Origin: Chloroflexota bacterium
Lineage (GTDB): Bacteria > Chloroflexota > Anaerolineae > UBA4142
Direction of reading: 5' to 3'
Length of the DNA: 44,711 bases
NCBI GenBank assembly: GCA_016219275.1
Contig: JACRBM010000032.1
Span: 92,054 to 136,764 of the forward strand
Shown here: one piece after another, positions 1 through 44,711 of the stretch
Position numbering within the stretch: the first letter of the stretch is position 1
How the letters are laid out: every line of letters begins with the position of its first letter
Program-made: the position numbers and the translations under genes
The notes under the pieces: model-generated
Database searches by the model: none
What the model was told of the DNA's origin: nothing
What the model saw: only the letters and a program-made list of their open reading frames with translations

Positions 1-688
1 CTGCGGTTACAGGTTTTTTACCATCCAGTGAAAAATAAGGATGGTTGGTTGACTTGCCGTGTTTGTTTGCATACTCCGCCAAACGTCCCATCATTTCCGG
101 CGGAGGAAAGTACCACAAGTGATCGCGTGTGAAATACTTGCGTGTCGCCGCATCTTTTACTCCGCACGCCTCGTTTGTTTTCGAGAGCGGCAAACCTGAC
201 CGTTGCCATTCCCAACGCAACCATTCGCGGATGGGTAATTTTTTACCGTCGCCAGTTTGCAGCTCGACTTCTTTGACGTATTGAACGCACGCCTCGGTTA
301 CAACTGGAAAACGCCGAATCGTGTTGCTGTTCACATTGCCCGCCACGTGCGCGATGCCTTTATCCCATGTGTGGAACGAACGATAGCGCCAGCCATTGGC
401 TTCGAGCACCGGATGAACAAAAGCCCAGCCAACCTCGTTGCACCAAAACCAGAGCGTTGTTTCTGGCAGACTGTAGCGCGCCCACGCCGCGATGTGCGGC
501 GCGTACCAATCACCCAAGCCGCCTGGTGTGGGTGGATCGCCGGGAAAAAGCCCTAGCCCGTAGGGACCATCCGAGACGATCACGGTAGGCGCGAGCCAAT
601 GTTCGTAGCGCGTCAGAGCATCAGCGAATTCAATATGAACGGAGCCGATGGTAGTCATCGGGATTGAATCTATCGTTGTGTTTTTCAT
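1..688 (-). CDS. Site-specific DNA methyltransferase (partial, runs off left edge)
   Basis: The reading frame is open from an ATG at 688 to the window edge (229 codons), so the C-terminus is missing. Residues 36-44 read VIVSDGPYG, a variant of the (D/S)PPY catalytic motif of amino-methyltransferases (N6-adenine or N4-cytosine). Further on are conserved-looking W/Y-rich blocks and a TWDKG segment, as in type II modification enzymes. It is transcribed away from a controller protein and a PD-(D/E)xK nuclease, so it is probably the modification half of that R-M system and protects host DNA at the nuclease's target. Its promoter (716-744) overlaps the controller's start. The target base and recognition site cannot be read from this. 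A second in-frame ATG lies 30 bases downstream. The SNP-like GP in place of PP at the motif is seen in some methyltransferases, so activity is likely but unproven. Confidence 0.8.
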   Translation of the reverse strand, partial: MKNTTIDSIPMTTIGSVHIEFADALTRYEHWLAPTVIVSDGPYGLGLFPGDPPTPGGLGDWYAPHIAAWARYSLPETTLWFWCNEVGWAFVHPVLEANGWRYRSFHTWDKGIAHVAGNVNSNTIRRFPVVTEACVQYVKEVELQTGDGKKLPIREWLRWEWQRSGLPLSKTNEACGVKDAATRKYFTRDHLWYFPPPEMMGRLAEYANKHGKSTNHPYFSLDGKKPVTA

Positions 689-720
689 AGTCTTTTTTGG
701 ACTATTCCAACAAGGACTAT
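687..720. promoter_or_regulatory. Candidate controller-protein operator (C-box-like repeats)
   Basis: Three copies of one 6-mer lie between the divergent genes: ATAGTC at 687-692 and GACTAT at 700-705 and 715-720. The first two form a perfect inverted repeat with a 7-nt spacer. GGACTAT repeats directly at a 15-nt distance (699-705, 714-720). The last half-site sits on the -10 boxes of both divergent promoters. C-proteins of R-M systems are known to bind GACT/AGTC-type half-sites, so autoregulation by the XRE protein at 745 is the simplest reading. Confidence 0.6.
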
Positions 721-723
721 ATC
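697..723 (+). promoter_or_regulatory. Possible promoter of the controller/nuclease genes
   Basis: TTGGAC (697-702) and TATATC (718-723) are separated by 15 nt, which is shorter than optimal. Both elements lie within or beside GACTAT repeats. A start around 730 would leave a very short leader with GAAGG (734-738) as ribosome site, which can also pair with CCTTC (726-730). Confidence 0.35.
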
Positions 724-744
724 ATCCTTCTGAGAAGGTGTCAA
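716..744 (-). promoter_or_regulatory. Promoter of the methyltransferase
   Basis: On the minus strand a consensus -35 TTGACA (739-744) is followed after 17 nt by TATAGT (716-721). The -35 overlaps the Shine-Dalgarno region of the divergent controller gene, and the -10 overlaps the third GACTAT half-site. Occupancy of that site would repress the methyltransferase. Confidence 0.6.
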
Positions 745-999
745 ATGACAAAATCTATTCATACCGACAATTATGGATTGTTCCTCGAACAACTGCGGAA
801 AACCAGAGAATCATCTGGTTTCACGCAGGAACAAGTTGCAGAGAAAATGGAGGTTACCCAGACCTTCATTAGCAAATGCGAGCGTGGTGAAAGGCGGATG
901 GATATTCTTGAGGTTAGAGATTTTTGCCGAGCGATTGGTGTATCTTTCGAGAAATTTATCGCCGCATTAGAACGGACACTGAAGCAAAGGGGTGAGTGA
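745..999 (+). CDS. XRE-family HTH controller (C) protein of R-M system
   Basis: An 84-residue protein made almost entirely of one helix-turn-helix domain (residues about 11-70) of the Cro/CI (XRE) type. The turn and recognition helix show as FTQEQVAEKMEVTQTFISKCE. The ATG at 745 is chosen because GAAGGTG lies 5-10 nt upstream; upstream in-frame starts lack this. The stop overlaps the nuclease start (TGATG), so the two are translationally coupled. Small XRE proteins in this position are typically C-proteins that delay nuclease expression until the methyltransferase has acted, by binding operators in the shared intergenic region. Matching repeats are visible at 687-720. It could instead be an unrelated XRE regulator, but operon position and operator repeats favour the C-protein reading. 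Confidence 0.75.
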   Translation: MTKSIHTDNYGLFLEQLRKTRESSGFTQEQVAEKMEVTQTFISKCERGERRMDILEVRDFCRAIGVSFEKFIAALERTLKQRGE

Positions 1000-1880
1000 T
1001 GGAATACCGGGAAGCGCTCCACATCGCGACACAAGAAGTACTGGCTTTGAAGGGACACACGGTTGATGTTCTAACCATTAAAAGACCCACCGAGATTCAG
1101 GGCGCAGTAGAATTAGCGAAAATTGTCAGCAAGTTGTCTCCGATCATCGGAAACCTACTTGAATACGCGATGGTCGCGTACCTCAATACCTCGCACGAAT
1201 GGTCCCCCCACTGCCATTGGGTGCGTCAAGACCCTGGTTTTCCTGATGCTGTCCTGCAAGGTATGAATGATCCACAGCCGGGAATCGAAATCAAAACATG
1301 GTTTCCACTTGCGACAGAAATCACGGCGCGTTTCCGCGATAGCCAGACCGCTTTCAAATTTAACCAAACCAAAGTCGCGATGCTTTGTTGGATGCCGGAG
1401 TACGTCATCGCCGGTCAGCCCAAGATCATTGATGTTTGGATCGGAGATGCGATTGAGGTTGCCCAGGCGCGAGACAATCACTATCATAACCCGCCGCATT
1501 ATGTTGTCATGGAACCGGAAGACACGCGCAAACGAACGCGGAATCTTCAACAGACCAACTGCAATGGGTTGAAATTTCAGGGCAATGCTTCGCAACTCAA
1601 GAAAGCGCGTGCAGTGGTTGAAACATGGGGCACGACCGGCTTGACTTATCGCACCGAAAGAAAATATCAAGCGCGTTTACGCACACTGACCGGGCAATTT
1701 CCTTACCGTCTCGATACCAACTTTGCTAAGATGGATAGAATAGTTCTACCTGGTCTTGAAGAATTCAAATCACGCGTGTTGGAGACGACATATCTTGGTC
1801 GGACGATTAGCCAATGGCTTACGGCAATCGAAAACGCAGAGGTTAATGCGCTTACAGCACTTGTAGATCGTTCAGCTTGA
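999..1880 (+). CDS. Type II restriction endonuclease, PD-(D/E)xK type
   Basis: A 293-residue protein starting at the ATG that overlaps the controller's stop codon; AAGGGG lies just upstream. I do not recognise the exact family. Residues 81-83 read FPD and 97-99 read EIK, separated by 13 residues, which fits the metal-binding PD-(D/E)xK core of restriction nucleases. The rest has no transmembrane segment or signal and is mixed alpha/beta. Context (divergent methyltransferase and C-protein-like regulator) makes it the nuclease of a type II system cutting unmethylated DNA in the cytoplasm. A GTG at 996 is an alternative start adding one residue. Recognition sequence unknown. Confidence 0.72.
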   Translation: MEYREALHIATQEVLALKGHTVDVLTIKRPTEIQGAVELAKIVSKLSPIIGNLLEYAMVAYLNTSHEWSPHCHWVRQDPGFPDAVLQGMNDPQPGIEIKTWFPLATEITARFRDSQTAFKFNQTKVAMLCWMPEYVIAGQPKIIDVWIGDAIEVAQARDNHYHNPPHYVVMEPEDTRKRTRNLQQTNCNGLKFQGNASQLKKARAVVETWGTTGLTYRTERKYQARLRTLTGQFPYRLDTNFAKMDRIVLPGLEEFKSRVLETTYLGRTISQWLTAIENAEVNALTALVDRSA

Positions 1881-1898
1881 GCCGGCGAATGACTAATT

Positions 1899-3263
1899 CT
1901 ATCCCACTCTTATTATTCCCTCGATCAGATTTTCTTCCTCCCTCGCCAGCACCGTGCGCGGATCGAACACGACGCGGTTTTCTTCGATGCGCGCGATGAT
2001 CGGCGGCGTGTTTTCGCGCAGGCGTTTGGCGAACGCGTCCGGCGATGCGACTGTGATCGCGAGCGCGCGCGTCGGCAACGTTTCGCCGGGAAGTGAGCCG
2101 CCGCCGATGGTGGACTCGGCGTCCATCACCATCGCGGCGAGATTTTTCGCGCGCAATCGCTCTGCCCATTTGCTCGCGCGCACATCGAGTTGCTCGCGCG
2201 TCGCCGCGAGCATCATCCAGATCGGAATCTTTTTTATCGCTTCGCCTTTGAGATAATGCAAAAGTGTGGCTTGCAAACCGGCAAGTGTCACCTTGTCCAC
2301 GCGTAGGGCGCGCGTCAGCGGGAATTTTTTCAGCGCGTCGATCGCGCTCTTTTTACCAACGATGATCCCGGCTTGCGGTCCGCCGAGCAACTTGTCGCCG
2401 CTGAACGAAACCAGGTCTGCACCCGCCGCGAGCGATTCTTGCGGCATTGGCTCGTGTTCCAGTCCGTACGCGCGCGTGTCGAGCAACGCGCCACTGCCGA
2501 GGTCGTCCACGCAGAGCAAATTCTTTTCGTGCGCGAGCGCCGCCAATTCTTCGAGCGTCGCTGCGTGCGTAAAACCGATCACGCGAAAGTTGGACGAGTG
2601 CACGCGCATCAACAGCGCGGTTTGGTCGGTGATCGCGCGCGCGTAATCCGCGATGTACGTGCGGTTCGTCGTGCCGACCTCGATCAACTCTGCGCCGGAC
2701 TGTTGCATCACTTCGGGCACGCGAAAGCCGCCGCCGATTTCGACGAGTTGCCCGCGTGAGAGAATGACTTGCTTGCCGCGCGCGAACGTCGCGAGAATCA
2801 ACGTAACCGCCGCGGCGTTATTGTTCACGACGAGCGCGCCTTCCGCGCCGATCAACCGCATGATCACCGACTCGGCGTGCGTATAGCGCGAACCGCGTTC
2901 GCCGGACGCGAGATCATACTCCAGGTTCGAGTACCCTTGCGCGGCGATCTTCATCGCGGTAAGCGTGTCGTCGGAGAGCGGCGCGCGACCCAGGTTCGTG
3001 TGAATGATGACGCCGGTCGCGTTGATGACCGGCACGAGCGACGGTCGCGCCGCGCGTTCGATGTGTGTGCGCACATTGTCCAGCAACAGCGCGGGCATCG
3101 GCGCATCGCCGCCGGCGAGAATCGTTTTGCGCGCGTCGTCGAGCGCGTCGCGGCACGCTTCGACGATGAGCGTGTGACCGTAGCGCTGTTCCAAATCGCG
3201 CAGTGTGTGGTCTTGCAACAGCGCGTCAACGGATGGCAAGTTTCTGAGTTGGTTGGTGTTCAT
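1899..3263 (-). CDS. selA: L-seryl-tRNA(Sec) selenium transferase SelA
   Basis: A 454-residue PLP enzyme that converts seryl-tRNA(Sec) to selenocysteyl-tRNA(Sec) using selenophosphate. Family hallmarks are all visible: the N-terminal LPSVDALL segment, NATGVIIHTNLGRAPLS (81-97), YSNLEYDLASGERGSR (111-126), ALVVNNNAAAV (143-153) and the PLP-lysine segment SFSGDKLLGGPQAG with Lys291. Length matches the family. I chose the ATG at 3263 (MNTNQLRNLPS); the frame continues upstream for 29 codons but that part crosses a hairpin and has no family similarity. No selB, selC or selD is in the window, so this selA stands alone. Its upstream gap holds a GCGCAAT/ATTGCGC hairpin. Confidence 0.96.
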   Translation of the reverse strand: MNTNQLRNLPSVDALLQDHTLRDLEQRYGHTLIVEACRDALDDARKTILAGGDAPMPALLLDNVRTHIERAARPSLVPVINATGVIIHTNLGRAPLSDDTLTAMKIAAQGYSNLEYDLASGERGSRYTHAESVIMRLIGAEGALVVNNNAAAVTLILATFARGKQVILSRGQLVEIGGGFRVPEVMQQSGAELIEVGTTNRTYIADYARAITDQTALLMRVHSSNFRVIGFTHAATLEELAALAHEKNLLCVDDLGSGALLDTRAYGLEHEPMPQESLAAGADLVSFSGDKLLGGPQAGIIVGKKSAIDALKKFPLTRALRVDKVTLAGLQATLLHYLKGEAIKKIPIWMMLAATREQLDVRASKWAERLRAKNLAAMVMDAESTIGGGSLPGETLPTRALAITVASPDAFAKRLRENTPPIIARIEENRVVFDPRTVLAREEENLIEGIIRVG

Positions 3264-3279
3264 AATTTTTTTTAGGGGG

Positions 3280-3295
3280 GCGCAATGAATTGCGC
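3280..3295. repeat. Short perfect hairpin upstream of selA
   Basis: GCGCAAT-GA-ATTGCGC, next to a run of G and T. It resembles the small palindromes in other gaps here. No T-tract pattern supports a terminator for the upstream gene. Confidence 0.4.
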
Positions 3296-3346
3296 TTTCA
3301 CGGTTTTTGGGATGGTGTGAAGTGAAATGGTTTGGCAAACAACTTT

Positions 3347-4414
3347 TCACTGATCAACGGCATTGGATATATCCAAACGGTAGAGTCTCGTGTTGAAAGT
3401 TGTGCCATAACAAAGCTGTTGTTCATTAGCTGGCGGTGGTCCTACAACGACTAGTTCCTTGCCTGAACTTGACCAATCAAGTGATTGATACCAGCCTTTT
3501 GCGATCAGTTGGCGCTTCCCGGTGGATACCTCAATCAGCCAGATGCCACTCGTCTCAGTTCCTTGCTCGTTAAAGGTCGCTGATAATGCTAGCCAACGAC
3601 TATCTGGCGACCAAGTCCAATCCAAAACATGATTGAATCCACTTGCGAATGAACGGATATTTGCTCCGTTCGAGTCCATCAAATAAAGATCCTTAATTGC
3701 ATCCCAAGCAAATCCCCTTTCTTCCTTTGCGATGCCAGTAAACGCAATCATTTTTCCATTGGGCGACCAAACGGGATCCATTGCAAGATCTAGATCGAAT
3801 TTTACAGGAGACCAATGGTCTTGCCACAGCCACCACATCTGGCTCTCCGCCGAGTTACCTATCTTATCACCAATAATTCCTTGCGTCGCGGTAGGATTCC
3901 AAGAATCGCGTCCTATATTACGGAGATCTATAGGCGAAGGATAATGGATTAAGGGAGTTCCTTTTGCTGTTTTGAAATCATACGCCATCATGTAGGTTTG
4001 GACTGTGCCATTTGCGATACACAGCACACCATAGCCAAGTCTACCATCATGCAATCGTTGGGGAGCAACGAACGAACTTTCCTGGCAGTTTGGATGATTT
4101 GGTAATTGCAACTGTTCTCGATTTGTTCCATCAGGGTGCATTCGCCATATTCTTCCCTCTCCGGGCTTGGCATAGTATTTCTCATCATACTCAAAGATTA
4201 AATCGTTGTCCTGCCACGAAACGTGTTGGTACCTCGCCGCCTTTTCTGAGACGAGCTTGAGCTTGGGATCCGGTATATTGGGTTGCGCGTCAGGGCAATC
4301 CCAATCACGAAACCAAGAAGAAAATATAACATAGAATGCCAGGCAAAGAATCACGCAAAGAATTGTGCCTGTTCCCAGCACCGAAGTAATTAGAAGTGGA
4401 AAATCTTTTCTCAT
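3347..4414 (-). CDS. Signal-anchored beta-propeller protein (WD40/PD40-like)
   Basis: A 355-residue protein beginning with a short basic stretch and one long hydrophobic segment (about residues 6-33, LLITSVLGTGTILCVILCLA), so it is membrane-anchored or exported. The rest contains repeated TolB/PD40-like strands such as DPVWSPNGKMIAFTG, DWTWSPDSRWLALSAT and SLDWSSSGKELVVVG, each a W-S-P/S-x-G/S-K/R blade signature. Function is unknown; such propellers are usually binding or scaffold modules outside the membrane. The ATG at 4414 is preferred over a GTG at 4426 because of GGTGA upstream. AT content is higher than in its neighbours, which hints at a separate origin. Confidence 0.65.
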   Translation of the reverse strand: MRKDFPLLITSVLGTGTILCVILCLAFYVIFSSWFRDWDCPDAQPNIPDPKLKLVSEKAARYQHVSWQDNDLIFEYDEKYYAKPGEGRIWRMHPDGTNREQLQLPNHPNCQESSFVAPQRLHDGRLGYGVLCIANGTVQTYMMAYDFKTAKGTPLIHYPSPIDLRNIGRDSWNPTATQGIIGDKIGNSAESQMWWLWQDHWSPVKFDLDLAMDPVWSPNGKMIAFTGIAKEERGFAWDAIKDLYLMDSNGANIRSFASGFNHVLDWTWSPDSRWLALSATFNEQGTETSGIWLIEVSTGKRQLIAKGWYQSLDWSSSGKELVVVGPPPANEQQLCYGTTFNTRLYRLDISNAVDQ

Positions 4415-4437
4415 TTGCCAAGTCACCAGGTTTTGAT

Positions 4438-4495
4438 AGGGGGCAAATCTATTATTGTGTGCCGGGGTAAACTTTTGAGATTATTTGTCCCCCCT
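4438..4495. terminator. Inverted repeat at the 3' end of the adaptor gene
   Basis: AGGGGGCAAATC (4438-4449) pairs with ATTTGTCCCCCCT (4483-4495), with one mismatch and a loop of about 33 nt. It contains the adaptor's stop codon. It may end transcription from the upstream minus-strand operon, but lacks a clean T-tract. Confidence 0.35.
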
Positions 4496-5663
4496 AGTTA
4501 ATCACTACCAGATCGCCTTCATTCACTCCGCTGACGATCTCGGTGTTCGCGCCGTCGCTCAAGCCGGTCTCGACGAGCGCATCGCGCGGCGCGCCGGGAG
4601 CGATGATGCGTACCGCTTTGCGCGTGCCGATATTCTTGAGCGCGCGGTTTGGCACGGTGAGCACGCCTTTCTTTTCAATTGTCTGAATCTTTAACGGCGC
4701 GCCCATGCCCACGCGCACCTTGATGTCGCGCGGATCGAAATCCACAATCGCGCTGTACGAGGTGCTGCCGCGTTGCGCGGAGGCGGCGGGGAAGAGACGC
4801 ATCACTTTGCCGGCAAAGCGCTCGCCGGGAAACGCGTCGAGCCGCACTTCGACATTTTGTCCGACCTGGACATGCGCGACGTCAATCTCATCCACGTCCG
4901 CCGCGATTTCGAGCGCGGTCAGGTCCGCCATCGCGGCGAGTTGCGAAAATCCGCCGACGTACTCGCCGACGCGCACGTTCACTTCGGTGATCGTGCCGTT
5001 GAACGGCGCGAGCAATTTGGTTTGCGCGGCAAGTTGTTTCGCCGCGTCCAAGTCCATCTGCGCGAGCGTCAGCGAATTGTCCAACGCCTGTAGTTCTTCT
5101 TTCGACGGTCCGTTCACGACGCGATTGAAACTCGCGCGCGCGACATCGAGATCGTTGCGCGCGGATTCGAGCGCGATAGCATTTTGCGGCGTGGGCGACG
5201 CGTTGTTATTCGTTTCGGCGGCGGCGGCGTAAAGCGTGGCTTTGCGTAAATTCGCGCGCGCGATTTCAATATCCTCGTCGCGCGGCGCGCTCTTCGCGCG
5301 CGAAATGTCGAGCTGGCGCGAGTTGAAATTCAACTCGGCTTGTTTGAGCCGGCGTTGCACCTCTTCGGAGGTGAGTGTCACGATCACATCGCCCTGATTC
5401 ACCTCGTCGCCTTCGTACTTTTCAATCGTCGCGACGATCCCGGAAACGGGCAGAACCAGGCGGAGCGATTTTTTCGCGCGCACTCTGCCGGTCGCGTTGA
5501 CCGACGCGCTCAAATCACCGCGGCGCACGATCACGCTGTTCGGCGGCGGCGCTTGCGGCATCATAAACACGAATCCCAGCACGCCCAAAACGATCAAGCC
5601 GATCAACACGCCGATACCGATCAGTCCTTGTCGCCGAGTGAATGGAAAATTAAATTTCATCAT
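4494..5663 (-). CDS. HlyD/RND-type periplasmic adaptor (membrane fusion protein)
   Basis: A 389-residue efflux adaptor. One N-terminal transmembrane segment (about 13-35) is followed by a barrel-sandwich half (VSGIVATIEKYEGDEVNQGDVIVTL), a coiled-coil hairpin (about 105-215), the second lipoyl half (LLAPFNGTITEVNVRVGEYVGG), a beta-barrel domain and a membrane-proximal domain (VPNRALKNIG...VSGVNEGDLVVIN). Such proteins link an inner-membrane ABC (MacB-like) or RND pump to the cell surface. No pump gene is next to it; the upstream neighbour is the propeller-lipase, 12 nt away in the same direction, so the two are probably co-transcribed. It may work in export of that protein or with a pump encoded elsewhere. 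Confidence 0.88.
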   Translation of the reverse strand: MMKFNFPFTRRQGLIGIGVLIGLIVLGVLGFVFMMPQAPPPNSVIVRRGDLSASVNATGRVRAKKSLRLVLPVSGIVATIEKYEGDEVNQGDVIVTLTSEEVQRRLKQAELNFNSRQLDISRAKSAPRDEDIEIARANLRKATLYAAAAETNNNASPTPQNAIALESARNDLDVARASFNRVVNGPSKEELQALDNSLTLAQMDLDAAKQLAAQTKLLAPFNGTITEVNVRVGEYVGGFSQLAAMADLTALEIAADVDEIDVAHVQVGQNVEVRLDAFPGERFAGKVMRLFPAASAQRGSTSYSAIVDFDPRDIKVRVGMGAPLKIQTIEKKGVLTVPNRALKNIGTRKAVRIIAPGAPRDALVETGLSDGANTEIVSGVNEGDLVVIN

Positions 5664-5675
5664 GGCACTCCGGGA

Positions 5676-8363
5676 TTAAAATTCGCTCACACGATACGCG
5701 TCAGTCGTTAGTGCTTTGAGCGATTCGTCCAATGGAATCGCCGTCCACGACGCGTCCATCAACATCAAATCAATCGTGTATGGACCGTCAATGCCACGCG
5801 CGCGCAGATCGCGTTTCGGAATCGCGATGGACGCGACCTGGGAGCCGGGCATCAATCGCATTGGCGCGGTGAGCGATAACACGCGTTCACCTTGCGCGCT
5901 CCACAGCGTCGCCGCGAGCGCGTACTCGCCGGCGCGCACGACGTTGACCTCGCTCTCGATCACGAGCGCGTCCGATTCTGCACGCGCACGCGGCGCTCCG
6001 TCGAACGATGCGGTCTGGGGCGAGATCGCAAACAAAATTTGTTGCTCGCGCGCAAACCCAGTCCCGCGCGCGGTAACGCGCGCGAGATAGTATCCGCCGC
6101 GCGTCAAATCGTTGATCGTCTGCGCGTACGACCCAGGCGCGCCTTCGGCAAGCAAACGCGTTTCGGTTGACGTTCCACGCGGCGATGCGCCGTCGCCGAG
6201 CCATTGCAGTTTCACGCGCACATCTGCGCCGGTGACGCGATTAGATAACGTCGCGGTAATGACGACCGGCGAACCGGCTTGATACCACGTGCGATTCACG
6301 CCGATGTTCAAACGCACATCTGCGTCGAGATCAGTGTACGTCGTCAACACCATCGGCGCACTCGCTTTGTCGAGCCGCGTCGCGGTGACTTGCCACGTCC
6401 CAGGTTGCGCGCGCGGAATCGCGTAACCAATGAAACTGCCAATGTCCGCTTTGAGATACGTCGCGTCGCGCGGCGCGTTCGGTTCGTAGCGTGTGCCGTC
6501 CGGCGCGCGCAGTTTCAATTCCACATCGCCGCGATCCCAGCGCGCGATGAAACGCGCGGAGCGATTCGCGTCGAGCATGACGGTGCGCGTCACGGTTGCA
6601 CTGGCGCGCAACGAGTCCACATTCATCGGCGTCATGTTGCGCGGCGCGAGCGGGTCAACCGGCGCGGCGGCAAAACCGATTGGGCGCGCGTCGGGATCGC
6701 GTAAACTATTCCGCAGATAACGCTCGTACGTTTGAATCGGATAGAGATACGCGGTGATGTTGAACGGGAGCGGCGTCGGATTCCAATCGTGCGCGTCGCT
6801 GTTGAGAACACGGCGCACGAGCGGACCGCTCAACGCGTGCGCGCTCCACTGCTCGATCAAGCCATCGCTCGGCGGAAAGAGTTTGAGCAGATCGAGACCC
6901 GGTTGATTGCGCGCATCGCCGGTGAGCAAATCGTACGGCACGGTCACGCGCGGCGTGTGCGTGCGATTGAAGAGCGCGGCGTACTCGGGCGTCAACTCGA
7001 TGGTCGAAGGTTCGTCCGGGCGGTCTTCGATTTCGCGCGTGAGAAGCGGGTACCACAATTGCACGCCGGCTTGCGGCGTGCCGAGAATGATCGCGCGGCG
7101 CACGTCGTCTTGATACAACGTGGATTCCAAATACGCGCGCGTGTTCAAGCCGCCCATCGAGAACGCGATGATGTCCACGCGCGCTGCGCCGGTTTTCGCT
7201 TTCGCGTTCGCGATCACGTCGCGGAGTGTCGCCGCGTTTTGAAACAGCGTGCGCTTGGGCGAGATGCCTTGCGCGTAAAAAACTTGAAAGCCATCGCGTT
7301 CGAGATACTGGCGGAGCGAACGAAACTCGGTGTCGTCGAGTTGGTCCGAATCGGCGGTGTGCCAACCGTGCACGAGCACGACCGGCAAATTCATCGCGCG
7401 TATCAATTTCACATCGCCGCGAACGCTGACGCCGCGCGGCGTGCCGACCCAGGTATTGCCGCGTGCGTCGAAGGCGAGCGCGGTGATCGCATCGTCCGCG
7501 AGTCCGTCGCTCGGCGTGTACGTTTTTAACTGTGTTCCATCGAGCGAGACCAGTCCGCGCAGTGTGCCGAACCACACGCGTCTCTGCGCGTCCACGCCGA
7601 GCGCGCGCACGATGGGACTGGGCAAGCCATCGCGCTCGCTGTAAACGCGGACCTGGCGACCATCGTACACCGCCGCGCCGGCATCCGAGCCAAACCACAC
7701 GCGACCATCGGGCGCGATGAGAATTGCATTCAAGCGATTGCTGGGCAAGCCGTGCGTCGTCGTCAAGCGCGCGACCGCTTTGCCGTCATAGAAGAACGCG
7801 CCGTCGTTCGTCGCGACCCAGACGTTGGCGTTCGCATCGGGCGCGAGCGCGTTCACAAAATTGTTGTTGAGCGAAACGCGCGTCCACTGTTCGTTCTCGA
7901 GCCGCGCGATGCCCGCGCCGTACGCGCCGACCCACACGCGATTTTGTTTGTCGGTCGCGACCGCGGTGAGATAATTGCTGGGGATTTGCGAGTTGGCGGT
8001 GTTGTACGTCTTGCGCGTCGCGCCGTCAAAGAGTGAGAGCCCGCCGCCGTTCGTCGCGAAATAAATCTTGTCGCCCGCCAGCGCGATGCCGGTGACGTGC
8101 GCGTTGCCCAGTCCGTGCGCGGCGGTGTACGTGACCCAGTACTTGTCCTGCGCGTCGGTCGCGCCGCGCGGGGTGCCGATCCACGCCGCGCCGTCGCGCG
8201 TGAACGCGATGCTCGTCACAAAGTTAGCCGCCAGTCCATCGCGTTGCGTGAACGTTTGGAACGCGAGCGTGTCCGCATGGGCGCGGGATGTCAAAAAGCA
8301 AAGTACAAGCAAGATGAAAACAATTTGGCGGGCACGCAGGCGAGGAGAGATTTTTGTGTTCAC
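5676..8363 (-). CDS. Exported fusion: two-component-regulator-type propeller + alpha/beta-hydrolase (lipase-like) + Ig-like domains
   Basis: An 895-residue secreted protein. A signal peptide (QIVFILLVLCFLTSRAHA) is followed by seven or so Reg_prop-type blades (about 30-310) with recurring GLP/AD and VWFG/VWVG motifs such as GRVWFGSDAGAAVYDG. Next is an alpha/beta-hydrolase (about 320-590) with LVHGW near 327 and the nucleophile elbow AFSMGG (Ser about 402), resembling triacylglycerol lipases. The C-terminal third is all-beta with two Ig-like stretches. The blade type is otherwise common as the sensor part of hybrid histidine kinases; here it caps an esterase. Start chosen at GTG 8363; TTG 8366 is equally possible and better spaced from GGAG. 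Longer upstream frame overlaps the next gene and lacks a signal. Substrate unknown. Confidence 0.75.
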   Translation of the reverse strand: MNTKISPRLRARQIVFILLVLCFLTSRAHADTLAFQTFTQRDGLAANFVTSIAFTRDGAAWIGTPRGATDAQDKYWVTYTAAHGLGNAHVTGIALAGDKIYFATNGGGLSLFDGATRKTYNTANSQIPSNYLTAVATDKQNRVWVGAYGAGIARLENEQWTRVSLNNNFVNALAPDANANVWVATNDGAFFYDGKAVARLTTTHGLPSNRLNAILIAPDGRVWFGSDAGAAVYDGRQVRVYSERDGLPSPIVRALGVDAQRRVWFGTLRGLVSLDGTQLKTYTPSDGLADDAITALAFDARGNTWVGTPRGVSVRGDVKLIRAMNLPVVLVHGWHTADSDQLDDTEFRSLRQYLERDGFQVFYAQGISPKRTLFQNAATLRDVIANAKAKTGAARVDIIAFSMGGLNTRAYLESTLYQDDVRRAIILGTPQAGVQLWYPLLTREIEDRPDEPSTIELTPEYAALFNRTHTPRVTVPYDLLTGDARNQPGLDLLKLFPPSDGLIEQWSAHALSGPLVRRVLNSDAHDWNPTPLPFNITAYLYPIQTYERYLRNSLRDPDARPIGFAAAPVDPLAPRNMTPMNVDSLRASATVTRTVMLDANRSARFIARWDRGDVELKLRAPDGTRYEPNAPRDATYLKADIGSFIGYAIPRAQPGTWQVTATRLDKASAPMVLTTYTDLDADVRLNIGVNRTWYQAGSPVVITATLSNRVTGADVRVKLQWLGDGASPRGTSTETRLLAEGAPGSYAQTINDLTRGGYYLARVTARGTGFAREQQILFAISPQTASFDGAPRARAESDALVIESEVNVVRAGEYALAATLWSAQGERVLSLTAPMRLMPGSQVASIAIPKRDLRARGIDGPYTIDLMLMDASWTAIPLDESLKALTTDAYRVSEF

Positions 8364-8388
8364 AAGACATCTGCTCCAGATAAAAAAT

Positions 8389-9513
8389 CTAGGCGTCCGC
8401 TTCAGCCGCTTGGCGTAACGCCAAGAAGGCTTCTTTGAGTGGTTGGCTAACCGCGCTCTCCGGCTCAGCAAGAACAAGCGCTTGGTACGTGTCCAAGTAG
8501 TCAATTCGTAAACGGTGGAATAGATGCAAAAAGTGTCGTAGAAAGCCAATGCAATCCAGAATAGCAATTTCAGTTCCGGCGGTACGCTCATACGCGTCTT
8601 TAGCGTAACGCTGGATTTGAACATCTACTTCGTCAGTTGTGATGAAGATATAGTTGTCCAAGTGCGTATCAATTGAAGCCATCTTTTGTAATGCGCGATC
8701 CACATCATCAATCGTAACGCGTTTCATCTTCATTTCATAAGCAGTTACTACCTGGTCTTCATCTACGAGGCAGATTTCAACATCGCCGATTGCGCCAGTT
8801 TGTTCGTCTGCCGCATTGTGACCCTTCAGCGGTAACACGCGCTCGCCGATTTTGTCTCCCATGACTTGATAAGCAGTCGCAACAACCAATACCGGCAGTC
8901 GGCTAGAGTTCTTGGCTTTCAGATGTTGTTCAATTAGTGTCACAATCGCTTCTGTTGAAAGCGGCGTGATATCGCCCGAGTGACGTAATCCGGCAAGCAA
9001 GGTTGCCATACGATTGTCTTTTTCATCGCGCATCAGCAGAAGCAGTCGAAGCACCTCGGCTAAAAGATTGTCGGCGGAGACTTTGCGGGTGTGAACATCG
9101 TCTAATAGTTGCAACGCATCGGTATACAATTGGCGCGGTCTGCCAATGATTTCTACCTTGGCTGTTAAGGGGCGATCTATGTTGCGTAATGCCGGTGTCA
9201 GGAAAGCGGTTGTTGGATTACAAGGCAAGCGATTCTCGTTGATGAAATGAGTGATATACGATTCATCGTAGGAGCGACCAGAGAAACAATCCGAGCTGCC
9301 GATCTCTGTATATGGTTTTCGCGGATCCACTTGGGGGCGATCTATCTTGGCGAGCAGACATGCCATCAAAAGGCGAACTCCGGCGCGATTACGTAGACAA
9401 CGACAAACGTATTCTGCCCTGCTCCGGATTTCCTTGTTTTTGACCAAGGGTCTGGATAGATTTACCGAAGCGCACGCCAATGCCCGGTGCAGTATCCGCG
9501 CTGGATCAGTCAT
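8389..9513 (-). CDS. Type II restriction endonuclease, SacI-like family
   Basis: A 374-residue nuclease. I recognise the block KPYTEIGSSDCFSGRSYDE and LPCNPTTAFLTPALRN as typical of the RE_SacI family. A plausible PD-(D/E)xK centre is Asp244 in GDVEI and Glu260-x-Lys262 in AYEMK. The gene starts inside the last 8 bases of the adenine methyltransferase gene, so the two form a tight R-M operon and are translationally coupled. SacI itself cuts GAGCTC; whether this homologue shares that site is not shown by sequence. This is the second independent R-M system within 10 kb. It ends just downstream of the propeller-lipase start. Confidence 0.75.
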   Translation of the reverse strand: MTDPARILHRALACASVNLSRPLVKNKEIRSRAEYVCRCLRNRAGVRLLMACLLAKIDRPQVDPRKPYTEIGSSDCFSGRSYDESYITHFINENRLPCNPTTAFLTPALRNIDRPLTAKVEIIGRPRQLYTDALQLLDDVHTRKVSADNLLAEVLRLLLLMRDEKDNRMATLLAGLRHSGDITPLSTEAIVTLIEQHLKAKNSSRLPVLVVATAYQVMGDKIGERVLPLKGHNAADEQTGAIGDVEICLVDEDQVVTAYEMKMKRVTIDDVDRALQKMASIDTHLDNYIFITTDEVDVQIQRYAKDAYERTAGTEIAILDCIGFLRHFLHLFHRLRIDYLDTYQALVLAEPESAVSQPLKEAFLALRQAAEADA

Positions 9514-10519
9514 GTTTTTTCTCCAGCAACCTCCGCATGCCTTTGCCGGGCATGACCGGGGTGTAGTTTACCCACAGACATTCCGCACGTTTACCTTTTG
9601 TTGAATGAATCGTTTTCTCCGGCGCAAGGATTTTTAACCATTTTGGCGCTGGGTATAACTCATCCATCAAATCGCATTGGTAGTTCGAGATTGCCACGCG
9701 CCCTTGCGTGGAATTTAGGACTTGGGCTAACGCACGATGTTCATCATCGGTCATCTCAAAACCGTACGAGTTATTGTCTCCGCGGGTAAGATGGACGTAT
9801 GGCGGATCACAATAAAACAACGTGTCAACCGAATCATACAATCGGATGACTTCCATAGCAGGACGATTCTCTATTTGTACACGCAGTAATCGCTCTACGA
9901 TTGCCGGGAGATCCTCGATACTTCCCAACCATCGGCTAACCACACCACTCATTCCCGACCTACTGGTGTTTTTACAATTTGCCCATCGTCCCAGACTGGC
10001 TGTCTGAGCCAAACCCGTACGAACTTGCCGCGCGCGAACGAAGAAACGACGCGCGCGTTCTAGCGTGTCTTGGGTTGGATCAACTTGGCAGGCGACACCG
10101 AATTCTTCGCGCGAAAAAGGTGTGAGACCGATTGCCTCAATGAGTTTTTCCTTTTGATCACGCAAAACACGAAAGAAATTAGCGACTTCACCGTCCAAAT
10201 CGTTGTATGTTTCAACTGGCGACGGCGCGCGGTTCAACAAGACCGCGCCCGAACCCCCGAATGGCTCACAATAGTGGTGACACGATGGCAGTATGGGTAA
10301 AAGCCAATCCAAATGTGAGAACTTGCCCCCGTACCAACCAAAGGCAATGATCTTTTTGTGACGCAATTTGGAAATCGGTGATGGAGTGTTCCTTCTTGTT
10401 TTGGCGTACTTGAAACTCGTTTGAATAATCTCGCCAAGCTCCAGATCATCTATTGCACCGGAATATTTTTCGGTTTTCGAAATGGTTTTGCTCTCTGCTA
10501 TCCGACGCATTTTTGACAT
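9506..10519 (-). CDS. D12-class N6-adenine DNA methyltransferase (Dam-like)
   Basis: A 337-residue enzyme with all class alpha motifs in order: FGWYGGK (60-66, SAM-side motif X), EPFGGSGAV (85-93, motif I) and DPPY (238-241, catalytic motif IV). A 50-residue N-terminal extension rich in Lys/Arg precedes motif X. It transfers a methyl group from SAM to N6 of adenine in the target of the coupled nuclease at 8389, protecting host DNA. The ATG at 10519 has AGGTGA 6 nt upstream. It is first in a two-gene operon, so the methyltransferase is made before the nuclease. No regulator gene accompanies this pair, unlike the R-M system at the left edge. Confidence 0.9.
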   Translation of the reverse strand: MSKMRRIAESKTISKTEKYSGAIDDLELGEIIQTSFKYAKTRRNTPSPISKLRHKKIIAFGWYGGKFSHLDWLLPILPSCHHYCEPFGGSGAVLLNRAPSPVETYNDLDGEVANFFRVLRDQKEKLIEAIGLTPFSREEFGVACQVDPTQDTLERARRFFVRARQVRTGLAQTASLGRWANCKNTSRSGMSGVVSRWLGSIEDLPAIVERLLRVQIENRPAMEVIRLYDSVDTLFYCDPPYVHLTRGDNNSYGFEMTDDEHRALAQVLNSTQGRVAISNYQCDLMDELYPAPKWLKILAPEKTIHSTKGKRAECLWVNYTPVMPGKGMRRLLEKKHD

Positions 10520-10532
10520 TTAGATCACCTGG

Positions 10533-11336
10533 TTATCCTGCTGTGGTAGAATTTGACGCGATGAACTGTTCGATCCACCGTTGCACTTCGTCCAACGGCA
10601 TCAGCGACACTTCGTCCACACCGCTGTCTTTGCTGTAATAATCGAACGGATTGTCAAGCCGGCGAATGAGCGCGAGCATGTACGTCGTCAGGAACGCAAT
10701 CAGTCCGACGAAAAAGAGCGATTCATACGCGCTCGCGATCTTGGTCAGCCACAGCGCGAGAATGACCGAAATGTTCGTCGCTTCGGCAATTGCATATCCC
10801 GACGGTACGAAAAATGTCCCGCGAATCGTGCGGACGCGGATCAAGGTTTTGCGAATCGCAGTCTGTTCGTTTTTGATCCGCATCGTCGCGCCGGCTTCGC
10901 CGATCTTGCCCAGCCCGGCGAGGTACTGATTTAACCTGGAAAGTTCGATCATCACCGCGTCCGTATTCTGCTTTTTGTAAAACCAATCCTTGAGGACGAC
11001 GGTGAGACAAAGAATCTGCTCGATACATTCGCGCGCGATCGGCGCGCCCGTGTCGCGGTAAATCGTTTGGACTTCGTCGAACAACGATGCCAGACTCGCG
11101 CCCAAATCGCCCGGCAAACGTTCTGCCTCTTTGTAATCCACCAATACGCCGGAGATGAGAAAACCGAGCAGAAACACATTTGCCGCGATCAAGCCGGACA
11201 AGAGCGGGTTCATCTCCCATACTTCGACGTCCAAATAAATGAAAACGAATTTGATGACGACGACGACCAACACGACCGGTTGGACGGCGATTGCCACTTG
11301 CCATTTGAGACGCTCACGATTCAGCCAACGACGCAT
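10533..11336 (-). CDS. Integral membrane protein of unknown function (four hydrophobic segments)
   Basis: A 267-residue protein. Two hydrophobic segments lie near the N-terminus (about 14-35 and 45-70), then a long soluble helical middle (about 75-190), then two more (about 195-240). This 2+2 topology with a large helical domain recalls bestrophin-like DUF4239 proteins, but I see no decisive motif, so the family is only a guess. The ATG at 11336 (MRRWLNRERLKW) is preferred because the frame upstream runs into a repeat (11389-11447). The methyltransferase gene starts 13 nt downstream in the same direction and may be co-transcribed. Confidence 0.6.
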   Translation of the reverse strand: MRRWLNRERLKWQVAIAVQPVVLVVVVIKFVFIYLDVEVWEMNPLLSGLIAANVFLLGFLISGVLVDYKEAERLPGDLGASLASLFDEVQTIYRDTGAPIARECIEQILCLTVVLKDWFYKKQNTDAVMIELSRLNQYLAGLGKIGEAGATMRIKNEQTAIRKTLIRVRTIRGTFFVPSGYAIAEATNISVILALWLTKIASAYESLFFVGLIAFLTTYMLALIRRLDNPFDYYSKDSGVDEVSLMPLDEVQRWIEQFIASNSTTAG

Positions 11337-11388
11337 AACGATAGCAGCTCCACGATGAGGATTTGCAATATTCGAATCAAGAATTCCG

Positions 11389-11447
11389 CCCACGAAGGAC
11401 AACCACGATCACAAAGCAGAACAAAAAAACTTTGTGTCCTTTGTGGG
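11389..11447. repeat. Imperfect inverted repeat (CACAAAGGACA family)
   Basis: The left arm CCCACGAAGGACA...CACAAAG and right arm CTTTGTGTCCTTTGTGGG are near-complementary around an A-rich loop. It occupies nearly the whole gap between the thymidylate synthase and the membrane protein. Repeats of this word type are one of several families in this window. Confidence 0.6.
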
Positions 11448-11457
11448 AGAAGAATCA

Positions 11458-12939
11458 TTACAAACTGATCTGACCACTGCCGGTCTCGCGACCGAGCGCG
11501 GGTGTCGCGCCGTCGAGTCGCAATTCGCGATCCTGGACGTACGGCAAATTGTTTTTCAGCGCGAGTTCCGCTTTCGCGAGCTCCGCGCCGAGATAAATCG
11601 CGTGGTCGGTGCGCGAGACGAAGAATGCCAACTCGCGTTGCAACGGTCGCGCGCTTGCGCCGGTGAACGTGGCGAGCAACGCGCCGTCCGGCGAAAAATG
11701 GTCCACGCGAATCTGGTATCCTTCGAGCCGAATGTTGAAACTGCCGCGCGGGTCGCGCACGAGGCGCGGATTCTTGAGGTACTCGCGCGCGCGTGTGTGC
11801 GCGATGTCGCGCGCCGCGTCCCAGGAATCGGCGTAGATGTGCGCCGAGTGCGAGACGATGACGAGATCGCCGAGCATGCACTCGCCGACGCGCGCGACGA
11901 GTTGCGCTTGGAGTTGGCGCAACCCGAACGCGTTCGTCAACCACGCGCGAAAAATATCGTGGCTGCGAAAGTACGCCGTGAGGTGCAATAGCCCGCCGCG
12001 CACGCGCGCTTGAATCAGGTTGAGGCAAGGTGGGTCGGCGGAGTTGGCGTCGCGCGCGGCGTCCCACAATCCCGCGACCGCGCGGCGCGAAAAACGCGTC
12101 GCGCGTAACTCGTCCACCATCGCGCTGATCTGATCGTTGCCGTGAAAATCGAACAGCCGCTCGCCGTAGGTGTACGCGATATTTTCCGCGCGGTCGCGCG
12201 TGAGCAATTGTGGATAGTACGCGTCGAGTTGTTCGCGCGTGACGGGCGCCCAGTCGGGTAAGTAAATGTCGTCGGGGTCTTCGCGCTCGACGACCGCGAC
12301 CACGTCGAGCAGTTCGCGTTGCTGTACTGTGTACGCGGTCATATCGCGTTTGCCGAACGCGAGCACCGCGGCGAGCAGATGCGTCCATACTTCGACGATG
12401 TGATCGCCGCGCAAAATAAAGCCGGTGTGTTCCGCCGGAAATTCGTCGGCGGCGGGCACACTGCGCGGAAACACGCGCGGCTCTGCCCACGCGCCGCGCG
12501 GAGTCGTCCCGAGCTCGAGCACGGCGTCGCGCACGCGCGTCAAATCGGTGATGCCGCGCCAATCGTGGAGCGCGAGGTGGGCGCGCAGTTCGTCAATCAC
12601 CTCGCGCGGAATCTCGCGATCAATCGGCGCGCCGTCGCCGATGATGCGATGCTCGGCGTCCACGCCCGCGCGCCAGAGCGCGAGCAACGCCGCGCCGCTT
12701 TGTGTGAGATCGGGTCCGCATAACGCCATCGCGCGCACGGTTGGGTGCGCGAGAATGTTTCGCAGGAGATAATTGATGCCGTCTTTGGAATAGAGGTTGC
12801 CGAGAACGCTGTACGAATCAGGCGCGAGTGAGTCGCCGACTCGCGCCTGTTTCATCCAAAGACAACACACCGCGACCGGATGATCCGGTTCACCCAGGAT
12901 CACATTGTCGCGAAAATAGAGGGGCCATTCGTGAGCCAT
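11458..12939 (-). CDS. Thymidylate synthase, archaeal-type with extra N-terminal domain
   Basis: A 493-residue, two-domain protein. The C-terminal half carries the ThyA folate/dUMP core: YTYGERL (257-262), catalytic Cys305 in DPPCLNLIQ, YFRSHDIFRAW (323-333, equivalent to the QRSxD motif) and SHSAHIY near the end of the core. It would convert dUMP to dTMP using methylene-tetrahydrofolate. The N-terminal about 200 residues (VAVCCLWMK, MALCGPDLTQSG, HTGFILRGD) look like the DUF4346-type domain found before some archaeal/anaerobe thymidylate synthases. Start at the ATG at 12939 (MAHEW). Canonical bacterial ThyA is about 264 residues, so this is nearly twice as long. Active-site residues appear intact. 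Confidence 0.82.
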   Translation of the reverse strand: MAHEWPLYFRDNVILGEPDHPVAVCCLWMKQARVGDSLAPDSYSVLGNLYSKDGINYLLRNILAHPTVRAMALCGPDLTQSGAALLALWRAGVDAEHRIIGDGAPIDREIPREVIDELRAHLALHDWRGITDLTRVRDAVLELGTTPRGAWAEPRVFPRSVPAADEFPAEHTGFILRGDHIVEVWTHLLAAVLAFGKRDMTAYTVQQRELLDVVAVVEREDPDDIYLPDWAPVTREQLDAYYPQLLTRDRAENIAYTYGERLFDFHGNDQISAMVDELRATRFSRRAVAGLWDAARDANSADPPCLNLIQARVRGGLLHLTAYFRSHDIFRAWLTNAFGLRQLQAQLVARVGECMLGDLVIVSHSAHIYADSWDAARDIAHTRAREYLKNPRLVRDPRGSFNIRLEGYQIRVDHFSPDGALLATFTGASARPLQRELAFFVSRTDHAIYLGAELAKAELALKNNLPYVQDRELRLDGATPALGRETGSGQISL

Positions 12940-12968
12940 TAGCAAAACCGCGTCACTTCGTGTTCATT

Positions 12969-13058
12969 CTTGCGAAGGTTTGAACGCACCATTCTCGTGG
13001 AATCAAATTGGTTGTCGTTGTACTATTCCGTGGTGCTGTGGTTGGTAACCTTCGCAAG
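12969..13058. repeat. 12-bp inverted repeat in the gap upstream of the thymidylate synthase
   Basis: CTTGCGAAGGTT (12969-12980) and AACCTTCGCAAG (13047-13058) are perfect complements separated by 66 nt. The gap 12940-13075 holds nothing else I can support as a gene. Confidence 0.55.
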
Positions 13059-13075
13059 GATGGGCTAAGTATGCG

Positions 13076-13450
13076 TCATTTCTTTTTGGTTTTTGGTTTC
13101 GGTTTGGGTTTCGGCTTTACGGGGGAACGAGGTTTCACACCGATCTGGAGATCAATCAATCGCCGCGCGGGGGCGTCCAGTTCGTCAAAGTCAACAGACG
13201 CGTGCTGAAATGCTTTGGCGCGCGCGACGCGCGTGACGTGACCAGCCACAGTGACGAGTTGATCGTTGTCGAGCAAGAACTCGAGCGACAGGGCTTGTCC
13301 CACCGGAAACGGATCGGGCGATTCTAAGAGCGCGCCGGTCGCGCCGAGCTGAAGCGTGCGTCCGAAACCGGTGTTGGTCACCGCGCCGTTGTCCAGACAA
13401 CGGTACGCCGTGAGGATGTTGGTTTTAACGCGGCGTTCAGGACGTGGCAT
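13076..13450 (-). CDS. PilZ-like protein with degenerate c-di-GMP site
   Basis: A 124-residue small beta-barrel protein, second in a two-gene PilZ operon (12 nt after its neighbour). The RRxxxR motif is incomplete (ERRVKTN lacks the second Arg) and the (D/N)xSxxG motif reads TLQLGATG. The downstream strands (SLEFLLD, VTVAGHVTRVARAKAFQHASVDFDEL) keep PilZ shape. It probably no longer binds c-di-GMP, and may act as a partner of the intact neighbour. The tail is a Lys-Pro repeat (KPKPKPKPKTKKK). Start ATG 13450 has GAGGT 5 nt upstream. Confidence 0.75.
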   Translation of the reverse strand: MPRPERRVKTNILTAYRCLDNGAVTNTGFGRTLQLGATGALLESPDPFPVGQALSLEFLLDNDQLVTVAGHVTRVARAKAFQHASVDFDELDAPARRLIDLQIGVKPRSPVKPKPKPKPKTKKK

Positions 13451-13462
13451 AAGGACCTCGCA

Positions 13463-13798
13463 TCAAGACGAGTGGAGGCGTCCCAGTTCGTTTTCCAGAG
13501 TCGCCCGGTCCATCGCATCGAGCGATGTGAATTGGACGCCGACGTGGTACGGCGGCTCATTGCGCGATTCGATGTAGACGACGCGCGCGCGGGCGTCAAC
13601 GACGTGATGTTCCGGGGTGATCAGGTGAAACGTGACAGACGCGCCCGGAATCAACCACGCATAGCATTCCATCCGCGCGCCGGCAAGACTGAGATCGAGC
13701 ACGCGCGTTTGGGACGCCATGAGACTGGGTGGCTCGTAATTGTAACGGACTGAAAAATCTGCGGGGATACGTTGGACGGTGCGCCGTTCTGTGCTCAT
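13463..13798 (-). CDS. PilZ-domain c-di-GMP receptor
   Basis: A 111-residue single PilZ domain. Both ligand motifs are present: RRTVQR near residue 5 (RxxxR) and DLSLAG near 35 (DxSxxG). It would bind cyclic di-GMP in the cytoplasm and pass the signal to a partner, often for motility or surface polymer control. Start ATG 13798 is preceded by AGG and by a good promoter at 13850-13878; the longer frame upstream reads through that promoter and is not coding. First gene of a two-gene operon with the degenerate PilZ at 13076. Confidence 0.88.
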   Translation of the reverse strand: MSTERRTVQRIPADFSVRYNYEPPSLMASQTRVLDLSLAGARMECYAWLIPGASVTFHLITPEHHVVDARARVVYIESRNEPPYHVGVQFTSLDAMDRATLENELGRLHSS

Positions 13799-13849
13799 CA
13801 AGAACCTGCCTGTACCGGAATTGCCTAACGAACATTTACGCTTGTAACC

Positions 13850-13878
13850 ATTATAGGCAATCGGGAAAGACCGGTCAA
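13850..13878 (-). promoter_or_regulatory. Sigma70-type promoter of the PilZ pair
   Basis: TTGACC (13873-13878), a 17-nt spacer and consensus TATAAT (13850-13855) on the minus strand. The gene starts about 50 nt downstream. Confidence 0.75.
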
Positions 13879-13910
13879 GTAGGGCAGTGGTGAAAAAAGG
13901 AGGCGGAGTT

Positions 13911-13935
13911 GTGGCAAGTTGGAAACTTGCGCTAC
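13911..13935. repeat. Hairpin overlapping the stop of the acetyltransferase gene
   Basis: GTGGCAAGTT and AACTTGCGCTAC form a stem with one or two mismatches around GGA. The GNAT stop codon lies inside it. On the minus strand it is followed about 16 nt later by a T-run, so it may also end transcription. Confidence 0.45.
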
Positions 13936-14432
13936 GCGGGGATGCGTTCAAGCAACATTTCCATCATCACATCGTCTGGGTCGTCGCTTGAGGAGGCGAT
14001 CAAGTGAAAGCCCAGTTGCCGATAGAAATCAAGCGCGCGCGTTTGTCGTTTGTCGGTCGTTAGGCGCACGGTCGTGTAACCGGCTTGGCGCGCAAAGTCG
14101 AATAACTTTTGTACGACCTGGAATCCGATGCGCTTGCCGCGATACGCTTCAATCAACCAGATCCGTTTTAGTTCGCAGACGCGTTCATCAATCTGGCGGA
14201 CCGCGCCGGAGCCGACAACGCGCCCATCGTCGAGCACGACGAGGAAAAGTCCGCGACGATTCAGATAATGCGCTTGAAATGTGTCAATGTCGTTGAATAT
14301 GCCTTGCGCGTCGAATGTCCGCAACCGTTCATCAAGCGGGAGTTGCCAGTGAAACGTTTCTTCGGCAACCGTCACGATCATCCGCTTGACCTCGACGATC
14401 TGTTGTGGCGCGAGTGATTGGATTGCGATCAC
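13932..14432 (-). CDS. GNAT-family N-acetyltransferase
   Basis: A 166-residue acetyltransferase. The core acetyl-CoA site is visible as [29 protein letters not shown] (about 88-116), with the R/Q-x-x-G-x-G/A loop as YRGKRIG, followed by [21 protein letters not shown], a typical motif B ending. Substrate unknown. Its first four bases overlap the Mrp stop (ATGA), so it is coupled to mrp. The stop codon lies in a hairpin (13911-13935). Confidence 0.88.
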
Positions 14433-15520
14433 TTACGCTTGATGATCGGAATGCTCCCGCCCGCGATCAATTCGCCTTGTACCGCGTTCGCGTTCATCAC
14501 GCTGATCTTTGCCGCGACTTGTTGCGCGATGTGTTTGAACGCTTGCGCGTACGCCGAATCGGGTTGGAGCGCGGTTACCGGCTTGCCGTTATCGCCGCCG
14601 ACGCGAATCGCGACATCGAGCGGAATCTCGCCGAGGAAGGGCACGCCAAGTTTGTCTGCCATTTTCTGCGCGCCGCCGTGCGCGAAAATCTCGGTGCGCT
14701 CGCCGCAGTGCGGGCACATAAAGTACGACATATTTTCGACGACGCCGAGCACCGGTACTTCAAGGCGTTGAAACATCGTGATGCCTTTGAGTACGTCCGC
14801 GAGCGCAACGTCTTGCGGTGTCGCGACGACCACACCGCCGGTCAGCGGCACGGATTGTGTGAGTGTCAATTGCACGTCGCCAGTGCCGGGCGGCAAATCA
14901 ATCACGAGGTAATCGAGATCACCCCAGTCTACATCGGTGAGGAATTGGCGAATCGCGCTGTGCAGCATCGGACCGCGCCAAATGACTGCTTGTTCCGGCG
15001 GGACGAGAAAACCCATAGACATCAACTTGACGCCGTATGCTTCGAGTGGAATGATGCGTTCGCCGATCGCGCGCGGCTGTTCGTTCACGCCCATCATGAT
15101 CGGAATGTTCGGACCGTACACGTCCGCGTCCATCAAGCCGACCTTTGCGCCCATCTGCGCGAGCGCGACCGCGAGATTCACGGATACAGTTGTCTTGCCG
15201 ACGCCGCCTTTACCGGACGCGACGGCAAACGTGGATTTAACCGGGATGTTGAGTTTACCGGTGATGCGTTGATCGGTCGGCACGTTCGCATCCCACTTGA
15301 TCGTCACTTGTTGCGCGCCAACGGACTTGACCGCGGCTTGCGCCTCCGATTCGATTTGATTGCGGAGCGGGCACGCCGGCGTCGTGAGGACAATCGTAAA
15401 GTTGACGGCGTTGCCTTGAATCTTGATATCGCGAACCATTTTCAACGTGACAAGGTCGCGATGCAGTTCGGGTTCTTGCACCTTGCTCAGTGCATTCAAA
15501 ACTTGTTGTTCGGTTAACAT
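14429..15520 (-). CDS. mrp: Mrp/ApbC-family Fe-S cluster carrier ATPase
   Basis: A 363-residue Mrp/NBP35 protein. The N-terminal 90 residues form a MIP18/DUF59 domain ([29 protein letters not shown]). The P-loop domain has the deviant Walker [10 protein letters not shown] (about 105-113), [27 protein letters not shown] and the CPHC pair that holds a bridging Fe-S cluster. It binds and delivers Fe-S clusters to apoproteins in the cytoplasm. Start ATG 15520 has AAGGA 7 nt upstream and a promoter at 15548-15575. Followed by an overlapping GNAT gene. Confidence 0.93.
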
Positions 15521-15547
15521 GCTCAATCCTTGTGTGAGAGTGGCTCT

Positions 15548-15575
15548 ATTATATCCGATTTGGTTGATTCGTCCA
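15548..15575 (-). promoter_or_regulatory. Promoter of mrp
   Basis: TGGACG (15570-15575), 16-nt spacer and consensus TATAAT (15548-15553) on the minus strand, about 28 nt upstream of the mrp start. Confidence 0.6.
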
Positions 15576-15650
15576 TTGAAAAACTATAAAGAGTGCGTGG
15601 CAAATTCGGGGCGTACATCTTTTTTCACCACGACCCGGTAGTTGCTTGAT

Positions 15651-15743
15651 TGTCATTGCGAGCCGCAGAGCGGCGAAGCAATCCCTGATTCGCGGTTTGG
15701 GGATTGCTTCGTCGCAAACGCTTGGCGGCTCCTCGCAATGACA
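15651..15743. mobile_element. MITE-like palindromic element (TGTCATTGCGAG termini), copy 1
   Basis: Termini are TGTCATTGCGAG and its exact complement CTCGCAATGACA. Inner arms also pair: GCGAAGCAATCCC with GGGGATTGCTTCG, and GCCGC with GCGGC. At 93 bp with no coding capacity it looks like a non-autonomous mobile palindrome. A second copy with the same termini lies at 30744-30864. It sits in the intergenic region 15521-15811, which otherwise holds only the mrp promoter. Confidence 0.65.
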
Positions 15744-15811
15744 AGGCGTACTTTTGCACACGAGTGCTTGCTTTTTCTATCTGAAAGTGATAACCTACCA
15801 AGCGAAGAGTT

Positions 15812-16888
15812 ATGACTGTCTTGGATTCACCCGCATCGCCAAGCGTCAACGCATCAGCCAAAAATAAAATCCGCGTTGTGCCCTTTGCGCGCAATGCTCT
15901 CCTCATGCTTCTCTGGCTGTGGCTCTATCGCGCCGTGTTCGATTACCTCGCGATCATTTTCACGCGCGAAGATTTCCGCACGAATCAACTCGCGCTCGTC
16001 GGTGTGATCGTTTTGTTCGCGATTCAATTTCGCCGCGAGCAAGCGCGTCCACAACTCGATGCATCACCCCAGCCCAACCTTGTGCCGCTGATGTTTGTGA
16101 TCGGCGGCTCGCTTGGTTATTTGCTCGTCGAACGATTTCTCGACATCAACACGATTTCCGCGAGTCTGTTCGGCTTGGCGAGTTATGGTTTGCTCGGCTT
16201 GTGGATGAATTCGCAACATTGGCGCGCGGGTCTGCCCGCCGCGTTGCTCGTGATCGGCGTGTTGCCGTTCGGCGAGCACATGCAAACGTTCATCGGTTAT
16301 CCGATGCGGATTCTCACCGCGTCGCTCGTGCGCGATGGACTCGCGTCGGCTGGAGTGGCGTCCATCGGCGTGGATACGATTTTGATTTTAGAGAACGGTG
16401 TGTCGCAGGTGGACTTGCCGTGCAGCGGCGTCAAGAGTTTGTGGACGGGCGCGCTCTTTTTGCTCGCGGCGACCTGGGTCGAGCGGCGACCATTGACCGC
16501 GCGGTGGTTCGTCGTCGCGCTCGCGTTCGCGATCATTTTGTTCGCGACGAATCTCGCGCGCGTGGCAACGCTCGTCGTCGTCGGGCAGGTGCTCGGTTCG
16601 CAACTCGCCGCCGAGATGTTGCACGTTCCGCTCGGCGTGCTCGGCTTTGTCGCGGGGTGCGCGACGGCAGTCGTTCTACTTCGTTGGCTCCAACCAAACA
16701 ATACTTGGACGCAGAATGACGCAGATGAACGCAGAAAAAAAGAAAATCCGCCTCCATCCGCGTTTATCCGCCCCCCCCATATTCTCTTTTGCGCTCGCAA
16801 CGACGTTCCTCGCGCTGGGATTCCTGTACACACCGCGACCGCAAACTGGGTTGATGCAATCGCCGCCCGCGTGGAATTTTCCGGCTGA
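15812..16888 (+). CDS. Exosortase (PEP-CTERM protein-sorting transpeptidase)
   Basis: A membrane cysteine peptidase of the exosortase/archaeosortase family. About eight hydrophobic helices fill residues 25-295. The catalytic triad positions are clear: Cys204 in VDLPCSGVKSLWTG, Arg250 in ATNLARV and His271 in MLHVPLG. Exosortases cleave PEP-CTERM tails at the inner membrane and probably transfer the protein to a surface carrier. An EpsI-like gene and a PEP-CTERM-bearing protein follow directly. The order recalls the XrtO type, which I cannot confirm by eye. Residues after about 298 (NNTWTQNDADERRKKE onward) translate a repeat and then the EpsI coding DNA in the wrong frame, so the natural C-terminus is probably near 298 and the 173-nt overlap is secondary. 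Confidence 0.88.
   Translation: MTVLDSPASPSVNASAKNKIRVVPFARNALLMLLWLWLYRAVFDYLAIIFTREDFRTNQLALVGVIVLFAIQFRREQARPQLDASPQPNLVPLMFVIGGSLGYLLVERFLDINTISASLFGLASYGLLGLWMNSQHWRAGLPAALLVIGVLPFGEHMQTFIGYPMRILTASLVRDGLASAGVASIGVDTILILENGVSQVDLPCSGVKSLWTGALFLLAATWVERRPLTARWFVVALAFAIILFATNLARVATLVVVGQVLGSQLAAEMLHVPLGVLGFVAGCATAVVLLRWLQPNNTWTQNDADERRKKENPPPSAFIRPPHILFCARNDVPRAGIPVHTATANWVDAIAARVEFSG
16707..16773. repeat. Imperfect inverted repeat (ACGCAGA / ATCCGCG words) at the exosortase/EpsI junction
   Basis: The left arm repeats ACGCAGA-type words (GGACGCAGAATGACGCAGA, then TGAACGCAG). The right arm repeats ATCCGC-type words that are roughly complementary. A tract of eight C follows (16771-16778). 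Both flanking proteins have ends that are translations of this repeat. Confidence 0.6.
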
Positions 16889-17360
16889 GTTGTCAATGCA
16901 ACCGTTGCCGCTCAAGCCGGACGAAATCACCGCGCTGGAACGCGAAGGCGCAGAGTCCGCGGAGCGATACCAGTTCGCGTGGCGCGGCATTGCCGGTTCG
17001 ATGATTCTCGTGCCGAGCACGACGTGGCGGACGCATCATCGCCCCGAACGGTGTCTACAAGTGCTGGGCTGGCAAATTGACGATTCACGCGCGGCGATGG
17101 TCACGCCGGATTTTTCGGTGCGCTTTGTCGCGGTGGGACAACGCCGCGGCGGCGAGTTGAGCGCGACGTACTGGTTTCAATCGGCGACGCGCGCGACGGA
17201 CGATTTCGGCACGCGGATGTGGGCAGACCTCGCGCCGCACCGCGAACGTTGGGTGCTCGTCTCGATTCTATTCGACCGCGCGCGCGATCCGAATGACGCG
17301 GACGTGCGCGCGTTCTATCTCGCGTTGCGCGATGCCATCGCGCAGAATTTGACGCGGTAG
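16716..17360 (+). CDS. EpsI-like exosortase-associated protein (DUF3485 type)
   Basis: A 214-residue protein with one transmembrane segment near the N-terminus (FSFALATTFLALGFLYT) and an outer domain. The motif TWRTHHRPERCLQVLGWQI matches the His...x-x-x-Cys-L block of EpsI/DUF3485 proteins, which accompany exosortases and are thought to assist sorting or carrier attachment. The N-terminal 20 residues (MTQMNAEKKKIRLHPRLSAPP) come from a repeat (16707-16773), so the true ancestral start is lost; ATG 16716 or 16725 are the available starts. It overlaps the exosortase frame by 173 nt. Removing one C from the C8 tract at 16771-16778 would join both frames into a single protein. Likely co-transcribed with the exosortase and the PEP-CTERM gene. 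Confidence 0.75.
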   Translation: MTQMNAEKKKIRLHPRLSAPPIFSFALATTFLALGFLYTPRPQTGLMQSPPAWNFPAELSMQPLPLKPDEITALEREGAESAERYQFAWRGIAGSMILVPSTTWRTHHRPERCLQVLGWQIDDSRAAMVTPDFSVRFVAVGQRRGGELSATYWFQSATRATDDFGTRMWADLAPHRERWVLVSILFDRARDPNDADVRAFYLALRDAIAQNLTR

Positions 17361-17364
17361 GGAT

Positions 17365-17419
17365 ATTCGTAATTCGTAATTCGTCATTCGTCATTCGTCA
17401 TCTGCCATCTGCCATTCGC
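17365..17419. repeat. Tandem heptamer repeat, ATTCGTA/ATTCGTC family
   Basis: Exact 7-bp register: two ATTCGTA, three ATTCGTC, two ATCTGCC and a final ATTCGC. It fills the gap between the EpsI-like gene and the ribosome site of the PEP-CTERM gene. Similar heptamer arrays are known as STRRs in filamentous cyanobacteria. Confidence 0.85.
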
Positions 17420-17432
17420 AAGGAGGTTCGCG

Positions 17433-20342
17433 ATGAGAAAAGTATTGACGGTGATCAGCCCACGCGTACTCGGGTACGGGTTATTCTGGTCGTGGAACAT
17501 TATTTTTGTCGCGTTCATGGTGTTGGGGTTTGCGCCGCAAGTGTTGCCCGACCTCATCACGGCGGTGCAACTCGGCACGATCCCGATCCAGTTCCTCGTC
17601 TTCGGCATCACGCTTACGCTCATCCCAATTGTCGCGGTGATTCTTGGCGCGACGCGTTTACGCCGTTCGCCGGGCGGTCTTGTCATCTTGTGGTACGCTG
17701 TGCAAGCGCCGTTGATGTTCATGCTCGCGCTTCGCTTTTTCCTTTTTCGCGATCTCACGCCCGCCGTCGCGTTTCTGATGACGATTGCGACGCTCGGCAT
17801 GGCAACGTTGCTGTGGCAAATTCTCGACCAGAACATTGACGCGCGTGGCGCGGTGCTCACACACGTGCGTGTGATCGGCTTGACGCTGTTGCTCGTGATT
17901 GATCTGTACGGCAGTCTGTGGGTCGCGTTCTACACCGTGCCGGTCATTGGCGAATCCTGGAACATCCTGGGTCAGATCTTGCGTGGTATCTGGGAAGCGC
18001 TTGTGCGTTTCGACTGGCGCGATTTGCTGAGGATGGGTTGGGCAGCGCCGTTCGCCTTCCTGGGTACGCTCTTGTTCGCGTACACCGCGACGTTATTTGT
18101 CGGCGCGCCGATTGCCGTGCCGATCATCGCGGTTTATGCGTGGCAGCGCGGCGTGCGTGCCCTCGTCGCGCGCACGAATGCTTTGCGCGCAAGCGCGCTC
18201 GCCGCGGTCGTCGTCGTTGCGTGCGCGCTGATTTTCGCGCAGACGACCCAGCAACCGCAACGCGCCGTGTTCGCGCTGTTGAAAATCGCGCCGACGAATC
18301 CGAACGAGGCGCGCGCAATGTTGGATCAGCAAGACGCGATTCGCGCCGGCTTGCTCAATACGTATCTCGCCCAGTTCCGGTACATCAGCGCGGTTGGCGA
18401 AGTGCAACACATTCGCGATCTGTACACGTCCATGCTCAAACTTTCGCCGCCGCAAACGGCGAGTGTGGAGCAAGCGTACGAATCCGTCGCGCGTCCATTT
18501 TTGTACGAGCCGGTCAATCCGCCGGCAACCGACAATCGCGTCGATGGGCGCGCGTTGCGCGAGGAACCCGCGCAAGCCGCGAAACTCTACCGCGATTTTT
18601 TCGACGAACGCATCATTGACGGCGAGCATGACACGATTGCGAACGCAGTGCGCTCAACCTGGTCGCGGACGCAAGCCGAAGCCGCGCTCCAGGCGGTGGA
18701 TGATCGCGAAATTTTATTGACGCGGCAAGAAATCACGATCACTGAAAACAATGATTGGGCGGACGTTGAACTGTACGAGGTCTATCAAAACCAAACGGAC
18801 ATGCGCCAAGAAGTGGTGTACTATTTCAGTCTGCCCGAATCCGCCGTCGTCACCGGCGTGTGGCTCGGCAATGGCACGAATCGTGCGACGCGCTTTGCGT
18901 ATCGCGTTGCGCCGCGCGGCGCGGCGCAAGCCGTGTACCGCAACGAAGTGCGGCGCAACATGGACCCCGCACTCGTCGAGCAAATCGGTCCGCGCCAGTA
19001 TCGTCTGCGCGTGTTCCCGATCGAGCCGCGCCGGTGGACGCGCGAACGCGGCGCCATGTCTTCGACGATCACGGACGGTCCGGCAATGCACATGTGGTTG
19101 ACGTATCGCGTGCTCGTGCGTGAGAATACCTGGGCGTTGCCGCATCTCGCGGAAAAACGCAACGTGTACTGGGATGCGCGCACGACGCGACTCGTGAATG
19201 GCATGCCGATGAACGCGGACGGCGAAACCTGGTTGCCTGTGTCCATCGCCGCGACGCCGCCGATCAAAGCGACGATACATCGCGTTGACTTTGCGAACGG
19301 TGAAACGGTCATCGCGCGACCGGTCGCGGCGAGCGAATTGCCGAAACTGCCGCCGACGTTGAAACTCGCGATTGTGTTGGATCGTTCGCGCAGTATGCAG
19401 AAACACGCGGCGGAAGTGAAAACGACGCTCGCGCGTCTCGCGCAAATTTCCGGCGCGGCGATGGACGTCTATCTCACGTCGTCCCAGTATCGCGGCGAGA
19501 CGCCAACGCGTATCAGTTTGCGCGAACTCGACGTGAACAGCATCACGTACATCGGCGGACAGAACGCGGGCGAATTGCTCGCGCAGTACGAGCAATTGCG
19601 CGCGGGCAACGCGTATGACGCGATTCTCGTCATCACCGATGGCTCGGGGTACGAACTGGGTGAGCCGACCGTCAAGATCGCCGTGCCGAACGCGCCGGTG
19701 TGGATGCTTCACCTGGGTGGCGAATTGCCGCTCGGCTACGACGACGCGACGCTCGAAGCGATTCAGGCGAGCGGCGGCGGCGCGGCTGGCGACATCGAGG
19801 ACGCGCTGGCGCGCATCGCGGTTGGGTTGGGTCGCAATCTCGTCGCGTCGCTCGGCGATGCGCCGGCAAACGCGACGGCGGATTGGGTGGATGGGTACGC
19901 CTGGTTCACCGTGCCCGCGCGCGCAAATAATTCGAGCACCGCGCCGGATGGATTCGCAACGTTCGCCGCGCGGCGCGTGATTCTCGACACGATGTATCGC
20001 GAACGCGCGTCGCTCAAGCAACTCAAAACGCTCGATCATTTGCACGCGCTCGCGATGCAGAACAGCATCGTCACGCCGTACTCTTCGATGATCGTGCTCG
20101 TGAACGCGCAACAGGAACAATTGCTCAAAAAACTGGAACAGCAAGGCGACCGCTTTGATCGCGAGGTGGAAGAGGTGGGCGAGACCGTGCCGCAAGCCGC
20201 GAGCATCACCGCGGTGCCTGAGCCGCACGAGTGGCTCTTGCTTGCGCTCGCCGCGGCGATGCTGGGTTGGTACGCGTATAAAAGGCGCGGGCAGTGGGCG
20301 GTGAGCAGTGGGGCAGTGAACAGTAGCGAACGCTTGCTGTAA
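17433..20342 (+). CDS. Integral membrane VIT/vWA protein with C-terminal PEP-CTERM signal
   Basis: A 969-residue protein. About seven membrane segments lie in residues 1-275. A large outer part follows with a VIT-like domain (about 430-580; VYYFSLPESAVVTGVWLGN), a vWA-like domain with MIDAS start LDRSRSM near 647-653 and VITDGSG near 730, and a C-terminal PEP-CTERM tail: VPEP near 928, a hydrophobic helix and KRRGQ. This matches the unusual 'PEP-CTERM family integral membrane protein' type (TIGR02921, from memory). As the only PEP-CTERM protein here and next to the exosortase, it is probably its dedicated substrate. AGGAGG precedes the ATG. The last 15 residues after KRRGQ translate a heptamer repeat (20289-20324) and are unlikely to be functional. 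Confidence 0.88.
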   Translation: MRKVLTVISPRVLGYGLFWSWNIIFVAFMVLGFAPQVLPDLITAVQLGTIPIQFLVFGITLTLIPIVAVILGATRLRRSPGGLVILWYAVQAPLMFMLALRFFLFRDLTPAVAFLMTIATLGMATLLWQILDQNIDARGAVLTHVRVIGLTLLLVIDLYGSLWVAFYTVPVIGESWNILGQILRGIWEALVRFDWRDLLRMGWAAPFAFLGTLLFAYTATLFVGAPIAVPIIAVYAWQRGVRALVARTNALRASALAAVVVVACALIFAQTTQQPQRAVFALLKIAPTNPNEARAMLDQQDAIRAGLLNTYLAQFRYISAVGEVQHIRDLYTSMLKLSPPQTASVEQAYESVARPFLYEPVNPPATDNRVDGRALREEPAQAAKLYRDFFDERIIDGEHDTIANAVRSTWSRTQAEAALQAVDDREILLTRQEITITENNDWADVELYEVYQNQTDMRQEVVYYFSLPESAVVTGVWLGNGTNRATRFAYRVAPRGAAQAVYRNEVRRNMDPALVEQIGPRQYRLRVFPIEPRRWTRERGAMSSTITDGPAMHMWLTYRVLVRENTWALPHLAEKRNVYWDARTTRLVNGMPMNADGETWLPVSIAATPPIKATIHRVDFANGETVIARPVAASELPKLPPTLKLAIVLDRSRSMQKHAAEVKTTLARLAQISGAAMDVYLTSSQYRGETPTRISLRELDVNSITYIGGQNAGELLAQYEQLRAGNAYDAILVITDGSGYELGEPTVKIAVPNAPVWMLHLGGELPLGYDDATLEAIQASGGGAAGDIEDALARIAVGLGRNLVASLGDAPANATADWVDGYAWFTVPARANNSSTAPDGFATFAARRVILDTMYRERASLKQLKTLDHLHALAMQNSIVTPYSSMIVLVNAQQEQLLKKLEQQGDRFDREVEEVGETVPQAASITAVPEPHEWLLLALAAAMLGWYAYKRRGQWAVSSGAVNSSERLL
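20289..20324. repeat. Heptamer-type repeat GGGCAGT/GAGCAGT inside the PEP-CTERM gene end
   Basis: Units GGGCAGT, GGGCGGT, GAGCAGT, GGGGCAGT (one extra base) and GAACAGT follow one another. The array is translated as the last residues of the PEP-CTERM protein and runs into a dispersed repeat at 20323. Confidence 0.7.
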
Positions 20343-20381
20343 CGTTCGATGCGAGGTGAAGAAAAAGCGACCCTTCGGGTC
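20323..20381. repeat. Dispersed repeat with hairpin, copy A
   Basis: Begins GTAGCGAACGCTTGC, continues with GAGG(T/C)GA-GAAAAAG-like sequence and ends in the hairpin GACCC-TTC-GGGTC (20369-20381). Copy B lies at 20968-21052 in the same orientation, so the two copies bracket the decayed toxin-antitoxin pair. The hairpin may also end transcription of the exosortase operon. Confidence 0.6.
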
Positions 20382-20439
20382 TTGGGTTGACGCGTCCGCA
20401 AAGATACGCTAGAATTGTTGCGAAAGTGTGAGGTGTGGA

Positions 20440-20754
20440 TTGGCTGTCACGACAACAGATTTGAAACGAATCCAGCGCGAGGTTGAAACGCTCAAGAAAA
20501 AAGTCGCGCAACTTGAGCAACGCAAGAATGGCAAACGGCGAGCGCCAGCGAAAAAGCGCGCGCCTGCCGCGTTGCGCACGCACGGCGCGAGTGAAAACGA
20601 TTTGGCAGACGAGATTTTACAACGCGCTGGGTTGCTCGCGGAACTCACTCCCGCAGAACAAGCGCTGGCGGCAGAATGGCGCGCATTGCCGGAGGAACGC
20701 AAGCAACAAGTAATTCACAAACTAGAAACGGCGAATTTCAAGCCGACACTTTAG
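20440..20754 (+). CDS. Antitoxin-like coiled-coil protein with premature stop
   Basis: A 104-residue basic/helical protein: a coiled coil (RIQREVETLKKKVAQLEQ), a Lys/Arg/Ala-rich linker and a C-terminal part LLAELTPAEQALAAEWRALPEERKQQVIHKLE typical of proteins paired with PIN toxins in Chloroflexota and cyanobacteria (recognition from memory). Start TTG 20440 has AGGTG 5 nt upstream. The TAG at 20752 looks like a nonsense mutation of a Ser codon: in-frame codons after it read QTIIQDRG then stop, the usual end (xLSxIIIxDRG) of such antitoxins. Downstream lies a frame-broken PIN fragment. I infer a type II toxin-antitoxin pair in decay; the protein may still fold. Confidence 0.6.
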   Translation: MAVTTTDLKRIQREVETLKKKVAQLEQRKNGKRRAPAKKRAPAALRTHGASENDLADEILQRAGLLAELTPAEQALAAEWRALPEERKQQVIHKLETANFKPTL

Positions 20755-20781
20755 CAGACAATAATCCAAGATCGCGGCTAG

Positions 20782-20971
20782 AGGCAAGATGCGGTTCAAC
20801 TTGCATTGGCGGTTCACGTTGATGCTTTGTTGCGCGAGAGTGCGCTGAATCTTATTTTTGTTAGCGGCGACGATAAACTCCCAAGCCGCGCGCGCGGAAG
20901 GATTAGACACCGATAACCCGTTCGACCATACCGATTTGGATCAAGCGGCAAAGCAAACAGTGAGACCGTAG
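20782..20971 (+). pseudogene. Remnant of a PIN-domain toxin (5'-deleted and frameshifted)
   Basis: Starting right after the read-through stop of the antitoxin-like gene, one frame reads AVQLALAVHVDALL...LIFVSGDDKL up to 20880. After a one-base shift at 20881 the next frame reads QAARAEGLDTDNPFDHTDLD and stops at 20971. Together these match the last third of VapC-like PIN ribonucleases, where D-A-x-x-L-A and VSGDDKL...AA..EGL carry catalytic Asp residues. The first two thirds are missing, and the end runs into repeat copy B. Not functional as a toxin. Confidence 0.62.
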
Positions 20972-21016
20972 CGAACGCTTGCCGAAGCGTTCGTTACGAG
21001 GCGATGAAAAAGAGAG
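20968..21016. repeat. Dispersed repeat, copy B
   Basis: Begins with the same GTAGCGAACGCTTGC as copy A (20323) and continues CGAAGCGTTCGTTACGAGG, whose first half forms the hairpin AACGCTT-GCCG-AAGCGTT, then GATGAAAAAGAGAG. It leads into the hairpin at 21017-21052. Confidence 0.6.
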
Positions 21017-21052
21017 GAGACCCGCAGGGTTTTGCGAAACCCTGCGGGTCTC
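21017..21052 (-). terminator. Perfect 16-bp hairpin, likely terminator of the AAA+ ATPase gene
   Basis: GAGACCCGCAGGGTTT, loop TGCG, then the exact complement. On the minus strand it starts 14 nt after the ATPase stop and is followed by CTCTCTTTTT, as in intrinsic terminators. It is also part of repeat copy B, so a mobile palindrome may have been recruited as terminator. Confidence 0.65.
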
Positions 21053-21066
21053 TAGTTTGCATCGCG

Positions 21067-22443
21067 TTATCCCGTCGTCTCTTGGGGTTCTTTGAGAAGA
21101 TAGGATTCGCACGCCGCGTCAATCAATGTGTTGGACATGGTCGGCGCGACCTGGCGAAACCGCGCAATGTCCACGAGCGCGTCAAGCAAATCACGCGGGT
21201 GCGCGCCGCGCGGGGTGCGCTTGGGCTTGAGATAGTACTCCATCACGAGATGCTGGAAAACGTCTTCCGAGTACGGGATTTGTCGCTTGTCCGCCTCGCG
21301 CTTGAAAATCTCGCGGAACTGATCCCAGGTCGGATCGGCGACATGAATCTTGGAACGAATGCGGCGCAGAAAAGATTCGTCAATCAGGTCGGCGGGATTG
21401 AGATTGGTCGCAAAAATGACCAGCACTTCGAACGGCACCTGGAACTTGTGCCCGGTTCGGAGTTTCAAATAATCCACCCGTTTCTCCAACGGCACGATCC
21501 AACGATTGAGGATTTCGCGCGGGCTAACCGATTGGCGACCCAGGTCATCGAGCAGAAATACTCCGCCATTCGCTTTCAATTGTTGCGGGGCTTCATAGTA
21601 TTTCAACTGTGGATCGAAGATGAGGTCGAGATTTTGCAGAGTCATCTCGCCGCCGCCGACGATTAGCGGACGACGGATGAGCACCCAGCGTTCATCATAG
21701 CGTTGCCCGGCGAGGATGATCGGCACCGCATCTTCGCCTTCCGCGTGAGCGCGGTCGAGTCGGCTTAACAAACTTTTCTGACTCGGCAGTGCGTCATCTC
21801 TCAACGTGCTTGAAACGACGCGATGGCGCAACGGATCAAAGATTTTGACGATCTGTCCTTGCACGTTTAGCGTGTACGGCACCCAGATCGTTCCCGGCAA
21901 GAGCGTGCCGAGATTCAGCCCAATCGAAGTCTTGCCATTCCCGGTGTTGCCAAACAAGAACACCGATTTGACGGCATTGACCGCGGGACCCAATTGCTCG
22001 ATGAGTGTATCACTGAGCACGAGTTGCGCGAGCGCCGTCCTGAGCGCGGCGGTCGTGATTTCTTTGCGCGCGCGAGCTTGCGTGTTCACCATTTTCACGT
22101 ACGCGTCGAGACTCACCGGCGCGGGTCCGACATACTGACTCAGATCCATCAACTCGCGAACGCGCGCGCTGCCCAAGCGCGCAACGACGTATTGCCGCGA
22201 GGACTCGGCTAGTCCTTCGGATCCTTTCACGTCGAGCAAACGTCCATGCCGAAGGTGATCCAGCACCTTTTCGATAATGTTTGGGAACGGCAACTTGAGC
22301 GAGTCCGCTACCTCCTGACCGGTCAAGACACTATGCGTGTGGATCGTCTTGATGACCAAGTCGCATAGAAATTCCAGACTCAAATCGGTTTCCGCGATCG
22401 AGCGGGGTGGAGGTGGAATGCTTTTCGGTAAAACGGAACTCAT
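21067..22443 (-). CDS. AAA+ ATPase (MoxR/chaperone-like)
   Basis: A 458-residue protein. An N-terminal winged-helix-like region (about 25-105; TGQEVADSLKLPFPNIIEKVLDHLRHGRLL) precedes an AAA+ module with Walker A GNTGNGKTS (about 165-173), a glycine-rich strand, Walker B GVFLLDDLG (about 295) and sensor I FEVLVIFATNLNP with arginine-finger region ESFLRRIRSKIHV. I know this as a general 'ATPase with chaperone activity' type found near pilus or secretion genes, but nothing nearby identifies a client. ATP-driven remodelling in the cytoplasm is the safe call. Followed by a strong hairpin terminator. Confidence 0.8.
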   Translation of the reverse strand: MSSVLPKSIPPPPRSIAETDLSLEFLCDLVIKTIHTHSVLTGQEVADSLKLPFPNIIEKVLDHLRHGRLLDVKGSEGLAESSRQYVVARLGSARVRELMDLSQYVGPAPVSLDAYVKMVNTQARARKEITTAALRTALAQLVLSDTLIEQLGPAVNAVKSVFLFGNTGNGKTSIGLNLGTLLPGTIWVPYTLNVQGQIVKIFDPLRHRVVSSTLRDDALPSQKSLLSRLDRAHAEGEDAVPIILAGQRYDERWVLIRRPLIVGGGEMTLQNLDLIFDPQLKYYEAPQQLKANGGVFLLDDLGRQSVSPREILNRWIVPLEKRVDYLKLRTGHKFQVPFEVLVIFATNLNPADLIDESFLRRIRSKIHVADPTWDQFREIFKREADKRQIPYSEDVFQHLVMEYYLKPKRTPRGAHPRDLLDALVDIARFRQVAPTMSNTLIDAACESYLLKEPQETTG

Positions 22444-22475
22444 GGATGTTCAATCTCCGTGTTGCCGGCGCGCCG

Positions 22476-23759
22476 CTATTTTGCTACACTTCTCAGCGCG
22501 GTCTCCGCATCCAAATGTTTCTCTTGCGCGTACGCCGCGAGCGCGAACAAGATTTCGCCGAGCGCCTTGTCGCGATGGCGCGCGCGTGAGAGTTTTTCGA
22601 CTTGCGCGGCAATCGCTTTCAGATTCGCTTTCACCTTATCGCGCTTTGCCACTTTTTGCGCGCGCGGCAGCGCGGGCAACGTGCGTGGAATGCCGTTCAT
22701 TTTTGGCTTGCCGCCGTTCTCGCCTTGCTTGATCTTGTCCCAGTTCGCGATAATCTCCGCGGTGCCGTTCACCTTCACGTCGCCGAACACGTGCGGGTGT
22801 CGCCGCACCAGTTTCGCGGAAATGTCCGCCGCGACATCGCTCAACAAAAATTCGCCGGACTCGGCGGCGATTTGCGCCTGGAACAAGACGTGTAAAAGCA
22901 AATCGCCCAATTCTTCGCGCAGATGCTCGATGTCGTTGTCGTCGAGCGTTTCGAGCACCTCGTAGCACTCTTCGAGAAAATCGTTGCGGAGCGATTGATG
23001 CGTTTGCTCGCGATCCCAGGGACAGCCGTTCGGCGCGCGCAGTTGCGCGACGATCTCCGCGAGCGCGTTCACGCCGCTCGGTCGCGCGAGCGGCGGTACG
23101 TAGAGCGTCGTCAGCAATCCGAAATCATCCACGCGATCCATCTCCGCGAGCGACGCGGTCATCACGCGTTGTTTGTCCGTGCCCGCCGCGTCCACGCGCG
23201 TGACACCATGCTCTGCAGGATAGAGCATCATCAGCGTCAACTTGCAATCGCTCGCGATGGCGCGACTGTACAGTTGTCCGATCAGCGCGGGCTGGTCGGG
23301 ATCCAGGCGCGGAAAATGCTGGCGCGCCAAATCGGTCGCGTCCGCGATTTGCAGACCGCGCGCGAGCGGATCGAGCGCGAGCGCGACGCACGCGGCGTCT
23401 ACGAAACTCACACCGGCGATCACGCGCGCCGCGATATTTTTCGCGCGCGCCTGCGCCAAAATTTTTTGCACGCTCGTTTCGCCAAAGAGCGGATGACCTG
23501 GCACGGCGAATACCACATCGCCGCGCTCAGCGTGCGTGACCATCATGTCCGCCATCGCGGAATAAATCGCGTCGAAATCGTCCAGCTCTTCGTAGAGATG
23601 ATCGAAGGAATGCACGCGCAAATGCGGCGGCAACGCCGCGACGGTTGGATGTTCGCGCGTCCGCAAATAAATTTCGTGCGCGGCTTCAAGTATCGCGCGC
23701 GCTTGGAGCGTCAAGGCGTTTGGATCGCCGTGCCCCAATCCCAGAATGGTGATGCTCAT
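22476..23759 (-). CDS. mazG: MazG nucleotide pyrophosphohydrolase fused to tetrapyrrole-methylase-like domain
   Basis: A 427-residue fusion. Residues 1-215 form a SAM-dependent tetrapyrrole-methylase fold (ITILGLGHGDPNALTLQA, GDVVFAVPGHPLFGE, VIAGVSFVDAA), as in YabN. Residues about 228-340 form a MazG domain (LRAPNGCPWDREQTHQSLRNDFLEECYEVLE, LREELGDLLLHVLFQAQ) with its EExxE and ExxD metal ligands. A second, shorter MazG-like part ends the protein (LGEILFALAAYAQEKHLDAETAL) but lacks the usual final helix. MazG hydrolyses NTPs, often damaged ones, to NMP plus pyrophosphate. Start ATG 23759 has GAGGAG 6 nt upstream. Confidence 0.92.
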   Translation of the reverse strand: MSITILGLGHGDPNALTLQARAILEAAHEIYLRTREHPTVAALPPHLRVHSFDHLYEELDDFDAIYSAMADMMVTHAERGDVVFAVPGHPLFGETSVQKILAQARAKNIAARVIAGVSFVDAACVALALDPLARGLQIADATDLARQHFPRLDPDQPALIGQLYSRAIASDCKLTLMMLYPAEHGVTRVDAAGTDKQRVMTASLAEMDRVDDFGLLTTLYVPPLARPSGVNALAEIVAQLRAPNGCPWDREQTHQSLRNDFLEECYEVLETLDDNDIEHLREELGDLLLHVLFQAQIAAESGEFLLSDVAADISAKLVRRHPHVFGDVKVNGTAEIIANWDKIKQGENGGKPKMNGIPRTLPALPRAQKVAKRDKVKANLKAIAAQVEKLSRARHRDKALGEILFALAAYAQEKHLDAETALRSVAK

Positions 23760-23826
23760 CGTTTGCTCCTCGATCACGTGGTGCCGTGATTATAACAGAA
23801 AACGGGCGAAAGACGAAGGATGGAGG

Positions 23827-23854
23827 TTGCGTAAAATCGAAAACCGCGTATAAT
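23827..23854 (+). promoter_or_regulatory. Promoter of greA-lysS
   Basis: TTGCGT (23827-23832), 16-nt spacer and consensus TATAAT (23849-23854), about 75 nt upstream of the greA start. Confidence 0.72.
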
Positions 23855-23929
23855 AGCCCCAGTTGGATGCCGTCGTGACAGAACGGGTTGGCGGTGTCCG
23901 ACTGATTTTTTATTCAAGGGGTTTGCAAA

Positions 23930-24400
23930 ATGGCAGAGAAACCCATTTTCCTAACGCTCGAGGGGCGCACGAAACTCGAAGCGGAACTCGAGCAACTGAA
24001 AACGATTCGCCGCGCCGAAGTGGCAGAACGCATCCACTCGGCGAAAGAAGAAGGAGACATTACCGAGAACTCGGCGTACGACGAAGCCAAGAACGAGCAG
24101 GCGTTCGTCGAAGGGCGCATCATGACGATTGAGCAGATGCTCAAGAACGCCGTGATGATTGACGCGATGCGCGCGAGCGACCAGGTCGGCATCGGCTCGT
24201 ACGTCGCCGTGCTCGAACGCGGCGAAGACGACGACGAGATGTTTCAAATCGTCGGCTCTGCCGAAGCGGACCCGAGCCGTGGACGCATCTCGAACGAATC
24301 GCCGGTCGGCAGAGCGTTGCTGGGCAAGCGCGTTGGCGAAGAAGTCAAAGTGCCGATTCCTGACGGCGTGCGGTACCTGAAAATCACAGAGATTCGATAA
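23930..24400 (+). CDS. greA: Transcription elongation factor GreA
   Basis: A 156-residue GreA of normal length. The N-terminal coiled coil with acidic tip is visible as LEAELEQLKT...AKEEGDITENSAYDEAKNEQAFVEGRI (about 16-62), and the C-terminal FKBP-like domain ends SPVGRALLGKRVGEEVKVPIPDGVRYLKITEI. It rescues backtracked RNA polymerase by stimulating cleavage of the nascent RNA. AAGGGG lies 8 nt before the ATG, and a clear promoter sits upstream. lysS follows after a 28-bp palindrome; this order is common in several phyla. Confidence 0.97.
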   Translation: MAEKPIFLTLEGRTKLEAELEQLKTIRRAEVAERIHSAKEEGDITENSAYDEAKNEQAFVEGRIMTIEQMLKNAVMIDAMRASDQVGIGSYVAVLERGEDDDEMFQIVGSAEADPSRGRISNESPVGRALLGKRVGEEVKVPIPDGVRYLKITEIR

Positions 24401-24405
24401 TCGTG

Positions 24406-24433
24406 GTAGGGGCGATGCGTGCATCGCCCCTAC
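24406..24433. repeat. 28-bp palindrome, GTAGGGGCG family (copy 1)
   Basis: GTAGGGGCGATGC, GT, then its exact complement. It lies between greA and lysS. A sister at 37047-37074 has the same length and outer arms but a G:C pair where this has T:A, so pairing is conserved by compensatory change. Confidence 0.75.
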
Positions 24434-24450
24434 GCATAATGGAGACCAAT

Positions 24451-25926
24451 ATGCTCGACGAACTCATCGCGCGATTCAACGATCAGGAAAAACAACGGTA
24501 CGAAAAAATGGTGCGCTTGCGCGAGCGCGGCGTCGCGACGTACCCGCTGCGAACTGAACGCACGCACACCGCGCGCGAAGCGATAGACGCGTTCAATCGC
24601 GGCGAAACGTTGCAAGGCGTGCAACTCGCCGGCCGCTTGGTGTCGTTGCGCGATATGGGCAAACTGACGTTCGCGCATTTGCAAGACGGCTCGGCGAAAA
24701 TTCAACTGATGATTCGCAAAGACCAGGTCGGCGCGGACGCGTACACGATGTTGCTCAAGGATTTCGATCTCGGCGATTTCATCGGCGCGGCAGGCGACAT
24801 CGTCAAGACGAAAACCGGCGAAGTCACGCTCCAGGTCGCGCGCATCGAACTGCTCGCGAAAACCCTGTCGCCCTTGCCGGAAAAATTTCACGGGTTGAAA
24901 GATACCGAGACGCGTTATCGCCAGCGTTATCTCGATATGCTCGCGAGCGAAGACGTGCGAAAAATCTTTCTCACGCGCACGCGCATCGTGACCGCGATGC
25001 GAAACTATCTCGACGCGCACGGCTTTATCGAAGTCGAAACGCCGGTGCTACAATCACTGTACGGCGGCGCGGCGGCGGAACCGTTCATCACGCATCACAA
25101 CAAACTCGACCGTGATTTGTACCTTCGCATCGCGGATGAATTGTACTTGAAACGTCTGCTCATCGGCGGGTTCGAGCGCGTGTACGAAATCAGCAAGGAT
25201 TTTCGCAACGAAGGCATTGATCACAAACACAATCCCGAATTCACGATGATGGAGTGCTACCAGGCGTACGGCGATTACACGACGATGATGACGCTCGTCG
25301 AAGAACTGTACGCCGCGTGCGCGCTGGCGGCGAATGGCTCGCTCCAGATCACGCGCGGCGCGCTCGCGATTGATCTCACGCCGCCCTGGCGACGCGTGAC
25401 GATGCGCGATTTGATTTTGGAAACGAGCGGCGTGGATATTTACGCGTGTCCCGATCTGTTCACGCTCAACGCGCGTATCGAAGAACTGAACCTCAAAGTC
25501 GAACGGCATCCGACCTGGGGCAAGATGGTGGACGAGTTGTTCGGCACGTTTGCGGAACCGACCTTGATTCAACCGGCGTTCGTGATGGATTATCCCGAAG
25601 AGATTTCGCCGTTCGCCAAGCGAAAACCGGACAATCCGAAAATCGTCGAACGATTCGAAGCATTTGCCGGGACGATGGAACTGGGCAACGCGTTTACCGA
25701 ACTGAACGACCCGGTAGATCAGTTCACGCGTTTTATGGAACAGGCGGAACAGCGTCAAGCCGGCGACAAGGAAGCGCATCAAGTAGACTGGGATTTCATC
25801 CAAGCGATGATGCACGGGATGCCGCCGACCGGCGGACTCGGCGTCGGCGTGGATCGCATGACGATGCTGTTGACGAATCAAGAATCCATTCGCGAGGTCA
25901 TCATCTTTCCGCAATTACGGAGTTGA
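24451..25926 (+). CDS. lysS: Lysyl-tRNA synthetase, class II
   Basis: A 491-residue class II enzyme. The N-terminal OB-fold anticodon domain covers about 45-150 (LAGRLVSLRDMGKLTFAHLQDGSAKIQL). The catalytic domain shows motif 1 (near FIEVETPVLQS), motif 2 FRNEGIDHKHNPEFTMMECY and motif 3 GLGVGVDRMTMLLT. It charges tRNA(Lys) with lysine. Start ATG 24451 has GGAG 6 nt upstream; the longer frame upstream translates the palindrome. Co-transcribed with greA. Confidence 0.97.
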   Translation: MLDELIARFNDQEKQRYEKMVRLRERGVATYPLRTERTHTAREAIDAFNRGETLQGVQLAGRLVSLRDMGKLTFAHLQDGSAKIQLMIRKDQVGADAYTMLLKDFDLGDFIGAAGDIVKTKTGEVTLQVARIELLAKTLSPLPEKFHGLKDTETRYRQRYLDMLASEDVRKIFLTRTRIVTAMRNYLDAHGFIEVETPVLQSLYGGAAAEPFITHHNKLDRDLYLRIADELYLKRLLIGGFERVYEISKDFRNEGIDHKHNPEFTMMECYQAYGDYTTMMTLVEELYAACALAANGSLQITRGALAIDLTPPWRRVTMRDLILETSGVDIYACPDLFTLNARIEELNLKVERHPTWGKMVDELFGTFAEPTLIQPAFVMDYPEEISPFAKRKPDNPKIVERFEAFAGTMELGNAFTELNDPVDQFTRFMEQAEQRQAGDKEAHQVDWDFIQAMMHGMPPTGGLGVGVDRMTMLLTNQESIREVIIFPQLRS

Positions 25927-25933
25927 TTCAACT

Positions 25934-25996
25934 GACCGCTGACCGCTGATGGCAGACCACTGTCGGCGGTCGGCGGTCGCTCGTCGGCGGTCAAGC
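25934..25996. repeat. Tandem heptamer repeat, GACCGCT/GTCGGCG family
   Basis: Nine 7-bp units in exact register: GACCGCT twice, GATGGCA, GACCACT, GTCGGCG twice, GTCGCTC, GTCGGCG, GTCAAGC. The first half (GACCGC) is complementary to the second (GCGGTC), so the array can fold. It fills the gap between lysS and the oxidoreductase. Confidence 0.85.
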
Positions 25997-25997
25997 A

Positions 25998-27026
25998 ATG
26001 CAAGCAGCCATCTTCCACAAACGCGGCGGCGTCGAAAACTTGAAATTCGAAGACGCGCCAACGCCCCAGGTCGGCGCGCGTGACGTGCTCGTCAAAATGC
26101 GCGCGTGCGGATTGAATCACCTCGATATATTCACGCGCGAAGGATCGCATGGCGTGCACACGCCCTTGCCGCACATCGGCGGCTTGGAAGTCGCCGGCGA
26201 AATCGCGGAACTGGGCGCGGAGATTCGCGATTGGCAGATCGGCGACCGCGTGCTCGTCGGTTCAGCAATCACGTGCGGACAATGCGAATTTTGCGCGAGC
26301 GGACACGACAACATCTGCCCGCGCCGCAAAGTCATCGGTGTGAACGCGCCGGGCGGATTCGCCGAGTACATTTGTGTCCCTGCTTCGATCCTCATTCCCA
26401 TTCCCGACTCACTTTCATTCATTCAAGCCGCCGCGTCGCCGAGCGCGTTCGGGACCGCGTGGCACATGCTCGTCACGCGCGCGGCGATTCAACCGGGCGA
26501 ATGGGTGCTGATTCACGCGGCGGGCAGTAACATCGGCGTCGCGGGAATTCAAATCGCGAAGCATTTCGGTTGCCGCGTTATCGCCACCTCAAGTACAGAC
26601 GAAAAACTCGCAAAAGCGACAGAACTCGGTGCGGATTTCGTCGTCAACTACGCGGAGACGAACTTTCAGCACGCGGTAATGCGTATCACTGCGAATCGCG
26701 GCGTGGACGTTGTGTTCGAGCACGTCGGCACGACGACCTGGGAACGCAGCATCGCGTCACTGCATCCGACCGGGCGACTCGTGACGTGCGGCAGTACGAC
26801 CGGACGTTGGGGCAACACGGACGTGTGGAGTGTGTTCTGGAAACAACTCACGATCCTGGGTTCGTTCGGGTGGACGGCAAAGGAATTTTTCCAGGTTTGG
26901 GATTTGGTTGGCGCGCGCGTCTTTCAACCGGTGATTGATCGCACGTTTCCGCTTGTCGAAACCGCCGCGGCGCAACAGTACTTGATAGATCGCAAACAAT
27001 TTGGTAAAGTGTTGGTGGTGGATTGA
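25998..27026 (+). CDS. Zinc-binding MDR-family dehydrogenase (quinone-oxidoreductase-like)
   Basis: A 342-residue medium-chain reductase. Structural zinc ligands are complete: CGQCEFCASGHDNIC (about 94-108). The catalytic-zinc Cys of alcohol dehydrogenases is replaced in ACGLNHLD (about 36), as in the quinone-oxidoreductase side of the family. The Rossmann site reads VLIHAAGSNIGVAGIQIAKHFG. It would use NAD(P)H on a carbonyl, enone or quinone; the substrate is unknown. The start lies right after a heptamer repeat, with no clear ribosome site. Confidence 0.85.
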   Translation: MQAAIFHKRGGVENLKFEDAPTPQVGARDVLVKMRACGLNHLDIFTREGSHGVHTPLPHIGGLEVAGEIAELGAEIRDWQIGDRVLVGSAITCGQCEFCASGHDNICPRRKVIGVNAPGGFAEYICVPASILIPIPDSLSFIQAAASPSAFGTAWHMLVTRAAIQPGEWVLIHAAGSNIGVAGIQIAKHFGCRVIATSSTDEKLAKATELGADFVVNYAETNFQHAVMRITANRGVDVVFEHVGTTTWERSIASLHPTGRLVTCGSTTGRWGNTDVWSVFWKQLTILGSFGWTAKEFFQVWDLVGARVFQPVIDRTFPLVETAAAQQYLIDRKQFGKVLVVD

Positions 27027-27082
27027 CCCCCACCCCGACCCTGCCTCGACCTTCCCCCGACGAGGACGGTGGAGGGAGACTC
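27025..27082. repeat. C/G-word repeat (CCCCACCCCGACCC type)
   Basis: A C-rich half (CCCCCACCCCGACCCTGCC) followed by a G-rich half (GAGGACGGTGGAGGGAGAC) that can partly pair with it. The word type resembles the centre of the insertion at 30744-30864. Confidence 0.45.
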
Positions 27083-27126
27083 CATTCCTGGACAGCCGTC
27101 GGAGACAGGAGCGGGAGGAGTAACGC

Positions 27127-27762
27127 GTGAAACAATTTATTGCCGTCGCGGGAAACATTGGCGTGGGCAAGTCCACGCTCGTGACGATGCTGTGCGAACG
27201 CCTCGGCTGGGAGCCGTGTTTCGAAGGCGTCGCGGACAATCCGTACCTCAAAGATTTTTACGCGAACATGCGCGCGTGGTCGTTCCACTCGCAAATTTTT
27301 TTCCTCGCGCGGCGCTTGCGCGATTTGCGCGGCTTGATGGATTTTCCGCGCACGGTCGTGCAAGACCGGAGCGTGTACGAAGATGCGGAGATATTCGCCA
27401 AGAATTTGTATCGGCAGGGACACATCGCGGTGCGCGAATGGAAAACGTACCGCGAATTGTACGAGGCGCTCATCGCGCTGTTGCCCGCGCCCGACCTGGT
27501 GATCTATCTGCGCGCGTCGGTGCCGACGTTGACGCAGCGCATCGCGCAACGCGGGCGCGAGTACGAAAAAAATATCGCGACCGAGTACCTCACGCAACTC
27601 AATATGCTCTACGAAGAATGGATCCAGGAGTTTGATCGCGCGCCGATTCTGATCGTCCCGGCGGACCGGATTGATTTTGTCGCGAACGGAGACCACCTGG
27701 ACTTGATCGCGCAAAAGGTTCAAGAGAAATTGCGCGGCGCTCAACTCGTGTTGTTCGATTAG
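27127..27762 (+). CDS. Deoxynucleoside kinase (dAK/dGK type)
   Basis: A 211-residue P-loop kinase. Walker A is AGNIGVGKST (8-17), the family motif DRS occurs as QDRSVYEDAE (about 79-88), and the Arg-rich lid is AQRGREYEKN. These match the deoxyadenosine/deoxyguanosine kinase family that phosphorylates deoxynucleosides for salvage. Start GTG 27127 has GGAGGAG upstream. The last 4 nt overlap the 3' end of the convergent lipoprotein gene. Confidence 0.92.
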   Translation: MKQFIAVAGNIGVGKSTLVTMLCERLGWEPCFEGVADNPYLKDFYANMRAWSFHSQIFFLARRLRDLRGLMDFPRTVVQDRSVYEDAEIFAKNLYRQGHIAVREWKTYRELYEALIALLPAPDLVIYLRASVPTLTQRIAQRGREYEKNIATEYLTQLNMLYEEWIQEFDRAPILIVPADRIDFVANGDHLDLIAQKVQEKLRGAQLVLFD

Positions 27763-28691
27763 GGCGGCATTTTGTACGCCGCGTGCAAATCGCCGGTCAA
27801 AATGACATACACGTTCCGTGTGCCGCGCGGTAAAATCGCGCAGAGCGTGGTTGGAACGGTTGTCGCGGGAGTCACCACAAATGGCGCTTTGCGACAACCA
27901 ATCGCATTATCATACGCCGGACTTCCCAGGACTCCGTTGTCGCCAATCGCGTTGGCTTGGACAGTGATCGTACTATCCCCGCCGTTGTTGATGCTACGCA
28001 AATCCAGCCGGATATAAACCCGATCGTGCGCGGGCGGATCAGGCGGATTCGGCGGCGGTAATGCGAGCGTTGATGTGATGGAAGTCACCGTTAGCCAGGC
28101 TTTACCGGCGATTTCGACCGGCGTATTCGTCGGAGTGATTACGTACCGATTTTCCACGTTGGTCGGAATTAGTAAATTGAGCGTCGTGGTCAGAGGAATG
28201 TTCCCCAAATAACTAGGCATCGTCAGTTTGATCGGTTTGGCTGGTTGCGGCACGCGCGCTTGAAACAGATATTTTTGCGGCACATCGCCGCGATAAATTC
28301 CGGTAGCGCGAAACCCCGGCGGCGCGAGCGTGTTATCGGGAAATTCCAGCAGCGCGGCTTTGGACAAGGTCGAACCGGTTGTTTGAAGTAAATCCGCGTT
28401 GAACGCAGATTGATCGGTGTGCAGTTGCGCGCGCGACGGATCAATGCGCGGAGCCGAGTACTGAAACATTTTGTTCTCAACGGTGATGGGGACGCGAATG
28501 TACTTCCATCCAGATTCTTCGGCGGGGGTTTCGTACGGCGCGCCGGGAATAATTTCCCAGCGTCCGGGCGTATTGGTGTACGTGCTTTGCGGCGGCAGTT
28601 CGGCGCGTACAACCGGCGGTTGGATCTCCGAGCAACCCACAACCAAGTCAATCGTCACCAGTAGGAGCAACGTTAGCGTCATGTCCCTCAT
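27759..28691 (-). CDS. Lipoprotein of unknown function
   Basis: A 310-residue protein with a lipoprotein signal: MRDMTLTLLLLVTIDLVVGC, Cys20 being the lipidation site. The mature part is beta-rich (YIRVPITVENKMFQY, VYIRLDLRSINNGGDSTITVQANAIGDNG), suggesting one or two Ig-like/DUF4352-like domains. No catalytic motif is visible. ATG 28691 has GGAG 6 nt upstream. It is convergent with the kinase gene (4-nt overlap). Confidence 0.7.
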   Translation of the reverse strand: MRDMTLTLLLLVTIDLVVGCSEIQPPVVRAELPPQSTYTNTPGRWEIIPGAPYETPAEESGWKYIRVPITVENKMFQYSAPRIDPSRAQLHTDQSAFNADLLQTTGSTLSKAALLEFPDNTLAPPGFRATGIYRGDVPQKYLFQARVPQPAKPIKLTMPSYLGNIPLTTTLNLLIPTNVENRYVITPTNTPVEIAGKAWLTVTSITSTLALPPPNPPDPPAHDRVYIRLDLRSINNGGDSTITVQANAIGDNGVLGSPAYDNAIGCRKAPFVVTPATTVPTTLCAILPRGTRNVYVILTGDLHAAYKMPP

Positions 28692-28962
28692 CTTGGTCTC
28701 CGATGCGAAAGATTACCGAGCCGAGGATCACGCGGAAAGCAAAATAGGAACCGCCGCGTGATCGCAATCATCGCGCGTCAGTTCCTACTGTCCTACCAAT
28801 TTGACAATGCCAATCCCCGGCAAGAGATCATTCCTGAACTCTCACTTGATTCGATGTTTCAACTACCGGGGTCAAAGACAAGTTTGACGTCAGTATAGCA
28901 CGACTAGCCCACAAGTCAAAAAACGTTCGCGCGTGGATGGTGTGCTGAAGGAATGAACGCGT

Positions 28963-29625
28963 ATGAGCATCCGTGTGTTGATTGTGGACGATCAGGAAAT
29001 CGTTCGCCAAGGTTTGGCGATCATCTTGCGCGGGCAACCGGACTTGCAAGTGGTCGGACTCGCCGAGGATGGCGAACGCGCGATCACGCTCGCGCGCGAG
29101 CATCAGCCGGACATTGCGCTGATGGACATCAAGATGCCGAAGCTGAACGGCATCCAGGCGACGCAGAAAATCGCGCAGGTGAGCAAGGCAACCCAGGTCA
29201 TCATTCTCACGACATTCGATACCGACGAACTGATTTTCGCCGGAATTCGCGCCGGCGCGCGCGGCTATCTGCTCAAGGACGCGCCGAGCGATGCGTTGCT
29301 CGACGCGATTCGCCGCGTGCATGCCGGCGAAAGCATCCTCAACGCGACGGTCGCGCGTAAACTGCTCGAAGAATTTTCGCGCGTGTCGAAATCGAACAAG
29401 CCCGCGGCGAGCGCCGAGCCGCTTATCGAGGAACTGACCGAACGCGAAGTGGAAATCTTGCGCTTGCTGATGGAAGGATTGGCGAACAAGGAGATCGGCG
29501 CGAACCTGGGTCTCGCCGAAGGCACGGTCAAGAATCACGTCAGCGCGATCCTCGCGAAACTCCACGCGAATGACCGCACCCACGCGGTCGTGAACGCGCT
29601 GCGCCAAGGAATTGTCGAATTATAG
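28963..29625 (+). CDS. NarL/FixJ-type response regulator (LuxR HTH)
   Basis: A 220-residue two-domain regulator. The receiver domain has the acidic pair in VDDQE (9-11), the phospho-acceptor Asp in IALMDIKMPKLNG (about 54), Thr in ILTTFDT and Lys in YLLKDAP. The C-terminal LuxR HTH reads LTEREVEILRLLMEGLANKEIGANLGLAEGTVKNHVSAILAKL (about 152-195). No histidine kinase is adjacent, so it is an orphan here. An inverted repeat GTCAAA-6 nt-TTTGAC (28871-28888) lies upstream and could be an operator. The end overlaps the convergent DUF998-like gene by 6 nt. Confidence 0.93.
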   Translation: MSIRVLIVDDQEIVRQGLAIILRGQPDLQVVGLAEDGERAITLAREHQPDIALMDIKMPKLNGIQATQKIAQVSKATQVIILTTFDTDELIFAGIRAGARGYLLKDAPSDALLDAIRRVHAGESILNATVARKLLEEFSRVSKSNKPAASAEPLIEELTEREVEILRLLMEGLANKEIGANLGLAEGTVKNHVSAILAKLHANDRTHAVVNALRQGIVEL

Positions 29626-30237
29626 ATCGAGTGATTTACCCGCGCGCCGCGCCGTCAGAAAAACCCATAGCCAAATCATCCCCATAAATATCCGCTGACC
29701 GAATCCCCCCACGTTTAGGTGCAGCGTATTTACGACAACGAGTGTGATCAGCGTCGCCCACAGCGCGAGCGCAAACGCGAAAGCGCGCGGCTCGCGTGAC
29801 GATGCGTTGCTCCGTGCGAGCAGAATCGCGGCGGACACGATCATCGGCGATGCGGCGTACCCAGCGATAAAGTGGACCGCGCCGGCGACTGAAATCACCG
29901 TCTCGTCCGGCAACGCATCCGACGGAAAAATTCCGGCGACAATGTAAGTGACGCCGGCAAGGTTCAAAAGTGTGATCCCCGCGCGTCGCGCACACGCGGA
30001 TAATGCGCGCGCCAAACTCAACACACTCACGCCTAACGCGCAAATCGCGCTCGCCATCAAAAAGCCAAAACGACCGACGGCGTAATCGCTCATCGGTCGT
30101 GTGATGGGATCGAACTCGGGTGAGAGCAGATGCAAGAGCGCGACTGCCGCAAGCGCGAAGAGCGCGCTTGCAAGTGAAACGCCCGCAAACCAGGTCGCGC
30201 GCATCTGTTTACTTGGCGACGCTTGGCTAGCGGGCAT
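29620..30237 (-). CDS. DUF998-like integral membrane protein
   Basis: A 205-residue protein with about six hydrophobic segments. The block LLSPEFDPITRPMSDYAVGRFGFLM after the first helix is the typical DUF998 signature. Function unknown. ATG 30237 has GAGG 7 nt upstream. It lies 14 nt after the iolO-like gene on the same strand and may be read from the same transcript. Confidence 0.75.
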   Translation of the reverse strand: MPASQASPSKQMRATWFAGVSLASALFALAAVALLHLLSPEFDPITRPMSDYAVGRFGFLMASAICALGVSVLSLARALSACARRAGITLLNLAGVTYIVAGIFPSDALPDETVISVAGAVHFIAGYAASPMIVSAAILLARSNASSREPRAFAFALALWATLITLVVVNTLHLNVGGFGQRIFMGMIWLWVFLTARRAGKSLDL

Positions 30238-30251
30238 TCTGTTTCCTCATC

Positions 30252-31172
30252 TCACATCAGCGGTTTCATCGTTCGCATCGTTTGTTCCGCCGCGCGCGTC
30301 ACATCCGGCTTGGGCAGGATTTCCGCGCTGACCCAGCCCGCGTATTTCATTTCGCGCAGCGTTGCGATGACGCGCGCGAAATCAATGTGCCCTGCGCCGG
30401 GAAACCACCGATTCGAATCGGCGATGTGAACGTGGAACAAACGCGAACCACACACGCGTAAGCTCACCTCGATGCGTGGTTCTTCGATGTTCGCGTGAAA
30501 CGTGTCGAACAAGATTCCCAGGTTGTCTGCGCCGACTTTCTCGATCACGTCGAGTGCGTCCGCCGCAGTGTTGATGAGATTGGTTTCATAGCGATTGATT
30601 GGCTCGAGGACGAGGCGCACGTCTTGCGAGCGCGCCGCTCGCGCAACATGACGCAACGCGTCCACCATCCACGCGTGCGCTTGCTCGCGCGCGACGCCGG
30701 ATTGCTCTTTGCCGCGTATCAGACCCAGGATGACCAATGGGGTTGTCATTGCGAGGAGCGAATTGTGTGACGAAGCATTTACCCCTCCCTCTCCCTCCCC
30801 TTGATAAGGGGAGGTTAGGGGTGGGGTTAGGGATTGCTTCGCTTCTTCGAGACTCGCAATGACATGCGCGAGCGCGATGTGCGACTCGACACGTTCAATC
30901 GCGCGCGCGCGGATGGATTCGTCGGGATCGGTGAACGAAAGATGCTCTTCGACGTACGCTTGCCCGGTGCCGAGCGCGGGGACGCGCAAGTGATGCTGGT
31001 CGAGCATCTGCTTGACCGCGCGCGCGTCGAGTTTTGCCGGTTCGCGCACCGCGAGCTCTGCGCCCGCGTATCCCAACGAGGCGAGATGCGCGAGCTGGGG
31101 TTCGAGATCGGGCGAGAACGCGACGGCGGCAAACTGGGTCGGTTGGGTGGAGAGGACGAATGAGAGATTCAT
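30252..31172 (-). CDS. iolO: 5-keto-L-gluconate epimerase-like TIM-barrel protein (IolO type) with in-frame insertion
   Basis: A 306-residue xylose-isomerase-like barrel. Segments PALGTGQAYVEEHLSFTDP, LEPINRYETNLINTA, GILFDTFHANIEE and FHVHIADSNRWFPG match, from memory, the Thermotoga IolO (TM0416) that epimerises 5-keto-L-gluconate to D-tagaturonate in inositol catabolism. Metal ligands (Glu in LEPIN, Asp in FDTFH, His in HVHIAD, Glu in SAEIL) are present. Residues about 103-143 (SLEEAKQS...NSLLAMT) are the translation of a 121-bp repeat (30744-30864); homologues go straight from this helix to the strand PLVILGLIRG. The insertion keeps the frame, so the protein may still work or may be disabled. 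Downstream of the IolN-like gene, probably the same operon. Confidence 0.78.
   Translation of the reverse strand: MNLSFVLSTQPTQFAAVAFSPDLEPQLAHLASLGYAGAELAVREPAKLDARAVKQMLDQHHLRVPALGTGQAYVEEHLSFTDPDESIRARAIERVESHIALAHVIASLEEAKQSLTPPLTSPYQGEGEGGVNASSHNSLLAMTTPLVILGLIRGKEQSGVAREQAHAWMVDALRHVARAARSQDVRLVLEPINRYETNLINTAADALDVIEKVGADNLGILFDTFHANIEEPRIEVSLRVCGSRLFHVHIADSNRWFPGAGHIDFARVIATLREMKYAGWVSAEILPKPDVTRAAEQTMRTMKPLM
30744..30864. mobile_element. MITE-like element (TGTCATTGCGAG termini) inserted in the iolO-like gene, copy 2
   Basis: Termini TGTCATTGCGAG and CTCGCAATGACA are identical to copy 1 (15651-15743). Inside, ACGAAGC and GATTGCTTCG echo copy 1, and the centre carries a second palindrome (CCTCCCC-TTGATAAG-GGGAGG) of another repeat family, so it is nested. 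No clear target duplication is visible. It is open in the gene's frame. Confidence 0.75.
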
Positions 31173-31182
31173 AAGCAATCAA

Positions 31183-31270
31183 GGATGAAGGCGCGCTTCG
31201 CGGGATGAAGGATGAATGTCTAGCACAGCATCAGTTTCATCCTTCATCCTTCATATTTCATTCTTTATCC
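31183..31270. repeat. Heptamer repeat, GGATGAA/TTCATCC family (copy 1)
   Basis: GGATGAA at 31183, 31203 and 31210; then TTCATCC at 31236 and 31243, TTCATAT, TTCATTC and TTTATCC in 7-bp register to 31270. The two halves are complementary. It fills the gap between the IolN- and IolO-like genes and enters the end of the former. Confidence 0.8.
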
Positions 31271-32401
31271 TACCAGCGTGTCTTGCCCGATGCGCGGCAA
31301 CGCGTACACGGGTCGCCAACCTGGGCTGAGCGGTTCGCGCAAGTACGGTTCCATCTCTTCCTGGGTTCGCAGCGTGACCTCTTCGACCGGCGGGACGGCG
31401 CCGGCGGGGAATACTTTGAGAATGTCGTCGTTCACCATCGTGAGGTAGCGTAGAATCGCGGCGAGCGGGCGCAGCGCTTTTTTCGCGTCGCCGCGCGTCG
31501 CCTTGCCGACGACGCCTTCGGGCGTGCCGGCGATTTCGATGGGGAAGTGACCTTCGCCTTCCGACCAACGATGCGGACGACCGAACGGATCAACCGATTT
31601 ATCGAAATGACCGTCGGGCAGATACGCGCGCGGCTCGGTGTCCACCGCGTATTTCATATCCACCATTTGCGGGAAGAGATACAACGACAACGACGTTTCC
31701 GATTCGTCGGCGTGAACAAAGTTCGTGTCCCAGTCGCCGCCGCGTTCCTTCGTGCGGAACATTTCGCGCACGCCGCGATGCCAATCGAGCACGCGAAAGA
31801 TGCCGGGCAGTTGGAAACGTTTTTGAAATTCCTGAATCGCGGATTCGAGCACCCAGAGTTGCCCATGATTGTTGATGATGACTTGCTTGCGGAAACCGGC
31901 GTTCCACAAACCCAGCATCACGTCTATCATCAATTCGCGCACGACCGTTTCACGCACGATGACGGTGCCGGGCATCCCGAGGTGATGGTACGGATGCGCG
32001 CCGTAATTCAGCGGCGGCAGTGCGAGGTTGACGTGCCCATCGCGATTCTTTTCGGTGTAGCGGCGCACGCCTTCGCAGATCATCGAGACGAACAGTGTGT
32101 CGTCCGCGCTCGGCAAGTGATTGCCGTGCAATTCGGAACAGCCGACCGGAATGAACACGACATCATTCTTGCGCCGGTTCTCGATGACTTTCCAGTACGG
32201 CGACGTTTGGATGTACGCGTCGGGTTTGCCCCACTCGACGCCGGGGGCTGGGAATCCGTACTCGGCAAGGACCGCTTGCAGTTGATCCTCGTTCATCCCC
32301 CAGATTTCTTTTTTCATTCGCCCCACCGGATTGTCTTCGAACCACAGATCGGGCTGATCGGTGGGGAGCAGACCTTTGGGGGCGGGGGTAACACTCGACA
32401 T
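31265..32401 (-). CDS. iolN: 3-dehydro-scyllo-inosose hydrolase-like protein (IolN type, creatininase family)
   Basis: A 378-residue creatininase-family amidohydrolase. Metal and active-site blocks are VFIPVGCSELHGNHLPSADDT, LNYGAHPYHHLGMPGTV, VIINNHGQLWVLESA and FVHADESETS. The long N-terminal extension (LWFEDNPVGRMKKEIWGMNEDQLQAVL) and HFDKSVDPFGRPHRWSEGEGH match what I recall of IolN, which opens the ring of 3-dehydro-scyllo-inosose to 5-keto-L-gluconate. The IolO-like gene next in line would use that product. ATG 32401 has AGGAGG upstream. A consensus promoter with a LacI-type operator lies at 32470-32520. Plain creatininase activity is the alternative. Confidence 0.75.
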   Translation of the reverse strand: MSSVTPAPKGLLPTDQPDLWFEDNPVGRMKKEIWGMNEDQLQAVLAEYGFPAPGVEWGKPDAYIQTSPYWKVIENRRKNDVVFIPVGCSELHGNHLPSADDTLFVSMICEGVRRYTEKNRDGHVNLALPPLNYGAHPYHHLGMPGTVIVRETVVRELMIDVMLGLWNAGFRKQVIINNHGQLWVLESAIQEFQKRFQLPGIFRVLDWHRGVREMFRTKERGGDWDTNFVHADESETSLSLYLFPQMVDMKYAVDTEPRAYLPDGHFDKSVDPFGRPHRWSEGEGHFPIEIAGTPEGVVGKATRGDAKKALRPLAAILRYLTMVNDDILKVFPAGAVPPVEEVTLRTQEEMEPYLREPLSPGWRPVYALPRIGQDTLVG

Positions 32402-32469
32402 TTAAAACCTCCTTGGGGTTTATTCAAACCACTCGTTTGGACAGAAAAGATCTATCGTAAGAGGAGTTT

Positions 32470-32489
32470 TTATGCACACGTGTGCATAA
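32470..32489. promoter_or_regulatory. LacI-type operator 1 (perfect 20-bp palindrome)
   Basis: TTATGCACACGTGTGCATAA, centred on CG as in LacI-family operators. It starts 3 nt downstream of the -10 box at 32492-32497 on the minus strand, a position that blocks transcription. Related sites lie at 33386 and 38283. Confidence 0.8.
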
Positions 32490-32491
32490 GC

Positions 32492-32520
32492 AGTATAACA
32501 AAAAGCCGGCGAGATGTCAA
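32492..32520 (-). promoter_or_regulatory. Promoter of the iolN-like/iolO-like operon
   Basis: Consensus TTGACA (32515-32520), 17-nt spacer and TATACT (32492-32497) on the minus strand, directly followed by operator 1. The gene starts about 90 nt downstream. Confidence 0.78.
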
Positions 32521-32545
32521 AGACCACGCCGGCTCGACTTGCCGA

Positions 32546-33364
32546 TTACATTCCCAACACGCGCTTTGATTTCGCAATCGCTTCTTGGGCAACCGCACCC
32601 GGCTCGCGCGCCCAATACTCGGGGCGAAAGATTTCGACCGAGGCGACGCCGTCGAAGCCGATGCCGCGTACCGCGTTGATGATGTTGGCGAGCGGAATCA
32701 CGCCATCACCGGGGAACAGGCGATTCGCATCGGTGATTTGGTCTTTGGGCATGGATTCGACATCGTTGATGTGAAACACGGCGAGCTTGCGTGCGTCAAT
32801 CGCCTTGATCGAATCGAGCGTCGAGTCCCCGGCGAAAAAGTGACATGTGTCAATCACCATTCCAACGTTCGGCAGATTCACCAGCTTGACAATGTCCCAC
32901 GCCTGATCGGCGCGTTGCACCGAGCACCAGGGAAAACCCAGGAATTCGAACGCGAGGTTCACGCCGAAAGGTGTGACGGCTTCGCTCATCGCGCGCAAAG
33001 CGGTGGCGGTTTCGTCGCGTGTCGCTTGCCAGGTCATGCCGGCTGGCGCGGGACCCGGCACCGCGATGATCCAGGGACAATCGAGATGCTGGCACCACTC
33101 GCCGATCTGCTTGGTGCGCGCGAGCACCTCCGTGCGTCCGGCGGCATCGCGAAAGTTGATCTTTTCGATCGAGTTGACCGCGTGCGTTTTGAGTTTCGCC
33201 GCGTCGATCATTTGACGCGCGTCCGCGAGCGTGTGCGTTCTTAGAAACGCATCCATCTTCGTCGCGGTGATTTCGAGCACGTCAAACCCGGCTTCGCCGG
33301 CAATCCGAATATCGGTTTCCAAATTGCTCGTCATCGTCGTCGCGCCGTTGAATCCCAATTTCAT
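32546..33364 (-). CDS. Sugar phosphate isomerase/epimerase-like TIM barrel (IolE-like)
   Basis: A 272-residue AP-endonuclease-2/xylose-isomerase-like barrel. Metal-ligand segments are visible: NLAFEFLGF (Glu), GMVIDTCHFFAG (Asp, His), FHINDVE and VASVEIFRPEYW (Glu). This group includes inosose dehydratases (IolE), hydroxypyruvate isomerases and ketose 3-epimerases. Context with IolN- and IolO-like genes and a shared operator suggests a step in inositol or keto-polyol catabolism, but the exact reaction cannot be read. ATG 33364 follows GGAGG; promoter and LacI-type operator lie just upstream (33386-33436). Confidence 0.78.
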   Translation of the reverse strand: MKLGFNGATTMTSNLETDIRIAGEAGFDVLEITATKMDAFLRTHTLADARQMIDAAKLKTHAVNSIEKINFRDAAGRTEVLARTKQIGEWCQHLDCPWIIAVPGPAPAGMTWQATRDETATALRAMSEAVTPFGVNLAFEFLGFPWCSVQRADQAWDIVKLVNLPNVGMVIDTCHFFAGDSTLDSIKAIDARKLAVFHINDVESMPKDQITDANRLFPGDGVIPLANIINAVRGIGFDGVASVEIFRPEYWAREPGAVAQEAIAKSKRVLGM

Positions 33365-33385
33365 GTTTGCCTCCAGGTGGCTAAT

Positions 33386-33405
33386 TTATGCACACGTTTG
33401 CATAA
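33386..33405. promoter_or_regulatory. LacI-type operator 2
   Basis: TTATGCACACGTTTGCATAA, one mismatch from a perfect palindrome and one base different from operator 1. It starts 3 nt downstream of the -10 box and ends 21 nt before the start codon at 33364. Confidence 0.8.
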
Positions 33406-33408
33406 ACC

Positions 33409-33436
33409 ATTATAGAAAAACGCGCCGGTACGTCAA
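33409..33436 (-). promoter_or_regulatory. Promoter of the IolE-like gene
   Basis: TTGACG (33431-33436), 16-nt spacer and consensus TATAAT (33409-33414) on the minus strand, with operator 2 right after it. Confidence 0.78.
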
Positions 33437-33464
33437 ATCGGCGCGTTACTGAGTCGAGATGATT

Positions 33465-33524
33465 ACGCAATACGCAATACGGAATATATGTTGCATATTG
33501 CGTATCACGTTTTGCGTAGTGCGC
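33465..33524. repeat. Heptamer repeat, ACGCAAT/ATTGCGT family
   Basis: ACGCAAT twice, ACGGAAT, then ATTGCGT, ATCACGT, TTTGCGT and AGTGCGC in 7-bp steps on the other side of a short centre. The halves are complementary, so a long imperfect hairpin forms. It abuts the stop codon of the ABC ATPase gene at 33525. Confidence 0.82.
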
Positions 33525-34604
33525 CTACTCTTCCGCAATCAAGTGGCTTTTGGAGGGGGGAAAATGCAAGCGCACGCGGTCGCCCGCCGCATAACGATTG
33601 TCGGTACCGGCTTGGACGCGCAAAGCCAATTTCTCGCCGATCTCGACCCGGTAGTCAATGATGTTGCCGAGGTACGTTACGAGTTGGATGACGCCGGGCA
33701 CCACATTCTCGGTGACGGTGTTGTCCACGAACATGATGTCGTACGGGCGAATGTGCAGTATCAGCGATTGTCCTTCGAACACCACGTTCGCCGAGGGCAC
33801 GGCAAACGTCGTGCCAGCCGCTGAAACCTGGGTCATCTCGCCGTGCACGGTTTGAACTTTTGCAGGCAGGAAATCGGACAAGCCGATAAAGTCCGCGACA
33901 AAACGCGAACGCGGACGCTCGTAGATTTCCTCCGGCGATCCCAATTGTGCGAGTCTGCCCTTGTTGATGATCGCGATGAGGTCGGACATCACGAGCGCTT
34001 CTTCTTGCGCGTGCGTGACATAGATCGCAGTGATGCCCAGCCGCTTTTGCAGATCGCGAATTTCGAAACGCATTTCCTCGCGCAGTTTCGCGTCGAGGTT
34101 CGAGAGCGGCTCGTCGAACAACAACACTTTTGGCTCGACGACGAGCGCGCGCGCGAGCGCGACACGTTGTTGCTGACCGCCAGAGAGTTGATTCGGCGCG
34201 CGATTCTCCAAGCCGGTCAATTGGGTCAACTTCATCACTTCGTCGCTGCGCCGTTTGATTTCGGTCGCCGCCAGTTTCTTGATTTTCAATCCATACGCGA
34301 TATTTTCAAACACGTTGAGGTGAGGAAAGATCGCGTAACTTTGAAAGACCATCGCCATGTCGCGTTTGTTCGGTGGCACATCTTCGAGCCGCGCGCCGTC
34401 GAGCACGATGTGTCCGCTCGTCGGAAATTCAAAGCCCGCGATGAGGCGCAAGGTCGTCGTCTTGCCGCAACCCGATGGACCCAGCAAGGTAACGAATTGT
34501 CCCTTTTCAATGTTGAGCGATACGTCGTCAACGGCAGCGACTTGTCCGTCCTGCTTGGTGCGCGCCGGAAATCTTTTGGTGAGATGGTCGAGGGTGAGAT
34601 ACAT
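33525..34604 (-). CDS. ABC importer ATP-binding protein (FbpC/PotA-like, with TOBE)
   Basis: A 359-residue ATPase. Walker A GPSGCGKTT (about 43-51), Q-loop FQSYAIFPH, signature LSGGQQQR, Walker B VLLFDEP, D-loop SNLDAK and switch THAQEEA are intact. The C-terminal about 110 residues form a TOBE regulatory domain. It powers the permease encoded upstream at 34682-37030. Sequence type is that of the iron/polyamine/sugar-phosphate importer group. Expressed after the binding protein and permease in one run. Confidence 0.92.
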   Translation of the reverse strand: MYLTLDHLTKRFPARTKQDGQVAAVDDVSLNIEKGQFVTLLGPSGCGKTTTLRLIAGFEFPTSGHIVLDGARLEDVPPNKRDMAMVFQSYAIFPHLNVFENIAYGLKIKKLAATEIKRRSDEVMKLTQLTGLENRAPNQLSGGQQQRVALARALVVEPKVLLFDEPLSNLDAKLREEMRFEIRDLQKRLGITAIYVTHAQEEALVMSDLIAIINKGRLAQLGSPEEIYERPRSRFVADFIGLSDFLPAKVQTVHGEMTQVSAAGTTFAVPSANVVFEGQSLILHIRPYDIMFVDNTVTENVVPGVIQLVTYLGNIIDYRVEIGEKLALRVQAGTDNRYAAGDRVRLHFPPSKSHLIAEE

Positions 34605-34618
34605 TCATGTACTCCAAA

Positions 34619-34669
34619 GGATGAGGGATGAAAGATGAAGGATGAAAAAATTTTCATCCTTCATCTTTC
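34619..34669. repeat. Heptamer palindrome, GGATGAA family (copy 2)
   Basis: GGATGAG, GGATGAA, AGATGAA, GGATGAA, then AAAA/TTTT and TTCATCC, TTCATCT. From 34630 to 34669 it is a 19-bp perfect inverted repeat with a 2-nt centre. It lies between the permease and ATPase genes of one operon, so it is not a simple terminator. Confidence 0.85.
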
Positions 34670-34681
34670 TGATTTCTGCCT

Positions 34682-37030
34682 TTACCCCGCGCCCAGCGTC
34701 GTTTCCACGCCGGTCGAGCGGAACGCATGTCCCGCCCACGCGTACATCAAACCAATCGCGCCCAGCACGATGAAAATCAGAATCATCGAGTACGCTGCGG
34801 CAAGCGATGTGCCGCCCTGCTCCACCTCGCTCATAATCAGCGCGGTGAGGATGGGCCATTTCGCGGACGAAAGAAAAATGATCGCGGAAAGCGAAGTCAT
34901 GTGCCGCGCGAAACTAAAGATCAACCCGGCAACGAACGCCGGCAGAATCAATGGCAAGGTCACTTGGCGGAACGTCAACTGTGCGTCCGCGCCGAGCGAG
35001 GTGGACGCTTCTTCAATCGCGGGATCAATTTGCTGCAGCGACGCGATGCCCGCGCGCACCGATGCCGGCAAACTCCGCACGGCGTACGCGGCGAGAATGA
35101 TGTACGGCGTGCCGACGAGCGCGAGCGTTTCGCCGTAAAACGTCAGCGCACTGCACACGACGAGCGATAGCAACATGCCGAACACGCGTGCGCGACTCGA
35201 CCAGGCGCTGAGGATGAAACCCGTAATCACCGCGTACGTGAATCCCAGGATCGCGTACGGGAGTTGAAAAAAGAGATTGATCCACGCGGCGAGACTCGCC
35301 GTGATCTTTGGTATATAGTCTCCGCCTATCGTCCTGCCCCACGGGACCAACGGCTGGGTCAGGTCGGCAATGTACAGACGCGAGATCAAGTAGGTCGCCA
35401 TCACGACCAAAATGAAAAACGACGCGCGCCGCGCGCGGGGCGCGAAAACCAAACTCGCCACGCCGACCACGCCGAGCATCGCCGCGAGCAAGAGCGTCCA
35501 TGTTCGCTCGTCAATCATCGGCAAATTGGCAAACGGCGCGATGAAAGGATTGTTCAACAGCGGCGCGCGGCTCTTTACGTTCAGCGCGAGAAAATTCACG
35601 CCGACGCCGGCAAGCGTGCCGATCAAAAGCAGTCCCGCGCGCGACCAATAGTTGCGCGTGCTCGTGCCGACGAGATAGTACGCCAGCGCGACAAAAATTA
35701 TCGCGACGACGAGGAGCGGCGCTTGAATGAACGCGACGATGTAACCGATACCCAGGATCGTCCCCGGCACCGCGCCGCCGAGATTCGACGCGAAATCCAC
35801 CGCCTCTTTGCCGCTGAACGTTTTGCGGACGACGAGGTACGCGATGATCATGCCCGCGAGTCCGGCAATCGGCGTCGCGAGCGCGGACAGGAAGGTCGTA
35901 TCGAGAATCGCCTTCAAGCCGCGATTCAGCGCGTTGGCATAGTGCGTCAAGTCGAGCGAGTAGTTGATGCCCCACAATTTCGTAATCGAGCCGAGAAAGA
36001 TCGCGCCGTAGAGCGCGACGACGAGCGCGAGCACGAGGAACGTTAGCGTGATGAACGTCCAACGCGTGAGCGGTTCTTTCACGAATCCCGCGCCGCCGCC
36101 GGTCGGCTTGCCGGTGACCGCGATGTACGATTTGCGCGAGACCCAGTATCGTTGCAAGAGGAACACGGTCAACGTTGGCAAGAGCAAAATCAGCGACAAC
36201 GCCGCGCCCTTTTGCTGATTGAACTCGCCGTTGACCGCGATCCAGATTTGCGTCGAGAGCACGGTCGTGTTGCCGCCGATGAAAATCGGATTACCCAGGT
36301 CGGCGAGCGCCTCGACGAACATGAGGAGGAACGAACCGGCGATGCCCGGCGTCAAGAGCGGAAGCGTGATCGTGCGAAAGATGTGCCATTTGCTCGCGCC
36401 GAGCGCGAGCGCGGCTTCTTCCATCGAAGGATCAATCCGTTCGAGCAAACTACGCAGGATGAGATACGCGACCGGGAAGAAGGTGATGATCTGGACGAAA
36501 ATGAGACCGTCCAATCCGTAAATATCGTTCACGCCCGGCTTGAACTGAATTTGCAACAGGTCTTTGGTGATGAGACCCGAACGTCCAAAGAGCAGGATTG
36601 CCGCGAGCGCGATCGCGAACGGCGGCGAGATCGTGGGGACGAGTGTGAGCGCGTGCACCGCGCGTTTGAACGGAACGTTGCAACGCGCCATCGTGTACGC
36701 GAACAAAAAACCGACCAGGGTGCTCCCCGTCGCCGCGCCCAGCCCCATCCACAACGTATCGAAAAAAATCTGCCAGTACAACGTGGTGTATTTGGGGTCG
36801 AGATAGTTTTGAAAATATTCCAGACTGAACGCGCCGGCGGTCGGTTCGCCCGCCGGAACGAAAAATCCTTGGTAGATCACGCGCGCGAGGGGCCACACAA
36901 TGAACGTGAGCATGAACGCGCCGGTGACGAGCAAGCCGATCAGCAGAACCGGATCGCGCGCGATGAGTTGGAATTCGCGATACCGGCGCACGAGCGAGTC
37001 GAGCGGGGTGGAGTGAGTGGCAACTGTCAT
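34682..37030 (-). CDS. ABC importer permease, fused two-unit (FbpB/AfuB-like)
   Basis: A 782-residue inner-membrane protein with about twelve helices. It is a tandem fusion of two BPD_transp_1 units. Each carries an EAA loop for the ATPase: EEAALALGASKWHIFRTITLPLLTPGI (first half, about 243-269) and EEASTSLGADAQLTFRQVTLPLILPAF (second half, about 677-703). Fused permeases of this size are typical of the Fbp/Afu transporter group, labelled 'iron(III)' by default. Partner binding protein lies upstream (37082) and ATPase downstream (33525). ATG 37030 follows a weak GGAT. Confidence 0.9.
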   Translation of the reverse strand: MTVATHSTPLDSLVRRYREFQLIARDPVLLIGLLVTGAFMLTFIVWPLARVIYQGFFVPAGEPTAGAFSLEYFQNYLDPKYTTLYWQIFFDTLWMGLGAATGSTLVGFLFAYTMARCNVPFKRAVHALTLVPTISPPFAIALAAILLFGRSGLITKDLLQIQFKPGVNDIYGLDGLIFVQIITFFPVAYLILRSLLERIDPSMEEAALALGASKWHIFRTITLPLLTPGIAGSFLLMFVEALADLGNPIFIGGNTTVLSTQIWIAVNGEFNQQKGAALSLILLLPTLTVFLLQRYWVSRKSYIAVTGKPTGGGAGFVKEPLTRWTFITLTFLVLALVVALYGAIFLGSITKLWGINYSLDLTHYANALNRGLKAILDTTFLSALATPIAGLAGMIIAYLVVRKTFSGKEAVDFASNLGGAVPGTILGIGYIVAFIQAPLLVVAIIFVALAYYLVGTSTRNYWSRAGLLLIGTLAGVGVNFLALNVKSRAPLLNNPFIAPFANLPMIDERTWTLLLAAMLGVVGVASLVFAPRARRASFFILVVMATYLISRLYIADLTQPLVPWGRTIGGDYIPKITASLAAWINLFFQLPYAILGFTYAVITGFILSAWSSRARVFGMLLSLVVCSALTFYGETLALVGTPYIILAAYAVRSLPASVRAGIASLQQIDPAIEEASTSLGADAQLTFRQVTLPLILPAFVAGLIFSFARHMTSLSAIIFLSSAKWPILTALIMSEVEQGGTSLAAAYSMILIFIVLGAIGLMYAWAGHAFRSTGVETTLGAG

Positions 37031-37046
37031 AGTTGATCCGATGTAG

Positions 37047-37074
37047 GTAGGGGCGAGGCATGCCTCGCCCCTAC
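37047..37074. repeat. 28-bp perfect palindrome, GTAGGGGCG family (copy 2)
   Basis: GTAGGGGCGAGGCA and its exact complement. Same family as 24406-24433. It lies between the binding-protein and permease genes; such a hairpin can protect or attenuate the mRNA, giving more binding protein than permease. Confidence 0.8.
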
Positions 37075-37081
37075 GCGTGTC

Positions 37082-38164
37082 TTACTTGGCGAGCGATGCC
37101 GCGGCGATTTCGTTCGAGAATTTGTCTACGAACGCTTTCTTGTTGTCGCCGCAATAGTCAAAGTTATAGTTGATCAGTTTGACTTGCAGGAGTTCGGGTT
37201 TGGGCGGAATCGCGCCTTTTGCGGTCAACCCTTGGTACGCCTTGTACACTTTGCCGAGTTCTTGCGTCTTGGGTTCAAGCGCCCAATCGAACCACGCCTT
37301 GGCGAGGTCGGGATGCTTGCCACCCTTGATGAGACCCATCGCGCCGATCTCGTAACCGGTGCCTTCGGCGGGGAACGTCAGCGCAAGCGGCAAACCGGTC
37401 TCAACGCCGGCAACGATGTCGTGCGAGAACACAACGCCCACCGCGGCTTCACCCTTGCCGGTGTTTTGCACGGGCGCGGCGCCGCTCTTGGTCCACAGCA
37501 AAACGTTCGCGGCGAATTTCTTCATGTACTCCCAGCCAGCCGTCTCGCCCTTGACTTGGAGAATGGTGCACATGAACGTGTACGATGTGCCTGAGGACGC
37601 CGGGTGCGCGATGACGATCTGTCCTTTCAACTCTGGCTTGATCAAATCGTCGAAGGCAGTGGGCGGTTTGATCGCGGTTTGCTTGGTGTTCGTCGCAAAA
37701 CCCAGGGAGCCGACGTAAATGCCGACCCAGGCATCGTCCGCGTCGCGCATCAATTTTTGGTCAATGATGTTTGCCGAGTTGGGCGATTTGTACGATTCGA
37801 GCAGTCCTTCTTTTTTCGCGGCGATGAACGAATCCGCCGGACCGCCCCACCAGATGTCGAACTGCGGATTGGCTTTCTCGTTGCGAATGCGCGTTAGCGC
37901 TTCGCCAGACGACAAGCGGACAAAGTTGACGGTGACGCCGGAATACTTGGTTTCGAACTCTTTCTTCATCCCATCGCACCACTCTTGCTGGGGCGTACAG
38001 AGCACGTTCAACTCGCCCTTGAGCGCGGCGGGCTTGGGTGCTTCGGTTGCCTTCGGCGCGGCGGTTGGCGGCGCGGGGGTTGGCGCGGGCGGCGGCGTAG
38101 CGCACGCCACGGCAAACGCCAGCAACGCAACGAGCGCGATTACGAACACGATTTTCGAACGCAT
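37082..38164 (-). CDS. ABC importer substrate-binding lipoprotein (Fbp/Afu family)
   Basis: A 360-residue lipoprotein; the signal ends FAVACA with lipid-Cys21, then a Pro/Ala/Thr linker (22-47). The mature part has family-1 binding-protein features: LNVLCTPQQEWCDGMKKEFE, FDIWWGGPADSFIAAKKEGLLESY and GIYVGSLGFATNT. No adjacent Tyr-Tyr pair typical of iron-binding FbpA is seen. VVFSHDIV places His248-Asp249, and Glu272 follows 23 residues after the Asp. From memory AfuA, a hexose-phosphate binder, uses His205, Asp206 and Glu229, the same spacing. I infer a phosphorylated sugar or polyol ligand. ATG 38164 follows GGAGGAG. Promoter with LacI-type operator upstream. Confidence 0.85.
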   Translation of the reverse strand: MRSKIVFVIALVALLAFAVACATPPPAPTPAPPTAAPKATEAPKPAALKGELNVLCTPQQEWCDGMKKEFETKYSGVTVNFVRLSSGEALTRIRNEKANPQFDIWWGGPADSFIAAKKEGLLESYKSPNSANIIDQKLMRDADDAWVGIYVGSLGFATNTKQTAIKPPTAFDDLIKPELKGQIVIAHPASSGTSYTFMCTILQVKGETAGWEYMKKFAANVLLWTKSGAAPVQNTGKGEAAVGVVFSHDIVAGVETGLPLALTFPAEGTGYEIGAMGLIKGGKHPDLAKAWFDWALEPKTQELGKVYKAYQGLTAKGAIPPKPELLQVKLINYNFDYCGDNKKAFVDKFSNEIAAASLAK

Positions 38165-38260
38165 CTTCTCCTCCTTGAGAGACATTAGTTAGAATCTTGT
38201 CACACGGTATCCTGGAACTTTTTCGAACTTGCATCACCCCTTTCGTAAATCCTGACGCCT

Positions 38261-38290
38261 ATTGTATCACGAAAGCGTCCAAGCGTGCAA
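38261..38290 (-). promoter_or_regulatory. Promoter of the ABC importer operon
   Basis: TTGCAC (38285-38290), 18-nt spacer and TACAAT (38261-38266) on the minus strand, about 97 nt before the gene. The -35 box lies inside operator 3. Confidence 0.6.
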
Positions 38291-38302
38291 ACGTGTGCAA
38301 TC
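38283..38302. promoter_or_regulatory. LacI-type operator 3
   Basis: Core TGCAAACGTGTGCA (38286-38299), two half-sites around a central CG. It combines the half-sites of operators 1 and 2 (TGCACACG and TGCAAACG). It covers the -35 of the importer promoter. Confidence 0.7.
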
Positions 38303-38332
38303 CGTAGGCGACTTGCGCGGGCAATGGTGGGT

Positions 38333-38347
38333 AGACTTGCCAAGTCT
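38333..38347. repeat. Small hairpin downstream of the M28 peptidase gene
   Basis: AGACTT-GCC-AAGTCT, followed on the plus strand by a related GGACTTGC word. No T-tract supports a terminator. Confidence 0.35.
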
Positions 38348-38390
38348 TTAGGACTTGCTGAGCTGCTTGATCCGTGAACATGACTAGAAA

Positions 38391-40616
38391 TTAACGCGCG
38401 CGCACATAACTTGCCAGGTTCTTCCAGAGTTGCAGATTCTTGGGATCGCCCACCGCGTTGAGCACTCCTACATCACCCAGCGCAATCACTTGTCCGCGCG
38501 CATAATCCTTGATCGCCATGACCGCGCCATTGTTCGAATAGGCGAATGCTGTGCCATCCGTCATCGTAAACGGAACACTGTTGTTCCCCACCAAGGTCAG
38601 CGCGGATAGACCCGCCCACAAGGGACTGGCGCCTTCCAAACGCGCTTGCTTGTCCGGAATCGGCGCGCCGGCAAATGTGATGCCAAAACGTTCCGCCAAC
38701 GCGTTCGTGTCGCTCCAGTCCTCGTTTGCCTCGTACAACGTGGTGGGAGATTTGAATCGGCGCGCGGTGTTCGTCAATAAAAGCAAGCCGCCGTCCGCGA
38801 CGTATTTTTCCAACACGGCAATTTCCGCCGGCGACCACGCTTCGTCGTACGGCTCGTTCGTTTCCGGATAATCCAACACCGGCAGAACGATTACGAACTG
38901 GGTGTTTTTGAGATCGTCCGCTGTAACCGGGCGTCCGTACGGAACCATGTCCACGTCTATGCCTTGCAGCGCCAATGCCATGCCAAATTCGGTGAACGTG
39001 GCAGGCGACAAATGAACCTGCTCGGTGTGGCTGGCGACGAACAGCGCGCGCTGGGTGGGCGGCGGCGTGACGCGCAAGTTAGGCGCGTTGCCCGCTTCAA
39101 GCACGGTCGTCAACGCGACGCGCGCCATTTGCTCGAACACATCGGCGACCTCGCGCGCCAGCTCTACCGTGTCGTACGGATCATGAAAATGCACCAGGTA
39201 GTGGACGGTCCATTGTTGCATGCCGGTTGCCTCGTTGAGGTAAATGAGATTCGCGTTCGGCACATTGAAACCACCGAATCCGCCATTGTCGGACCCCGCG
39301 CTGTAAATGCTCGCGGGTTTGGTTTTAATGCCTTGCTTCGCGACCGCTTGCGTCAGGTACTCGGGTAGCGGCAGGCGATCATTGCCGAAGCGCCCATACG
39401 ACCAGGTTTCCAATTCCAGGTTTGCCGCCACGTCATCGAGCGGGCGCGAGAGCGCGTCTATTTGCAACATCGCGACTGTCCGGTCGAGCAAGTCTTGATG
39501 CGTGGACACAAAGTGATGCGAACCGTACAGACTCAATTCCTCGCTGCCGAACCAAACCAGATACAGATCAATCGGCGGCTGGGTGCGCGCGGCATTGAGC
39601 ACGCGCGCGATCTCGAGCAGAATCGCCGAGCCGCTACCATCGTCCAACGCGCCGGGACAATTGGGGCTGTCAATGTGTGCACCCAGGATGATCGCGCGCG
39701 AGGAATCTGCGCCGGGAATGTGCGCGACCACATTGCCGGAGGGCGCTGGCGATAAAACGTCCGCATCCCACACCAGACGCGCGGACTCGATCCGCGCGAG
39801 GTCGTCCCAGGTTTTGATGCCGGCGGGCGCAAGGTCTTCCAGCCGGACGTAGAGCGCGGGCGGGGCGGGCTTGGTTTCGACCGAGTTCAACGCGTTGACA
39901 TCGCCGATGAACGCGCCGTGACTTTCGGTGAGACGATTGGAATACTGGGTCACGAGCACGATGGCTGCCGGTTGTTTGCTCACCAACAACGTCGCGACGC
40001 GTAGCGCATCTTGCGCGCGCAGAATCGAACGATCGAGCGCCGCATAATCCACGAACACGATTTTGTTTTGCGCGTCCGCCGTGTTTAGCGCGCGGACATC
40101 TGCCTCCGTGCGCACGAGCGCGATGGTCTTGTCTACCGTTACGGGGTTGCGCTCGCGATCGTTCAGTTTGCCGTCGGAATCGAAACGGAGCGCCTGCGGA
40201 ATATTATCGCGATCTCCACGCATTCCGCTCGCGGGCACTTCGGTCGTTCGACCGTTGATTTTCAGATAGAGCCGGCTTTCCCATAGTTCGGTCGCCATGA
40301 ACACGCGAAAATTTTCGCGTTCGATCTTCGCGCCCAGGTTTTTGAGATACGTCATCTCGCCCAGTTTTTTCGCGACGTAATCCTGCGCTTCGCGTTCCCC
40401 TTCCGTGCCGGAATTGCGCCAACCGGAGTAGGGTTGGATCGCGGTGAGATCGTTCAGAAAACCAAACATGCTTTCGCGTGAAATCAGCGAGTACGGATCA
40501 ACCGGCGGCGGGGTCGCGGTGGGGGACGGAGTTTGCGCCGACGATGGCGCAACCGAGAAACAGCACCAAACAAAAAACACAAACGTGATCGAGCATCGCA
40601 AGAGTCTGTTCTGCAT
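38391..40616 (-). CDS. Secreted M28-family metallopeptidase
   Basis: A 741-residue exported enzyme; the signal ends near APSSAQ, followed by a Thr/Pro linker. A PA-like insert lies around 110-285. The M28 di-zinc site is complete: ILGAHIDSPNCPGALDDGSGS (His314, Asp325), WFGSEELSLYGSHHFV (Glu359-Glu360), QIDALS (Asp387) and a late His in HYLVHFHDPYDT. It should be an aminopeptidase acting outside the membrane. The last about 200 residues (VDMVPYGRPVTADDLKNTQFVIVLPVLDY, LLLLTNTARR) resemble a DUF4350/GATase-like domain and are unusual for M28. No obvious partner gene. Confidence 0.88.
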   Translation of the reverse strand: MQNRLLRCSITFVFFVWCCFSVAPSSAQTPSPTATPPPVDPYSLISRESMFGFLNDLTAIQPYSGWRNSGTEGEREAQDYVAKKLGEMTYLKNLGAKIERENFRVFMATELWESRLYLKINGRTTEVPASGMRGDRDNIPQALRFDSDGKLNDRERNPVTVDKTIALVRTEADVRALNTADAQNKIVFVDYAALDRSILRAQDALRVATLLVSKQPAAIVLVTQYSNRLTESHGAFIGDVNALNSVETKPAPPALYVRLEDLAPAGIKTWDDLARIESARLVWDADVLSPAPSGNVVAHIPGADSSRAIILGAHIDSPNCPGALDDGSGSAILLEIARVLNAARTQPPIDLYLVWFGSEELSLYGSHHFVSTHQDLLDRTVAMLQIDALSRPLDDVAANLELETWSYGRFGNDRLPLPEYLTQAVAKQGIKTKPASIYSAGSDNGGFGGFNVPNANLIYLNEATGMQQWTVHYLVHFHDPYDTVELAREVADVFEQMARVALTTVLEAGNAPNLRVTPPPTQRALFVASHTEQVHLSPATFTEFGMALALQGIDVDMVPYGRPVTADDLKNTQFVIVLPVLDYPETNEPYDEAWSPAEIAVLEKYVADGGLLLLTNTARRFKSPTTLYEANEDWSDTNALAERFGITFAGAPIPDKQARLEGASPLWAGLSALTLVGNNSVPFTMTDGTAFAYSNNGAVMAIKDYARGQVIALGDVGVLNAVGDPKNLQLWKNLASYVRAR

Positions 40617-40696
40617 AAGTGTTTTTCCTCAAGTGAATTTATTTTGCAAGCCAATGCAAGCGACGCGACATCCTTGCATTCACATTACAGCAACGA

Positions 40697-41740
40697 TCAC
40701 TCGGCGTACACCTGAATCTTGTCGCGCGGCACACACACCGTCACACGCGCCTCTGGGTTGGGCGTCGGACTATCTACGAGGATCATCTCTTCGCCGACGA
40801 CGACATAGTGCCGGTACGTCGCGCCGACGAACAACACTTCGTCCACGCGACCGGCGAACGCGATCAGATTGTCGTTGCCCGCGCCGAGCGTCGCATCTTC
40901 CGCGCGAAAGATCACGCTGGCATTCGCGTTCGGCGCGAGCGATGCGACGATGGTCGTGCCCGCAACCGTCACCGATTTACCGTCCGCCGACGCGCGTCCG
41001 CGCAGAACATTGCTCACGCCGAGAAACTCGGCGACGAAACGCGACGCGGGTTTTTGGTAAATCTCGCGCGGCGCGCCGATTTGCACGACGCGCCCCTGGT
41101 TCATCACGACGATGATGTCCGCGAGACTCAACGCTTCTTCTTGATCGTGCGTGACATAGACCGTCGTGATGTTGATGCGTTTTTGCAAGCGACGCAATTC
41201 GACGCGCAAACGCTGACGCACTTTGGCGTCGAGATTCGAGAGCGGCTCGTCGAGCAATAACACTTCGGGTTGGACGATGAGCGCGCGCGCGAGCGCGACG
41301 CGTTGTTGTTGACCGCCGGACAATTCGCTGGGGCGCCGTTGCAACATTTCCGGCGCGGGCATCTCGACGAGTTCCATCGTTTGGATGACGCGTTCGCGAA
41401 TTTCGTTCTCTTTCACGTTGCGTCGCCGCAACCCGTACGCGATGTTGTCGAACACGGTCATGTGGGGCCACAGCGCGTAATCCTGAAACACCATCGCGGT
41501 GCCGCGTTTATGCGCGGGCAGTCGGTCAATCCGTTGATCGTTCAAAAAAATCGCGCCATCGTCCGGCTCGTAAAATCCGGCGATCATGCGCAAGAGCGTG
41601 GTCTTGCCGCATCCGCTCGGACCCAACAGCGTTGTAAACGAGCCGCGCAATATGTCGAGCGACACGCGTTCGACCGCGGCGACCTTGCCGAAGCGTTTGG
41701 TGACATGGTCTAGACGAAGATGGGATGCTTGGTTGGGCAT
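40697..41740 (-). CDS. Stand-alone ABC importer ATP-binding protein (FbpC/MalK-like)
   Basis: A 347-residue ATPase: Walker A GPSGCGKTT, signature LSGGQQQR, Walker B VLLLDEP, D-loop SNLDAK and switch THDQEEA are intact, with a C-terminal TOBE domain. The ATG at 41740 (MPNQASHLRLD) is chosen because the frame upstream runs antisense-like through the enoyl-CoA hydratase gene. No permease or binding protein adjoins, so its partner must be elsewhere. It is a paralogue of the ATPase at 33525, but no LacI-type operator is near it. Confidence 0.9.
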   Translation of the reverse strand: MPNQASHLRLDHVTKRFGKVAAVERVSLDILRGSFTTLLGPSGCGKTTLLRMIAGFYEPDDGAIFLNDQRIDRLPAHKRGTAMVFQDYALWPHMTVFDNIAYGLRRRNVKENEIRERVIQTMELVEMPAPEMLQRRPSELSGGQQQRVALARALIVQPEVLLLDEPLSNLDAKVRQRLRVELRRLQKRINITTVYVTHDQEEALSLADIIVVMNQGRVVQIGAPREIYQKPASRFVAEFLGVSNVLRGRASADGKSVTVAGTTIVASLAPNANASVIFRAEDATLGAGNDNLIAFAGRVDEVLFVGATYRHYVVVGEEMILVDSPTPNPEARVTVCVPRDKIQVYAE

Positions 41741-41762
41741 AGGTTGGTTTCTGCCTGGATAG

Positions 41763-42533
41763 TTATCTGCCTTTGAATTCTGGTTTCTGTTTGTTGAAAA
41801 AGGCGCGCAGACCTGCCCGCGCATCCTCGGTGTGATAAATCCACGCAAAGCTTTTTCTCTCGGCATCCAAGCCGCGCTCGATGCCCTGCCACACGCCGGT
41901 GTCCACACATTCGAGAATCGCTTTGAGGACGAGGGGCGGGGCTTGACCAAGTCGCTCTGCGAGTTTTCGCGCCGCCTCGCCGAGTTCTGCCGCGGGGACG
42001 ACCGCATTCACCAACCCGTATTCTTCGGCGCGGCGCGCGGTGATGGGATGCCCGGTCAGCAACATGTCCAGCGCGCGCGTTCGTCCGATCAAACGCGTTA
42101 ATCGCTGGGTGCCGCCCCAACTGGGCATCAGACCATAGTTGATTTCGGGTTGACCAAAGCGCGCGGTGTCGGCGGCGACGCGCAGATGACAACTCATTGC
42201 CAATTCGCAGCCGCCGCCAAATGCCGCGCCATTGATCGCCGCGATGACCGGCTTGGACAGAGATTCGATTTCGCGCATCAACACTTGACCGCGCAGCGCG
42301 AAATCATTCGCATCAATCGAGCGCAATTCGCGCACGTCCGCGCCGGCGCAAAAGAATTGTTCGCCCGCGCCGGTGATAACCGCCGCGCGGAGCGTTTCGT
42401 CTCTTTGAATGTCGCTGAACACGTTGGTCAGGTCCGGCATCATCGTCAAGCTCAACGTATTGCCGGGCGGATGATCGAGCACGATGGTCGCGATGCCATC
42501 CGATTTTTCGTACTGGATGTACTCGAATTCCAT
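41763..42533 (-). CDS. Enoyl-CoA hydratase/isomerase (crotonase family)
   Basis: A 256-residue crotonase. The two oxyanion-hole segments are GAGEQFFCAGADVREL (about 60-75) and INGAAFGGGCELAMSCHLRVAADTARFGQPEINYGLMP (about 100-137); the Glu positions expected for hydration fall in GGGCELA and the later QPEINYG. It acts on short acyl-CoAs, for example in beta-oxidation. ATG 42533 has GAGG 8 nt upstream. The ATPase gene follows 22 nt later but is functionally unrelated. Confidence 0.9.
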   Translation of the reverse strand: MEFEYIQYEKSDGIATIVLDHPPGNTLSLTMMPDLTNVFSDIQRDETLRAAVITGAGEQFFCAGADVRELRSIDANDFALRGQVLMREIESLSKPVIAAINGAAFGGGCELAMSCHLRVAADTARFGQPEINYGLMPSWGGTQRLTRLIGRTRALDMLLTGHPITARRAEEYGLVNAVVPAAELGEAARKLAERLGQAPPLVLKAILECVDTGVWQGIERGLDAERKSFAWIYHTEDARAGLRAFFNKQKPEFKGR

Positions 42534-42575
42534 GTGACCGCCTCTCAAAACAATCCCGTGTTGTATGGTCAACGT

Positions 42576-43172
42576 TTAAGAATCTGGGTTTGCATCAGCA
42601 AATTCCGGATCAACCGGCGCGCCGCTAAACTTGTTCGCAAAATATCGCGCGATGATATGCGCGTCTGCTTCAAATGCCATTTCGGGAAGCGCGGTGGGCG
42701 AGAACCACGCGACGGTTGCGATGTCATCGCCCGCGCGCAACGCGCCGCCAATCATTTCCGCGCGCAGAACGACGACGAGCGTGTGTAAGTTGGGCGACAA
42801 GTAATTGGTGCACACGCTGATGATGGACGCGATGCGCACATCCAACCCAGTTTCTTCTTTCGTCTCGCGAATCGCGGCGGTGAGAAAATCCTCGTTCCAC
42901 TCGATGAACCCGCCGGGCAAGCACCACTTGCCGCCGTTGAAACTGTGCGCGTGTCGTTTGCCCAACAGCACCTTGCCATTGTCTTCGACGAGAATCGTGA
43001 CGCCGGGAAATGGATTCTTGTAAAACGCCGAACGGCATTGCGAACAACGCACGCTCCCATTCGCGCCGCGTTCTTCGGCTCGTAATTCCTTGCCGCAGTT
43101 CGGGCAAAAGTGAAAAGGTACTGCGGTGTGTTGTTTTGTGTTGTATGTGGAAAAGATTTGAATGGGATGCAT
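42576..43172 (-). CDS. Nudix hydrolase with N-terminal zinc ribbon
   Basis: A 198-residue protein. The zinc ribbon has two CxxC pairs (FCPNCGKEL and RCSQCRS, about 22-47). The Nudix box reads GGFIEWNEDFLTAAIRETKEETGLD (about 86-110), fitting Gx5Ex7REUxEExGU. This architecture is like NADH pyrophosphatase-type Nudix enzymes that cleave NAD(H) or ADP-ribose-like substrates. The start (MHPIQIFSTYNTKQHT) is supported by a second, truncated copy of the same 5' region at 44246-44380. Confidence 0.9.
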   Translation of the reverse strand: MHPIQIFSTYNTKQHTAVPFHFCPNCGKELRAEERGANGSVRCSQCRSAFYKNPFPGVTILVEDNGKVLLGKRHAHSFNGGKWCLPGGFIEWNEDFLTAAIRETKEETGLDVRIASIISVCTNYLSPNLHTLVVVLRAEMIGGALRAGDDIATVAWFSPTALPEMAFEADAHIIARYFANKFSGAPVDPEFADANPDS

Positions 43173-43191
43173 TCCATTTGCCTTTGGGCGA

Positions 43192-44253
43192 TTACGCGGC
43201 TGACGGCAACGCAAAACGAAGAAAATTCAGCCAGTTCGTGCTTAGTACCGCCTCGCGAACCTCAGCCGGTACGACATACCCTACTTTATACACGTCAGCC
43301 ACCGTATTGATTTCCGTTGGACTCTCTTCGAGACCAAAGCCGCCGTCCAAATCAGACCCGATTCCGATACAATTCCATCCGCAAAGATTTGCAATATGGT
43401 TCGCGTGTCGTCGCACATACTCGAGTGTGATCGAAATTGACTTGTCTTGTTTCCAGCGCGGCTCAAGAAATCCATTGTATAAGACAAGCCCAATTACTCC
43501 GCTACGTTCGGCGATTGCGCGAATGACGCCGTCGCTCAAATGCCGGTCGGTTGGAGTCAGGGCTTGAGCATTTGCATGGGACGCGCACACGCGCGGAAAT
43601 TTGCATTCGAGTCCTTGCCAGATTCCCTCTTCGGCAAGATGTGAAATGTCCCAGATGAAACCCAGCCCTGCCATTTGCTCAAGCAATGCAAAACCCTCGG
43701 ATGTCAAGCCACCCTGCTTGAATGTGGAACTACCGCCACGTACTCCGCATCCGTACTGCGTGTCGCCGAACGTCAGCCCGATCATTCGCAGACCGCGCTG
43801 CCACCATCGCGGAAGGTCGCGGACGTGAACGATGGGGTCGGCGCCTTCCATCAGCATAACCAGACCTAGCTTGCGATCACTTTGCCATAGTTGCACGTGA
43901 TCATCCAAATCGCTAACCGATTTAAGCAATCGCACGCGTCCCTGCTTTTCCCACGTTTCATACAACGCAATCTGGGTCAACGCTTGCGCTTCGGCTTGCT
44001 CAGATGTATGGTAAATCGCCGAGCGCGGTTCAAAGTTTTCACCAACGTCCGCCGCAAGAAAACCGGCAGTCACGGTTGCAAATACGACGGCGATGCCGCC
44101 CCGTTCAAGTTCAGGGAGCGAAACGGTCGCTTGCCCGGTCTTGCGTTTTTCAATCGCTCTGATCTCAGCCACGCTCAAGGTGAGGTCACGTCCAAACAGC
44201 GTCCCATTTTCTGCGAGGTCGAGATGCGAATCTACAATGGGTAGGTTACTCAA
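43192..44253 (-). CDS. Membrane dipeptidase-like protein (M19 family)
   Basis: A 353-residue M19-type amidohydrolase. Zinc-ligand segments are DSHLDL near the N-terminus (His-x-Asp), LVMLMEGAD (bridging Glu), DISHLAEEG and CASHANAQAL (His ligands) and GIGSDLDGGF (Asp). It cleaves dipeptides or related compounds. There is no ATG start: TTG 44253 (spaced 9 nt from GGAG) or TTG 44268. The first codons of the longer form are borrowed from a broken Nudix gene overlapping by 8 nt, so the native start was lost or replaced. The intact Nudix gene follows 19 nt downstream. Confidence 0.85.
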   Translation of the reverse strand: MSNLPIVDSHLDLAENGTLFGRDLTLSVAEIRAIEKRKTGQATVSLPELERGGIAVVFATVTAGFLAADVGENFEPRSAIYHTSEQAEAQALTQIALYETWEKQGRVRLLKSVSDLDDHVQLWQSDRKLGLVMLMEGADPIVHVRDLPRWWQRGLRMIGLTFGDTQYGCGVRGGSSTFKQGGLTSEGFALLEQMAGLGFIWDISHLAEEGIWQGLECKFPRVCASHANAQALTPTDRHLSDGVIRAIAERSGVIGLVLYNGFLEPRWKQDKSISITLEYVRRHANHIANLCGWNCIGIGSDLDGGFGLEESPTEINTVADVYKVGYVVPAEVREAVLSTNWLNFLRFALPSAA

Positions 44254-44380
44254 AGATGCGCGCTCCAATTACTCCGCGTGCTTCCGCTTGCAATTCCTTG
44301 CCGCAGTTCAGGCAGAAGCGAAAAGACGTTGCGGTGTGTTGTTGGGTGTTGTAGACGGTAAAGATTTGGATGGAGTGCAT
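44246..44380 (-). pseudogene. Truncated Nudix zinc-ribbon fragment (duplicate 5' end)
   Basis: The 44 codons MHSIQIFTVYNTQQHT...FCLNCGKELQAEARG align with the first 40 residues of the Nudix protein at 43172 (MHPIQIFSTYNTKQHT...FCPNCGKELRAEERG). It keeps only the first CxxC pair and stops where the M19 gene begins. Roughly three quarters of the bases match. It is a broken paralogue, though it could be translated as a leader coupled to the M19 gene. Confidence 0.78.
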
Positions 44381-44410
44381 CGTAAAGTCGAATTATAGAA
44401 TGAACACCGC

Positions 44411-44511
44411 CGCTTGCTGATTCCGCCGAACGCACCTGGCGAAATGAAAATACCTTGCGACTGGAAAACCGCGATGCCAAAAAGTGCGCGCCCGGGCGGA
44501 ATCAGCAAGCG
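44411..44511. repeat. Palindromic element with 17-bp inverted ends
   Basis: CGCTTGCTGATTCCGCC (44411-44427) and its exact complement at 44495-44511 enclose 67 nt. No coding sequence is apparent. Size and perfect ends suggest a MITE-like or IS-end element. It is the main feature of the 331-nt right-edge stretch that follows the Nudix fragment. Confidence 0.65.
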
Positions 44512-44606
44512 TGTGTTTTGTGACGTCTATCGGCGTGGTAGTCAACGTGCGGCGGCAATCTTTTTGTTTTTTCGCAGTACCGCAAAACTCACTTTTTGAC
44601 TAAACA

Positions 44607-44663
44607 GGGTTCTCATGCACACTGTCTCTATCCTACCAAAGAAAGAGCAGCGCATGAGAACCC
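44607..44663. repeat. 12-bp inverted repeat containing divergent ATGs
   Basis: GGGTTCTCATGC (44607-44618) and GCATGAGAACCC (44652-44663) enclose 33 nt. Each arm, read outward, starts ATGAGAACC (M-R-T). The minus-strand frame gives a 24-residue basic peptide (44616 to 44542); the plus-strand frame runs off the window. Confidence 0.55.
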
Positions 44664-44711
44664 CAAAGACATTATACCATACGACGCCGACGATATATCC
44701 CTGTGAATTGA
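44654..44711 (+). CDS. Possible 5' end of a gene running off the right edge
   Basis: Nineteen open codons (MRTPKTLYHTTPTIYPCEL) from an ATG inside the inverted repeat to the window end. GAAAGAG lies about 8-14 nt upstream. Too short to assign; a transposase gene next to IS-like ends is one possibility. Nothing else is visible between 44512 and the edge apart from the inverted repeat. Confidence 0.22.
   Translation, partial: MRTPKTLYHTTPTIYPCEL

Follow-up and report, generated by a model that had tools for sequence, protein, structure and literature searches.

We analyzed a 44,711-nucleotide stretch of a Chloroflexota contig, referred to here as the window, in which an IolO-like sugar epimerase gene contains a palindromic element within its reading frame (Table 1). 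The initial annotation had described this element as a composite with a second palindrome at its centre and with 12-bp termini matching those of an intergenic copy. An exact-match scan agrees: the terminus TGTCATTGCGAG lies at 30744-30755 (plus strand) and 30853-30864 (minus strand), is identical to 15651-15662/15732-15743, and recurs exactly nowhere else in the window, the four copies forming two inverted pairs (15651-15743 and 30744-30864). The outer arms (30744-30762/30846-30864) are 19 nt each and enclose the inner palindrome, whose own arms span 30781-30802/30806-30827. Folded as single-stranded DNA, the 121-bp element reached −36.8 kcal/mol (z = −8.4 relative to shuffles). The minus-strand reading frame (30252-31178) stays open throughout, with ~41 codons from the element and zero stops, in line with the stop-free translation first proposed. 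Another repeat family is present at the start of the gene, as an inverted/direct repeat GGATGAAGGATGAA...TTCATCCTTCATCC at window positions 31178-31254; a MiaB-like reading frame of a related genome (G006, locus L345) contains, in frame and twice, a peptide (HPSSFILHPS, NHPSSFILPPS) that looks related to it.

Table 1 Coordinates of the IolO-like gene, its palindromic element and the intergenic copy in the window.
Feature	Position	Strand	Details
IolO-like sugar epimerase reading frame, 308 aa from TTG 31178 (ATG at 31172)	30252..31178	-	PF01261, TM0416/2zvr; holds the element
Palindromic element, 121 bp (3n+1)	30744..30864	.	Minus-strand reading VIASLEEAKQSLTPPLTSPYQGEGEGGVNASSHNSLLAMT; entered in codon phase 2
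Half-hairpin 1, TGTC tag and ATTGC...GCATT (GCAAT decayed)	30744..30779	+	Sequence and half-hairpin analysis
Half-hairpin 2, TGTC tag and ATTGCGAG...GAAGCAATC	30832..30864	-	Inverted copy of half 1; match G000:C32:122885-122917
Nested inner palindrome, ACCCCTCCC...CCCCTT/AAGGGGAGG...GGGGT	30781..30827	.	Separate repeat family
Intergenic copy of the same element family, 93 bp, without inner palindrome	15651..15743	.	Exact termini, palindrome analysis

The identity proposed for the host gene was upheld, as its product matches PF01261 in two stretches (E = 4e-43) and its best solved match is Thermotoga maritima TM0416 (2zvr; TM-score 0.93-0.95 by target), in an alignment that covers both flanks of the insert. 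We take TM0416 to be IolO, 5-keto-L-gluconate epimerase. The element had been placed in a TIM barrel between a helix and a strand, with an alignment of IolO homologues suggested as a check; in that alignment, insert-free homologues join the same helix and strand by a loop of 4-6 residues (EFNA, QFDPTP), and the insertion occupies this loop. The AlphaFold model of the protein with its insert (pLDDT 91) retains an intact TIM barrel in which helix 3 (residues 85-115) is lengthened by the VIASLEEAKQ stretch, followed by a low-confidence unstructured segment (116-135), before the chain rejoins at strand 4 (146-149). Residues of metal-binding or catalytic type (E190, D223, H249, and E284) are invariant in the IolO alignment, and dN/dS values of 0.18 (G000-G001) and 0.14 (G006-G012) indicate that the flanks are under purifying selection in both carrier pairs. 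In TIM barrels, helix-to-strand loops sit opposite the active site, which would explain why the insert is tolerated here. Given its modeled position and this topology, the insert should lie on the face away from the active site, and we expect the enzyme to remain active.

Across the 6.16-Mb source genome (G000), we found 99 exact TGTCATTGCGAG termini and none of a reversed-pattern control, and the repeat is therefore not a product of chance. The genome has about 60 complete elements (58 in the regions read), whose ends read TGTCATTGC and carry TGTC as a terminal tag on both sides in all exact copies. Head-to-head dimers predominate, with inverted pairs at 58 of ~70 loci. Each half is itself a hairpin: ATTGC pairs with GCAAT in 149 of the 168 halves ending in GCAAT, and the tips vary among copies yet stay self-complementary (GCCGC/GCGGC, GGGC/GCCC, GACCC/GGGTC). 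Hairpin halves of this build recur in further families from the same class and phylum. By a strict pattern, 16 of 58 elements have an inner CCCCTCCC palindrome between their halves; since it also appears at 6 places outside any complete element, it is an independent repeat capable of nesting. With this organization, a head-to-head dimer of CGTC/TGTC-tagged REPs is a closer match to the element than a transposase-derived MITE. The original label "MITE-like" thus holds only in part: the halves are REP-type hairpins, no transposase bounded by these ends came out of the Y1 and paired-end searches below, and the duplication seen at the flanks is a weak 2-bp one.

Other copies add to this picture of the family. 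A CCTTCGACTCCGCTCAGG-type palindrome is nested within in-frame elements of G006 and G012 (L217, L220, L034, L359, and L363), so insertions pile up inside insertions with the frame unbroken. On one contig of the source genome (C38), a gene with an NRPS condensation domain and one for a MalT-like regulator contain near-identical 73-bp elements in frame (L203 2547-2619 and L204 2476-2548), which suggests recent copying. Another family of the class (G020) has 214 exact termini in 3.2 Mb, some of them packed densely in tandem-like arrays (e.g., several units ~20-60 bp apart on C112).

We compared the flanks of 114 copies from two genomes for signs of how the repeat moves. Identity of exactly 2 bp was found at 17 copies compared to 6.8 expected by shuffling (p ≤ 0.0005), the duplication being absent in 85% of copies; longer duplications were not enriched, and no flank motif emerged beyond a weak composition. 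A Y1/RAYT transposase was considered as the mobilizer and ruled out, as the repeat is unlinked to Y1 genes: within 1.5 kb of 17 Y1-transposase loci in 8 genomes there was no exact TGTCATTGCGAG and a single hit with 1 mismatch. Nor were any two exact ends among the 99 places in G000 separated by 0.5-3 kb, as those of a parent insertion sequence would be. A near-match, TGTCATTGCGGG, lies within a Y1-transposase reading frame of G020 (L252 1587-1598), possibly as an in-frame copy or by chance.

The same 114 copies (58 from G000 and a sample of 56 from G006, both metagenome assemblies) were used for a census of coding insertions, in which a copy was counted only if a reading frame spans the element and the gene has Pfam support; element-containing reading frames without a Pfam family were left out (L154, L188, L199, L329, L333:4786, L339, and L346). 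By this definition, 25 of the 114 lie in frame in Pfam-supported genes, which bears out the suggested parallel with rickettsial palindromic elements as a source of repeat-derived peptides in proteins. Eight of the 58 copies in G000 are coding (RsmD, GH67, a PMT-like protein, HsdR, a second PMT, the NRPS condensation domain, the MalT-like regulator, and IolO), as are 17 of the 56 in G006, among them HemC, RsmG, MutS2, HycI, a formylglycine-type domain, a MiaB-like enzyme, an M3 peptidase, and a type ISP restriction enzyme. RsmD and IolO are counted in both genomes. A rough projection for G006 gives ~70 genes with coding copies.

The genome-wide search for intragenic copies and the test for frame bias, both proposed alongside the initial annotation, revealed a strong preference: 22 of the 25 coding copies are entered in phase 2, reading "VIAS" (p ~1e-7; 7e-7 without the two double-counted genes), and most exit as "LAMT". 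Outside genes, all three phases are open at similar rates in G000, as are two of the three in G006. Length is likewise skewed, with 21/25 coding copies being 3n+1 as opposed to 37/89 elsewhere (p = 1e-4), an excess that agrees with a 2-bp duplication, since 3n+1 plus 2 bp keeps the frame. A 3n+1 copy can be placed without a stop in two ways; 20 copies use VIAS...LAMT and a single one CHCE...RND (p = 2e-5). This imbalance suggests that the CHCE...RND peptide is rejected or that insertion itself favours one codon phase. Ten further elements are flanked by sequences that are open in different frames; a scan of both sides of each showed no gene cut in two.

We then asked what the same loops hold in relatives. 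A repeat-derived peptide was present in the same loop of a relative for 5/5 G000 genes checked. In IolO, the inserts of G001, G006, and G012 begin with TGTCATTGCG or TGTCATCGCG at the same codon but differ in content, and that of G012 retains only the left element end; six family members have no insert. Homologues in unrelated taxa with the same loop had been named as refuting the insertion, and the outcome comes close to this: three relatives are filled at the same IolO junction, but outgroups are empty. Since all carriers belong to the family and hold this mobile repeat in their loops, with nested repeats that differ, and the outgroups lack it, the pattern indicates recurrent insertion or retention, not an ancestral loop. 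From these alignments, the insertion first noticed in the window is not a one-off. On the IolO gene tree, built with the insert columns removed, carriers fall in two clades, and a single carrier clade is rejected (AU p = 3.5e-5).

In RsmD, both junctions are common to G000, G006, and G009 and the left one also to G007, with short loops in G001, G010, G013, and others (single carrier clade, AU p = 0.047). In GH67, the left arm occupies the same loop in G011, and other repeats lie there or nearby in G010 and G012. The PMT-like protein is filled in G000, G001, G009, and G012 and empty in five others; because the positions and exit frames differ, these insertions are independent across genera. The second PMT insert is common to G000 and G007, and the HemC and RsmG inserts to G006 and G012, being absent in G000. 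Retention by descent is likely outside the PMT-like protein, and loop re-use, as the alignments read, is partly new insertion and partly descent. Loop residues beside the insert are often missing, so that insertion is not a clean addition. An apparently longer insert at another locus (L072) was rejected as a joined match.

Taken together, these observations very probably mean that the IolO insert is a copy of an abundant mobile repeat, a head-to-head dimer of two TGTC-tagged REP-like hairpins that here encloses a nested palindrome, and that selection keeps the in-frame copies. The repeat would insert with what is probably a 2-bp target duplication, as we infer from the flanks, and selection would then retain those intragenic copies that stay in frame, preferably in the frame whose arms read VIAS...KQS and ...LLAMT. 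In IolO, the peptide would extend helix 3, pass through a disordered loop, and rejoin before strand 4. Copies may persist and gather nested repeats in a small number of tolerant loops, and the same loops of orthologues would be refilled partly by independent insertion, as in the PMT-like protein, and partly by descent.

Recurrence in the same loops could instead reflect a target-sequence preference of the inserting machinery, which we think unlikely: RsmD junction codons are identical in three genera, with the left junction also in a fourth, and IolO left junctions in four genomes, but identical junctions may be common descent, different codons are hit in the PMT-like protein, and the 114 copies have only weakly biased flanks. 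Those identical RsmD junctions also suit one ancestral insertion per gene followed by many losses or allele exchange, with little new insertion, as do the inserts that G000 and G007 have in common in RsmD and the second PMT, and those in HemC and RsmG common to G006 and G012. We regard this history as doubtful to a similar degree, given the AU tests on IolO and, at p = 0.047, on RsmD, the ancestral-looking loops kept in empty relatives, and the differing positions and exit frames in the PMT-like protein.

A role for the inserted peptides is harder to credit. That they serve the host, through an interaction surface, regulation, or stability, would account for the shared loops in all five G000 genes checked, the long retention between genera, and the single dominant reading frame, and the RsmG insert has a dN/dS of ~0.4 over a short stretch of 30 codons. 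However, the similarly short HemC insert gives ~1.2, unrelated repeats replace insert cores, many orthologues have no insert, the core is predicted by AlphaFold to be disordered, and rejected CHCE...RND peptides would produce the frame bias equally well; we therefore find host use quite improbable. A mixed reading, in which the mobile hairpin is a standing source of insertions into a few strand-adjacent loops of conserved enzymes, in one preferred frame, and some peptides persist across genera because they have become useful, seems rather unlikely. It is very improbable that the hairpin is removed from the RNA or bypassed in translation, leaving a protein without the peptide: the message hairpin is strong (by DNA folding parameters), but every one of the 25 validated copies keeps an open reading in frame, and the 10 out-of-frame candidates include no interrupted gene, which removal would permit. 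Assembly error or a pseudogene is more remote again, for although metagenome assemblies with hundreds of repeat copies invite such errors, the same gene has inserts in four separate assemblies, and its reading frame is intact with dN/dS of 0.14-0.18.

The preferred reading, a mobile REP-like dimer retained in frame, places this family among several known systems. Until now, mobile palindromes that are translated within proteins have been known chiefly from Rickettsia. Its palindromic elements (RPEs; Ogata 2000), found in 19 genes in the first report as summarized in a later review (PMC2229807), are palindromes of about 100-150 bp with 12-bp terminal repeats, in frame and tolerated within conserved enzymes, and a Gmk enzyme with such an insert is active (PMC2229807, PMC10969869). 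The Chloroflexota element is likewise a palindrome of similar size with 12-bp termini, stop-free in frame in conserved genes (25 validated). It differs in its apparently unrelated sequence, its Chloroflexota hosts with genomes of 4.8-6.2 Mb, its nested second repeats, the same-loop recurrence across genera, and the ~70 coding copies projected for one family in one genome.

Its build is nearest to CGTC/TGTC-tagged REPs, though its stem departs from theirs in length. In the main text of Di Nocera 2013 (PMC3733652), these REPs have a CGTC/TGTC tag (also CCTC) and a stem starting with AT, form mostly head-to-head dimers, have no associated transposase, and in some copies lie within genes. Terminal TGTC, head-to-head pairs, and the lack of Y1 linkage are common to both, but in place of the 8-9-bp stem and 4-5-bp loop given there, the Chloroflexota units are longer, with a 5-bp base stem (ATTGC/GCAAT), a bulge, and a long variable tip. 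Same-site recurrence has a small precedent in the same text, which describes two Xanthomonas species whose recB genes have REPs at roughly matching positions. We did not find the Chloroflexota family in that main text, and a literature text search for GTCATTGCGAG matched only papers on unrelated subjects. Like the MITEs Correia/NEMIS, ERIC, and Chunjie, the element is short and non-autonomous, with terminal inverted repeats, a strong hairpin, and hundreds of copies; unlike them, it has no partner insertion sequence found, a weak 2-bp duplication, and halves that are each a hairpin.

RPEs and intragenic REPs were thus already known, while the phylum, density, frame bias, and shared loops appear new. 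Compared to Rickettsia, the genomes are larger and one family is denser, and the same loop can be seen empty, filled, nested, and decayed across related genera, so that one can test how mobile DNA comes to be accepted in proteins, what frames are rejected, and whether the peptides are neutral or have gained a role. With one repeat family in many conserved enzymes, these Chloroflexota relatives offer a rich natural test of proteins absorbing mobile DNA.
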